Shown in pieces: positions 1-46,797 of a stretch of DNA of 46,797 nt. A model generated the notes under the pieces. That model was not told the DNA's origin, did not search any database, and worked only from the letters and a program-made list of their open reading frames with translations. Source of the stretch: Clostridiaceae bacterium (GTDB taxonomy: Bacteria; Bacillota; Clostridia; Saccharofermentanales; DTU023); assembly GCA_012519085.1 (NCBI GenBank), contig JAAYQX010000031.1:1-46797 (forward strand). Reading direction: 5' to 3'. The translations under genes and the position numbers were made by a program. The stretch's first letter is position 1. Every line of letters starts with the position of its first letter.

Positions 1-1
1 A

Positions 2-190
2 ACCGGGGACTTCTTACAATCGTTGCCTAATCTAACTGGAGTAGAACTTCTGCCTTATCATAGATTGGGAGTAGGTACTTATGCCAAATTAGGTCTGAAG
101 TATCGTCTGCCGGAGGCCAAAGTGCCGTCGAGGTCAGAGCTGCAGAGAGGCAAAGCCATATTGAGTCAATATGTAAGCAATGTTAAATGA
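2..190 (+). CDS. C-terminal fragment of a glycyl-radical enzyme activating enzyme (PflA-like), truncated by window edge
   Basis: This is the last 62 codons of a gene that starts upstream of the window. The frame contains the block LLPYHRLGVGTYAKLGL, which resembles the conserved C-terminal motif of radical-SAM activating enzymes of the pyruvate formate-lyase activase type, where it reads roughly LPYHxLGxxKYxxLG. Such enzymes install the glycyl radical on an anaerobic glycyl-radical enzyme. The CxxxCxxC iron-sulfur motif would lie outside the window and cannot be checked, so the substrate enzyme is unknown. It would imply anaerobic metabolism. It converges with the minus-strand aminotransferase, with a hairpin terminator between the two. 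Confidence 0.7.
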   Translation, partial: TGDFLQSLPNLTGVELLPYHRLGVGTYAKLGLKYRLPEAKVPSRSELQRGKAILSQYVSNVK

Positions 191-246
191 GATATAGCGG
201 ATCATAAGAGCCATTATTGTAGCAAAATTTATTTGCTGACTGATAT

Positions 247-283
247 GAAAAAGCCGGCTCGTTGTTCTAACAACAAGCCGGCT
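247..283 (-). terminator. Intrinsic terminator of the aminotransferase gene (possibly bidirectional)
   Basis: The inverted repeat pairs AGCCGGCT at 252-259 with its copy at 276-283, and GTTGTT at 261-266 with AACAAC at 269-274, with one C/A mismatch in the stem. Read on the minus strand the stem is followed by a run of five T, as expected for rho-independent termination of the gene ending at 318. On the plus strand the T tract is weaker, but it could also stop transcription from the fragment ending at 190. Confidence 0.75.
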
Positions 284-317
284 GATCTTTAGATATAAGA
301 GCTAACTTAATAAAATC

Positions 318-1511
318 TTAGACACGGTCGGGATATACTTTCAGAGCTTTATCCAGAATCTCAACTGCACGTTTCAGATCATCCGTATTCAAGACATAGG
401 CAACACGCACTTCATCGACGCCCATACCAGGTGTCTGGTAGAAGTTTTCGACCGGAGCAACCATGACGGTTTCATTATTGTCGTTGAAATCGGTCAGCAT
501 CCATTTGGCGAAATCTTCTGCATTTTTCACAGGCAGCTTGGCAATAGCGTAGAAAGCACCCATCGGCTTTTTGCATGTGACACCGTCAATAGCAGCCAGT
601 CCATCACACAAGACATCGCGACGGTTCTGATAGCGCTCACGGATCGGATCAAAGTAGGAGGGATCCAGCTGATAGAGGGCGGTAGCGCCGATCATTTCCA
701 GCGTCGGAGCACACAGTCTGCTCTGACCGAGCTTCAGGATCTGTTGCGGCAGCTCTTTATTTTTAGTGGCCAGAGAACCAATACGTGCGCCGCAAGCGGA
801 GAAGCGTTTGGATACACTGTCAACAATTATTACACGGTCAAGAATATCGGTCATCTCACCAAAGCTGGTGGCTATGAGTCCCTCATAAGTGAACTCACGA
901 TATACTTCATCAGCGATGATAAAGAGATTATGTTCCTTGGCGATCTTGGCCAGCATTTCCACTTCCTCACGGGTGTAAACTACACCGGTAGGATTGCCCG
1001 GATTGGACAGAGCAATGGCACGGGTCTTGTCGGTCAATTTGGATACGATTTCTGCTTCGGAAGGCAGTGCGAAACCATCCTCAGCATAAGTGGTCAGAGG
1101 CTTGAGATTTACAGCATAAGGGGCAGCGAAACTGCGGTAGTTGGTATAGAAGGGTTCAGGAACCAAGATATCTTCATCAACATCTGCCACAGCGATGAAA
1201 GCCCACATCAGAGCTTCACTGCCGCCATTGGTGATAATGATGTCTTCGGGCTCATAGGGAAGACCGATTCTCTTATAGTAGTCGGATGTAGCTTTGACCA
1301 ACTTGGGATCTCCCTGCGAGTTGGCATAAGCCAGGACTTTGATCTCAGTATTGCGGATGGCATCCATAAACTCAGGCGGTGTCTCAATATCGGGTTGCCC
1401 GACATTAAGTCCATAGATTTTGATGCCGCGTTTTCTGGCAGCGTCGGCAAAAGGTACCAGACGTCTGATGGGTGATGCCTGCATGGCCAGCATTCTGTTT
1501 GAAATTTTCAT
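318..1511 (-). CDS. Pyridoxal-phosphate aminotransferase, class I/II (aspartate/aromatic aminotransferase-like)
   Basis: A 397-residue fold-type I PLP aminotransferase that transfers amino groups between an amino acid and a 2-oxo acid in the cytoplasm. Visible landmarks are NPGNPTG at 170-176, the aspartate that pairs with the PLP pyridine nitrogen in DEVY (D201), the Schiff-base lysine in SVSKRFSACGAR (K235), and an arginine at 243. Length is normal for the family. The start is well supported: GGAGG lies seven bases upstream of the ATG. The gene is monocistronic, with its own promoter at 1575-1603 and a terminator past the stop. The family is broad, so aspartate is the likely but unproven amino donor; alanine or aromatic substrates cannot be excluded. 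Confidence 0.9.
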   Translation of the reverse strand: MKISNRMLAMQASPIRRLVPFADAARKRGIKIYGLNVGQPDIETPPEFMDAIRNTEIKVLAYANSQGDPKLVKATSDYYKRIGLPYEPEDIIITNGGSEALMWAFIAVADVDEDILVPEPFYTNYRSFAAPYAVNLKPLTTYAEDGFALPSEAEIVSKLTDKTRAIALSNPGNPTGVVYTREEVEMLAKIAKEHNLFIIADEVYREFTYEGLIATSFGEMTDILDRVIIVDSVSKRFSACGARIGSLATKNKELPQQILKLGQSRLCAPTLEMIGATALYQLDPSYFDPIRERYQNRRDVLCDGLAAIDGVTCKKPMGAFYAIAKLPVKNAEDFAKWMLTDFNDNNETVMVAPVENFYQTPGMGVDEVRVAYVLNTDDLKRAVEILDKALKVYPDRV

Positions 1512-1574
1512 TGTAACCTCCAGCTAAAATATCGTTTTTGACTAAATTAGATCATAATAGAATTACCAACTAAT

Positions 1575-1603
1575 AGTATAGCGAATAATCAGACAATATC
1601 CAA
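1575..1603 (-). promoter_or_regulatory. Sigma-A promoter of the aminotransferase gene
   Basis: Read on the minus strand, a -35 box TTGGAT (1598-1603) is followed by a 17-base spacer and a -10 box TATACT (1575-1580). Transcription would begin near 1568 and leave a leader of about 57 bases before the ATG at 1511. Confidence 0.65.
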
Positions 1604-1617
1604 TCTTAATCTCTGTC

Positions 1618-1645
1618 AGACCGGTAAGATCAGACCGGTAAGATC
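1618..1645. repeat. Two perfect tandem copies of a 14-bp unit
   Basis: The unit AGACCGGTAAGATC occurs at 1618-1631 and again at 1632-1645 with no spacer. It lies between the stop of the XRE gene (1726) and the aminotransferase promoter. It may be a small replication-slippage product or a binding site upstream of the -35 box; nothing else supports a function. Confidence 0.7.
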
Positions 1646-1725
1646 GCGAAATCAGGACATGATTTCAGGACAAAAACAGCAGGGAATACTTTCCATACTG
1701 TTTTTGTCAAATATATCCGATTCTT

Positions 1726-2184
1726 TTAAGTGCGGGGAACAGAATCCTGAGGTGAATTTTCATTGTCACCAAAATTATTCTTTAATTTATTCTCACGCTC
1801 AAATAGTTCAACTTCCAGATAAGCCTCCGCCCGCTCTAAGATCCTGGTCTTAGCAGTTAAAGACAGATGGTCAAATACATCGATCAGCCGGCGCTTCATC
1901 TCCAGCTCGCCGATCTTGTTGACATTTATTCCCTGATGGTAAGGAGAATCCGCATAGATGTAGGGCATGTGAGAATCCTTGCCATCTTTAGATTTGGAAT
2001 GGGGCGCTAATATCTGATCAAGACTGGCGCCAAAGTAGTCAGCTAGTTTACGCGCTGTCTTGATATCAGGGAAATTGCGACCGCTTTCCCACTGACTGAC
2101 CGAAGTTTGAGTGACATTCAGCTTCTCTGCAAGCTGAGCCTGTGTAATATGATGTTGCTTTCTGAGTTGACGTATATAGCTCAT
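1726..2184 (-). CDS. XRE-family transcriptional regulator (HTH_3 DNA-binding domain)
   Basis: A 152-residue protein with an N-terminal Cro/CI-type helix-turn-helix (about residues 4-60). The recognition-helix region reads LNVTQTSVSQWESGRNFP, followed by ARKLADYFGASLDQIL, the usual end of HTH_3. The C-terminal 85 residues are charged and probably helical, with no recognised sensor or peptidase domain, so it may only mediate dimerisation. The start has a strong GGGGGA ribosome site seven bases upstream. Two sigma-A promoters lie upstream, and 21-bp tandem repeats overlap the more distal one, suggesting autoregulation. The gene is transcribed toward the aminotransferase, but that gene has its own promoter. 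The target genes are unknown. Confidence 0.85.
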   Translation of the reverse strand: MSYIRQLRKQHHITQAQLAEKLNVTQTSVSQWESGRNFPDIKTARKLADYFGASLDQILAPHSKSKDGKDSHMPYIYADSPYHQGINVNKIGELEMKRRLIDVFDHLSLTAKTRILERAEAYLEVELFERENKLKNNFGDNENSPQDSVPRT

Positions 2185-2223
2185 ATAGTTCCCCCGTTTT
2201 CCGTTTTATTTTTACATTCCAGA

Positions 2224-2252
2224 AGTATATCACTTTGTAATTAACATTTCAA
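2224..2252 (-). promoter_or_regulatory. Proximal sigma-A promoter of the XRE regulator
   Basis: On the minus strand, TTGAAA (2247-2252), a 17-base spacer and TATACT (2224-2229) form a near-consensus promoter whose start point would be about 30 bases upstream of the ATG at 2184. Confidence 0.65.
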
Positions 2253-2268
2253 TGAATTGAAGTTTAAA

Positions 2269-2297
2269 ATTATAGTAGAATCTTTAATTTGCAACAA
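2269..2297 (-). promoter_or_regulatory. Distal sigma-A promoter of the XRE regulator, overlapped by tandem repeats
   Basis: On the minus strand, TTGTTG (2292-2297), a 17-base spacer and a perfect TATAAT (2269-2274). The -35 box lies inside the first of two 21-bp direct repeats, so a protein bound to the repeats would occlude RNA polymerase. Confidence 0.6.
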
Positions 2298-2330
2298 AAT
2301 CCAATATAATTGCAACAAAATCCGATATAA
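2289..2330. repeat. Two tandem 21-bp repeats, candidate operator
   Basis: Copies at 2289-2309 and 2310-2330 share TTGCAACAAAATCC, differ at one position, and both end in ATATAA. A 21-bp period places equivalent bases on the same face of the DNA, two helical turns apart, as for cooperative repressor binding. The adjacent XRE gene is the natural candidate regulator; that link is inference. Confidence 0.65.
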
Positions 2331-3033
2331 TAGAACTTTCGTCCATTGTTCTTTCAATTATTACTGCAAATCAGGCATTAACTAATGTTATTATTTATCT
2401 ATTGATTAAGAAAAGCAACAGCATTTTAGCCTATATGCATCACCGGCAGCGAATATAAACCAATGATACTTACTCATAATAAATAATGTCAGTGTAGCTC
2501 GAGAAAGATCAAGTTCTCTAAATAAATAGAAAGGTTTCATTCCCAGCATATTATTGCGCACAGATCGTATTTTAATGCGTGAAAAGCCGTAATACATCAC
2601 ATAAAAATGCCCGCGAAACAAAACTAAAAGCTTGACAGCATACTGCCTCTGGGATATGCTGAACTTAAGTTCTCAGAGACAAAAAATGATAGGGAACTTG
2701 CCCATCAGTTGCCGGGTAACCGAGCGGATACGCAACTTGACAGACTGCAAGCCGAATGGCGCTTAACCATATCATGATCGTAAGCAATTCGTGATCTTAA
2801 ATTGTGCAGAATCCTGACAACAATAAAGGATTTGCTTGGCTTACCACCTCTGTCGTCTAAATCTGCCCTATTCGTGGGGATGACGCAGCAGGCAAAAGAT
2901 CTGATCTGGGCGAAAGAAGGGAGGAAGTACTGTTTTGGAAGTACACCTCGACGAAACGGGCAGAAGAAGCTCCGATATCATCTACTTAGTGACAGCATGA
3001 ATTGGCATCTTTATCGGACACTGCCCGTTTCGC
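2331..3033. other. Gene-poor stretch, probably decayed sequence
   Basis: No open frame here has both a convincing ribosome site and a recognisable protein. Short frames (for example a plus-strand one closing at 2777 and another at 3047) have protein-like composition but are cut by stops and match no family I recognise. The stretch contains one very good sigma-A promoter at 2632-2660. Composition differs from the flanking genes, being AT-rich up to about 2640. The simplest reading is the remains of one or more dead genes. Confidence 0.45.
2632..2660 (+). promoter_or_regulatory. Strong orphan sigma-A promoter
   Basis: A perfect -35 TTGACA (2632-2637), a 17-base spacer and -10 TATGCT (2655-2660). 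No intact gene follows within 600 bases. It may be the surviving promoter of a decayed gene, or drive an unannotated small RNA starting near 2667. Confidence 0.6.
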
Positions 3034-3231
3034 ATGTCAAGAGCTAATTTGTTATCTTTGATCTGCTGTAGATTGGCACCATATCAGCTTGGGCTTCCTG
3101 TTGGGAACGGTGCTGGGGCTGTCCTGGCGGATTTGACAGCAGCCGAGACGGCTCTGCTAATTTTTGTTTCCCATGATACCCGGATCCTTACTGATCGAGT
3201 TGCGCGGATCATACGGATCAAGCCGATTTGA
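3034..3231 (+). pseudogene. Possible remnant of an ABC transporter ATPase gene (3' end only)
   Basis: The last 25 or so residues of this short frame, containing IFVSHDTRILTDRVARIIRI, look like the H-loop (switch histidine in SHD) and following strand of ABC transporter ATPases, close to the natural C-terminus of short export or lipoprotein-type ATPases. The upstream residues do not continue into a signature or Walker B motif, and no Walker A is visible in any plus frame nearby. A neighbouring frame has a short hydrophobic, membrane-like stretch around 3085-3135. This suggests a deleted and frameshifted ABC transporter gene, but the evidence is one short motif only. Confidence 0.35.
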
Positions 3232-3255
3232 GGGGGTGTCAGCTGGCTGCAGGAC

Positions 3256-3284
3256 TTGATTTTTTAGCCTCTTTCAAGTATAAT
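3256..3284 (+). promoter_or_regulatory. Sigma-A promoter of veg-ispE
   Basis: TTGATT (3256-3261), a 17-base spacer and a perfect TATAAT (3279-3284). Transcription would start near 3291, about 40 bases upstream of veg. A strong promoter in front of veg is also known in Bacillus subtilis. Confidence 0.7.
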
Positions 3285-3333
3285 TATTTCTATATAATAT
3301 CGAGATTTTGATAAGAATTTTGGGGTGATAATA

Positions 3334-3621
3334 TTGATCGAGAAATCTGACCTGAGGATTTGTCGTACCGGACTGGAGGAGCGCATCGGGCGCAAAATTT
3401 GGCTCAAATCCAAAGGTGGTAGGAAGCGTACTATTATTCATGAGGGTTATCTGGATACTTGTTCATCAAATGTCTTTACGGTGCGTTGCCCGGTTTCACC
3501 GGCTTACGATGAATATGTATCCTTTAGTTATGTAGATGTACTGACAAAAGTTGTAGAAATCCGTTTTGACCGGGATGCGGACTGTGCGGATGGTATCTCA
3601 AAGTCACAAACTGTTTCATGA
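3334..3621 (+). CDS. veg: Veg family protein (DUF1021)
   Basis: A small cytoplasmic protein of 95 residues from the preferred start. The core GRKIWLKSKGGRKRT and the later SFSYVDVLTKVVEIRF match the family pattern G(K/R)xxxLxxxGGRxxT ... SYxDVLTxxVE. In Bacillus, Veg is linked to biofilm matrix gene control; its biochemical role is not settled. The start chosen is TTG at 3334, with GGGGTGA five bases upstream; a GTG at 3325 would bury that ribosome site in the coding region. The tail after EIRFD is about 16 residues longer than usual and runs almost up to ispE. The veg-ispE order is the same as in Bacillus, which supports both calls. Confidence 0.88.
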   Translation: MIEKSDLRICRTGLEERIGRKIWLKSKGGRKRTIIHEGYLDTCSSNVFTVRCPVSPAYDEYVSFSYVDVLTKVVEIRFDRDADCADGISKSQTVS

Positions 3622-3625
3622 CGGG

Positions 3626-4672
3626 ATGGCTTGTGAGTCGGTAATAGTTCGGGCTCAGGCAGTTGCAAAAATAAATCTGTCCTTGGACGTACTTGAGCGC
3701 CGAGCGGATGGATATCATAATATCGATAGTATTATGCAAGCGATTTCACTGGCAGATGGCGTCACAATTAAAGTGGCGCCTTTGTTATGCAATTGTGTGC
3801 CCGCGGCAGAAAAAGCAGTTGCTTTCGAGTTAAAGAAAATAGTTGCCGGTGGCAATGAGGTCACGGGCAACACAAAGCCTTGCAGAATTAACCTGACCAG
3901 TAATGCCGCGGTTCCTGTTGATGATAAGAATACCGCACTGCGGGCAGCTAAAATCTGGTGTGAAAAAACTGCTGCTTCAGGACTGGATTTAAGGATTGAG
4001 CTTGACAAACAGATACCGCTGGGAGCGGGTTTAGGCGGGGGCAGTACAGACGCGGCGTCTGTTCTGCGCTCGCTAAACTTGTTGGCAAGCATGGGCATTA
4101 TTAAAGTCACACCTTTATCGGAGCAAGAACTTTTGCAAACTGCAGCCTTGATCGGAGCTGATGTTCCATTCTGTTTGATCGGCGGCACTGCCAGATGCAG
4201 GGGTATTGGCGAGCAGATAGAAGTACTTGATACTTTGCCCGCTTGGCCGTTATTACTGGCATTGCCGGAGGCTCGGGTCTCAACTGCCTGCGCTTACCGG
4301 CAACTGGATCAGCTGCCGCAACCGTGGCAAAGACCGGACACTGCACAAGTAATACAGGCGATTGAGGCTAGGGATCTGCCGCGACTAGGGCGAAATGCCC
4401 ACAATGTATTTGCCAATCTGCGCACCGATCTGCATCACAGGCTGCGCAGACTGGAACAAACACTGCAAAGCACCGGTGCTGCTATGGTCCAGATGACAGG
4501 ATCCGGCCCGGTAATTTTCGCGGTGTATGAAGACGAAAGTCAACGGGATCTTGCCCTGCAGGAGCTCGTAAATAGCGCCTATACCACTACTAAATTCCTG
4601 GCGGCACATTTTACAGGTCTTCCGTCACCACCGGACATCAGATGTTTCCCGGTCGCAGATCATGAATTCTAA
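3626..4672 (+). CDS. ispE: 4-diphosphocytidyl-2-C-methyl-D-erythritol kinase
   Basis: A GHMP-family kinase that phosphorylates CDP-methylerythritol in the MEP (non-mevalonate) isoprenoid pathway, supplying undecaprenyl carriers among others. Landmarks in order: AKINLSLDVLERRADGYHNI near the N-terminus (lysine and aspartate typical of IspE), the ATP-binding glycine loop PLGAGLGGGSTDAASVL, and the C-terminal MTGSGPVIFAVYED. The product is 348 residues from the ATG at 3626, against about 285-300 usually. Part of the excess is an insertion of about 25-30 residues between the first strands and NTALRAAKIW. The start is uncertain: the ribosome site at 3626 is poor, in-frame ATGs exist at 3566 and 3575 inside veg, and translational coupling to veg is likely. 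The gene converges on dtd. Confidence 0.92.
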   Translation: MACESVIVRAQAVAKINLSLDVLERRADGYHNIDSIMQAISLADGVTIKVAPLLCNCVPAAEKAVAFELKKIVAGGNEVTGNTKPCRINLTSNAAVPVDDKNTALRAAKIWCEKTAASGLDLRIELDKQIPLGAGLGGGSTDAASVLRSLNLLASMGIIKVTPLSEQELLQTAALIGADVPFCLIGGTARCRGIGEQIEVLDTLPAWPLLLALPEARVSTACAYRQLDQLPQPWQRPDTAQVIQAIEARDLPRLGRNAHNVFANLRTDLHHRLRRLEQTLQSTGAAMVQMTGSGPVIFAVYEDESQRDLALQELVNSAYTTTKFLAAHFTGLPSPPDIRCFPVADHEF

Positions 4673-4701
4673 TTTTAAAACTAATCTTACAGGTGGCCGA
4701 T

Positions 4702-5151
4702 CTAAATTTCGTCCGTATCCAGCCAAATTGTAAAGGGTCCCTGATTGACCAGATGAACATTCATCATGGCACCGAACTCGCCTGTTGCTACCCTGCCCGG
4801 CAGACTGGCTCGAGCCAGGGCTACGAATTGTTCATAAAGTGACTCGCTTTGCTCGGGCGGCGCAGCCTCATATAAGCTGGGACGGTTTCCTTTCTTACAA
4901 TTGGCAAAGAGTGTGAACTGAGAGACAATTAGAACCTCCCCCTGCACTTGTTCCAAATTCAGATTGGTTTTGCCGTCTTCATCTTCAAAAATCCTGAGGT
5001 TCTCGATTTTATGCCAGAGCTTGGCACAGGTGCGGCTGTCATCATTACGACCGACACCCAGTAAAATCAGATAGCCCTTACCGATACTGCCTGTGATGCG
5101 CTCATCTACTTGAACATAGGCGGAAGAGACACGTTGAATCAGTGCTCTCAT
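4702..5151 (-). CDS. dtd: D-aminoacyl-tRNA deacylase
   Basis: A 149-residue homodimeric proofreading enzyme that hydrolyses D-amino acids (and misplaced glycine) from tRNA in the cytoplasm. Both family signatures are present: SQFTLFANCKKGNRPS (SQFT at 77-80), and the cross-subunit Gly-cisPro motif NQGPFT (G138-P139) close to the C-terminus. Length is typical. The ATG at 5151 has only a moderate GAGGTAAT site about ten bases upstream and overlaps by ATGA the stop of a possible 21-codon frame, so coupling may help its translation. It is convergent with ispE, with about 30 bases between the stops and no clear terminator hairpin there. Confidence 0.95.
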   Translation of the reverse strand: MRALIQRVSSAYVQVDERITGSIGKGYLILLGVGRNDDSRTCAKLWHKIENLRIFEDEDGKTNLNLEQVQGEVLIVSQFTLFANCKKGNRPSLYEAAPPEQSESLYEQFVALARASLPGRVATGEFGAMMNVHLVNQGPFTIWLDTDEI

Positions 5152-5213
5152 GCCCAGATTACCTCATAATTTTCCTCGACAAAAGGTAGGATTCCGGCAT
5201 GACCATTCATCAT
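5148..5213 (-). CDS. Possible 21-codon small ORF translationally coupled to dtd
   Basis: On the minus strand an ATG-ATG pair (first at 5211-5213) is preceded by the strong ribosome site GAGGTGAT (5218-5225) with good spacing. The frame runs 21 codons, and its TGA overlaps the dtd ATG as ATGA. This is the arrangement expected for a leader peptide or small protein coupled to dtd. The peptide, which contains GILPFVEENYEVIWA, resembles nothing I recognise. The same frame is open upstream to a stop about 51 bases before the ATG, so it could also be the tail of a decayed gene. Confidence 0.35.
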   Translation of the reverse strand: MMNGHAGILPFVEENYEVIWA

Positions 5214-5459
5214 ATATATCACCTCGTAATATTCAGTTAGCTCTCCCAGTGCTTATCACAACTGCGATTTTGCACGGGTACAGCCTGTTCTTATTGTCAT
5301 TACTCTGCAAGAAGTGGGATAATATGATAGTTAATGATATCAGGATCACCACAGCTTGACTGAATGCTACATACTATATGACCATTATAAACTATTGTTG
5401 TCTGTAGCTTCATTTAGGGAAAATCTAATATCAACAACTGAGTTTTAAATAAAATTATT

Positions 5460-5768
5460 TTGCGAGAGAAGATGAAAGGGAACACAGAAAAGATGCCCGA
5501 AGAGAGAAAAACTGTTCCGCGCTGGGCGGTCAGAGTCAGCATGCTGATTTATGTTATCGCTTCTGCCATCGCAATATTGGGCTTTTATTCGGCGGAAGTC
5601 AATTTTTTGGTCTGGGTAGGACTGGCGGTCTTTTTGGTTGGTTTCTATTTGCGACTAAAATTCTGCTCCTGTCCCTATTGCGGCAGCACTATGGCATCCA
5701 AGATGGCCAGACTTAACGGCAAAGCTTTCACCTGTCCAAATTGCGAACAGGAAATCGGACAAAAATGA
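5460..5768 (+). CDS. Small membrane protein with C-terminal zinc ribbon, function unknown
   Basis: A 102-residue protein with a short charged N-terminus, two hydrophobic segments (about residues 24-43 and 48-64), then a zinc ribbon with two CPxC knuckles, CPYC and CPNC, separated by some 18 residues. The ribbon would face the cytoplasm, at the end of a two-helix hairpin. I do not recognise the family. The start is uncertain: TTG at 5460, or ATG at 5472 with only GAGAG just upstream; the ATG at 5493 is also possible. It lies alone between divergent dtd and downstream nagB, with about 160 bases before nagB, so it probably has its own transcript. The zinc-ribbon theme recurs in the subtilase further along, without evidence of a link. 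Confidence 0.65.
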   Translation: MREKMKGNTEKMPEERKTVPRWAVRVSMLIYVIASAIAILGFYSAEVNFLVWVGLAVFLVGFYLRLKFCSCPYCGSTMASKMARLNGKAFTCPNCEQEIGQK

Positions 5769-5928
5769 TACCTGCCCTGTACAATAGGCAGTACTTAGTC
5801 CGGATGTGCGAGTGATATACTGCGGCAGAAAACCAAAATTCTGATAGGATATTTGTACTACTATTGCCGAAGTCTGTAGCATAATAACCGGATGTATATC
5901 CAGCAGTCAATGAGAGGGGGATTTTAAT

Positions 5929-6666
5929 ATGATTGAAGTCATTAGGGTTAAAGACTATGAAGCCATGAGCTTGTATGCGGCCCGTCTGGTTGCGGCTCAG
6001 GTTCGTCTGGTACCGGATTCTATATTGGGTCTGGCCACCGGCTCTACGCCTCTGGGTATGTATCGTGAGCTGGTGCGTCAGCATCGGGAAGAGGGGCTGG
6101 ACTTCTCCCAAGTCACAACGATCAATTTGGACGAGTATTGCGGTTTGCCGGGTACACATGAACAAAGCTACCGCTACTATATGGATAGCAATTTTTTTAG
6201 CAAGATCAATATCGATCCGGAACTGACCTTTATTCCGGACGGCATGACATCAGATATCGATGCCTGCTGTGAGATGTATGATGCACTGATTGACTTCCTG
6301 GGCGGAACTGATATGCAGATTTTGGGAGTGGGAGAGAACGGGCATATTGCTTTTAATGAACCGCATGACTACTATTTCACGGGCCAAACACATAAAGCGG
6401 AGTTGACCGCCAACACAATTGAAGTAAATTCACGCTTTTTCTCTGATCCGGCTGAAATCCCGCATTTTGCGATCTCCATGGGTATGCGTGGAATCATGAG
6501 TGCCAAATGTATTCTAATGCTGGTTTCCGGCGCACAGAAAGCAGATGCAGTCTATGGCCTTTTGCGAGGAGAGGTCACACCCCGTTGCCCGATCTCTATT
6601 CTGCAGCTGCACCAAAATGTGAAACTGATAGTGACGGATGATGCCTTCGTCAAAATAGAAGATTGA
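5929..6666 (+). CDS. nagB: Glucosamine-6-phosphate deaminase
   Basis: Converts glucosamine-6-phosphate to fructose-6-phosphate and ammonia, the step that returns amino sugars to glycolysis and opposes GlmS in peptidoglycan precursor supply. The 245-residue protein has the phosphate-binding LATGSTPLGMY, the TINLDEYCGL block with the catalytic aspartate, and GVGENGHIAFNEP carrying the catalytic histidine and glutamate. The Asn in ENGH, where the E. coli enzyme has Asp, is common in Firmicute NagB. GAGAGGGGG stands a short distance upstream of the ATG, a clear ribosome site. Its TGA overlaps the TTG start of the next ABC gene, so the two are coupled. No nagA is nearby. Confidence 0.95.
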   Translation: MIEVIRVKDYEAMSLYAARLVAAQVRLVPDSILGLATGSTPLGMYRELVRQHREEGLDFSQVTTINLDEYCGLPGTHEQSYRYYMDSNFFSKINIDPELTFIPDGMTSDIDACCEMYDALIDFLGGTDMQILGVGENGHIAFNEPHDYYFTGQTHKAELTANTIEVNSRFFSDPAEIPHFAISMGMRGIMSAKCILMLVSGAQKADAVYGLLRGEVTPRCPISILQLHQNVKLIVTDDAFVKIED

Positions 6667-8609
6667 AAAAGTTATTCGATCAATTTTCCTGGTTTTTACG
6701 CGATTTCGGTAAAGCCTATATCTTGGGCACATTAGCTGTTGCCCTGAACAATGTTCTGATGCTGATACCGCCGTGGGCAATCGGCTATTTAGCTGATCTA
6801 ATCGCAACAAGCAGGATTCACCTCAACACCTTCTATAGCTATATAGTGATTCTGGTTGTGGTGATCGGCTTATTATATCTGCTCAATTATATCTGGCAAT
6901 ATTTGATTTTTTTGGGAGGCGATGAGATAGGCCGGGCAGCCCGGCGTTTGTTGGTAACTAAGTATCTGAAACAGAGCCCGCCTTTTTTTGCCAAGAATTC
7001 AACCGGCAGTCTGATGGGCAAGGCCACTAATGATGTAGATGCCATCTCCGAGATGGCCGGTTACGGGATGATGACGCTGCTCGACTCAACTTTATATCCT
7101 CTGGCCCTGATTTTGATTATGGTTATTGCTATATCCTGGAAGCTGACACTGGCAGCGGTCCTGCCCCTGACTCTTTTGATCCATCTATCTAAGCTGATTG
7201 GCAAGGCTCTTTACAGCCGCTTTTATGCTGCCCAACAAGCCTTTGATGAGATGAACGATAAAGTGCTGGAAAATGTGGCCGGTGTACGTGTTATCCGCGC
7301 TTTTGACAAAGGTGAAGAAGAGATAAGGGATTTCCTACAGACGGCGCAAAATCTGTACGATAAGAATATAGCGCTGGTGCGAATGAGTGCTTTATTTGCA
7401 CCGATCTCCCGTTCAGTTTCGGGTATCAGCCATACCGTAGCCTTAGCTTATGGTGCTTATTTGATCTCCAGACAGGAGCTCAGTCCGGGTAACTTGATCT
7501 CATTTCTCTTTTATCTGGATATGCTGAACTGGCCGATGTTGGCGGTAGGCGATTTCATCAATGTTTCCCAGCAGGCTTCAGCTTCAATGGAGAGAATACA
7601 AGAGCTGCTGTCCTATCGAGAAGATGTAATCTTCGACCCTGAGGCCGTAGACTACCAGGGTGGCGGCTCGATCAGATTTGAACAAGTCAGCTTCACCTAT
7701 CCCGGTGAAGAGCAACCGGCATTGCGGCAGCTCGACTTTGAGTTAGCGGCCGGAGAGACTCTGGGCGTGGTAGGAAAAGTCGGCAGTGGAAAAACCACTT
7801 TACTTAAGCAGCTCTTACGTTTTTACCCGCAGAAAGAAGGACGGATTTTGTTAGGAGGTCAGCCTCTGGAAGTATATTCCCGACGCAGTATCCGAGCTGC
7901 AATCGGCTATGTGCCGCAGCAGCCTTTCCTCTTTTCACGCACAATCAGGTCTAATATTGAACTTGGTGCCCCGGAGGGAGCTGTTTTGTCAGCAGAGCCG
8001 GAACAAGTACCGCAGATATCTTTTCGTCCGGTTATTGATCCTGATAACTCTCTGGGCTTTGCTGCTCTGGAAATGGAAACAACGACTGTCACGGATTGTG
8101 CTCCTGCAACAGATGCAGCGACCGGAATTTCCCTTGAACAAGCCATTGATCTGGCAGATTTCCGCAAAGACCTGGCTCAGCTACCGGATGGCCTGGATAC
8201 TCTGGCCGGAGAAAAGGGCATTGCGCTCTCCGGTGGTCAAAAACAACGCATTACTATTGCCCGTGCTCTGATGAAAGATCCGGAAATCCTAGTCCTGGAT
8301 GACTGTCTGTCCGCAGTGGATGCTAATACGGAAGAGACAATCTTGGAAGCGCTGAAAAAGGAAAGAGCAGGCCGCACTACCCTGATTAGCTCTCATCGGA
8401 TTTCCGCGATTATGCATTCTGATCTCATTCTGGTACTTGATGAAGGGCAGATTATTGAGCGCGGTACACATGAGGAACTGTTAGCTGCCGGCGGCTGGTA
8501 TCGAAGACAGTATGAGAGACAAAAATTAGAACAAGATAAACAAATTCCGTCGCCGACGGCAAAAGGAGATCTTGGACAGAAAGGGGAGTTGTGCTTTGAA
8601 ACAAATTAA
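6663..8609 (+). CDS. ABC exporter subunit A (heterodimeric, degenerate catalytic site)
   Basis: A 648-residue half-transporter with six predicted membrane helices in the first 300 residues (ABC_membrane fold), then a nucleotide-binding domain: Walker A GKVGSGKT (371-378), signature LSGGQ (522-526), Walker B ILVLDD and the switch histidine in SSHR. The catalytic glutamate after Walker B is replaced by aspartate (D547). This is the hallmark of the non-hydrolysing half of heterodimeric exporters such as BmrCD, LmrCD and TM287/288. There is also an insertion of about 45-50 residues after SNIELGAPEG, before the helix leading to the signature. The start is TTG at 6663, sharing TTGA with the nagB stop. 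The partner is the next gene. Likely substrates are drugs, lipids or peptides, but this cannot be told from sequence. Confidence 0.9.
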   Translation: MKKLFDQFSWFLRDFGKAYILGTLAVALNNVLMLIPPWAIGYLADLIATSRIHLNTFYSYIVILVVVIGLLYLLNYIWQYLIFLGGDEIGRAARRLLVTKYLKQSPPFFAKNSTGSLMGKATNDVDAISEMAGYGMMTLLDSTLYPLALILIMVIAISWKLTLAAVLPLTLLIHLSKLIGKALYSRFYAAQQAFDEMNDKVLENVAGVRVIRAFDKGEEEIRDFLQTAQNLYDKNIALVRMSALFAPISRSVSGISHTVALAYGAYLISRQELSPGNLISFLFYLDMLNWPMLAVGDFINVSQQASASMERIQELLSYREDVIFDPEAVDYQGGGSIRFEQVSFTYPGEEQPALRQLDFELAAGETLGVVGKVGSGKTTLLKQLLRFYPQKEGRILLGGQPLEVYSRRSIRAAIGYVPQQPFLFSRTIRSNIELGAPEGAVLSAEPEQVPQISFRPVIDPDNSLGFAALEMETTTVTDCAPATDAATGISLEQAIDLADFRKDLAQLPDGLDTLAGEKGIALSGGQKQRITIARALMKDPEILVLDDCLSAVDANTEETILEALKKERAGRTTLISSHRISAIMHSDLILVLDEGQIIERGTHEELLAAGGWYRRQYERQKLEQDKQIPSPTAKGDLGQKGELCFETN

Positions 8610-10374
8610 ATCTCAAACAAAGCAAGAGCAATCCCGGCAAAGCCGCCTGCTCAAATACAGTCTAAGCGCCAAAACAACTCTCCTGCAGGGCCTTTTGGTA
8701 ACCGGCTTAACCGTTGCCAGCAGCCTGTTGGCCCCGTATCTGGTCAAGTATCTACTCGATAATGAACTGCGCGCAGGAGCTAAACTCAGGGCTAATTTCC
8801 TGATCCTGATTCTGGTTGCTTATCTGGGAACGGTTCTACTCTCGTCGGTCATGCGCTATTTCAGTACCTTACTGCTACACAAGGCCGCCAATAAAATAGC
8901 TATGAAGATGCAGCTGGATGCCTTTTCACATGTACAGAAACTGCCGGTAGAGTTCTTTGATCAGTTGCCGGCAGGCCAGGTCGTGTCACGCATAACAAAC
9001 GATACTAAAGCGGTTCGGATTCTGTATCAGGTAGTATTGGCCCAGTTCATGCTAGCCGGCATCTATGCTCTCGGTATCTATATCAGCCTGGCTTTGATCG
9101 ATCCTTTCCTGATCCTGATTGCTTTGACATCTATTCCGATCATGTATTTTGTCTTTCGAGATTTCAAGGGGAAATCAGCCCGATACAACCGGATTTACCG
9201 CAGCAAGCTGAGTGAACTGAACGGCAATCTCAATGAAAATATCCAGGCCATGGAGGTTATTTCCAGTCTGGGCAAGGAAAAGCAGATCTACCGGGAGTTT
9301 AGTGTCATTTCCGATCAGGTATATGAACAGTCTCGGAATGTAACCAAGCTGTTTAGCTATAGTGCTTTCAATGCGACTCAGACAATACAATATCTGATGC
9401 TGGCCGCGGTACTGCTGTACTTTGGTTTCGGACATCTGACAGCAGCCTATTGGGTACCGATCGGAACTCTCTATGTTTTTGTTGATTATATGCTGATCTT
9501 ATTTAATCAGCTCAACAATGCCATGACCAGAGTTGGTGATCTGGAACGGGCACGCAGCGCAGCCGACCATATTTTTGAACTGCTGGATCTGGAAACAGTC
9601 CAGGAGGGAACCAGGATAGCACCTAGTTCTACAGGGAGAATTGCTTTTGAGAATGTCACCTTTGCCTATAAGGAAGAGGCTGTTCTCAAGGATATTTCTT
9701 TCGAAGTCGCTCCCGGGCAGACTGTTGCCTTCGTAGGCCCGACCGGTTCCGGCAAAAGTACAATCATGAATCTGCTCTTTGCTTTCTACCAGCCTCAACA
9801 GGGCAGGATTCTGTTTGAAGGTGAACCACTGGCGGAACTGGATTATAAGAGCTTTCGCCGTCAGATGGCAATTGTGTTGCAAGATCCTTTTTTATTCACA
9901 GGCACGATTTTGTCTAATATCACTTTGAACCGGGCGAATATCAGCCGTGCGGATGCCGAGAGAGCTTTGCGTGAAGTTGGCGGTGATCAATTCTTAGAGC
10001 GATTGGAACATGGTCTTGACACCGCAGTGATTGAGAAAGGCGCAGGTTTTTCCTCGGGCGAGCGTCAGCTGATCTCATTCGCCCGCGCTCTGGCCCACAA
10101 TCCTCGCATTCTCGTTCTGGATGAAGCCACTTCCAGTATTGACTCCGAGACCGAGAGCGCCATTCAGCGTGCCATGCGTCGTCTGGAAGAGGGTCGAACT
10201 ACTCTGATTATTGCTCATCGTCTCTCAACCATCCGCCATGCTGATCAGATCATCGTCCTTGACCAAGGTCGCATCGCTGAACAGGGTGTTCATGACGAAT
10301 TGATCGCTATGGACGGTATTTACCGCGCTATGTACGAAGCTCAATCTCAAGAAGCTTCCTCCTGGCGGTTTTAG
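8596..10374 (+). CDS. ABC exporter subunit B (heterodimeric, catalytic Walker B)
   Basis: A 592-residue partner half-transporter: about six membrane helices, then an ATPase domain with Walker A GPTGSGKST (from residue 381), Walker B ILVLDEATSS with a proper catalytic glutamate (E510), and a switch histidine in AHRLST. Its signature is FSSGE (485-489) rather than LSGGQ. In a head-to-tail dimer this altered signature faces the Walker motifs of subunit A that carry the aspartate, so both changes fall in one ATP site while the other site is canonical. The start chosen is TTG at 8596, seven bases after GGGGAG; a frame extension to 8572 lacks a ribosome site. It overlaps subunit A by 14 bases, so translation is coupled. 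Confidence 0.92.
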   Translation: MKQIKSQTKQEQSRQSRLLKYSLSAKTTLLQGLLVTGLTVASSLLAPYLVKYLLDNELRAGAKLRANFLILILVAYLGTVLLSSVMRYFSTLLLHKAANKIAMKMQLDAFSHVQKLPVEFFDQLPAGQVVSRITNDTKAVRILYQVVLAQFMLAGIYALGIYISLALIDPFLILIALTSIPIMYFVFRDFKGKSARYNRIYRSKLSELNGNLNENIQAMEVISSLGKEKQIYREFSVISDQVYEQSRNVTKLFSYSAFNATQTIQYLMLAAVLLYFGFGHLTAAYWVPIGTLYVFVDYMLILFNQLNNAMTRVGDLERARSAADHIFELLDLETVQEGTRIAPSSTGRIAFENVTFAYKEEAVLKDISFEVAPGQTVAFVGPTGSGKSTIMNLLFAFYQPQQGRILFEGEPLAELDYKSFRRQMAIVLQDPFLFTGTILSNITLNRANISRADAERALREVGGDQFLERLEHGLDTAVIEKGAGFSSGERQLISFARALAHNPRILVLDEATSSIDSETESAIQRAMRRLEEGRTTLIIAHRLSTIRHADQIIVLDQGRIAEQGVHDELIAMDGIYRAMYEAQSQEASSWRF

Positions 10375-10452
10375 TTAATCTCAGTTATAATTCTTTGAAT
10401 CGGCATTCTGAAGAAAATACGGATTAAGGATTGGGATCTTTACGGCAGTAAT

Positions 10453-11436
10453 ATGGACAACTCGAATCAAAACAAAGTCACGAAACAGAAAAAGCCTTAT
10501 CTGCATTTGTTCCTGCTCGTTATCACGGCAGTAATCTGGGGCGCGTCCTTTATTGCGCAGAAGACAGGTATGGAGCATATCGGACCTTTTACTTATAATG
10601 GGGTCCGCATGCTGCTGGGCGGCACAATCCTCCTGCCGGTGATTTACTTTATGCGCAAAACCGGTCACACCAGCAAGATTGAAATGGATGAATTGCTGGA
10701 GATTCGAGGTGTCAGCTGCATTGAAGATTTGCCCTGGTATGATCGCCGGCCCCAACTGTACGGCGGCATTTTTGCCGGCTGCATGCTTTTTGTGGCCAGC
10801 AGCCTGCAACAACACGGCATTCAGTACACAACTACCGGCAAAGCAGGCTTTATTACAGCTATGTACGTAATACTGGTCCCTGTGGTCGGAATTTTCTTAC
10901 GCCACAAAACCAGAATCGCTGACTGGCTGTCGGTTTTTCTGGCTGTATTCGGCTTTTATTTTCTGAGCATAACAGAAAATATTACTATTGCTAAAGGAGA
11001 CCTGTATCTGCTGTTGGGCGCCTTTTGCTATTCTTTTCATATTTTGATCATTAATCATTACTCGCCGATTGTGGATGGTGTAACACTGGCTTCAACACAA
11101 TTTATTGTGACCGGCCTGCTCTCGATAGCGCCGATGTTTATTTTCGAGACGCCCAATCTCAATGCGATCAAGGATGCTGCCCTGCCGATTCTTTATTCAG
11201 GCGGCCTATCTTCCGGTGTCGGATTTACACTGCAAGTAATCGGGCTGCAGAAAGTGCCGCCTACACAGGCCTCTCTCATCACATCTCAGGAATCTACTTT
11301 GTCCGTCATTTTTGGCTGGCTGATTCTGGGCGAAGTTATGTCCGGGCGAGAAATTCTCGGTTGTCTTCTAATGTTGGCCGGCATCCTGATTTCCCAGCTC
11401 ACCCCGACCAAAGACTACGACAAGCTCCACTCCTAG
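10453..11436 (+). CDS. DMT-superfamily permease (EamA family)
   Basis: A 327-residue integral membrane protein with about ten hydrophobic helices in two homologous halves. The first half starts with AVIWGASFIAQKTG and the second ends with ESTLSVIFGWLILGEVMSGREI, both typical of EamA domains (the second resembles the E-P-x-x-A-x-x-x-G-x-x-x-L-x-E motif). A polar stretch of about 35 residues (around 73-97) separates helices 2 and 3, longer than usual. Such proteins export metabolites or amino acids; the substrate is not predictable. It starts 78 bases after the ABC exporter and may share its transcript. The ATG at 10453 lacks a strong ribosome site. Confidence 0.85.
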   Translation: MDNSNQNKVTKQKKPYLHLFLLVITAVIWGASFIAQKTGMEHIGPFTYNGVRMLLGGTILLPVIYFMRKTGHTSKIEMDELLEIRGVSCIEDLPWYDRRPQLYGGIFAGCMLFVASSLQQHGIQYTTTGKAGFITAMYVILVPVVGIFLRHKTRIADWLSVFLAVFGFYFLSITENITIAKGDLYLLLGAFCYSFHILIINHYSPIVDGVTLASTQFIVTGLLSIAPMFIFETPNLNAIKDAALPILYSGGLSSGVGFTLQVIGLQKVPPTQASLITSQESTLSVIFGWLILGEVMSGREILGCLLMLAGILISQLTPTKDYDKLHS

Positions 11437-11745
11437 CCTATAATTTACATTACCTGGTTTGAGCTGTAAGTTTTGGTGTGCTAGACTTTTAACATATCAA
11501 GTTGATTAGCCGGACGAATTTGATAGGTTAGAAGGCATATGCAGGGTGAACTAAATTACGCTAATTATTGTACGCCAAATAGGTGCTTTCTTAATGCCGG
11601 CATCTTAGTTTTAAACCCAATCTCCCAACTCATGTCAAATTGTACCGATCAGGGTCGACTGATCTCAGTCTACCCCTGCGGATAATGAATTTAGGAGATA
11701 TCTGCGGCTGGCCCTAGGCGTCAGAGCAGAGGAAGGAGCCAATAT
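11437..11745. other. Intergenic region upstream of the subtilase gene
   Basis: About 310 bases with no gene. A short hairpin (GATCAG and CTGATC around 11647-11664) and a good GGAAGGAG ribosome site just before 11746 are visible. I do not find a convincing promoter or a terminator for the upstream permease. Confidence 0.5.
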
Positions 11746-14700
11746 ATGTATTGCAGTCATTGTGGCTTTAACAATGAAGAGGGAACGCGCTTTTGCATCA
11801 ATTGCGGACAACTGCTGGAGCACGGGATGCCACGGCAGACGGCACCTAATCAAGCAGATCCGCCATCGCGGCAGGAAGATCAGGCGCCGCCACAGCAGTC
11901 TGACGTGTCGGTCGCATTGCCTGTGCAACAGGAGCCTGCTCAGGCCTCCCCGCCGCAGGTCTCCGAACCGATAATGGCAGAACCGCCCCCAATGCCTGCC
12001 GGGCCGGCTTCAGTCCAGCAGCCCGGACAGCCACCGGCTTGGACTAGCCGGCAGCAGATTGTACCGCCTCAAAGTGCCGGACCTGGTATGATGCCACCGT
12101 CTCAGGCCGGGCAGGCCCACCAGCCACAATTTTCCAGCCAAGCAACTCCACCGCAGCAGGGACAGACACCGTCACAGATTCCCGGTCCGGGAATAGCTCC
12201 ACCCCCACCATTCTCCGGGCAGACGGCCCCTCCACAGTGGGGACAGGTGCCACCACAGACTCCCGGTCCGGGCATGACTCCTCCCCCTCAATTCCCCGGT
12301 CAAGCAGTTCCGGCTCGACCGGCTAAGAAGAAGAAAAAGGGTCTCATTGCGGCTCTATCAATACTAGGTGTTCTGATCCTGTTAATTGCCGGTTTTCTTA
12401 TTTACTCTTTGCCATTAAAACCGACAATCATCCTTGACGGTACGCGACAGACGCTGGATGGCAGTATTGACGATTTGTCCCTATCAGTTAAGGCTAATCA
12501 GTTAATTAAAGAGGTTCGTTATGCCTTAGACCCCGAAGATCCTGAAGATCCTGATGCCTATACGGTACTTGAAGACATTAAGGGCGGTATGTTCAGCAAG
12601 GAGGGCAAGCTACCTAAGCTCAGCCTTGACAAGGCTATTAATGACTCGTCTAAGGAGCGTGGACCTTGGCAGCGCACAGATGCCAATGCTAAGCTTGGTA
12701 ACCACACGCTATACATTACAGTGAAGACCATGTTCGGCACCTCCAAACCCATGCCCTTCAATTTGCTCTATGCCTCAGGTATTTCTGCCCTGCCTGACCG
12801 AACTAAGATCAGAAAGGTCACAGACGGCGAATTATCTACCGATGCCCTAATTAATGAAATACTGGTGTCGCTTGACATGGGCGCTGACCGCTCAATAGCC
12901 GAAAATCTAGCCGCAGAAACAGGAGGCGAGATTGTTGGTGAAATCCCGGCAATCTCCCGCTACCAAATCCGCTACGATGATGCCAGTGAAGATGAGATAG
13001 CTGCTATCTTAGAGGATCTGCAGGCCAGACCGGAGGTTCTGACGGCTCAGTACAATTATGTTTATGATCGATCCGAAATCCAGCTCTATCCGAATGATGC
13101 TTTGCTCGACTCATGGGATATTGACAATCCCGACGGCAATAACTGGGGCCTGGAAGTTATCCGCGCGCCCCTCGTCTGGAAGGATATAGATTCATTTACA
13201 CCGATTTCCGTCGGTATAGCAGACGGCGGCCTTGAATACGATCATGAAGACCTCAATATTGACCGCTCGAATATCTATCTCTTTCCCACATATACGCTGG
13301 AAAGCCTGGATGATATGGAGCTGTATTACACTAAGTCTGACAAGTCGCCGGGTTCTACCTACTACGGCAGGAAGGAGCACGGAACACATGTCACTGGGAT
13401 CATTTCAGCTCAGGGCGATAATGAAATCGGCTGTGCAGGTGTGAATTGGCAGACCAAGCCCTACTTTTTCCATTACTGGCATATGGAAGTGGAAGAAGAC
13501 ACAGGTGAGCTCGATCTCTGGAATGTGACGACCTCCTTCGAGCTTGAGATAACGCTAACTACCCTGGTTGAACAGGGCTGTCGCGTGATCAACTACAGTG
13601 TTGGCGATGCCGAACCCACAGCACCTGGCAGCAAGCACGAGTATATTGAGACACAGGCCTATGGCGATCTCTGTCTGCGTCTTGAAAGCTTAGGCTATGA
13701 TTTCCTTGTCTTCAAGGCAGCCGGCAATGAAACTGAAGATGCCTCCGCTTTTGCTATGAATAGGATCATGACAGGTACCGATGAGGCCCGTCGCCATACG
13801 GTAATTGTCGGGGCTATTGAGAATACGCCGATTGAATATGACGATGACGTAGATGAACGTATCAAATATGCTTACCAACTCAGCGGCTATTCGAATTATG
13901 GCAGCCTGGTTGATGTAGCTGCGCCCGGCACGGATATCTTCAGCACCGTACCCAATAATGGCTATGAAAACAAGCCGGGAACCTCTATGGCCTCACCGAT
14001 GGCTGCCGGTGTTGCTTCCTTGATCTATGGTGCCCATCCTGAATATACTGCTTCCCAAGTCAAGGTTATCCTAAAGGAGGAAACAGATACCTTTACTACG
14101 GACGGCACGAATCTGATCCCCGTTGTCAATGCTGCCCTGGTTTCAGACTATGCCAAGAAGGGCGAACTACCTGAAGTACCGCCGGGTGAAGTGATTCCCG
14201 ATCCCAGTCTTACACCCTATCCCGGACCTCCGACACCCAGCGCACCGAGACCACCGGGGCCGGGTGTCATTGAGCTGCCGGATCACACACCTTTCCGATT
14301 GGAAGACGGCCAGGGTGGTATAGCCGGCTTCATCCGCGATCAAGAGACGGAAAACGCCATCGCTTTATTTAGCATCAGCTTTATTGCTACCGATGGAGAA
14401 GTGGTCACACTCGATTATGCCTATCCCTATCCTGAATCCTCGGATGCCCAGCTGCCGGGTGAGTTTTTCACCCGCGTACCGGTTGAGGTAGGGCAGGAAG
14501 TAGTAATCTCGAACTTTGTTGTTGAGGCGCGAGGTTATAAGTCGTATGAGATACCAAGCGTTACAGTGCTGGGTGGCGAAATAACGGATCTGAATATTTT
14601 CCTGGAAGCTGAGAGTGAAGATACCGCCAGGCCGCCCGGGCATACGCCCTACATCCCGCCTGAAGGCACGGGCAGCATCATCGGCTTTGTCTGTGACGAG

Positions 14701-15930
14701 GTGACGAAAGAGCGCATACCGGACTTTTCTATAGACCTTTTAGTTAAGGATCGGGATACAACTCCTATTACTTTTAATGTTTTTTACCCACCGCCGGAGA
14801 GCTATTATGCCCAACTGCTGGGTGAGTTCATTGTCTGGATAGCCACTGATTCAGAGGATATTGCCGAACAATTTACGATTTCGGCTGATGGCTACGAGTC
14901 AGTTGAAGTTGGTCCTTTGACAATTGTACAAGGTGAGATTGTAGATGTAGGCACTGTCTATCTCAAACCGACAAAGACAGCACCAACGCCGACTCCGGCG
15001 CCAACACCGGACGTAGCGAAACCGACCCCGGAGCCTAAGCCCGTCAAACCCGATCCGGACACTGATGTGATCAATATACCCGGACATACTCCTTTTACTC
15101 CGATAGAGGGGCGGTGCGGCTTTGCCGGCTTTGTCTATGATGCTGTGACCAAGCAGCCCGTATCTTCCTTCCGCCTTGAGAACATAATTTGGCTGATCGG
15201 CAGTCCGGGTGATGTCCAAGTATTTGACTGGCCCTATCCGGATAATCTTTTGGCCAAGATTGAAGGTGAGTTCATTATTTGGGCCAAAATGTCCGCCGAT
15301 AATCCGAAAAATGATACTATGCAAGCCTTTGACATCGTGGCTGACGGTTATGAGACTTACCATGTGGAGGCTTTCCCTGTAGAGGAGCGTGCTGTTACAG
15401 ACCTGGGCGTTATCTACCTGACACCCAAAGGCACCAATCAGCCGCCGTCAGAGATGGGGCAGATCGCTGTCGTCTTGGACTGGGGCGCCAAGCCTGCCGA
15501 TCTGGATTTACATGCTACAGCTCCCCTTACTGACGGTGACCAGAGGTTCCACATCTTTGCCTATGAACCTAACCTCAATTTTGGCAGTGGCGGAGACTAT
15601 CCCGAGGCCTTGATGACGTCACAAAGCGACAGTAGCTACGGCTCAGAAAGCATCACAATTTTTACCCCGCGAGCCGGTGTGCCATACACCTTCTATGTCC
15701 ATGACTTTACCAATACGGCTAAAAAGAGTGATGCTTGGGACCTGGCTAATTCAGGGGCTGAGGTGAGAGTTTACTTGAATATCCTCGACGAACCGCCCAT
15801 TGTCTTTAATGTGCCTAATGAGGAAGGCACGCTCTGGGAGGTCTGTACGATCATAGACGGCGAAGTTAGCTCTACTCACAGTATGAGTTACGAAGGCCGC
15901 CCCTTAAATATCGGCGCCTCTGACCAATAA
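11746..15930 (+). CDS. Large membrane-anchored subtilisin-like serine protease with cytoplasmic zinc ribbon
   Basis: A 1394-residue multidomain protein. Order: a zinc ribbon (C3, C6, C17, C20); a Pro/Gln-rich low-complexity segment (about 28-190); five lysines (194-198) and one membrane helix (about 200-222), placing the ribbon inside and the rest outside; a region of about 250 residues that includes a likely inhibitor-I9-like prodomain (about 360-450); a peptidase S8 domain with catalytic D493 (ADGGLEYDHEDL), H545 (HGTHVTGI), oxyanion N661 and S747 (GTSMASPMAAG); a Pro-rich linker; three related carboxypeptidase-regulatory-like beta modules beginning near 843, 962 and 1110, each led by a (D/G)HTPF/Y motif and joined by Pro/Thr linkers; and a C-terminal module (1238-1394) with VVLDWG...DLDLHA, like DUF2135/YfaP-type domains. 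All triad residues are intact. GGAAGGAG precedes the ATG. It is a single gene ending in a bidirectional terminator. The substrate is unknown. Confidence 0.92.
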   Translation: MYCSHCGFNNEEGTRFCINCGQLLEHGMPRQTAPNQADPPSRQEDQAPPQQSDVSVALPVQQEPAQASPPQVSEPIMAEPPPMPAGPASVQQPGQPPAWTSRQQIVPPQSAGPGMMPPSQAGQAHQPQFSSQATPPQQGQTPSQIPGPGIAPPPPFSGQTAPPQWGQVPPQTPGPGMTPPPQFPGQAVPARPAKKKKKGLIAALSILGVLILLIAGFLIYSLPLKPTIILDGTRQTLDGSIDDLSLSVKANQLIKEVRYALDPEDPEDPDAYTVLEDIKGGMFSKEGKLPKLSLDKAINDSSKERGPWQRTDANAKLGNHTLYITVKTMFGTSKPMPFNLLYASGISALPDRTKIRKVTDGELSTDALINEILVSLDMGADRSIAENLAAETGGEIVGEIPAISRYQIRYDDASEDEIAAILEDLQARPEVLTAQYNYVYDRSEIQLYPNDALLDSWDIDNPDGNNWGLEVIRAPLVWKDIDSFTPISVGIADGGLEYDHEDLNIDRSNIYLFPTYTLESLDDMELYYTKSDKSPGSTYYGRKEHGTHVTGIISAQGDNEIGCAGVNWQTKPYFFHYWHMEVEEDTGELDLWNVTTSFELEITLTTLVEQGCRVINYSVGDAEPTAPGSKHEYIETQAYGDLCLRLESLGYDFLVFKAAGNETEDASAFAMNRIMTGTDEARRHTVIVGAIENTPIEYDDDVDERIKYAYQLSGYSNYGSLVDVAAPGTDIFSTVPNNGYENKPGTSMASPMAAGVASLIYGAHPEYTASQVKVILKEETDTFTTDGTNLIPVVNAALVSDYAKKGELPEVPPGEVIPDPSLTPYPGPPTPSAPRPPGPGVIELPDHTPFRLEDGQGGIAGFIRDQETENAIALFSISFIATDGEVVTLDYAYPYPESSDAQLPGEFFTRVPVEVGQEVVISNFVVEARGYKSYEIPSVTVLGGEITDLNIFLEAESEDTARPPGHTPYIPPEGTGSIIGFVCDEVTKERIPDFSIDLLVKDRDTTPITFNVFYPPPESYYAQLLGEFIVWIATDSEDIAEQFTISADGYESVEVGPLTIVQGEIVDVGTVYLKPTKTAPTPTPAPTPDVAKPTPEPKPVKPDPDTDVINIPGHTPFTPIEGRCGFAGFVYDAVTKQPVSSFRLENIIWLIGSPGDVQVFDWPYPDNLLAKIEGEFIIWAKMSADNPKNDTMQAFDIVADGYETYHVEAFPVEERAVTDLGVIYLTPKGTNQPPSEMGQIAVVLDWGAKPADLDLHATAPLTDGDQRFHIFAYEPNLNFGSGGDYPEALMTSQSDSSYGSESITIFTPRAGVPYTFYVHDFTNTAKKSDAWDLANSGAEVRVYLNILDEPPIVFNVPNEEGTLWEVCTIIDGEVSSTHSMSYEGRPLNIGASDQ

Positions 15931-15947
15931 AGATATATATAAGATTT

Positions 15948-15985
15948 AAGCCGGCTCAAGGTGTTTTTGTTCCTTGAGCCGGCTT
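15948..15985. terminator. Bidirectional intrinsic terminator between the subtilase and the YerB-like gene
   Basis: A perfect 14-bp stem (15948-15961 with 15972-15985) and a 10-base T-rich loop. The stem contains AGCCGGCT, the same core as the terminator near position 252. It sits between two convergent genes and has T-containing flanks on both strands. Confidence 0.85.
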
Positions 15986-16014
15986 TAGCTGTTATTGTTA
16001 TGAATAATTATCTT

Positions 16015-17118
16015 TTATTCATAGATCACTGTATTCAAGGCACGATCATCGGTAACGATGATCCAGGTTAAACCCGGATTCAAGACCAGTTCCTCACCAT
16101 CCAAATAATAAATAATTGGATCGGTGTGGGAAGCCTTTTTCCAGGTAATAGTATATTTTCTGCCACCGGTCAGATAAGTAGCCTCATCTTGGTCAACCCA
16201 GTTGATTTTATTGTGAACTCCGTTCGGCATCAGACCGTGCGGCCGGTGCAAGACAATAATATTGGCAATTTGCAGGTCTTTTTTGGTCTGTTCATCGACC
16301 AGAACTTGACCGTCATTGTATTTACGATAAGTTTGAGTTTTTTCATTATATTTGAAAGCTTCTTTAGTCTTGGAGAAATTATATTTGAGATTGGTCGCCG
16401 GTTCACCTCCGGCCGGCAGCAAGAATTCACTTCTGGTATAGAGACCGCGCACCGGTTTTGACGGCGTAATGCTGCCGTATATTTTCTCAGCTCTTTTGTA
16501 AGCAGCTTCCATAGTCGTATAGAGATTATGCGGAGATTTACGGTGTGTCGTGCGATAGTACATGCCGTAATGGCCTTTAAGCGCATCGAGAATGCGAATA
16601 TTATTTTTAACCGGGCTGGCCTCGATGACTCTGTAATTACCGGCGTAAACATAAAAGGCCTGGTGCTGGGCTACCAGATCCAAATAGGCCGGCCGGGCGC
16701 TTCTTATCGGGCCGATTACTCCTTCGGTGGCGTCAAGCAGCATCAACAGCCTGGTAGTCCTGGCCTCAGTCATCATCTGGTAAATCAGCTTGGCTTTTGA
16801 AAGTCCCGATTGTGGCCTGGCTGCGGCTTTGTTATTAGTCATAGCCGCTATAGGATAGCGGTCCGGGAACAGTGGTTCGACATCACCGCTCGGCAAGGGT
16901 GGTTCGGTTTCGGTTGGCTCTGCCTCCGTCTCCGTTGGTGCTTCGGTTTCAGTTGCGGGTAAATTTGTCGTCGTGGCTTCCGTCGCTAATTCACTACTTG
17001 TCTGTACCGGCTCCGTGTCTGTTATCTCGGAAAAATCCGCTTCTTTAGCTTTCTTTTTACAGCCGATAAGGCTGAAACCCAGACAGACCACTAGCAGAAT
17101 GATCAGATATTTTTTCAT
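16015..17118 (-). CDS. YerB-like lipoprotein (DUF3048 family)
   Basis: A 367-residue extracellular lipoprotein. The signal peptide ends in the lipobox LIGC with lipidated C20, followed by a Thr/Glu-rich spacer (about 25-75) and then the DUF3048 body: RPQSGLSKAKLIYQMMTE, RTTRLL, GPIRSARP and an HRKSPHNLYT block. Homologues such as Bacillus YerB are common in Firmicutes; their biochemical function is not established and a cell-wall role is usually assumed. The ATG at 17118 has no good ribosome site close by, although an AGGAGGAGAGG run occurs about 45 bases further upstream, outside normal spacing. It converges with the subtilase and shares its terminator; the upstream thrC-side gap holds no gene. 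Confidence 0.88.
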   Translation of the reverse strand: MKKYLIILLVVCLGFSLIGCKKKAKEADFSEITDTEPVQTSSELATEATTTNLPATETEAPTETEAEPTETEPPLPSGDVEPLFPDRYPIAAMTNNKAAARPQSGLSKAKLIYQMMTEARTTRLLMLLDATEGVIGPIRSARPAYLDLVAQHQAFYVYAGNYRVIEASPVKNNIRILDALKGHYGMYYRTTHRKSPHNLYTTMEAAYKRAEKIYGSITPSKPVRGLYTRSEFLLPAGGEPATNLKYNFSKTKEAFKYNEKTQTYRKYNDGQVLVDEQTKKDLQIANIIVLHRPHGLMPNGVHNKINWVDQDEATYLTGGRKYTITWKKASHTDPIIYYLDGEELVLNPGLTWIIVTDDRALNTVIYE

Positions 17119-17256
17119 ATAGTAATATAGGCACCGTTTAAGTACAAAACAAACCGGTACCTCTCCTCCTATAAGTAATGTTTACTAGCCCCATTCTATC
17201 ATGCTTTGCCGCCGGATCTGTCGCCAGGGTGATCTAAAACATATTAAGATCTTATT

Positions 17257-18393
17257 TCAAATTATTTCCAAGTTGTTTCCGGTCACAGGGATCAGCGTAT
17301 CCGGCGGTGTTCCGTAGAGACTGCAAAATTTGCTGTAAGCAGCAAAAGCAGCAGCGGCGGTTGGTTCAGCAGCTAGTCTATAGTGCCGGAGCTTCTGCCC
17401 TGCTTGTTCGATTGCATCATCGCTTACTTGCTGCCAGCTGATGTGGTATTTTCCCGTCAGGGCCAATAACTCGCGCCCGCGGGCGGGACGGGCGATGGCA
17501 ATACCCTCAGCCAGTGTTGGCTTGGTGCTGATGGGACAAGGTGAATTCTCTTTTCTTTCCCAGGCGGTAGCGAGAGGTGCGCAATTGGCACTCTGAACGG
17601 CAATTAGCTTGGGGAAACGGGCTAGTAGTCCTGCGGCTCGCAGATCTTCCAGCCCCCGGATCAGTCCTAGCAACAGAGTGCCGTTACCGACAGGTAAGAA
17701 AATATGCTGCGGAATCTTCTGCCTTTGTTCAAACAGCTCATATACGATAGTTTTGACGCCCTGGATGAACAGAGGCTGGTAGACATGGCTGGCATAGAAC
17801 GGACGGGGGTGGCTGGAATTGGCTATGGTGTCAGCGGAATCGAGCCGTGCCCGCAAAACATCGGCGCAGTGATCACGTGAACCGGGGATGATATGTACGG
17901 TAGCACCTGCAGTTTCAATCTTTGCTATCTTGCCCTGGTTGGTATTCTCCGGCACATAGATCTCACAGGGCAGGCCGGCTTGGGCGGCATAGGCTGCTAC
18001 ACTGAGACCGGCATTGCCACTGCTGTCCTGGACTATACTCGCAGCCCCCTTTTGTACGGCGAAGGCTATCACTGCCCATGCTCCCCGGTCTTTGAAAGAA
18101 CCATGGGGCAACGCGGATTCATTTTTGACGCATAAATCCGGCGTCAGTTGCAACAAAGGAGTCTGACTCTCCTGCCGGCTCAGACTGATTAGCGTTTCTG
18201 CCGATAGCGGTAGAAAAGGAGCGTATCTGGCCAATCCGGGGTTACTGCGTTGAATCCGGTCCAGGCTGAATGACTCAATATTGTTAGTCAGACCGGCAGC
18301 CTCCAGCTGCCAGAGACCGCCGCAATTACAGCGATAGCCGGCCTGGCCGGCAGGAACCTTTTGCAGACAATCACTACAAATAAAATCAATCAT
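17257..18393 (-). CDS. thrC: Threonine synthase-like PLP enzyme
   Basis: A 378-residue fold-type II PLP enzyme that would convert O-phosphohomoserine to threonine. The N-terminus has a zinc-ribbon-like motif with C6, C9, C22 and C24, as seen in some threonine synthases. The Schiff-base lysine is K101 in GSFKDRG. The phosphate-binding loop is SSGNAGLS, and the glycine-rich PVGNGTLLLGL follows. Length is within the range of the short threonine synthase class. It lies 37 bases downstream of the DNA glycosylase gene on the same strand, so the two probably share a transcript. No ribosome site of note precedes the ATG. A related beta-family lyase is possible, but the ribbon plus SFKDRG favours threonine synthase. 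Confidence 0.82.
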   Translation of the reverse strand: MIDFICSDCLQKVPAGQAGYRCNCGGLWQLEAAGLTNNIESFSLDRIQRSNPGLARYAPFLPLSAETLISLSRQESQTPLLQLTPDLCVKNESALPHGSFKDRGAWAVIAFAVQKGAASIVQDSSGNAGLSVAAYAAQAGLPCEIYVPENTNQGKIAKIETAGATVHIIPGSRDHCADVLRARLDSADTIANSSHPRPFYASHVYQPLFIQGVKTIVYELFEQRQKIPQHIFLPVGNGTLLLGLIRGLEDLRAAGLLARFPKLIAVQSANCAPLATAWERKENSPCPISTKPTLAEGIAIARPARGRELLALTGKYHISWQQVSDDAIEQAGQKLRHYRLAAEPTAAAAFAAYSKFCSLYGTPPDTLIPVTGNNLEII

Positions 18394-18430
18394 AGGTTAA
18401 TTTTAGCAAAAAGTGTCGCCAAGCAGCCGG

Positions 18431-18949
18431 CTAGAGATAATCCAGGATGACGGACCAATCTGCGATCAAGGCATCCAGTGACTTGATTGCATGGGCCGGG
18501 GAAGTACTGGGCATTCTCCGAACTTCTATCTGCGGGCGCAGCGGTTGGTATTTCTTGTAATACTGATATGCTGTAGCGCCGTTGCAGAAAATCCGGCTAA
18601 TTTTGCTTGTAGCTAAGATCTGCTCAAAATCATTTGGCACCACATTGCGAATCGAACTGTCACTGCTACCTTTGATCTCACAGGCGCCGATACTGTCCCA
18701 GATAGCGATGCCGCGGGCCAGCATGATCTTGCCGGTGCGTTCCGGATCAGTTGCTGTGAGTGGCGGAACGATCTGTAGCAGGGCGGACATCATTGGCCAG
18801 AAACGGTTCTGAGGATGGCCGTAGAAAAAGCCTGCCTCTCTGGTTTTGATCGAAGGGAAGCTACCGAGGATCAGAATGCAGCTGTTCTCGTCATACAGCG
18901 GCGGCAAGGGATGTTCAATGAATTGGTGTCCGGTCTCTTTTTTAGCCAT
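18431..18949 (-). CDS. DNA-deoxyinosine glycosylase (uracil-DNA glycosylase superfamily)
   Basis: A base-excision repair enzyme of about 172 residues. The block ILGSFPSIKTREAGFFYG followed by HPQNRFWPMM is characteristic of the hypoxanthine-DNA glycosylase branch of the UDG superfamily, which removes deaminated adenine; other members excise uracil from mismatches. Near the C-terminus RRMPSTSPAHA corresponds to the family's second motif, with the (S/N)-P-A found in many homologues. The frame is open upstream to 19003, but the added 18 residues (rich in Cys, Arg and Pro) look non-homologous; the internal ATG at 18949 starting MAKKETG fits the usual length. Neither start has a strong ribosome site. 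It is upstream of thrC on the same strand. Confidence 0.8.
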   Translation of the reverse strand: MAKKETGHQFIEHPLPPLYDENSCILILGSFPSIKTREAGFFYGHPQNRFWPMMSALLQIVPPLTATDPERTGKIMLARGIAIWDSIGACEIKGSSDSSIRNVVPNDFEQILATSKISRIFCNGATAYQYYKKYQPLRPQIEVRRMPSTSPAHAIKSLDALIADWSVILDYL

Positions 18950-19078
18950 AGCTATACAATAGCATATTGCCGGTCGTAGAGAGCCAGCAGGCCTTTGATG
19001 CAAACCAGGGATAGCAGGCCGCTGCTAAATTGCGATATTCTGCCGACAAGTGCAAATAAGATCAGAGATTAAGTCTAT

Positions 19079-19870
19079 TCAGCTGTATAATTTGCCGACT
19101 ACCCAATTGGTGAGGCGGAGCGGCAGGAGCTTGTACAGCAAACTGAGCAATTTGTAGGAGAAACCGATGACTGTCTGGGGCGGAGGGTTGGGGTGATTGG
19201 CGAGACGCCAGATTACCTTGGCCACAGATAGAGGCGACTTGCCCTTGCGTTCATCTGCCTCCATTTTGGCAACAGAGCTGCGTACTTTGTCACCGTAGCA
19301 GCCGGGGTCGTCCTGATTGTGAATGCGGTTATCCGTAAAGGGGGTGGCGGTATCTCCCGGCAGTACGGTCAAGGCCCGCACGCCGGTTGCTCTGATCTCA
19401 TTGTCGAGCGCTAGAAAGGCGGATAGCAGTGCGGCCTTAGAGGCACTGTACCAGGACTGGTAGGGAATCGCGATTCTGCCCGCTACAGAGGAGACAGCGA
19501 TCAAACGGCCCCGGCTTGCCCGCAGTGCAGGGAGCGCAGCCTGGGCCAAACGCAGAGCGCCGTGCAGATTGATTTCCATCTGGCGCTTGGCATCCCGGTC
19601 AACGGTTCCTTCCAGGCTGCCGGCAATGCCGAAGCCGGCATTGGCAACGCAGACATCGATTCTGCCTGCTTCTTGTGTGATCTGCTCAATAGCACTTCGG
19701 ACTTGGTCTGCGGAGCTGACATCGCAAGCTATATGGCGGCAGATCTCCGCCGGTGCACCGCCGCGGCGCGACAGATCATAGACCTGGAAGCCGCGTTCGG
19801 CAAAATAAGTTGCGGTGGCGAGTCCGATTCCGCTTGAGCCGCCTGATATAACCAGAACTTTCCTCTCCAT
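19079..19870 (-). CDS. Short-chain dehydrogenase/reductase
   Basis: A cytoplasmic NAD(P)-dependent oxidoreductase of 263 residues. The Rossmann dinucleotide loop is SGGSSGIGLA at the N-terminus, the NAG motif appears as VANAGFGIAG, and the catalytic Ser-Tyr-Lys are in SSVAGRIAIPYQSWYSASK. A PGDTATPF motif follows, as in classical SDRs. The basic residue after DLSRR suggests NADP preference. The C-terminus is slightly hydrophobic (YKLLSLLYKLLPLRL) and may touch the membrane. The ATG at 19870 is preferred, with GGGGAG about eight bases upstream; a TTG one codon earlier is possible. The substrate is unknown. It is transcribed away from pcp and has no partner gene. Confidence 0.88.
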   Translation of the reverse strand: MERKVLVISGGSSGIGLATATYFAERGFQVYDLSRRGGAPAEICRHIACDVSSADQVRSAIEQITQEAGRIDVCVANAGFGIAGSLEGTVDRDAKRQMEINLHGALRLAQAALPALRASRGRLIAVSSVAGRIAIPYQSWYSASKAALLSAFLALDNEIRATGVRALTVLPGDTATPFTDNRIHNQDDPGCYGDKVRSSVAKMEADERKGKSPLSVAKVIWRLANHPNPPPQTVIGFSYKLLSLLYKLLPLRLTNWVVGKLYS

Positions 19871-19873
19871 CAA

Positions 19874-20177
19874 TTATCTCCCCATTTCCGATTCAGACAT
19901 ATCTTACCATGAGTCGGGAAACCGCGGCTGCTAATATCAACGGCCGCTTGGCCTTAAAGTTTTGAATATTTCCCACATTTATGCTCATAATTCTCACAAT
20001 TTAACCTGTAGAAGAGGTCATCTTTTTTGTATAATATAATTGTTTTCTAGTGACAGCAGATTCTGGGTGACAGCAGAGTATTCGAGATCGAAATTCCGCA
20101 TCAACAGATAAAAACACAATCCGGAAGCCAAATCCGGAAAGTTGCTTCAAAGATTTTACAACACTAAGGAGGTATCC
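19874..20177. promoter_or_regulatory. Divergent intergenic region with TATAAT boxes and direct repeats upstream of pcp
   Basis: About 300 bases between the SDR and pcp genes. Two overlapping TATAAT hexamers (20030-20040) are likely -10 elements for pcp, although the -35 match is poor. Downstream of them, GTGACAGCAGA is directly repeated at 20050-20060 and 20067-20077, and AATCCGGAA at 20118-20126 and 20131-20139. These could be operators or leader RNA elements of the pcp transcript. A strong AAGGAGG site lies six bases before the pcp ATG. Confidence 0.45.
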
Positions 20178-20819
20178 ATGAAAATTTTAATGACAGCATT
20201 TGATCCCTTTGGCGGAGAAAGTGTCAACCCGGCCCAGGAAGCAGTCAAGCATGTCGATGTAACAGGCCTTAAGGCAGAAGTAATCAAGATTGAGGTTCCA
20301 ACTGTGTTCGGCAAGGCCATCGAAGTAGTGGCGGCAGCGATGCGCCGTGAGCAGCCGGATGTTGTGTTAGCAGTCGGTCAGGCCGGTGGCCGCTTTGAGA
20401 TCACCCCCGAGCGGGTCGCAATCAATGTTGATGATGCCAGAATCGCGGACAATGAGGGCAATCAACCGATAGACCAGCCCATCTTCGCCGATGGCCCGGC
20501 GGCCTATTTTGCTACTGTTCCCATCAAGGCAATGGTTAAGGCGATTCAGGACATCGGAATCCCGGCTGCCGTTTCCAATACGGCGGGCACTTTCGTCTGC
20601 AATCATATTATGTACGGGATTCTTTATCTGATCGATAAGGAACTGCCCCAGGCGCGCGGCGGCTTTATCCATGTACCGTTCATACCGGAGCAGGCGGTTT
20701 CGCGCCGTGAGACACCATCGATGGCGATGGAGGATATCAGCAGAGCTCTCCGCGCAGCCCTCGAAGCCATCATCGAATACGAAGATGATATCGAGCTGGT
20801 AGGCGGAGCTGAGCACTAG
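20178..20819 (+). CDS. pcp: Pyroglutamyl-peptidase I (pyrrolidone carboxypeptidase)
   Basis: A cytoplasmic cysteine peptidase (family C15) of 213 residues that removes N-terminal pyroglutamate from peptides. The expected catalytic triad is present at the expected spacing: E78 in [10 protein letters not shown]141 in [10 protein letters not shown] and H165 in GFIHVPFIP. The N-terminus [18 protein letters not shown] is also diagnostic. The start at 20178 is set by AAGGAGG six bases upstream; the frame runs upstream to 20142 without a ribosome site. It is followed at once by a strong terminator, so it is monocistronic. A peptide-processing role fits with the peptide importer a few kilobases away. 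Confidence 0.95.
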
Positions 20820-20834
20820 ACTCGAGTTTTCTTA

Positions 20835-20870
20835 ACGAAGGCGCACCGGATCCATACAGTGCGCCTTCGT
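20835..20870 (+). terminator. Terminator hairpin after pcp
   Basis: A perfect 12-bp stem (20835-20846 with 20859-20870; arm ACGAAGGCGCAC) with a 12-base loop, starting 15 bases after the pcp stop. The T tract after it is short and mixed, so efficiency is uncertain. Confidence 0.7.
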
Positions 20871-20978
20871 CGAATTTGCTCAGTTTGCGTCAGCAGTCTG
20901 ACTACAGGTCAGCAGCCTGAGGGTTGGTTCGGGTATGACTTTACAGATGAGCTGACTGCTTATGGAGCTGCTGCATTG

Positions 20979-20987
20979 TGATATAAT
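20979..20987 (+). promoter_or_regulatory. Extended -10 promoter of the wal-type operon
   Basis: TGATATAAT, an extended -10 element (TGn plus a perfect TATAAT at 20982-20987), lies about 48 bases before the response regulator ATG. There is no good -35 box at 17 bases, which is acceptable for an extended -10 promoter. Confidence 0.55.
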
Positions 20988-21035
20988 CACTTAATAAGTC
21001 AATAAACTTTAATTTACCTGACAGAAGAGGGATTT

Positions 21036-21740
21036 ATGGATCTAAAGATACTAGTTGTTGATGATGAGCCCAATATTGTTGATATCCTGGAAGAAAATTT
21101 ATCGCGCGAGGGTTATACAATTCTCAAGGCCTATGATGGAGCTGCGGCGCTGCAACTGGCACTGGACGAAGATCCGGACCTGATTTTGCTGGATTGTATG
21201 CTGCCGCGCCTGGACGGTTTTGAGGTCTGCAAGCGTATCAGGCTCAAATCCTCGGTGCCGATTATTATGCTGACGGCCAAGAGCGAAGAGATCGATAAAG
21301 TGCTGGGCCTGGAACTGGGTGCGGATGACTACATCACTAAACCGTTCAGTGTGCGGGAAGTTCTGGCGCGAGTGAAAGCCTTGATCAGACGAGTCCAATA
21401 CAGTGAGAATGAGCAGGCTGATTCTGATCAGGTGCTGGTGTTCGGTGATTTAGAAATCGACCAGGCCGGTTACCAGGTATCATATCAGGGCAAACCGATC
21501 GAGCTGACTTTGCGCGAATTCGAGCTGGTTCGTTTCCTGGCCAGACATGAGGGACAGGTCTTCTCACGCGAGGAGCTGCTGGAAAAAGTCTGGGGCTATG
21601 AGTACTACGGCGATGTGAGAACTGTGGATGTTACGGTGCGGCGCACCAGGGAGAAGCTGGAACCGGACCAGAGTCAATACCAGTATCTGCTGACGAAACG
21701 CGGAGTAGGTTACTACTTCTCCAAGGATCACAGCAAATGA
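21036..21740 (+). CDS. walR: OmpR/PhoB-family response regulator, WalR-like
   Basis: A 234-residue cytoplasmic transcription factor. The receiver domain (about 1-120) has the acidic pair D9-D10, the phospho-acceptor D53 in LILLDCMLPRLDG, the threonine in MLTAKS and the lysine in YITKPF. The C-terminal winged helix (about 132-230) contains LTLREFELVRFLARHEG and TVDVTVRRTREKLE. AGAGGG precedes the ATG. The assignment to WalR (cell-wall homeostasis) rests on the kinase type and on walJ in the same gene cluster; PhoB-like or VicR naming would describe the same family. It has its own extended -10 promoter and 131 bases separate it from the kinase gene. Confidence 0.85.
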   Translation: MDLKILVVDDEPNIVDILEENLSREGYTILKAYDGAAALQLALDEDPDLILLDCMLPRLDGFEVCKRIRLKSSVPIIMLTAKSEEIDKVLGLELGADDYITKPFSVREVLARVKALIRRVQYSENEQADSDQVLVFGDLEIDQAGYQVSYQGKPIELTLREFELVRFLARHEGQVFSREELLEKVWGYEYYGDVRTVDVTVRRTREKLEPDQSQYQYLLTKRGVGYYFSKDHSK

Positions 21741-21871
21741 GCCGGCTTGCTGTTTGAGTATTTGCACACAAGCAGGCAGAAACCGAATCGCTGCCAGTGC
21801 CTTGAAAACTTGAACAGACACAGGGGACGGAACCGGGTCTGACAGAGCCGGTCAGAAACTCAGAAACGAGT

Positions 21872-23203
21872 ATGAATACTGCTGAAATCATAGTAATAAC
21901 AGCTATCCTGACGACGGCGATCTGTATGATCGCTGTCTTTGCGTGGGAACATTTCCGTCGCCGGACCAGGGATGACCATGTGATGAATGTGATTAACCAG
22001 GTTCGTCATGAACGCTTTGAATCTCAGGCGATCCTGGCAGCCCTGGATCTGGGCATCGTAGCCTACGGCAGCGATGATCACCTGTTAACGGCAAATGAGA
22101 TGGCTCGCACTATGCTCAATAATATCCCTGAGACTTTTCCGCAGTTTTGTCAGGACTACGGCGAAGAAAACGGTATGCGGGCTTCTATCCTGCTGGGTAA
22201 TGATAATGTGAGCGGAGTTTATGTATCCGGCGATCGTTCCTATCGGATAACGATCCAAAGCCAGAAACTGGGAGGGATAGCCAGCCGCCGCTACGGTCAT
22301 ATCGTGATGGTTCAGGATATTACAGCACAGGAAAAAGAGGAACGCCGGCGCAAAGAATTTGTAGCCAATGTCTCCCATGAGTTGAAAACGCCGCTGACCA
22401 CGATCAAGTCATGGTCCGAGTCGCTCCTGGATTGGGGTGTAGATGAAAAAGATACAGCCGGGATCAAGGCTGATATACAGAGAATCTATGATGACTCCTT
22501 GCGCATGGAGCAACTGGTCTCTGACTTGTTGCTCTTGTCATCGATTGACAGTCACGGTGTTCATGTAGACATTCAGCCAATCAATCTCGATCAGGTCGCG
22601 CGCTCGATTACGGAGCGGCTTTTACCCCAGGCTAAAGAGCGCAAGCAAGAACTCAGTTTCACCAGATTGGGCAAGCTGCCGCTGATTTACGGTGATCGGG
22701 TCGCTCTGGAACGCATCTTGTCCAATCTAATTACCAATGCCATAAAATATACGCCGGAAGGTGGCAAAATTTCCATTTATGCCAATAGTCTAATTGATGA
22801 GGTCTATGTTAAAGTAGTGGACAATGGCGAAGGCATCAAGAGTGAATACCACGAGGAGATCTTCAGCCGCTTTTTCCGCCTCGACACTACCGGTTCCAGA
22901 ATGTACGGCGGTACCGGTCTGGGTCTGTCCATTGTGCGTGAGCTTACCCATCTGCACCGTGGCCGGATCGAACTGAAAAGTGAGGCGGGGGAAGGTTGCG
23001 AATTTATGGTATTGATCCCCTCCATGATGAAAGTGCGGCGTGATGTTTTAATCGACCTGGTGGAGAGGAATGTGATTGATGATGCCTGCGGCAGAGCGGC
23101 GGAGAATGATATCCGCTCATTCCTGGCCATAAAAGATGACCGCAAATGGCCGCCGCCTCTGACCATGAATGAAGCCGAGCTTATCCTGAAAAAGATGAGC
23201 TGA
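21872..23203 (+). CDS. walK: Sensor histidine kinase, WalK-like with one membrane helix
   Basis: A 443-residue kinase. One N-terminal helix (about 5-25) anchors it, then a PAS-like domain (about 50-155), HisKA with phospho-acceptor H169 in VSHELKTPLTTIKSW, and HATPase with the N box NLITNAIKYTPEGG, the G1 box VDNGEGI and G2 GGTGLGLSIV. A C-terminal extension of about 60 residues follows the ATPase domain. Classical WalK has two helices flanking an extracellular sensor; here the outer domain is missing, as in streptococcal VicK, so signals must be sensed by the PAS domain or the membrane. The kinase pairs with the response regulator upstream. The ATG has a poor ribosome site. Confidence 0.88.
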   Translation: MNTAEIIVITAILTTAICMIAVFAWEHFRRRTRDDHVMNVINQVRHERFESQAILAALDLGIVAYGSDDHLLTANEMARTMLNNIPETFPQFCQDYGEENGMRASILLGNDNVSGVYVSGDRSYRITIQSQKLGGIASRRYGHIVMVQDITAQEKEERRRKEFVANVSHELKTPLTTIKSWSESLLDWGVDEKDTAGIKADIQRIYDDSLRMEQLVSDLLLLSSIDSHGVHVDIQPINLDQVARSITERLLPQAKERKQELSFTRLGKLPLIYGDRVALERILSNLITNAIKYTPEGGKISIYANSLIDEVYVKVVDNGEGIKSEYHEEIFSRFFRLDTTGSRMYGGTGLGLSIVRELTHLHRGRIELKSEAGEGCEFMVLIPSMMKVRRDVLIDLVERNVIDDACGRAAENDIRSFLAIKDDRKWPPPLTMNEAELILKKMS

Positions 23204-23271
23204 CAAGAAAAATATGAAGAAAATATTCTGCGGCGGCGCGGATGCTGCGGGCAGAAATATTGAGGTCTTTA

Positions 23272-24657
23272 GTGTTTTGTTATAGCATCGAGGGCGGACA
23301 CCGCCTCAGCGGCCAGATAGAAGTCAGCGGTTCCAAAAATGCTGCACTTGCTATTATCGGCGCTGCCATGGCTCTTGACGGGCCGTGCCTGATTCATAAT
23401 TTGCCCAATGTCCGGGATGTATGTCTCTTCCTTGAAGTCTGCTCTGATATCGGAGCTCAGGTGGAAAAGATCGGAGCGCACAAAGTGCGGATTGATCCTA
23501 CTACCATTACCGGCCCGGAGGCAATCTCGCCGAAAGTTGCAATGTTGAGAGGGTCCTACTATCTACTGGGAGCCTTGCAATCACGTTTCGGCGTTTGCAA
23601 GGTAACCATGCCGGGTGGTTGTAATCTTGGCGTTAGGCCAATTGATCTTCACCTCAAGGGTTTTATGGCTTTGGGTTCAGAGGTGGATATCATCTACCGC
23701 AATATCAACTGCGAGGAGATCTGGTTTCACTATGACGGCGGCGCCGGATCCTTGCCCGGCCAGGATGGACCGGACGCCTATACATTGGAACCGGCTTTTA
23801 TCTATTGTCAGAATCCCGCCGGTAAAATGGAACCGGCCAGCGTTTTCCTGGACACGGTCAGTGTCGGTGCCACTGTCAATATCATGATTGCTGCTGTTAA
23901 GGCCGACGGTATTACTGTGATCGACAATGCCGCGCGCGAACCGCATATCGTTGATGTTGCCAACTTTCTTAACACCATGGGTGCGGATATCCGGGGTGCC
24001 GGCACCGAAACCATCCGCATTAAGGGCAAACCTTATCTCCCTGCCGGCAAGGAATATACGATCATTCCCGATCAGATTGAAGCCGGTACCTATATGATGA
24101 TGGCTCCGCTGACCGGCGGCGACATCACGGTCAACAATATCATTCCCACGCATATGGAGCCCTTAAGCGCTAAATTGCTGGAGATGGGAGTCATGGTCGA
24201 AGAGGGCGAGGAGAGCATCCGTGTCAGTGCCGAGCCGGGCCGGACCCTGAAGCCGACCAGTATCAAGACCATGCCCTATCCCGGTTTTCCGACTGACTTG
24301 CAGCCACAGGTCACTGCCTTGCTCTGCACGGCAGGAGGCACCAGCCGTGTAATCGAAACGGTCTGGGAAAGCCGCTACGGCTATGTTACAGAGCTAGCCA
24401 AGCTAGGCGCCAATGTAGTAACTTCCGGCCGCTTGGCTGTCATCACCGGAGGCGGTGAACTTACCGGCACCAGAGTCCGGGCCTTAGATCTGCGCGGCGG
24501 TATGGCCGTTACTATGGCCGGACTTGCTGCCCGAGGCGAGACCATAGTGGAAAATATCAGCGTAATTGAACGCGGATACGAAGACGCTATTGATAAGATC
24601 AGCTCGCTGGGCGGAGTCATCTCCAGATACGAAGTTGAGACAGGCAGTTACCGATGA
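23272..24657 (+). CDS. murA: UDP-N-acetylglucosamine 1-carboxyvinyltransferase, paralogue 1 (in wal cluster)
   Basis: First committed enzyme of peptidoglycan synthesis: transfers enolpyruvate from PEP to UDP-GlcNAc. About 461 residues from the GTG at 23272, which has GAGG seven bases upstream; an ATG at 23242 is also possible. Catalytic features are intact: SGSKNAAL (substrate lysine), RGSYYLLGAL, the PEP- and fosfomycin-binding cysteine in PGGCNLGVRP, FPTDLQPQ with the general-base aspartate, and an arginine in WESRYGY. Compared with the second copy at 31838 it has about 34 extra residues between LGSEV and the FLDTVSVGATVN block. The gene stands between the kinase and walJ, where walH and walI are usually found. 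Its stop overlaps the walJ start as ATGA. Confidence 0.93.
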   Translation: MFCYSIEGGHRLSGQIEVSGSKNAALAIIGAAMALDGPCLIHNLPNVRDVCLFLEVCSDIGAQVEKIGAHKVRIDPTTITGPEAISPKVAMLRGSYYLLGALQSRFGVCKVTMPGGCNLGVRPIDLHLKGFMALGSEVDIIYRNINCEEIWFHYDGGAGSLPGQDGPDAYTLEPAFIYCQNPAGKMEPASVFLDTVSVGATVNIMIAAVKADGITVIDNAAREPHIVDVANFLNTMGADIRGAGTETIRIKGKPYLPAGKEYTIIPDQIEAGTYMMMAPLTGGDITVNNIIPTHMEPLSAKLLEMGVMVEEGEESIRVSAEPGRTLKPTSIKTMPYPGFPTDLQPQVTALLCTAGGTSRVIETVWESRYGYVTELAKLGANVVTSGRLAVITGGGELTGTRVRALDLRGGMAVTMAGLAARGETIVENISVIERGYEDAIDKISSLGGVISRYEVETGSYR

Positions 24658-25457
24658 GATATCTCAGATCTTGTGCTCTGCGCTCCGGTTCCAGCGGCAA
24701 TGCGATCCTACTTGCTTCCGAGCAAAGTGCCTTGCTGGTTGATGCAGGCATTACAGGCAAAGGACTGGCCTGTGCCCTGCAGGACTTGGCAGAAGATCCG
24801 GCTAAGTTGAAAGGCATCCTACTGACGCATGAACATTGGGACCATATTTCCGGTTTGGGTGTTTTGCTCCGTCGTTACCGTGTTCCGCTCTATATTAACC
24901 GGGAAACTCTGCGAGCCTGTCTCCCGGACCTGGGCAAAGTTGATCCCGATCTGATCAGGGTCGTCTACGATTACGAAACAATCCGGATCGATGATTTCGA
25001 GATTAAGCCTTTTCCGATTTCACATGATGCGGCTGATCCTGTCGGCTATACTGCTGAGACCGACCTGGGTACGATTGGCATCTGTACTGACTTGGGCTAT
25101 ACGGACGAAGATGTCTATCGGGCCCTGACAGGGGCGGATATCTGCTATCTGGAGGCCAATTACGATCCGAACATGTTAAAAGTCGGCAGCTATCCTCAGT
25201 ATCTAAAAGAACGAATTGCCGGCCATCAGGGACATCTTTCCAATCATGATTGCGGCCGCGCCTGTATACGTTTGTTGGAACAGGGAACCGAACGGATTAT
25301 ACTGTCCCATCTTTCACAGGAGAACAATTTTCCGCACCTCGCCTTGTTGACGGTCAATGATGCCCTGGCGGCAGTAGGAGCTAAGGAAGGTCTGGATTAT
25401 CAGCTGACTGCCGCCAGACGCTTTGATATCTCCGTGCCTCAGGGACTGACCGGTTAA
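24654..25457 (+). CDS. walJ: WalJ/YycJ-type metallo-beta-lactamase-fold hydrolase
   Basis: A 267-residue MBL-fold protein. Metal ligands are visible in THEHWDH (motif 2), the SHD of PISHDAADP, CTDLGY (bridging aspartate region) and SHLSQENN at the end. The N-terminus SGSSGNAILLAS is typical of YycJ. In Bacillus and relatives walJ closes the walRK operon; the protein is thought to be a nuclease or phosphodiesterase linked to genome maintenance and wall control, but its substrate is not firmly known. It overlaps murA by ATGA, so it is translationally coupled. The presence of walJ is the best support for naming the whole cluster wal. Confidence 0.9.
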   Translation: MRYLRSCALRSGSSGNAILLASEQSALLVDAGITGKGLACALQDLAEDPAKLKGILLTHEHWDHISGLGVLLRRYRVPLYINRETLRACLPDLGKVDPDLIRVVYDYETIRIDDFEIKPFPISHDAADPVGYTAETDLGTIGICTDLGYTDEDVYRALTGADICYLEANYDPNMLKVGSYPQYLKERIAGHQGHLSNHDCGRACIRLLEQGTERIILSHLSQENNFPHLALLTVNDALAAVGAKEGLDYQLTAARRFDISVPQGLTG

Positions 25458-25613
25458 CCGACAATACAATCTATATTTTATATTTCGGTTTATATTTCAA
25501 TATAAATTTCAGTGCCCAGCAACCAGCTATAGTTTTTGTTATTTACTTTAATAAATTTATTAGTAAATGGTTATAAATGGTATTGTCATAGTAGCAGTGG
25601 TCATAAATGCAAG

Positions 25614-25642
25614 TTGCATAACTAAAAATGCCACGGTATAAT
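25614..25642 (+). promoter_or_regulatory. Sigma-A promoter of the opp operon
   Basis: TTGCAT (25614-25619), a 17-base spacer and a perfect TATAAT (25637-25642). The leader of about 70 bases contains a small hairpin (GTCTC/GAGAC, 25645-25663) followed by a T-rich run, which could act as a weak attenuator. GAGGGGGG precedes the first gene. Confidence 0.7.
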
Positions 25643-25716
25643 GTGTCTCAAGATTTTGGAGACGTTTATATTTTTTATTCGAATCCATGTGAATTATTAG
25701 ACTGTGAGGGGGGTTC

Positions 25717-26628
25717 ATGTGGCGTTATTTTGTTAAGCGAATTGCCTTAGCAATTGTTACTGTATTTGCAGTAATGGCAATCACTTTCTTTGCCATGAAT
25801 GCGATCCCGGGCGGACCGTTCGACACGGAAAAAGCATCAGAACCGGCGGTAAAAGCCAAACTGGAAGAAAGATTCAATTTGGATAAGCCTGTCGGTGAAC
25901 AATTCGTACTCTATATAGGGAGATTGTTTCAAGGTGACCTGGGCATCTCAATGCGAAACGGCAGAGAGATCTCCTTAATCATTAAGCAGTCCTTCGCTAT
26001 TTCAGCTAAGCTGGGCGGAATCTCAGCCCTGGTGGCAATTTCACTGGGTTTGACTCTAGGCATTATTGCTGCCCGATACCGCAACAAATGGCCGGATAGA
26101 GTCATAATATTCTTTACAACATTACTGCAATCAGTGCCTAGCTTCGTGTTGGCCACGCTTCTGTTGCTTGTTTTCACTACCCAGCTGAAATTAATCGTCG
26201 CTTGGGATGCCAACAAGGTGAATTATCTGTTGCCGGTTATCTCCTTGGCCATGTATCCGATGGCGTATATTACACGGTTGACTAAATCCAGTATGCTGGA
26301 TGTTATGAATGAGGATTATATCCGTACCGCCAGGGCTAAAGGTGTTCCGCGGCTGAGTGTCACGTACAAACACGGACTGCGCAATGCTTTGCTGCCTGTT
26401 ATTACTTATATCGGTCCCATGATTGCTTACATTTTAGTGGGTAGTATGGTGGTAGAAACAGTATTTACCATTGGCGGCCTGGGGCAGGAGTTCGTCAACA
26501 GTGTTAATAATAGGGACTATTCGATGATTATGGGCACAACAATATTTTTGTCCATCATCATGGTAACGATGAATTTGATCAGTGATTTGGTCTACAAAGT
26601 AGTAGATCCGCGCATTGATTTCAGCTGA
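25717..26628 (+). CDS. oppB: Oligopeptide ABC transporter permease OppB/DppB
   Basis: A 303-residue inner permease of a family 5 (oligopeptide/dipeptide) importer. The N-terminus WRYFVKRIALAIVTVFAVMA and IPGGPFD are typical, and GDLGISMRNGREI is the conserved periphery loop. About six helices are visible. The EAA loop that docks the ATPases is around YIRTARAKGVPRLSV, a canonical match. It forms a heterodimeric channel with the next gene, which begins 11 bases later. First gene of an oppBCDFA operon with its own promoter and a very strong GAGGGGGG ribosome site. Confidence 0.95.
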   Translation: MWRYFVKRIALAIVTVFAVMAITFFAMNAIPGGPFDTEKASEPAVKAKLEERFNLDKPVGEQFVLYIGRLFQGDLGISMRNGREISLIIKQSFAISAKLGGISALVAISLGLTLGIIAARYRNKWPDRVIIFFTTLLQSVPSFVLATLLLLVFTTQLKLIVAWDANKVNYLLPVISLAMYPMAYITRLTKSSMLDVMNEDYIRTARAKGVPRLSVTYKHGLRNALLPVITYIGPMIAYILVGSMVVETVFTIGGLGQEFVNSVNNRDYSMIMGTTIFLSIIMVTMNLISDLVYKVVDPRIDFS

Positions 26629-26639
26629 AGGAGTCAACT

Positions 26640-27719
26640 ATGTCTGAACAAGATAATAATGGTAGGAATGGCAAGCGTCCCTTCAGTTTTCATACTGATC
26701 TGTCGGTCTTTATGCCGGCTACAGAAGAAGAGAAAGCACAACAGGATATTATGCGCCCCTCCAGTACATTCTGGAGAGATGGATTTCGTAACTTCCGCAA
26801 GAATAAACTGGCTTTTGGCAGTCTAATTTTATTAATTATTATTATTTTTACTATCTTGATTGTGCCCATGCTGATTCCCTATGGTTATGATGAGATCATC
26901 CGTATTGACGGCAAAAGGGATAAGACTCTCAGCAATCTGAAACCCATGCAATGGTCGGAACGAGAACTGGAAGCCAAGGCTAACGGCAAGGAAATCTTTC
27001 CTCATATTCTTGGCACTGACAGTTTGGGGCGTGATTATCTTGTCCGTACCCTGTATGGTACCCGCATCTCTCTCTTTATCGGCTTTTTTGCCAGTATTAT
27101 TGTCCTGATCATTGGTCTCTTATATGGGTCGATTTCGGGCTTTGCGGGAGGCAAAATAGATCTGTTGATGATGCGTATAGTAGATATTATCTATTCGCTG
27201 CCGGATATGCTTTTGATTATCTTGCTGTCCGTGGTGTTGCGCGAAGCAATCGGCGATAAGATTCAAGGAACTTTCCTGTCTAAACTAGGTACCGGTATGC
27301 TGAGCATGTTTATTGTCTTCGGCCTCCTCTATTGGGTAGGCATGGCCAGGCTGGTCCGCGGTCAGATCCTGGCAATCAAAGAGAATGACTATGTTCTGGC
27401 AGCGAGATCGGTGGGTGCTAGCAATGCTCGTATCATCCGCAAGCATATTTTGCCCAACTGTATCAGCGTAATTATTATATCTACGGCTTTACAAATTCCC
27501 TCCGCAATTTTTACAGAGAGTTTCCTCAGTTTTCTGGGCCTGGGTGTGGCAATGCCGATGCCGAGCTTAGGCTCACTGGCGAGTGATGCCAGAGGTGCGA
27601 TTCAGAGTTATCCGCACAAGCTGCTTTACCCGGCTCTGATGATCTGTCTGCTGGTTTTAACCCTGAATATTATCGGAGATGGATTGCGAGATGCTTTCGA
27701 CCCGAAGTTGAGGAAATAG
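26640..27719 (+). CDS. oppC: Oligopeptide ABC transporter permease OppC/DppC
   Basis: A 359-residue partner permease. A cytoplasmic N-terminal tail of about 55 residues leads to SSTFWRDGFRNFRKNKLAFGS, a typical OppC entry into the first helix. HILGTDSLGRDYLVRTLYGTR is the family signature after helix 1, and the EAA loop is YVLAARSVGASNARIIRKH. About six helices in all. An extra loop of some 25 residues (GDKIQGTFLSKLGTGM) sits between helices 3 and 4, seen also in other Firmicute OppC proteins. AAGGAG precedes the ATG; oppD follows after two bases. Confidence 0.95.
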   Translation: MSEQDNNGRNGKRPFSFHTDLSVFMPATEEEKAQQDIMRPSSTFWRDGFRNFRKNKLAFGSLILLIIIIFTILIVPMLIPYGYDEIIRIDGKRDKTLSNLKPMQWSERELEAKANGKEIFPHILGTDSLGRDYLVRTLYGTRISLFIGFFASIIVLIIGLLYGSISGFAGGKIDLLMMRIVDIIYSLPDMLLIILLSVVLREAIGDKIQGTFLSKLGTGMLSMFIVFGLLYWVGMARLVRGQILAIKENDYVLAARSVGASNARIIRKHILPNCISVIIISTALQIPSAIFTESFLSFLGLGVAMPMPSLGSLASDARGAIQSYPHKLLYPALMICLLVLTLNIIGDGLRDAFDPKLRK

Positions 27720-27721
27720 AG

Positions 27722-28729
27722 ATGGCAGAAAAAATTCTTCAAGTTAAGGATCTACAGACATCATTTTTTACTGATGCGGGAGAAGTCCGCGCAGTTAATT
27801 CCATCTCTTTTGATTTGGAAGCAGGCAAGGTATTGGGTATTGTCGGTGAATCGGGCAGTGGCAAGAGTGTGACAGCTTATTCGATTTTGCAGATTTTGTC
27901 TTTCCCCGGCAAAGTCATTGGCGGTCAGATTCTTTTCCACGGCAAGGATCTATTGACTTGCTCGGAACGGGAGATGCAAGAAATCCGAGGCGATAAAATC
28001 AGTATTATCTTTCAGGATCCGATGACTTCGCTTAACCCGGTGTATTCGGTCGGCAACCAAATCGTTGAAGCAATCAGACTACATACCGACAGACGGGGGA
28101 AAGAAGCGAGAGACCGCGCCATAGAATTGCTGGATCTGGTCGGGATCAATGATCCGGAGCGCCGGATCAGACAGTATCCGCACGAACTGTCCGGCGGCAT
28201 GCGCCAGCGTGTTATGATAGCCATGGCTCTGGCCTGTGAGCCGGATATCCTGATCGCGGATGAGCCCACCACGGCTCTGGATGTCACGATCCAGGCACAG
28301 ATTTTGGAACTGATCAATGAACTGCAGCGCAAGTTGAATATGGCAGTAATTATGATTACCCACGATCTAGGGATCATCGCCGATATTTGTGACGACATTA
28401 TTGTTATGTACGCAGGTTCTGTTTGTGAACGCGGCTCAACCGATGATATTTTCTACGATTCCAGACACGAATATACCAAAGGTTTATTAGCATCCATTCC
28501 TAAAAGGGAAAAGTCGGAGGAATTGCTGACACCTATTGCAGGCACTCCGCTTGATCTACTGAATATGCCCGCAGGTTGTCCCTTTGCGCCTCGCTGTGAC
28601 GCCTGTATGAAAATCTGTCTGAGCGAACGGCCGCCGGAACGTCTGATAGGCGGCCAGCATTATGCATCATGCTGGATTAATGATCTCCATGAACTGCAGA
28701 AACAGCAGCAAGAATTGGAGGCAGAATAA
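27722..28729 (+). CDS. oppD: Oligopeptide ABC transporter ATPase OppD
   Basis: A 335-residue cytoplasmic ATPase that drives peptide import. Walker A is GESGSGKSV, the Q loop is in IIFQDPMTSLNPVYSVG, the signature is LSGGMRQR, Walker B is ILIADEPTTALD and the switch histidine is in MITHDLG. The C-terminal extension has the cysteine-rich peptide-transporter motif (CPFAPRCDACMKIC then SCW), which in related OppD/DppD proteins can bind an iron-sulfur cluster. All catalytic residues are intact. It begins two bases after oppC and its TAA is directly followed by the oppF ATG. Confidence 0.95.
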   Translation: MAEKILQVKDLQTSFFTDAGEVRAVNSISFDLEAGKVLGIVGESGSGKSVTAYSILQILSFPGKVIGGQILFHGKDLLTCSEREMQEIRGDKISIIFQDPMTSLNPVYSVGNQIVEAIRLHTDRRGKEARDRAIELLDLVGINDPERRIRQYPHELSGGMRQRVMIAMALACEPDILIADEPTTALDVTIQAQILELINELQRKLNMAVIMITHDLGIIADICDDIIVMYAGSVCERGSTDDIFYDSRHEYTKGLLASIPKREKSEELLTPIAGTPLDLLNMPAGCPFAPRCDACMKICLSERPPERLIGGQHYASCWINDLHELQKQQQELEAE

Positions 28730-29740
28730 ATGAACGAGATGAATAATATGACAACTGCTACTGCAGCAACGGATCAGACCAAGACAGATAATATTTTAGA
28801 AGTTAAAGGTTTAAAACAGTATTTCAAGGTCAAAACCGGCTTCTTCTCATCCTTACCCCTGAAAGCGGTTGATGATGTCAGCTTTGAAATCAAGCGCGGC
28901 GAAACTCTTGGCCTAGTGGGGGAATCCGGCTGTGGCAAGACTACGGTCGGCCGATCCTTAATGCACCTATATACACCGACCGCCGGTGAGGTTTATTTTG
29001 ACGGACAAAAGATAGACAAGAGCAATATCACAGAGCTGCGTCGCAATATGCAAATGGTCTTTCAAGACCCCTATTCTTCTCTGAATCCGCGGATGACGGT
29101 GGAAGATATAGTACGCGAGCCCCTTGATGTGCACAAATTATATGGTTCAAAGAAAGAACGCAGTGAGCGGGTGGCTGAGATGCTTTCCTTGGTAGGAATC
29201 AGTAGCGAACAGGCCAGCCGATATGCTCACGAATTCTCCGGCGGTCAAAGACAGAGAATTGGCATTGCCCGGGCGCTGGCGATTGATCCTCGTTTCATTG
29301 TCTGCGACGAATCGGTCTCCGCTCTTGACGTTTCAATTCAGGCCCAAATCCTGAATATGTTTAAAGAATTACAGGCCAAGTTTCATTTGTCCTATCTGTT
29401 TATTGCCCATGATATTCTGGTTGTAACCTATATGAGCGATCGGATCGCTGTAATGTATCTGGGAAAATTGATTGAAATGGCGGATACAATGGAGATTAAC
29501 AATAATCCCGTTCATCCTTATACTCAAGCACTGTTTTCTGCTGTTCCCATACCGGATCCACGTACCGCACGGGCCAGTAAGCGTATAATGCTGGAGGGTG
29601 ATGTGCCAAGCCCGTTGCGGGTTCCCAGCGGCTGTGCTTTCCGCACTCGTTGTCCGTATGTGACGGCACAGTGTTCTGAGGCTACTCCGCCCTTAACTGA
29701 TCGGGGAAACGGGCATCTGGTTGCCTGTTGGAATAAATAG
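28730..29740 (+). CDS. oppF: Oligopeptide ABC transporter ATPase OppF
   Basis: A 336-residue second ATPase of the importer. Walker A is GESGCGKTT, the Q loop is in [18 protein letters not shown], the signature is [15 protein letters not shown], Walker B is [12 protein letters not shown] and the switch histidine is in FIAHD. In Walker B the catalytic glutamate is kept in DES. Like OppD it has a cysteine-containing C-terminal motif ([15 protein letters not shown] and ACW). The N-terminal 20 residues are Thr/Ala-rich and not conserved in the family. The ATG directly abuts the oppD stop, with GGAGG inside the end of oppD. Confidence 0.95.
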
Positions 29741-29748
29741 TGTTAATT

Positions 29749-29803
29749 GTCTTTGCTGCCCGAGCAAAGACCGGAACAATGGCCCTTTGAGTCGAAGAGA
29801 CTC
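29749..29803 (+). promoter_or_regulatory. Two hairpins between oppF and oppA
   Basis: First, a perfect 9-bp stem, GTCTTTGCT (29749-29757) with AGCAAAGAC (29763-29771), loop GCCCG, and no T tract. Second, GAGTC (29789-29793) with GACTC (29799-29803), followed by a T-rich stretch. They could stop part of the transcripts, or protect the 5' end of a processed oppA mRNA, which would let the binding protein be made in excess over the transporter. No separate promoter for oppA is obvious. Confidence 0.6.
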
Positions 29804-29857
29804 TATTATTTATTTCTCATAATCAAGTGAGAAAACAAAATTGGAGGATGTAATTTT

Positions 29858-31690
29858 ATGAAAAAAATCATTGCATTGTTGCTGGCAGTCATAATGGTGT
29901 TTTCACTGGCTGCCTGTAGCAAAAAGGATCCTGCCTCAACCAAAGGAGATGATGCTGAAGTAGCAACCAAGGATGGGGAAGAACCGGGTGAAACCGAAGA
30001 ACAAGGTGAGCCAGCTGACACAGAGGATGCTGAACCGGATCAGGAAGAACCTGCAGCTGAGGGTGTAGTAGCATCTTTTGACTGGACTGAATTTGACACG
30101 CTGGTCAACAATATCCGCACCAATGTAGATCTGAAAGAACGTGAAGCTCAGATGCACCAGGCTGAGGATATGCTGATGGAGACCGGAGCAATTTGCCCAC
30201 TCTATTACTATAACGATGTTTACATGGTAAAAGAAGGTGTCAAAGGCTTTTACAGTAACCTGTCCGGTTTCAAGTACTTCCAGTTTGCAGAACTCGGCGA
30301 TAATTCCGTCATGCGTCTGAATCTGGCCAGCGAACCTGACAAGCTGGATCCGGCCCTCAACACTTCCATGGACGGCGCAGTTCTTTGTATCAACTCTTTT
30401 TCCGGCCTGATGATCCATAATCCCGACGGGAGTATGTCTCCCGACTTGGCCGAGAAAGTTGAAATGTCGGAAGACGGACTGACCTATACTTTCACCATGA
30501 GAGATAATCTCAAGTGGTCAGACGGTAAGCCCCTGGATGCCAAAGATGTCGAATATTCCTGGAAGCGTGCAGCCAGCACCGAAACTGCAGCTGACTATAG
30601 CTATATGTTCAGCGTTATCAAAGGCTATCCTGATGATCTGGCTGTCGCCGCTTCTGAGGACGGCAAGACCTTTACGGTTGAATTGGAAGCACCCTGCCCC
30701 TATTTCTTTGACCTGTGTGCTTTCCCGACTTTCTACCCCGTACCCAAGGAAGAAGTCGAGAGTGCCGAAGGCTATATGAAAGACGGAAAACTGGTTAACC
30801 CCGGAGCCTGGGCCAATGAGGCAGGCTTTACCAGTAACGGAGCGTACAAGCTGGTTGAGTGGAAGCATAAGGAAAGCATGGTTTATGAGAAGAATCCTAA
30901 CTACCATCGCGCTGATGAGGTTAAGATCCAGCGTCTGGAATTCATGCTCTCCGATGATGAGGCAGTAATCTACAATGCTTATCGTGACGGTAGCCTGGAC
31001 TTTATCGATAGCGTACCGACCGATGAAGTCAAGAACCTGCTGGATAGCAAAGATCCCGAATTCCACATTGTGGATCAGCTGGGCACCTATTTCGTGATCT
31101 TTAATGTCAAATCCAACATGTTTGCCGGTAAGACGGTAGAGCAGGCAAGGGATATGCGCCATGCTCTGAGCTATATGATTGACCGCGAGTACATCGTAGA
31201 CACCGTAGCACAGACAGGCCAGAAGATTGCCACCAGCTTTATCCCGGCGGGAATGTTTGACGGCAGAGGAAACGAGCCCTTCAAACAAAGTGATGATGAC
31301 TTCCAGTATCCTTTCCCGGAGATTGCAGGTTACTACCCCGAAGAGCCTGATCTGGAAAAGGCGAAAGAACTATTCATTCAGGCCGGATTTGAATTCGACG
31401 GTGACAAACTGTCAGCCAGTACTCCACTGCATATCAAGTACCTTACCAATAAGAGCGACGCGCATGCTGCAATCGCCGAGTGCATACAGAGTGACTTTGC
31501 TCAATTTGGCATTACGATGGAAATTTCTCTGCAAGACTGGGATACCACCCTGGCAGAGCGCAAGGCCGGCAATTATGACGTAGCACGTCACGGCTGGATT
31601 GCTGACTTTAACGATCCTATCAATATGCTGGAAATGTGGATGACGGATAGCGGAAACAATGATGCTCAGTTCGGCAGATTCGATAATTAA
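29858..31690 (+). CDS. oppA: Oligopeptide-binding lipoprotein, circularly permuted SBP_bac_5 fold
   Basis: The 610-residue extracellular substrate-binding protein of the importer. Signal peptide 1-19 with lipidated C20, then an acidic Glu-rich linker (about 25-70). Residues 74-146 then read like the normal C-terminal end of family 5 binding proteins: FDTLVNNI, a helix ending AEDMLMETGA, CPLYYYNDVYMV and a YSNLSGFKYFQFAEL strand. Only after about six residues does the usual N-terminus follow (MRLNLASEPDKLDPAL, then DLAEKVEMSEDGLTYTFTMR and LKWSDGKPL). The protein stops at SGNNDAQFGRFDN, exactly where canonical members continue into the (P)xFDxLI helix, and FDxxEFD at 74-80 resumes that sequence. 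So all parts of the fold are present once, in permuted order. No frameshift or duplication is seen. GGAGG lies ten bases before the ATG. Confidence 0.9.
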   Translation: MKKIIALLLAVIMVFSLAACSKKDPASTKGDDAEVATKDGEEPGETEEQGEPADTEDAEPDQEEPAAEGVVASFDWTEFDTLVNNIRTNVDLKEREAQMHQAEDMLMETGAICPLYYYNDVYMVKEGVKGFYSNLSGFKYFQFAELGDNSVMRLNLASEPDKLDPALNTSMDGAVLCINSFSGLMIHNPDGSMSPDLAEKVEMSEDGLTYTFTMRDNLKWSDGKPLDAKDVEYSWKRAASTETAADYSYMFSVIKGYPDDLAVAASEDGKTFTVELEAPCPYFFDLCAFPTFYPVPKEEVESAEGYMKDGKLVNPGAWANEAGFTSNGAYKLVEWKHKESMVYEKNPNYHRADEVKIQRLEFMLSDDEAVIYNAYRDGSLDFIDSVPTDEVKNLLDSKDPEFHIVDQLGTYFVIFNVKSNMFAGKTVEQARDMRHALSYMIDREYIVDTVAQTGQKIATSFIPAGMFDGRGNEPFKQSDDDFQYPFPEIAGYYPEEPDLEKAKELFIQAGFEFDGDKLSASTPLHIKYLTNKSDAHAAIAECIQSDFAQFGITMEISLQDWDTTLAERKAGNYDVARHGWIADFNDPINMLEMWMTDSGNNDAQFGRFDN

Positions 31691-31734
31691 TCTGCTTAGG
31701 ATTTGAGACTGAAGCTTTAATGCGTTAATGTGAA

Positions 31735-31769
31735 CGGGGCCGGTTATCTGATTGCAGTGACCGGTCCCG
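31735..31769 (+). terminator. Terminator hairpin after oppA
   Basis: A 10-bp stem (31735-31744 with 31760-31769; arms CGGGGCCGGT and ACCGGTCCCG, one G-U pair), with a 15-base loop and a short CTTT after it. It lies 45 bases after the oppA stop and ends the opp operon before murA paralogue 2. Confidence 0.6.
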
Positions 31770-31770
31770 C

Positions 31771-31799
31771 TTTACAATCAAGACAGATTCAGTTAGTAT
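31771..31799 (+). promoter_or_regulatory. Candidate promoter of murA paralogue 2
   Basis: TTTACA (31771-31776), a 17-base spacer and TAGTAT (31794-31799), directly after the opp terminator and about 33 bases before the GTG start. The -10 is weak, so this is a modest prediction. Confidence 0.4.
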
Positions 31800-31837
31800 T
31801 AGTCGGTTCTAAATTTGCTATAGAAGTAGGGATAGTC

Positions 31838-33139
31838 GTGAGTTCATATCTGCTCGAGGGCGGTCAGCGCCTGCAGGGTGAAATTAGAATAAGTGGTTCC
31901 AAAAATGCCGCACTGCCGGTGCTGGCGGCTACTGCTTTACTGGAAGGCAGTTACCGGATTGAAAATGTACCGCTGATTGATGATATTCGCACTTTGCTGG
32001 ATATCCTCAGATCACTGGGAGCGAAAGTTGAGTTCCTGCCGGAAGGTACCGTTCTGATCGATAGTTCCACCATCAATAATTGCACTGCGATTTCCGAACA
32101 GGTCGGTAAGCTGCGCGGCTCATATTATCTGTTGGGCGCCTTGCTGGGGCGCTTTGGCGAAGTTCAGCTGCGACTGCCCGGTGGCTGCAATTTCGGCAGC
32201 AGACCGATCGATCTGCATTTGAAAGGCTTGCGGCAATTAGGTGCGGAGATCGTCGAAGAAGAGTGCATTGTTTCCTGCCGCTGCAACAGGCTTACAGGCG
32301 GTAATATTTTTCTTGACATTGTCAGTGTCGGAGCCACAGTCAATATGATGTTGGCTGCTACCAGAGCTAAAGGCACGACCACAATTTACAATGCTGCCAG
32401 AGAACCGCATATAGTAGATCTGGCGAATTTCCTTAATGCGATGGGGGCCAGCATTCAGGGCGCCGGCACCGATATTATCCGTATCCGGGGCAGGGCTGTC
32501 CTTAGGCCGGTCGGAAGTTATGCTATTATTCCGGATCAGATTGAAGCCGGAACTTATTTGGCGATGGCTGCCCTGACCGCAGGAGATATAACTTTGCAGA
32601 ATGTGATTCCCAGTCATCTCGATGCCCTGATTGCCAAACTGAGAGAGATGGGCGTCAGTTTTGAAATAGGTGAAGAGGAAGTTAGAGCTCTGAGAGCTCC
32701 GGACACTATTCTGACAGCGACCAATTTCGTGACAGCTCCCTATCCGGGCTTTCCGACTGATTTGCAGCCGCAGATGACAGTTCTCTTGACTCAAGCTACG
32801 GGAAAAGGCAAGGTGACGGAGAATGTCTGGAATAATCGTTTCCAATATATACCAGATCTTAAACAGCTGGGCGCCAGAATTGTCGCTCAGGGCCGATCGG
32901 CTTTTGTCACCGGCCCGGTCCAATTAACCGGTTCCCGGGTTGCAGCGTATGACCTGAGGGCAGGTGCCTCTATGGTTATGGCAGGGCTTGTCTCGAGCGG
33001 CACCACGGAGATTTCCCATATTGAATTAATCGAGCGCGGTTATGAGAATTTTGTCGCAAAAATGTCACAGCTCGGCGCTACAATCATCAGACGTGAAGAA
33101 CCGCTGGCAGACGTGACAGAAATCGATTTTGTCAGCTAG
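31838..33139 (+). CDS. murA2: UDP-N-acetylglucosamine 1-carboxyvinyltransferase, paralogue 2
   Basis: The second MurA-type enzyme, 433 residues from the GTG at 31838, with GGGA upstream. The frame is open to 31730, but the extra 36 residues have no resemblance to the family and overlap the candidate promoter. All expected residues are present: SGSKNAAL, RGSYYLLGALLG, the reactive cysteine in PGGCNFGSRP, FPTDLQPQ and the arginine in WNNRFQY. It lacks the 34-residue insertion of paralogue 1 and is closer to standard length. Low-GC Gram-positives often keep two copies (MurA and MurZ); which of these is the major one cannot be told here. It forms a separate unit between opp and glmU. Confidence 0.93.
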   Translation: MSSYLLEGGQRLQGEIRISGSKNAALPVLAATALLEGSYRIENVPLIDDIRTLLDILRSLGAKVEFLPEGTVLIDSSTINNCTAISEQVGKLRGSYYLLGALLGRFGEVQLRLPGGCNFGSRPIDLHLKGLRQLGAEIVEEECIVSCRCNRLTGGNIFLDIVSVGATVNMMLAATRAKGTTTIYNAAREPHIVDLANFLNAMGASIQGAGTDIIRIRGRAVLRPVGSYAIIPDQIEAGTYLAMAALTAGDITLQNVIPSHLDALIAKLREMGVSFEIGEEEVRALRAPDTILTATNFVTAPYPGFPTDLQPQMTVLLTQATGKGKVTENVWNNRFQYIPDLKQLGARIVAQGRSAFVTGPVQLTGSRVAAYDLRAGASMVMAGLVSSGTTEISHIELIERGYENFVAKMSQLGATIIRREEPLADVTEIDFVS

Positions 33140-33194
33140 AACCCAATCGGTAAAATTATCAGTTGCCAACTGAATTATGGATAGATGTCGGAGC

Positions 33195-33220
33195 AAGCCA
33201 GTGCAAACCGGCTTCTTTTT
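33195..33220 (+). terminator. Terminator after murA paralogue 2
   Basis: AAGCC (33195-33199) pairs with GGCTT (33210-33214), followed by CTTTTT. The stem is short but the T tract is good. It lies about 55 bases after the murA2 stop. Confidence 0.5.
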
Positions 33221-33288
33221 ATGTCTTTGTTTCACGGGATAATGTGGTAATAGCGACACAAACACTGTGAAATCCGCCTGTCCCGGCA

Positions 33289-33297
33289 TGATATAAT
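33289..33297 (+). promoter_or_regulatory. Extended -10 promoter of the glmU-pth-mfd group
   Basis: TGATATAAT, with TATAAT at 33292-33297 and the TG of an extended -10, the same sequence as in front of walR. No good -35 box. It leaves a leader of about 125 bases before the glmU ATG, which has AAGGAG seven bases upstream. Confidence 0.5.
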
Positions 33298-33428
33298 GAA
33301 GTAGAGTATATGAGCGGTCACACAAGCCGCAAAGGATAGACCAAGTACATGCACCATAGTTTTAACCTCGGGTCAGACTCGGCGCGAGGCTAATTGCATG
33401 TCTTATTTAAAGAAATAAAGGAGCGGAC

Positions 33429-34796
33429 ATGGAACAATGCGCTATCGTTTTAGCAGCTTGGGAAGATAATCAGATGTGTTCGGCGGAGGCCAAAGTAATG
33501 CTGGAGGTTGCCGGTAAACCGATTGTAACCTGGGTTAAGAAAGCTTTGGATCAAGCCGGCATAATCGACCAGATGTATATAGTCGGTCATCGTCAGGAAA
33601 AAGTCAGAGCCGAGCTGGGTGAGACAGTGGCTTTTGCCTTACAGGAAGTGCCGCTTGGCACCGGACATGCAGTAAATCAGGCGGAAATGTTCCTTTATGA
33701 GAGAACAGGGGCTACCATAGTTATGGCCGGCGACACTCCCTTGATTCGACCGGAAACCATTACCCGTCTGTTGGAGAGCTTTAGCACCGGAAATTGGGGT
33801 GCGCTGGTAATGACGGCAGAAGTTGAAAATCCCGTCGGTTATGGGCGCATTCTGAGAGATAAAACCGGACGACTAATCGCCATTGTAGAAGAGGATGAAG
33901 CTGATGCTAAAACTCGGGCCATAACCGAAGTCAACGGTGGTATTTATTGCTTTGACACAGAACTGCTTAATCAGACAATTGTACAGATCGAAGAGCATGC
34001 GGCAGGGCGCATTCCGCTAACTGATGTGATCGAAATCATGTCACAGATGGGTGTTGCTGTCGGCACACTGGAGATTGATCCGCAGGAGTTCTTCAAAGTC
34101 AATAACCGCCAGGACCTGGCGCTGGCTTCCCAGATACTTAACCGCAGAATTCTCGACTGTATCATGGCTGGCGGTGTTTCAATTCTGGATCCCGATACCA
34201 CCTGGATAGACGATGATGTTACGATCGGCAGAGATACGGTTATTTTGCCGGGCACAACGATTCGGAATAGCTGCGTGATCGGTCAGCGCTGTCAGATCGG
34301 CCCTGCCTCAACACTGGACTTTACTTTTGTTGGAGATGATTCGACAGTTAGCCGGACTGAATCCAGCCAAGCTTCCATTGACAAGAATTGTCAGATCGGT
34401 CCCTGGGTTCGGCTGCAGCAAGGAGTGGAGATCGGAGAAAACGGTGTAATCGACAGCTTCGTTGAAATTACTGATTCACGACTGGGTGCTAACTGCCAGG
34501 TTCATTCACAGGTCGTCATCAGTCAAGCTACTCTAGGTAAAGGTGTGACCGTAGATAGTCAAGTTACCCTGGTCAATGCCGGCGGCCGGGAGCGAAAACA
34601 GGAAGAGATCTTCGTCGGCAATCACAGTTTTATCGGTAGCCAGAGCTGTCTGATGGCACCGGTGCGGCTGGACAAAAACAGTTATGTGGCCGCCGGAACT
34701 ACTGTCACCAGAAATGTGCCCCGCAATGCGTTGGCTATAGGCCGCACAGAGCTGGAAATTAAGGAGAACTGGGCACTACACAGAAGTGATATATGA
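33429..34796 (+). CDS. glmU: GlmU-like bifunctional protein with degenerate active sites
   Basis: A 455-residue protein with the GlmU layout: an N-terminal nucleotidyltransferase domain (1-225) and a C-terminal left-handed beta helix (about 245-440). Canonical GlmU makes UDP-GlcNAc from glucosamine-1-phosphate. Conserved features: LQEVPLGTGHA, AGDTPL, NPVGYGRI, IVEEDEA, EVNGG and KVNNR. However, the signature LAAGxGTRMxSxxPK reads LAAWEDNQMCSAEAK (8-22): both glycines, the threonine, the catalytic arginine (Q15 here) and the proline are changed. In the helix domain, expected Arg (LRPG to LQQG), Lys (MKKARLG to ITDSRLG), the His/Tyr of AGHLTYLG and the NYDG motif are also lost. Its place before pth and mfd is canonical. 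It may be inactive, regulatory, or have a changed substrate. AAGGAG precedes the ATG. Confidence 0.8.
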   Translation: MEQCAIVLAAWEDNQMCSAEAKVMLEVAGKPIVTWVKKALDQAGIIDQMYIVGHRQEKVRAELGETVAFALQEVPLGTGHAVNQAEMFLYERTGATIVMAGDTPLIRPETITRLLESFSTGNWGALVMTAEVENPVGYGRILRDKTGRLIAIVEEDEADAKTRAITEVNGGIYCFDTELLNQTIVQIEEHAAGRIPLTDVIEIMSQMGVAVGTLEIDPQEFFKVNNRQDLALASQILNRRILDCIMAGGVSILDPDTTWIDDDVTIGRDTVILPGTTIRNSCVIGQRCQIGPASTLDFTFVGDDSTVSRTESSQASIDKNCQIGPWVRLQQGVEIGENGVIDSFVEITDSRLGANCQVHSQVVISQATLGKGVTVDSQVTLVNAGGRERKQEEIFVGNHSFIGSQSCLMAPVRLDKNSYVAAGTTVTRNVPRNALAIGRTELEIKENWALHRSDI

Positions 34797-35401
34797 CTTG
34801 GTGGCAACAGATAAAAGATAAAGTGCGAACAACCGGCCCTGTTGAACGCTGGCTAATCGTAGGCCTGGGCAATCCCGGTGCCAAGTACGAAAAGAGCTGG
34901 CATAATCTGGGCTATATGGCTTTGGATCGTTTTGCCGCGAGTGCCGGTATCAAGCTGGGGCGCCTTCGTTTTCAGGGTGTAACCGGCGAAGGCGAAGTCA
35001 AGGGAAATAAGGTTATTCTGCTCAAGCCGCTGACCTATATGAATCTCAGCGGACATAGTGTTGCTGCGGCCAGCAAATTCTACCGGATACCGCCGCAGAA
35101 GATAGTTGTTCTAGTCGATGATATTGATCTCCATGTAGGGGTAATCAGGCTCAGGGCTCAGGGCAGTGCCGGTACGCATAAAGGGCTTAAATCGATCATA
35201 GCTCAACTGGGCAGCTCTGATTTTAACCGGATACGGATCGGTATGGGACCCAGGCCGGCCGGTGATTTGGCGGACATTGTGCTCTCCGATATACCGAGTC
35301 AAAACAGGAAAGCAGTTGATGTTTCCCTCCAGGATGCAGTTTCCGCCTTGGAATTGCTGTTAAGCTCAGGTATTGAAGCGGCACAAAGTGTCTACAATTA
35401 G
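34793..35401 (+). CDS. pth: Peptidyl-tRNA hydrolase
   Basis: Recycles peptidyl-tRNA that drops off ribosomes, by cleaving the ester between peptide and tRNA. 202 residues, with an N-terminal extension of about 18. Motifs: VGLGNPGAKYEKSWHNLGY (with the catalytic histidine), KPLTYMNLSGHSV (asparagine that binds the tRNA end), VLVDDIDLHVGVIRLRAQGSAG (catalytic aspartate) and GTHKGLKSI. Two substitutions are unusual: Trp in place of the Arg of the common (T/S)RHN, and Lys in place of Asn in the common GGHNG. The essential His, Asn of TYMN and Asp are kept, so activity is likely. Its ATG overlaps the glmU stop (ATGA); mfd follows after 26 bases. Confidence 0.92.
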   Translation: MTWWQQIKDKVRTTGPVERWLIVGLGNPGAKYEKSWHNLGYMALDRFAASAGIKLGRLRFQGVTGEGEVKGNKVILLKPLTYMNLSGHSVAAASKFYRIPPQKIVVLVDDIDLHVGVIRLRAQGSAGTHKGLKSIIAQLGSSDFNRIRIGMGPRPAGDLADIVLSDIPSQNRKAVDVSLQDAVSALELLLSSGIEAAQSVYN

Positions 35402-35427
35402 GAATCGGAAAGATAATATAGCGTTAA

Positions 35428-38400
35428 ATGTCAAGTCAAAGCGAAGCTGCGGAAAACTCATCATCACTGCCTAATAATCCTGAATATGAGGACGGCGAGC
35501 GGCTACCTTTAGCCGATTGGCTATCTAATGCCGGTAATGATAAGAATTTTGCGGCCTTTTTAGAATATTTGGATCAAGCTGCAGCAGGAACAGCGGATAT
35601 AAGTTCTGTCAATCTGACCGGGATTTCCGATACTCAGAAATCCTTTATTCAAAGTTTAATCTACAGCAAGGAGCAAAACCCCTGCTGGGTCTTGGTGGCT
35701 GATGAGCTGCGGGCGCGTCTGGCGGCACAAGAACTCAGAGCTTTTCTAGGTTCGGGAGTCTATGTGTTCAGCGCCCGTGATCTTCATCTGCTGGATGCCA
35801 GAGCCGCCTCTCGGGAACAAGAACGCAGACGGTTGGCCATCTTGCAGAAAATTCGCAATCGTGATTATAAAGCTCTGGTTGTGCCGGCAGCAGCATTGCT
35901 GGATCGTCTGCCGCCGCCTGAAGTATTTGCCAAGGCAGAGCTAAAGCTTGAGCTGGGTGATCTGATCGAGCCGGAACAGGTCTGTGAACAGCTGCTGTCC
36001 GCCGGCTATGAACGCGCTAAGATAGCTGAACAGACAGGACAATTTGTCCGCCACGGCGATGTGATTGATATTGTTATCGCTGCTGCGACTGCGGAGTTAC
36101 CGCCGCAGGGTTTGCGCATCTCCTTTTTTGACATTGAGATTGATGATCTGCGCGAAATCGATCTGGAAACACAGCGTTCTATTCAGAGCTTGAGTCGGAT
36201 CGCTATTCCGCCTACCAAAGAGTTGTTGCTTAAACAAGAGCAGCTGGCGGAACTTGCTTGTGAAATCAGAGAGATCAGCGAGGAGGCTGCCGACGCAGTT
36301 TTACGGCGTGGTGGAACCAGAGAAGAATACGAACAGATGCGTCAGCTCGGTCTGAGAGATGCGGAACGTTTAGAAAGTAGAATTCCCTTTGCCGCCCTGG
36401 ACCGCTGGTTGCCCCTGGTCTATAAACAACCCGCCTGTCTGTTTGATTATGCCTTGCCGGATACCAGATTCTGGCTGGATGAGCTATCCCGATTCAGCAA
36501 GCAACTGGATGCTGCTGCCGCCCTTTGGTTACAAGATTTGACTGCCCATATTGAACGCGGTCAGGCTGTGCCGCTGACCGAGAAGGCCAGAGGCAATCCG
36601 GCGGATATCAGGCGCTGGCTGGACAGGCAGGGCAGTGTAATTGCTTTGGCGCAGATCGCCTCGAGCGGCAATGGCCTGCCGGGTGCCCGGCGCTTTAAAC
36701 TGGGTGGCAGAGTGCAAGATCATTATAAGGGACGTGAGGAGAGTCTCTTTGCCGATCTGGCCGACTGGCACCGACAAGCACAGAAAGTAGCGCTTTTCGT
36801 GGGCTCATCCAGTCGCAAAGTGCAGATTTCCAAGCGTCTTCGCGAGAAAAATTTATCCGGCCTGCTGATTTCGGATCGAGTCCTAAGTCAGGGTTTTTAC
36901 TGGCCGGAGGGTAAAATATCGGTTCTGGGCGCGGAGGATCTGTTTGGGATTGATCAGCCGGTGCGTCGACGCAAGTACAGTGGCGGTCAGACGATCAATT
37001 TCTTCTCGGATCTGGAGCCGGGTGAGCTGGTGGTACATGAGGATCACGGTATCGCTCGCTATCAGAATCTGAAGAAGATCAGGTCCTCCAGCGGTGAGAG
37101 AGATTATCTGCATCTGCTCTATGCCGATGGTGATCTGTATATTCCGGTTGAGGCACTGGATCAAATACGCAAATACATCAGTACGGATGAGAAGAAGCCC
37201 AGGCTGTCTAAGCTGGGTGGCTCTGAGTGGGAGCGCCAGAAGACAAAAGCTCGCGAGTCGATTAGAAAGTTGGCAACTGATCTGGTAGCGCTCTATGCCA
37301 CCAGGCGACAGATCAAGGGCCATGCTTTTGCGGCGGATACGGTCTGGCAGCAGGATTTTGAGGCCGCTTTTCCCTATGAAGAAACGGAAGACCAGAAGCG
37401 GGTGATAGCTGAGATTAAAGCGGACATGGAACAGCCGCGGGTTATGGAGCGTCTGCTCTGCGGTGATGTCGGCTTCGGCAAGACGGAGGTCTGTTTTCGG
37501 GCCATCTTCAAATGCATTATGGATAGCAAGCAAGCTGCTCTGCTGGCACCGACTACAGTACTGGTACAACAGCATTACAATAAGCTCTGTGAACGGCTGG
37601 GCGACTTTCCGGTCACTGTCAGGATGCTCAGCCGCTTCGTCTCCGAACAAGAGCAAAAGGAGATTCTGCAGGAGCTAAAAGCAGGACGAGTTGATATTGT
37701 GATCGGTACGCACAGACTATTGTCGCGGGATGTCGAATTTGCCGATCTGGGCTTACTGGTGATTGACGAGGAACAGCGCTTCGGTGTCGATCATAAGGAG
37801 CTGATCAAAGAGCGCTATCCGGCCCTGGACGTCCTAAGCCTTACAGCTACACCGATTCCACGGACTTTACATATGTCTTTGTCCGGCATCAGAGATATTT
37901 CGTTGCTGGAGGAGGGGCCGGAGGATCGGCGCCCGATTCAAACCTATGTGATGGAATATGAGGAAGATGTAGCTGCCGAGGCGATTTTGCGCGAAACCGG
38001 GCGCGGGGGTCAGAGTTTCTATCTCTTCAATAACACTTATAAAGTCGAGGAAAAAGCGGCACGTCTGCGGGAGCTTCTGCCCGGTGTACGCATTGTGACT
38101 GCTCATGGCCGGATGCCTGAGCGACGACTGGAGCAGGTAATTACAGATTTTATTAACGGTAATTATGATGTTCTGGTCTGTACTACCATTATTGAGTCCG
38201 GTATCGACATGCCCAATGTCAATACGATTGTGGTCGAAAATGCGGATCGGCTTGGCCTGGCCCAGCTTTATCAGATTCGGGGCAGGGTCGGTCGGTCGGA
38301 GAGACAAGCCTATGCCTATATTACTTATCCTCAGAACCAGATTCTGAATGAAGCGGCAGAGAAGCGTTTAATTGCGATTCGCGACTATACGGAACTGGGT

Positions 38401-39018
38401 TCAGGTTTCAAAATTGCGCTGCGGGACTTGGAGGTGCGCGGTGCCGGCAATTTGCTGGGTCCGGAACAAAGCGGCAATCTGGGCGCCGTCGGCTACGATC
38501 TGTACTGCAAGATGATGGATGAGGCGGTCAAAGAGTTAACCGGAGTTGAGGTCAAACCGCCCCCCGCATATGCCCTGGTCGAGCTGGAGGTCAATGCCTA
38601 TCTGCCGGAAACATATATCCGGGATGAGGGTCAGAGAATTGACATCTACCGCCGGATTGCCGCTCTCGAGACCGCAGAAGATTATTGGGATGTGCTGGAT
38701 GAAATGCTCGACCGTTATGGCAAGCTGCCCTATGAAGCACAGACTCTGGGCGATATCGCCTATATCAGGTCTTTTGGCGGGAGAGCCGGCTTTGCCCGCA
38801 TTTCTGTACGTGACCAGGATGTAGTTCTTCACTTCGCAGAACAGGACAAGTCGGATCTGGACTTGATATCACGTCTGCTCAGTGTGGAGAAATTTAAAGA
38901 TTTCCTGCAGTTTCAGGCCGGTCACAAACCCCAGATTATCTATCGCCGGGCGGCGCGCAATCTGCGCGAAACTCCGGCGCTGATTAGACAGCTTTTCTTA
39001 GCCGCGGATACGGTATAA
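35428..39018 (+). CDS. mfd: Transcription-repair coupling factor
   Basis: A 1196-residue DNA translocase that removes RNA polymerase stalled at lesions and recruits UvrA. An N-terminal UvrB-like part (about 60-330) is followed by a linker, the RNA polymerase-interacting domain (about 525-600, ELVVHEDHGIARYQNL), and the helicase motor: Walker A GDVGFGKTE (679-687), DEEQRFGV (780-787), TATPIPRTLHMSL, ESGIDMPNVNTI and QIRGRVGRSE. The TRG motif region LEVRGAGNLLG and a C-terminal domain 7 close the protein. Length is slightly above the usual 1150-1180, mainly from a Ser/Glu-rich N-terminal tail of about 30 residues. The ATG has a weak ribosome site. Maf follows after 7 bases. Confidence 0.96.
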   Translation: MSSQSEAAENSSSLPNNPEYEDGERLPLADWLSNAGNDKNFAAFLEYLDQAAAGTADISSVNLTGISDTQKSFIQSLIYSKEQNPCWVLVADELRARLAAQELRAFLGSGVYVFSARDLHLLDARAASREQERRRLAILQKIRNRDYKALVVPAAALLDRLPPPEVFAKAELKLELGDLIEPEQVCEQLLSAGYERAKIAEQTGQFVRHGDVIDIVIAAATAELPPQGLRISFFDIEIDDLREIDLETQRSIQSLSRIAIPPTKELLLKQEQLAELACEIREISEEAADAVLRRGGTREEYEQMRQLGLRDAERLESRIPFAALDRWLPLVYKQPACLFDYALPDTRFWLDELSRFSKQLDAAAALWLQDLTAHIERGQAVPLTEKARGNPADIRRWLDRQGSVIALAQIASSGNGLPGARRFKLGGRVQDHYKGREESLFADLADWHRQAQKVALFVGSSSRKVQISKRLREKNLSGLLISDRVLSQGFYWPEGKISVLGAEDLFGIDQPVRRRKYSGGQTINFFSDLEPGELVVHEDHGIARYQNLKKIRSSSGERDYLHLLYADGDLYIPVEALDQIRKYISTDEKKPRLSKLGGSEWERQKTKARESIRKLATDLVALYATRRQIKGHAFAADTVWQQDFEAAFPYEETEDQKRVIAEIKADMEQPRVMERLLCGDVGFGKTEVCFRAIFKCIMDSKQAALLAPTTVLVQQHYNKLCERLGDFPVTVRMLSRFVSEQEQKEILQELKAGRVDIVIGTHRLLSRDVEFADLGLLVIDEEQRFGVDHKELIKERYPALDVLSLTATPIPRTLHMSLSGIRDISLLEEGPEDRRPIQTYVMEYEEDVAAEAILRETGRGGQSFYLFNNTYKVEEKAARLRELLPGVRIVTAHGRMPERRLEQVITDFINGNYDVLVCTTIIESGIDMPNVNTIVVENADRLGLAQLYQIRGRVGRSERQAYAYITYPQNQILNEAAEKRLIAIRDYTELGSGFKIALRDLEVRGAGNLLGPEQSGNLGAVGYDLYCKMMDEAVKELTGVEVKPPPAYALVELEVNAYLPETYIRDEGQRIDIYRRIAALETAEDYWDVLDEMLDRYGKLPYEAQTLGDIAYIRSFGGRAGFARISVRDQDVVLHFAEQDKSDLDLISRLLSVEKFKDFLQFQAGHKPQIIYRRAARNLRETPALIRQLFLAADTV

Positions 39019-39025
39019 TCTAATT

Positions 39026-39736
39026 ATGAAAATTATCCTGGCCAGTGGCTCACCGCGCAGAGCCGAACTATTAGCTGTCAGCGGCTATCCATTTCAGGTT
39101 CGGGTGGCGAGCATTGATGAAGAGAATATTCAGGAGCAGGTGCTGACAGAGCTGACAGACCTGCCTGGCTCCGCTCAACAGCTTGAGCTGGTGCGACGTC
39201 TGTCCGCTGCCAAGGCCCATGCGGTCTATGCCGAGCTGTCCGCATCCCATTTTGCTGACCACTCGGATTTATTTGTCGAAGGCGCACAGCATAAGTCCGT
39301 CATTCTGGCCGCCGATACTATCGTCTGCCTTGACGATGCGATCCTGGGTAAGCCGCACAGCCCCGCGGAAGCGGAAAAAATGCTGCGACAATTGGCAGGT
39401 CGGACGCATTTAGTCCATACCGGTGTCGCTTTGCTGCTCCTATCTGCTTCCGGGGAGCTGCTGGCTACAGAAAATATAGTTGAGACCACGGAAGTCAGTT
39501 TTTTACCCTTGAATACGGCGCTGGAGTGTAGACTGCAGACATATGTGTCCAGCGGAGTGCCGCTGGACAAGGCCGGCGCCTATGGTATCCAGGACTATGG
39601 CGCTCTATTTGTATCCGGAATCAAAGGCGATTACTACAATGTCATGGGTCTGCCCCTGGCAAAAGTAACCGCTCTGCTTGATCGCTGGCAGTCGGTTGAA
39701 GAGGGTGAAGCCGCTGCCGATACCTGCAGCAATTAA
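39026..39736 (+). CDS. maf: Maf-family nucleoside triphosphate pyrophosphatase
   Basis: A 236-residue protein that hydrolyses non-canonical or dTTP/UTP-type nucleotides to monophosphates and pyrophosphate (house-cleaning). The signature ILASGSPRRAELL is at residues 4-16. ILAADTIVCL carries the catalytic aspartate, then GKPHSPAEAEKMLRQLAG, THLVHTGVAL and DKAGAYGIQDYGALFVSGIKGDYYNVMGLPL. It is longer than the usual 190-200 residues by an insertion of about 30 between SIDEENI and KSVILAAD. The gene lies seven bases after mfd without a clear ribosome site, so translation probably depends on coupling. In Bacillus maf is a septum-associated gene; here it sits with repair and RNA genes. Confidence 0.92.
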   Translation: MKIILASGSPRRAELLAVSGYPFQVRVASIDEENIQEQVLTELTDLPGSAQQLELVRRLSAAKAHAVYAELSASHFADHSDLFVEGAQHKSVILAADTIVCLDDAILGKPHSPAEAEKMLRQLAGRTHLVHTGVALLLLSASGELLATENIVETTEVSFLPLNTALECRLQTYVSSGVPLDKAGAYGIQDYGALFVSGIKGDYYNVMGLPLAKVTALLDRWQSVEEGEAAADTCSN

Positions 39737-39839
39737 CTCCCAATACCGAGTCAACTGTAAATTAGACAGTGAATTACTATCGGCAAAAAGGCAGATATAC
39801 TGAAAGAACATCCCGGCCGAACCGGGATAAAATAACTTT

Positions 39840-40781
39840 ATGCTGGTGCAGAGATTAGCCAAAAAACTAATTAAGAATCATCAACAGATTGAGGACCCGG
39901 TGGTCAGGAAACAGTATGGCAGCCTGATGTCCGGTATCGGTATCGCCAGCAATCTGTTATTAGCAGCGGGCAAATTTATAGCCGGCACTTTGGCAGGCAG
40001 TATCGCTATCACCTCCGATGCTTGGAACAATGCAACGGATTGCGTCGCCTCTTTGATTGCTCTATTATCTTTCCGTCTGTCGGCCAAACCGCCGGATAAG
40101 AAACACCCTTTCGGACATGCCCGTTTTGAATACCTGGCCTCGTCCGGCGTCGCTCTGATTATTCTGATCGTGGCCTGGGAGCTGTTTAAAACTTCTCTGA
40201 ACCGGATTCGTCATCCGCAATCGATCCGGTTGGATTATTTGGTGGCAGGAATACTGATCGTTTCCATTGTGTTAAAGCTCTGGCAATGGCGCAGTTATCG
40301 TTCTCTGGATCAATTGATCGGTTCACAAGTCTTTCGTGCTACGGCTGCCGACAGTCTGGCTGATGCCGTTACCACTTTTTCTGTACTGGCAACAACTCTG
40401 GTCGCTCATTTTACAGGAATTATGATTGACGGCTGGATCGGACTGCTGGTCTCATTATTTATTTTTTATTCAGGTTTTAGCATTCTTAGGGATACTGCCA
40501 CCTATCTGCTGGGAGCGGCACCTTCGGAATCTATAGTGCAAGGGCTGGAAGAAGCTGTCTTAGCTTATCCCGGTGTCCTGGGCATGCATGATCTGCTGAT
40601 ACATGACTATGGCCCGGGCAAGACTTTTGCCTCTCTGCATGTGGAGTTGGATGCCGGGATGAGGGCACTGGAAAGCCATGCCCTAATTGACCGCATCGAA
40701 CGCGACATTCTGGATAATCAGGGTATTCATCTGATTATCCACCTGGATCCTGTCGTCATCCCCGACTCCGAGCAACTTTGA
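39840..40781 (+). CDS. Cation diffusion facilitator family transporter
   Basis: A 313-residue membrane protein that exports divalent metal ions (Zn, Mn, Fe or Co) in exchange for protons. About six helices lie in the first 220 residues. The metal-site motif in helix 2 is SDAWNNATD, followed by the loop KKHPFGHARFEYL, and the second site in helix 5 is in ADSLADAVT. The C-terminal cytoplasmic domain (about 225-310) is the usual dimerisation fold, with LLIHDYGPGKTFASLHVELD. A GTAWNNxxD/DxxxD pattern with Asn in the site suggests Mn or mixed specificity, but this is a weak guide. A small GC-rich hairpin (39811-39827) precedes the gene. The ribosome site is weak. Confidence 0.9.
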   Translation: MLVQRLAKKLIKNHQQIEDPVVRKQYGSLMSGIGIASNLLLAAGKFIAGTLAGSIAITSDAWNNATDCVASLIALLSFRLSAKPPDKKHPFGHARFEYLASSGVALIILIVAWELFKTSLNRIRHPQSIRLDYLVAGILIVSIVLKLWQWRSYRSLDQLIGSQVFRATAADSLADAVTTFSVLATTLVAHFTGIMIDGWIGLLVSLFIFYSGFSILRDTATYLLGAAPSESIVQGLEEAVLAYPGVLGMHDLLIHDYGPGKTFASLHVELDAGMRALESHALIDRIERDILDNQGIHLIIHLDPVVIPDSEQL

Positions 40782-40919
40782 TCCGGCCCTTTTAAGGTGC
40801 CCTATTTACATCTTTTTACGGATCGGCTTTGTCCGCATGGCCCGGATGAGTTACTATATAAGTCCAGAACATGATCCGGTCACAGGGCCGGTCAGGAATA
40901 GAATTGGGAGTAGATATAT

Positions 40920-42212
40920 ATGCTTGATCTGGTAATGATACGGAAAAACCCCGAAGAAGTTGCGGCCAAGCTGGCGCGTAAAGGTTTGGAAATTGATTTT
41001 ACGGACTTTCTGGCTGCGGATGAGAAGCGCCGGGCGCTGATTTTTCAAAATGAACAGCTGAAGGCGGAACGCAATAAGACTTCGGCTGAGATACCTAAAC
41101 TGAAGCGCCAGGGCGAAGATACCTCGTCTTTAATGGAGCGCATGCGCCAGGTTGGGGAAGAAATCCGAGCCAATGATGAAATTTTGGCCGCAATGCAAGT
41201 TGAACAAAATGAATTCTTAGCGGCTCTGCCCAATCTGCCGGGCGATGAAGTTCCCGCCGGCGGCAAAGAAAACAATCAAGTAGTTGCCGTATATGGTGAG
41301 AAGCCTACTTTTGATTTTGAGCCCAAGCATCATGTTGATCTGGTCACGGATCTGGGTCTGATCGATTATCCCCGCGGAGCCAAATTGGGCGGATCAGGCT
41401 TTTGGGTTTATCGCGGCGACGGCGCCAGGCTGGAATGGGCGCTGCTGAATTATTTCATGAGCCAGCATCTGGCTGATGGCTATGAGATGCTGCTGCTGCC
41501 CCATATTCTAAACTATGAATGTGGTTTTACCGCCGGTCAGTTCCCCAAATTTGCAGAGGATGTCTTTCATCTGGATTCTGACTTTGCCACTGCCGGCAAA
41601 GACTTTAGTTTCTTGCTGCCGACAGCAGAGACTGCTCTGGTCAACTTACACCGCGATGAGATCCTGGACGAGGACGAGCTGCCGCTGAAGTATTTCGCAT
41701 ATACGCCCTGTTATCGCCGTGAGGCCGGCAGCCACGGCGCTAATGAACGCGGTATGATCAGAGGCCATCAATTCAATAAAGTGGAGATATTCCAGTATGC
41801 CCGTCCCGATCAGGCTGAGGCTGCACTCAAAGAACTGGTCGGCAAGGCTGAAAGTCTGGTCAAGGGGCTGGGCTTGCATTTCCGCACCTCAAGGTTGGCT
41901 GCCGAAGATTGTAGTGCTTCCATGCGCAGAACCCTGGATATTGAAATCTGGATTCCCTCGATGGATGGCTATAAGGAAGTCAGTTCGGCCTCGGATGCCG
42001 GCGATTACCAAGCCAGGCGGGGCAATATCCGTTATCGCAGCAGCGAAAGCGGCAAGCCGGAATTCGTCCATACACTGAACGCTTCCGGACTGGCGACCAG
42101 CCGTGTTTTCCCGGCGATAATCGAACAGATGCAAACGGCGGATGGCAGTGTGATCATACCTGAGGTACTGCGTCCCTGGATGGGCGGTCAGGAGATTATC
42201 AGTAAGAAATAA
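40920..42212 (+). CDS. serS: Seryl-tRNA synthetase
   Basis: A class II synthetase of 430 residues charging tRNA-Ser (and tRNA-Sec where present). The N-terminal long coiled coil (about 25-105) is the tRNA-binding arm. Motif 2 reads CYRREAGSHGANERGMIRGH, followed by QFNKVEIFQY; motif 3 is in the C-terminal GLATSRVFPAIIEQ, and DIEIWIPSMDGYKEVSSASD is the active-site block. Length is standard. GGGAG lies nine bases before the ATG. No T-box leader is visible: the 140-base upstream region is too short and lacks the specifier and antiterminator motifs. It is followed after 15 bases by yebC. Confidence 0.97.
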   Translation: MLDLVMIRKNPEEVAAKLARKGLEIDFTDFLAADEKRRALIFQNEQLKAERNKTSAEIPKLKRQGEDTSSLMERMRQVGEEIRANDEILAAMQVEQNEFLAALPNLPGDEVPAGGKENNQVVAVYGEKPTFDFEPKHHVDLVTDLGLIDYPRGAKLGGSGFWVYRGDGARLEWALLNYFMSQHLADGYEMLLLPHILNYECGFTAGQFPKFAEDVFHLDSDFATAGKDFSFLLPTAETALVNLHRDEILDEDELPLKYFAYTPCYRREAGSHGANERGMIRGHQFNKVEIFQYARPDQAEAALKELVGKAESLVKGLGLHFRTSRLAAEDCSASMRRTLDIEIWIPSMDGYKEVSSASDAGDYQARRGNIRYRSSESGKPEFVHTLNASGLATSRVFPAIIEQMQTADGSVIIPEVLRPWMGGQEIISKK

Positions 42213-42227
42213 TATCGGGAGTGAACA

Positions 42228-42959
42228 ATGGCAGGACATTCGAAATGGAATAATATTAAACGGCGCAAAGAAGCAGTCGATGCCCAGCGCGGCAAAATAT
42301 TTACCAAGTTAGGCCGGGAAATTGCCATCGCCGTCAAACACGGCGGTCCTGATCCCGATTCCAATTCCAGTCTCAAGGACGCAATTGCCCGCGCTAAAGC
42401 CAGCAATATGCCGAATGACAGCATTCAGCGCTCAATCAGCAAAGCCGCCGGCGGTGACGGTGGCGATGATTTTGCCGAGATCGTCTATGAAGGATACGGG
42501 CCGGGCGGTATCGCCGTTATGGTCAGAACTCTGACCGATAATCGCAATCGCACGGCCGGTGATGTTCGCCATATCTTTGATAAGTTCGGTGGCAATCTGG
42601 GCACGAACGGCTGTGTCGCCTATCAATTCGAGCGCAAGGGCAGTCTGGTCCTGGATCGTGAGCTGTACCCGGATGAAGATCAGGTGCTGTTTGATGCACT
42701 GGAGGCCGGAGCTGAAGATGTGGAGATCTCGGATGAGATGTTCGAAATCATCACTGAGCCTAATGATTACCACTTTGTACTGGAAGCGCTGACAGATAAG
42801 AACTACGAATTTTTAGATCTCTCACTTGCTCCCAGACCGTCAAGCTGGGTGGAGCTTAGCGATGAGGAACAGAGCAAACAGATGGAAAAACTGATCGAAG
42901 TTATGGAAGATCACGACGATGTCCAAGATGTTTTCCATAATTGGAATCAGACGGATTAA
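42228..42959 (+). CDS. yebC: YebC/PmpR family protein
   Basis: A 243-residue cytoplasmic protein of the YebC/TACO1 family. The N-terminus MAGHSKWNNIKRRKEAVDAQ is the family hallmark; RAKASNMPNDSIQRSISKAAG, YEGYGPGGIAVMV and NRNRTAGDVRHIFDKFGGNLG follow. The length is typical. These proteins were first described as DNA-binding regulators; recent work links several to ribosome rescue on proline-rich stretches, a role that fits a host of the proline-rich subtilase only loosely. It lies 15 bases after serS with GGGAG as ribosome site, so both are co-transcribed. Confidence 0.95.
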   Translation: MAGHSKWNNIKRRKEAVDAQRGKIFTKLGREIAIAVKHGGPDPDSNSSLKDAIARAKASNMPNDSIQRSISKAAGGDGGDDFAEIVYEGYGPGGIAVMVRTLTDNRNRTAGDVRHIFDKFGGNLGTNGCVAYQFERKGSLVLDRELYPDEDQVLFDALEAGAEDVEISDEMFEIITEPNDYHFVLEALTDKNYEFLDLSLAPRPSSWVELSDEEQSKQMEKLIEVMEDHDDVQDVFHNWNQTD

Positions 42960-43013
42960 GTGACGAAGACGCATAGTATTGGCATCTTCTCCCCCGGGCA
43001 GGTATAGATTGCG

Positions 43014-44087
43014 ATGGGTATCTTCAGCTGGTTAAAAAGTAAGCTCGGTATCGGTGCGACATCTGCTGCGACTCCTGAGAAAGATCCGGAGCAGAAAATA
43101 TCCGCCGCCGAACGGCTGCGCACGCGGGAAGAACCCCTGTTCAATCCCTTTGGCCGTTTTGCCGAGGCGGTGAAGACTCAGGTTTCGGAGCGAGTTATTC
43201 AGTATGAGGAAGCGACCCAAAATGAAATCCGGGAACTGCTCTCTACAATTGCTGTAATTGCTTTCGTCGGTTCCAGCGGCACAGGCAAAAGCACACGGGC
43301 GATTCTGATCGCTAAGCGCTACGATATCCGTTATATAATCGATGACGGCCTTCTGATTCATGGCTCCAGCGTGATTGCCGGATCATCTGCCAAGCGGGCA
43401 GGGACCAAGTTGGAATCCGTTAGACAAGCTCTTTTTATTGATCCGACTCGAGCAGCCAATATGAGACGCGCTCTGGTCGAGCACCGTCCGCCGACACTTA
43501 TGATACTGGGGACATCCGACGGAATGCTGGATCGGATCTGTGACAATCTGTGGCTCAATCGTCCTTCTCTGCAAATCAGCATTGAGGATGTGACCACGGA
43601 AGAAGAAAGAAATATCGCCAAGCAAACCCGCTTGACCGAGGGCAAGCATACAATTCCTGTTCCCAGCATGGAAATCAAGCATGAATTTTCCGGTTATTTT
43701 GCCGAACCGCTGCAGAAATTACGCCGACGCTTTGACCGAGGCTCTTCCTATACTTATGGTGAGGGAGACCCGGAACGGACTGTAGTTCGCCCCACTTTTT
43801 CCAGTCTGGGCCGATATTCGATGTCCGATGAGGCTGTAGAACAATTGCTGAAACTGATCGCCAGGACTGTCCCCGGGATTGAGGATATGGTCCGCTATAA
43901 TCTCAAAAAAGAGCCTTACGGTGTGATTCTCGATCTCGATCTGGAATTGGAATACGGTTATAATGCTCAAGCAGTTCTGTTGGAGGCTCAAGCTAAAATC
44001 AGCGATACCTTTGAACGGCTCACTGCCAATAATGTCTTGGTTACCAATGTCAGGGCACTGAGAGTAGCCAGACTGGGCACAACTTAA
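43014..44087 (+). CDS. P-loop NTPase fused to a C-terminal Asp23/Gls24-like domain
   Basis: A 357-residue protein. An N-terminal charged and helical region (1-75) leads to a Walker A motif GSSGTGKST (86-94). Nearby segments IRYIIDDGLLI and PTLMILGTSDGML may be the Walker B and sensor strands of a small kinase-like or AAA-like fold. After a linker (about 205-270), residues 272-354 (SDEAVEQLLKLIARTVPGIEDM ... GVILDLDLELEYGYN ... NVLVTNVRALRV) follow the Asp23 pattern (helix, VPGV, two hydrophobic strands, helix, VNVxV). Asp23 proteins are linked to envelope stress. I do not recognise this fusion. It lies about 55 bases after yebC and ends by overlapping the convergent DUF218 gene by four bases. 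The start has a weak AGGT ribosome site. Confidence 0.65.
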   Translation: MGIFSWLKSKLGIGATSAATPEKDPEQKISAAERLRTREEPLFNPFGRFAEAVKTQVSERVIQYEEATQNEIRELLSTIAVIAFVGSSGTGKSTRAILIAKRYDIRYIIDDGLLIHGSSVIAGSSAKRAGTKLESVRQALFIDPTRAANMRRALVEHRPPTLMILGTSDGMLDRICDNLWLNRPSLQISIEDVTTEEERNIAKQTRLTEGKHTIPVPSMEIKHEFSGYFAEPLQKLRRRFDRGSSYTYGEGDPERTVVRPTFSSLGRYSMSDEAVEQLLKLIARTVPGIEDMVRYNLKKEPYGVILDLDLELEYGYNAQAVLLEAQAKISDTFERLTANNVLVTNVRALRVARLGTT

Positions 44088-44824
44088 GGAGCATAAGGAT
44101 CGTTTTGTTTTTGCTCTGCATCCAGGGTATCATAGCCGGAGCCGGCCAGATCTATAGTTTCTCCCAGATGGCGGGGAGCAGCTTTGGTCTCGGTTTCATA
44201 CCAGGCTTTGGCTCGAGCCAGAAAATCACGAATAGAGTTCTTGATTTTGGTAGCGGTACTATAATCGTAGAAATCAGTCGCATAGCCCAGCAGATCGATT
44301 TCCAAGCGATCGGCTATATATAGCGCCCGCTCCAGATGAAAAGTCTGTGTCGCAATCACACCTGTCCTGACACCGAAAATTGCCCGTGCCCGGAAGACAG
44401 TATCATAAGTGTCAATCCCGTCTCTATCAATAAAAATTGCTTCCGGCGGGATACCGGCGGCAGCCAGGTAATTGCGCATCACCCAAGGCTCATTGTGTGC
44501 CTTCTCACTGCTATCACCGGATACAATAATCCGCTCGGAGATCCCCGCCTGATATAGCTCGATAGCACCGTCAAGTCGGTCTTTCAACATGGGCGAGGGC
44601 GTGAGATCCGGATCTACTTTACAACCGGGCACAATTATGGCATCAAGATTGCGTTCCAACTCCGCCAGGTCTCGGATTCTGGCTCTGCCGGTCCGGACTA
44701 CTGTCCGGTTGATCAGGAGCAGTCCTATGAAGAGGAGTAGAATTAAAAATGCCGCAATATAGAACATATAATGCCATATTCCTTTATTCTGCCTGGCCGT
44801 CGTTCTGTTTTTACTACTGAACAT
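44084..44824 (-). CDS. DUF218 membrane protein (SanA/ElyC/YdcF-like)
   Basis: A 246-residue protein with one N-terminal helix (about 18-40) and a DUF218 domain outside the membrane. Recognisable family blocks are DAIIVPGCKV, MLKDRLDGAIELY, ISERIIVSGD, NEPWVMRNYLAAAGIPPEAIFID, DTYDTVFRARAIFG and VIATQTFHLERALYIA. E. coli SanA and ElyC belong to this family and affect envelope integrity and vancomycin sensitivity at high temperature; the enzymatic activity is not known. The ATG at 44824 is preferred, with AAGG eight bases upstream; GTG at 44833 overlaps that site. The stop overlaps that of the P-loop gene by four bases (tail to tail). It is divergent from the binding-protein gene at 44961. Confidence 0.88.
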   Translation of the reverse strand: MFSSKNRTTARQNKGIWHYMFYIAAFLILLLFIGLLLINRTVVRTGRARIRDLAELERNLDAIIVPGCKVDPDLTPSPMLKDRLDGAIELYQAGISERIIVSGDSSEKAHNEPWVMRNYLAAAGIPPEAIFIDRDGIDTYDTVFRARAIFGVRTGVIATQTFHLERALYIADRLEIDLLGYATDFYDYSTATKIKNSIRDFLARAKAWYETETKAAPRHLGETIDLAGSGYDTLDAEQKQNDPYAP

Positions 44825-44960
44825 GAGAGTCACCTTGGGGGTAGATTTTTGATCCGCTGGTTGAACGATACAATCAATGTCGTCAGCTCCTTAATAAAAA
44901 CAAAATCTTTATCCAGTTTCCTCATGATACAATAAAATTATTCAATAGAGGAATTGGTTG

Positions 44961-46796
44961 ATGTCATTCATGTCTATACGAAAAACTTATGCCCGCTTCA
45001 AATGGCTGAGCCCACTGGCTCTGGTCTTGATTATATGTCTATTGTCAGGTGTTGTAGCCTGCACATCGGATGATGGCCCTGCCGGGAATCCGGCTTCTTC
45101 TACCGCACCGGATAGCAGTCTGCAACAGACTGCAGAGACGCCGGACGACCCGGCGGCGCCTTCGACAAAAATGCAAGAGGAAACTGAATCTACCCAGGCA
45201 GATGCTTTCCATGAGATCGGCTTTGTGCCTGACCCGGATACGACGATTACCATCCAATTGCTGGAAGATGAGGTTAATCTGAATCCTTTGCAGGAGGGGA
45301 ATGGTTTTCCGGTTGACAGTCTGAGCGGCTGTGACCTGGTATATGAGACTTTGCTCAAATGGGATCCGGAAGAATTGACCTATAAGCCGGGGCTGGCAGA
45401 ATTGCTGGGGATTTATGCAGACGGGATTAAGTTGAAAATTAGAGAGGATGCTGTCTGGCATGATGGTCGGCCGGTAACCCCGGAACAAATCGAACTGTCC
45501 TTGTACTGGATGTGTAAGTTTACGGAAGGTTGTCGGGAGGCAGAGGGTCTGATCACAAAAGTTGAGACAGAAACTGATGGAGAGCTAGCTACTGACCGCA
45601 TTTTCCTGACACTGGCTGAAAACGGTAAATACTATCAGGCATTGGCCTTGGATCTGCTTTGCCGGGCGCCGATTATGCCGGCTAATATATGGTGTGAGGG
45701 AAGAGATCCGCTGACGATCACGGAAGAAGAACTGCAAATACAGGCTGACAAACAGCCACTGGGCACGGGACCCTGGCAAGTCAAATTGAATGATTCTTTC
45801 CAATTGGTTTTGGAGAGATGCGTGGCAGTGGACAATAAGCCACAGTATTTGATGTTACGCAAGTATAAGGATCGGCTGAGCAAGGAACGAGCCTTTGCCA
45901 ATCAGGAGATAGATATTCTGGGTGGCACATTGCCGGATGATGGGAACAGTTCCGATTATTTTACCGGAAAACCGTTGCTGTCAGGAATCGTTGTTAAACG
46001 GGATCACTATCTGTTCAAGAATATTTATTACCGTAATCTGTTGCAACTGGCTGTCGATACGTCCAAAACAGGTCACATCCTGGATAGCAAAGCTGCGACT
46101 ACAATTTTCTGGCATTATTTTGGCGGAGCGACCCTTGTTAGCCGCTTGCGGCCTGATCTGTCCAAGCCGGTCTTTGCTGAGACCTATTTGGCGAACAAGT
46201 GGGAGATAGCTACCCGGCTGGGAGGAACTTGGGACAGCGACGGCGTGCTGCACCTTGAACAGCAGCCGCTTGCAACACTGGATCTGATTTTACCTGCTGA
46301 TCCACAGGTGGAAGCTGCCTGTAGAGCATTTGCCCAGTCTGCACTGCGTCAAGGCTTAAGGCTGGAACTGGTCATTCTGGACCAGGAGACATACGGACAA
46401 AGGATCGACAGCCATGATTATGATCTGTGTTATATACAGACAACGGAAAGGCTGGAAACGCCTTACAGTCTGGCACAGGATTTTCTTTACCATCTGGATC
46501 GCGATGATTTCGAGGAACTGGTCACATCCGGTCTTTCGCAACAGGTCAGAACGCTGGCTTTGGCCCTAGCTTCTGCAGGTACAGCGGACGATTTTGTCGC
46601 CGCCGCCAAGGACTGCTATCAATACTCGTTACAGCAGATGCAATTTTTTCCTCTGGGTTGCCGGACCATCAATAATGGTTACTTCAACTCAAAGTACAGA
46701 CAGAATATATCTGATTACTGGGCCACACATCTGGACAAGCGTGATCTCACCGGCAATAGCGCGTCTGAGATTCTCGATAGCATCACAGCTGATTAA
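44961..46796 (+). CDS. Orphan extracellular solute-binding lipoprotein, family 5
   Basis: A 611-residue secreted lipoprotein. A long signal peptide with a lipobox VVAC (C34), then a Ser/Thr/Glu-rich linker to about residue 85, then a family 5-like body in the normal order: TITIQLLEDEVNLNPLQ, a CDLVYETLLKWDPEELTYKPGLAE block, IKLKIREDAVWHDGRPVTPEQ, GTGPWQVKL, and YRNLLQLAVDTSKTG near the domain crossover. It is strongly diverged from OppA at 29858: only these blocks are clear, and the C-terminal end lacks the usual PLYYY motif, with QFFPLGCRTINNGYF in its place. The stop is at 46794-46796, one base from the window end. No transporter genes adjoin it here. Start: ATG at 44961 with GAGG nine bases upstream. 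Confidence 0.8.
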   Translation: MSFMSIRKTYARFKWLSPLALVLIICLLSGVVACTSDDGPAGNPASSTAPDSSLQQTAETPDDPAAPSTKMQEETESTQADAFHEIGFVPDPDTTITIQLLEDEVNLNPLQEGNGFPVDSLSGCDLVYETLLKWDPEELTYKPGLAELLGIYADGIKLKIREDAVWHDGRPVTPEQIELSLYWMCKFTEGCREAEGLITKVETETDGELATDRIFLTLAENGKYYQALALDLLCRAPIMPANIWCEGRDPLTITEEELQIQADKQPLGTGPWQVKLNDSFQLVLERCVAVDNKPQYLMLRKYKDRLSKERAFANQEIDILGGTLPDDGNSSDYFTGKPLLSGIVVKRDHYLFKNIYYRNLLQLAVDTSKTGHILDSKAATTIFWHYFGGATLVSRLRPDLSKPVFAETYLANKWEIATRLGGTWDSDGVLHLEQQPLATLDLILPADPQVEAACRAFAQSALRQGLRLELVILDQETYGQRIDSHDYDLCYIQTTERLETPYSLAQDFLYHLDRDDFEELVTSGLSQQVRTLALALASAGTADDFVAAAKDCYQYSLQQMQFFPLGCRTINNGYFNSKYRQNISDYWATHLDKRDLTGNSASEILDSITAD

Positions 46797-46797
46797 G

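Follow-up and report, generated by a model that had tools for sequence, protein, structure and literature searches.

Circular permutation is known from natural proteins such as concanavalin A and the saposins and swaposins, the swaposins having arisen by duplication and loss, and these cases mostly involve single cut points, whereas the family 5 binding proteins described here have been cut at three points, in six or more events. Altered connectivity of the binding-protein fold is also on record, as a domain dislocation between periplasmic binding protein classes (Fukami-Kobayashi 1999, as cited in PMC10601554) and as engineered permuted halves of the ribose-binding protein (PMC9815098); however, the former is, as far as the citing account goes, an ancient fold-class difference and the latter a laboratory construct, while the case in family 5 is a natural and recurrent permutation of the whole chain. 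No description of natural circular permutation in family 5 was found in the open-access literature (subscription journals and preprints were outside the scope), where permutation in binding proteins was represented only by engineered biosensors, fold-evolution papers and unrelated matches; the initial annotation had likewise known of no published description. Circular permutation and family 5 are both already known; what is new is that permutation has recurred, and at three loops.

The closest well-described proteins are OppA and DppE of Bacillus subtilis and OppA of Salmonella and Escherichia coli (family 5, cluster C; 8are, 8ay0, 1b05), to which the core of the protein studied here is 28–34% identical. 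It shares with them the predicted fold, the ligand-site motif and OppBCDF-type partner genes, whereas its counterpart of their last ~70 residues comes first and its chain ends in domain III instead of domain I. By the published boundaries of OppA, domain I consists of residues 1–44, 189–269 and 487–517, domain II of 45–188 and domain III of 270–486 (PMC6305025); lobe 2 is domain III alone in related pneumococcal proteins (PMC11192437), and in the E. coli Dpp complex both lobes touch the scoop motif of the permease (PMC12136057). Closer in sequence (~48–55% identity) are canonical sisters from Lachnospiraceae (L089 of [Clostridium] polysaccharolyticum, L092–L100 and L120), which have a similar loop around the position of the cut but the ordinary order in one uninterrupted chain.

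The gene occupies positions 29858–31690 on the plus strand of the window, i.e. the whole stretch of 46,797 nucleotides that was analysed, and encodes a permuted OppA-type peptide-binding lipoprotein (SBP_bac_5) of 610 residues, as assigned from Pfam, phmmer, homologues and AlphaFold. Upstream on the same strand lie genes for the permeases OppB (25717–26628, Pfam BPD_transp_1) and OppC (26640–27719, BPD_transp_1 and OppC_N) and for the ATPases OppD (27722–28729) and OppF (28730–29740, both ABC_tran and oligo_HPY), so the two permeases and two oligopeptide-type ATPases that define an OppABCDF cluster are all present. The complete oppBCDF operon of the initial annotation therefore holds, as does its single intact reading frame with a lipobox: ATG start, upstream GGAGG, LAAC and TAA stop could all be read in the sequence. 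From the translation, a lipoprotein signal peptide with the lipobox (LAAC, Cys20; 29858–29926) is followed by an acidic, low-complexity and fast-evolving tether (about residues 24–72; 29927–30073). The moved segment comes next (residues ~73–145; 30074–30292), containing two helices, a YYY strand and the final strands and corresponding to the C-terminal ~70 residues of canonical OppA/DppE by phmmer, homologues and AlphaFold. According to phmmer and homologues, a short bridge (..LGDNS..; 30293–30307) then connects the former C-terminus with the former N-terminus, and the core (residues 147–607; 30296–31678; Pfam and phmmer) runs from there to an SGNND.QFGR loop. Downstream of the gene, a strong hairpin of −31 kcal/mol at 31729–31785 (+) is a possible operon terminator, and no remnant of the moved segment was seen at this hairpin. 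The window also contains a second, divergent SBP_bac_5 protein (44958–46796, +; 612 aa, PF00496 at 48 bits), which reaches the window end, and a 1394-residue protein that, oddly, combines a subtilase domain with a zinc ribbon at its N-terminus (11746–15930, +).

When the whole protein was compared with PDB chains by phmmer, two stretches matched a single chain in swapped order. On DppE (8ay0), residues 147–601 corresponded to 19–444 and residues 77–143 to 451–517; on OppA (8are), residues 150–603 corresponded to 20–450 and residues 76–143 to 454–521; and the same swapped pair of matches was obtained on 1b05 and 3o9p, so that solved OppA, DppE and MppA chains all show it. Residues 73–149 alone gave their best match to the DppE C-terminus (E = 7e-9), and 14 of the 15 chains listed (to E 10) were family 5 chains matched C-terminally. 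No PDB chain spanning the permuted junction was present among the 60 matches listed, and no second copy of the moved segment was found in the 1.8 kb downstream of the gene. Since swapped matches to one relative, with each part present once, meet the criterion for circular permutation, the interpretation of the window protein as a naturally circularly permuted family 5 binding protein is supported, and the rotated order makes it a variant of the SBP_bac_5/OppA-type proteins and not an ordinary member. These results bear out the rotation proposed in the initial annotation: residues ~75–143 represent the canonical C-terminal end and residues 147–607 the chain from the canonical N-terminus to the point at which that end would follow, each part occurring once. 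The Pfam alignment of residues 74–146 that had been suggested as a check turned out to be an empty test, because the SBP_bac_5 model (PF00496) describes only the middle of the family and the moved segment lies outside it; residues 193–601 matched profile positions 2–367/368 with 270.5 bits against a curated cut-off of 32.4.

The absence of a Pfam model for the segment would also be compatible with an unrelated helical domain that merely resembles the end of OppA, in a protein whose true C-terminus has been lost. This reading is extremely unlikely, in view of the E value of the match to the DppE C-terminus, the corresponding matches to other family 5 chains and an AlphaFold model that is confident with the segment included. 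That prediction, another check suggested at the outset, was computed from an alignment of 47 permuted sequences without any canonical one, and gave an OppA-like model with pLDDT 88.7 and pTM 0.87, and within the moved segment the helices and the YYY strand scored ~89–92. A structural aligner superposed model residues 79–537 on OppA 18–453 (Z 29.9, 2.4 Å, 416 residues) and left out the first ~76, whereas the model of the canonical sister L092 fitted OppA from end to end (Z 39.6, 488 residues), which is what is expected for a permuted protein under a sequential aligner. The OppA-like cluster C fold is thus a confident prediction only, and the position of the moved segment in it was not directly measured.

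A scan of GTDB genomes and the window's relatives, restricted to the phyla Bacillota and Spirochaetota, revealed 71 loci with the window's order (hereafter cut 1 or type A), a few of them being one genome reached twice; 68 distinct proteins were compared. The order is therefore not restricted to the window; a search for homologues, to see how widespread it is, had been proposed with the initial annotation. Hosts were Lachnospiraceae, Christensenellaceae, Oscillospiraceae, unnamed Clostridia and spirochaetes (Treponema, Sphaerochaeta), including the cultured strains Blautia caecimuris DSM 29492, Blautia sp. Marseille-P3201T and Treponema bryantii XBD1002, and some of the loci lie on long contigs. 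Across the homologues the bridge between the two matches measured 0–7 residues. The stop codon came directly after ..QFG[RK] in 58 of the 68 distinct proteins, so the FD that had been noted at both cut ends is not a general feature. In an even sample of Bacillota, the junction from segment to N-terminus was matched in 11 of 398 genomes (the window's own included), compared with 3 of 247 Spirochaetota genomes and 7 of 78 genomes from one clostridial order. A group of genomes in the Spirochaetota sample (G848, G884, G898, G909 and similar) carried at least 12 family 5 binding proteins each, 12 being the maximum number of candidates scored in any one genome. The window sits in a 62-contig metagenome bin, and a mis-join could in principle have produced its rotated order. 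We consider that there is practically no chance of this, as identical order and stop position recur in ~70 loci, isolates included, and other cut points occur in two genomes (3.1 and 3.3 Mb) that consist of one contig each; mis-assembly was ruled out by the homologues and the isolates.

Regarding function, the core retains the ligand-site motif R577..W580..D583, aligned with OppA R413, W416 and D419, which we take to be peptide-binding residues, and this motif did not vary across 47 permuted homologues. Comparison with the nearest relative, L038, gave pN 0.12 and pS 0.76 for the window gene, a difference that, at the level of sequence, amounts to strong purifying selection; pN was 0.30 for the signal peptide and tether versus 0.09 for the core. 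Of 72 type-A loci, 43 showed the order OppB-C-D-F-SBP; in many of the remainder the upstream region was only partly covered. Given the invariant ligand motif, the intact partner genes and the position at the operon end, the system is most simply understood as a normal peptide importer whose binding protein has been rewired, and the most likely function is ordinary peptide capture for OppBCDF, inferred without binding or transport data. By a simple pattern, the lipobox was absent in ~21 of the 68 permuted type-A proteins (for instance L067, L059, L077, L101, L044, L042 and L045), although most hosts of the permuted proteins are Gram-positive; such proteins may be free, tethered by an uncleaved signal peptide, or mis-scored. 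Some SBPs have sensing roles, and the lack of a lipobox in some permuted proteins could be taken to mean that they have become peptide sensors or adhesins, no longer serving an importer, with the permutation marking the new role. The tight placement at the oppBCDF end in most loci, the invariant ligand site and the selection on the window gene speak against this, and we regard such a change of role as improbable and retain the importer function.

The order found in the window is not the only one: other loci from the search for relatives carry the segment in the interior of the protein, and they represent two further permutations. In OppA numbering, cut 1 falls between 441 and 444, a second between ~352 and 358 (cut 2) and a third between ~281 and 287 (cut 3), and all three map into domain III (270–486). 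Cut 2 was found in L026–L028, from genomes of the same order as the window's genome, in L157, L158 and L160, and in L182, from a single-contig 3.3 Mb genome. Cut 3 was found in L147, which lies within an oppBCDF operon in a single-contig 3.1 Mb genome, in L153, L208, L209 and L228, and in five paralogues of one genome. The latter (L226 twice, L227, L231 and L232), two of which stand in tandem (L226:5610-9147), are an amplified permuted subfamily. The NCBIfam OppA profile matched L147 with residues 74–286 at profile positions 314–521, an independent confirmation of rotation, and the Pfam match was divided into two stretches in L147, L028 and L182. Since the search profile spans the junction and ~130 residues beyond, cuts within domain II could have escaped, so the apparent confinement of the cuts to domain III needs caution.

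For the number of origins, a careful tree of 70 proteins was built from sequences rearranged to canonical order. In the bootstrap trees, cut 3 required three or more changes and cut 2 two or more; AU tests rejected a single clade for cut 3 (p = 5e-57), a single clade for cut 2 (p = 0.001) and one origin for all permuted proteins (p = 3e-82), whereas cut 1 as a single clade was not rejected (p = 0.21). Taking cut 1 as compatible with one origin, these trees require at least six independent changes of order at three cut loops in one family. In addition, L153 (cut 3) shares a long loop with the canonical clade in which the tree places it, an independent sign of recurrence. A cut-2 group and a cut-3 group form sister groups in the tree, so some of the six events may have rearranged a gene that had been permuted before. 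The data for cut 1 fit either one origin or one origin with a return to normal order. In all 200 of 200 bootstrap trees, canonical Lachnospiraceae sequences (8–11 of them, L089, L092–L100 and L120) lay inside the cut-1 clade, as would be expected if cut 1 arose once and a second permutation restored the order in this lineage; the common stop after ..QFG[RK] also opposes several origins. However, as a one-clade cut 1 was not rejected, the canonical sequences may instead be an unpermuted sister. A return to the ordinary order is accordingly possible but not shown, and we lean somewhat against it. We would extend no more than a tentative hearing to the wider proposal that family 5 is unusually permutable, with six or more independent permutations confined to three loops of lobe 2, a tether repeatedly relocated and one lineage restored to canonical order.

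The permuted genes would have originated by tandem duplication of oppA, followed by fusion and loss of the outer parts. This duplication-fusion-trimming route is an inference that we consider likely; it is helped by the tandem family 5 genes present in relatives and by the way the loop at the cut appears divided. In the canonical sister L092 this loop reads QFGK..SEAAP.W..YD, and in many permuted proteins its halves seem to be found apart, QFGR at the C-terminal end and SEAAP.W in the N-terminal linker. None of the loci examined contained an intermediate stage, with a copy of the segment at each end of one gene. In the resulting protein, the last ~70 residues of OppA are placed first, behind the signal peptide and tether, and a bridge of 0–7 residues ties them to the old N-terminus, so that the fold can close as usual, while the chain is now opened within a loop of domain III (lobe 2). 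The initial annotation had placed both natural termini in lobe I, which agrees with the published boundaries, domain I holding both, and makes a short bridge plausible. It had also put the relocated lipid anchor next to the second lobe crossover, with a possible effect on docking to OppBC. Relocation by the new termini stands, while the place has to be refined: with the cut between OppA 441 and 444 in domain III, the start of the chain, together with the lipid anchor where present, is inferred to shift from lobe 1 to lobe 2. This does not have to affect docking, because both lobes contact the scoop motif in E. coli Dpp, and tether relocation does not apply to the type-A proteins without a lipobox. 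Peptide would be captured by the usual Venus-flytrap movement and handed to OppBCDF, with the lipid tether leaving from lobe 2. We hold with high confidence that the window encodes a working, naturally circularly permuted OppA-type lipoprotein and that its family has undergone permutation repeatedly; the order, its conservation, its recurrence and its linkage to the operon have been demonstrated, the fold is predicted, and function, tether geometry and duplication route are inferred.

What would surprise specialists is that permutation recurred at three loops. Natural circular permutants are usually isolated curiosities, whereas here several independent events at three sites occur in a very common, well-studied family with close unpermuted sisters. 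An annotation blind spot also becomes apparent: because the Pfam model is limited to the family's central part, a permutation of the window's type looks normal in Pfam. The natural cut points are useful places for the insertion of reporters in peptide biosensors. For the family itself, the permuted proteins enable direct tests of which loops tolerate new ends, of how permutation affects stability and closing kinetics, and of whether the site of the anchor affects docking.
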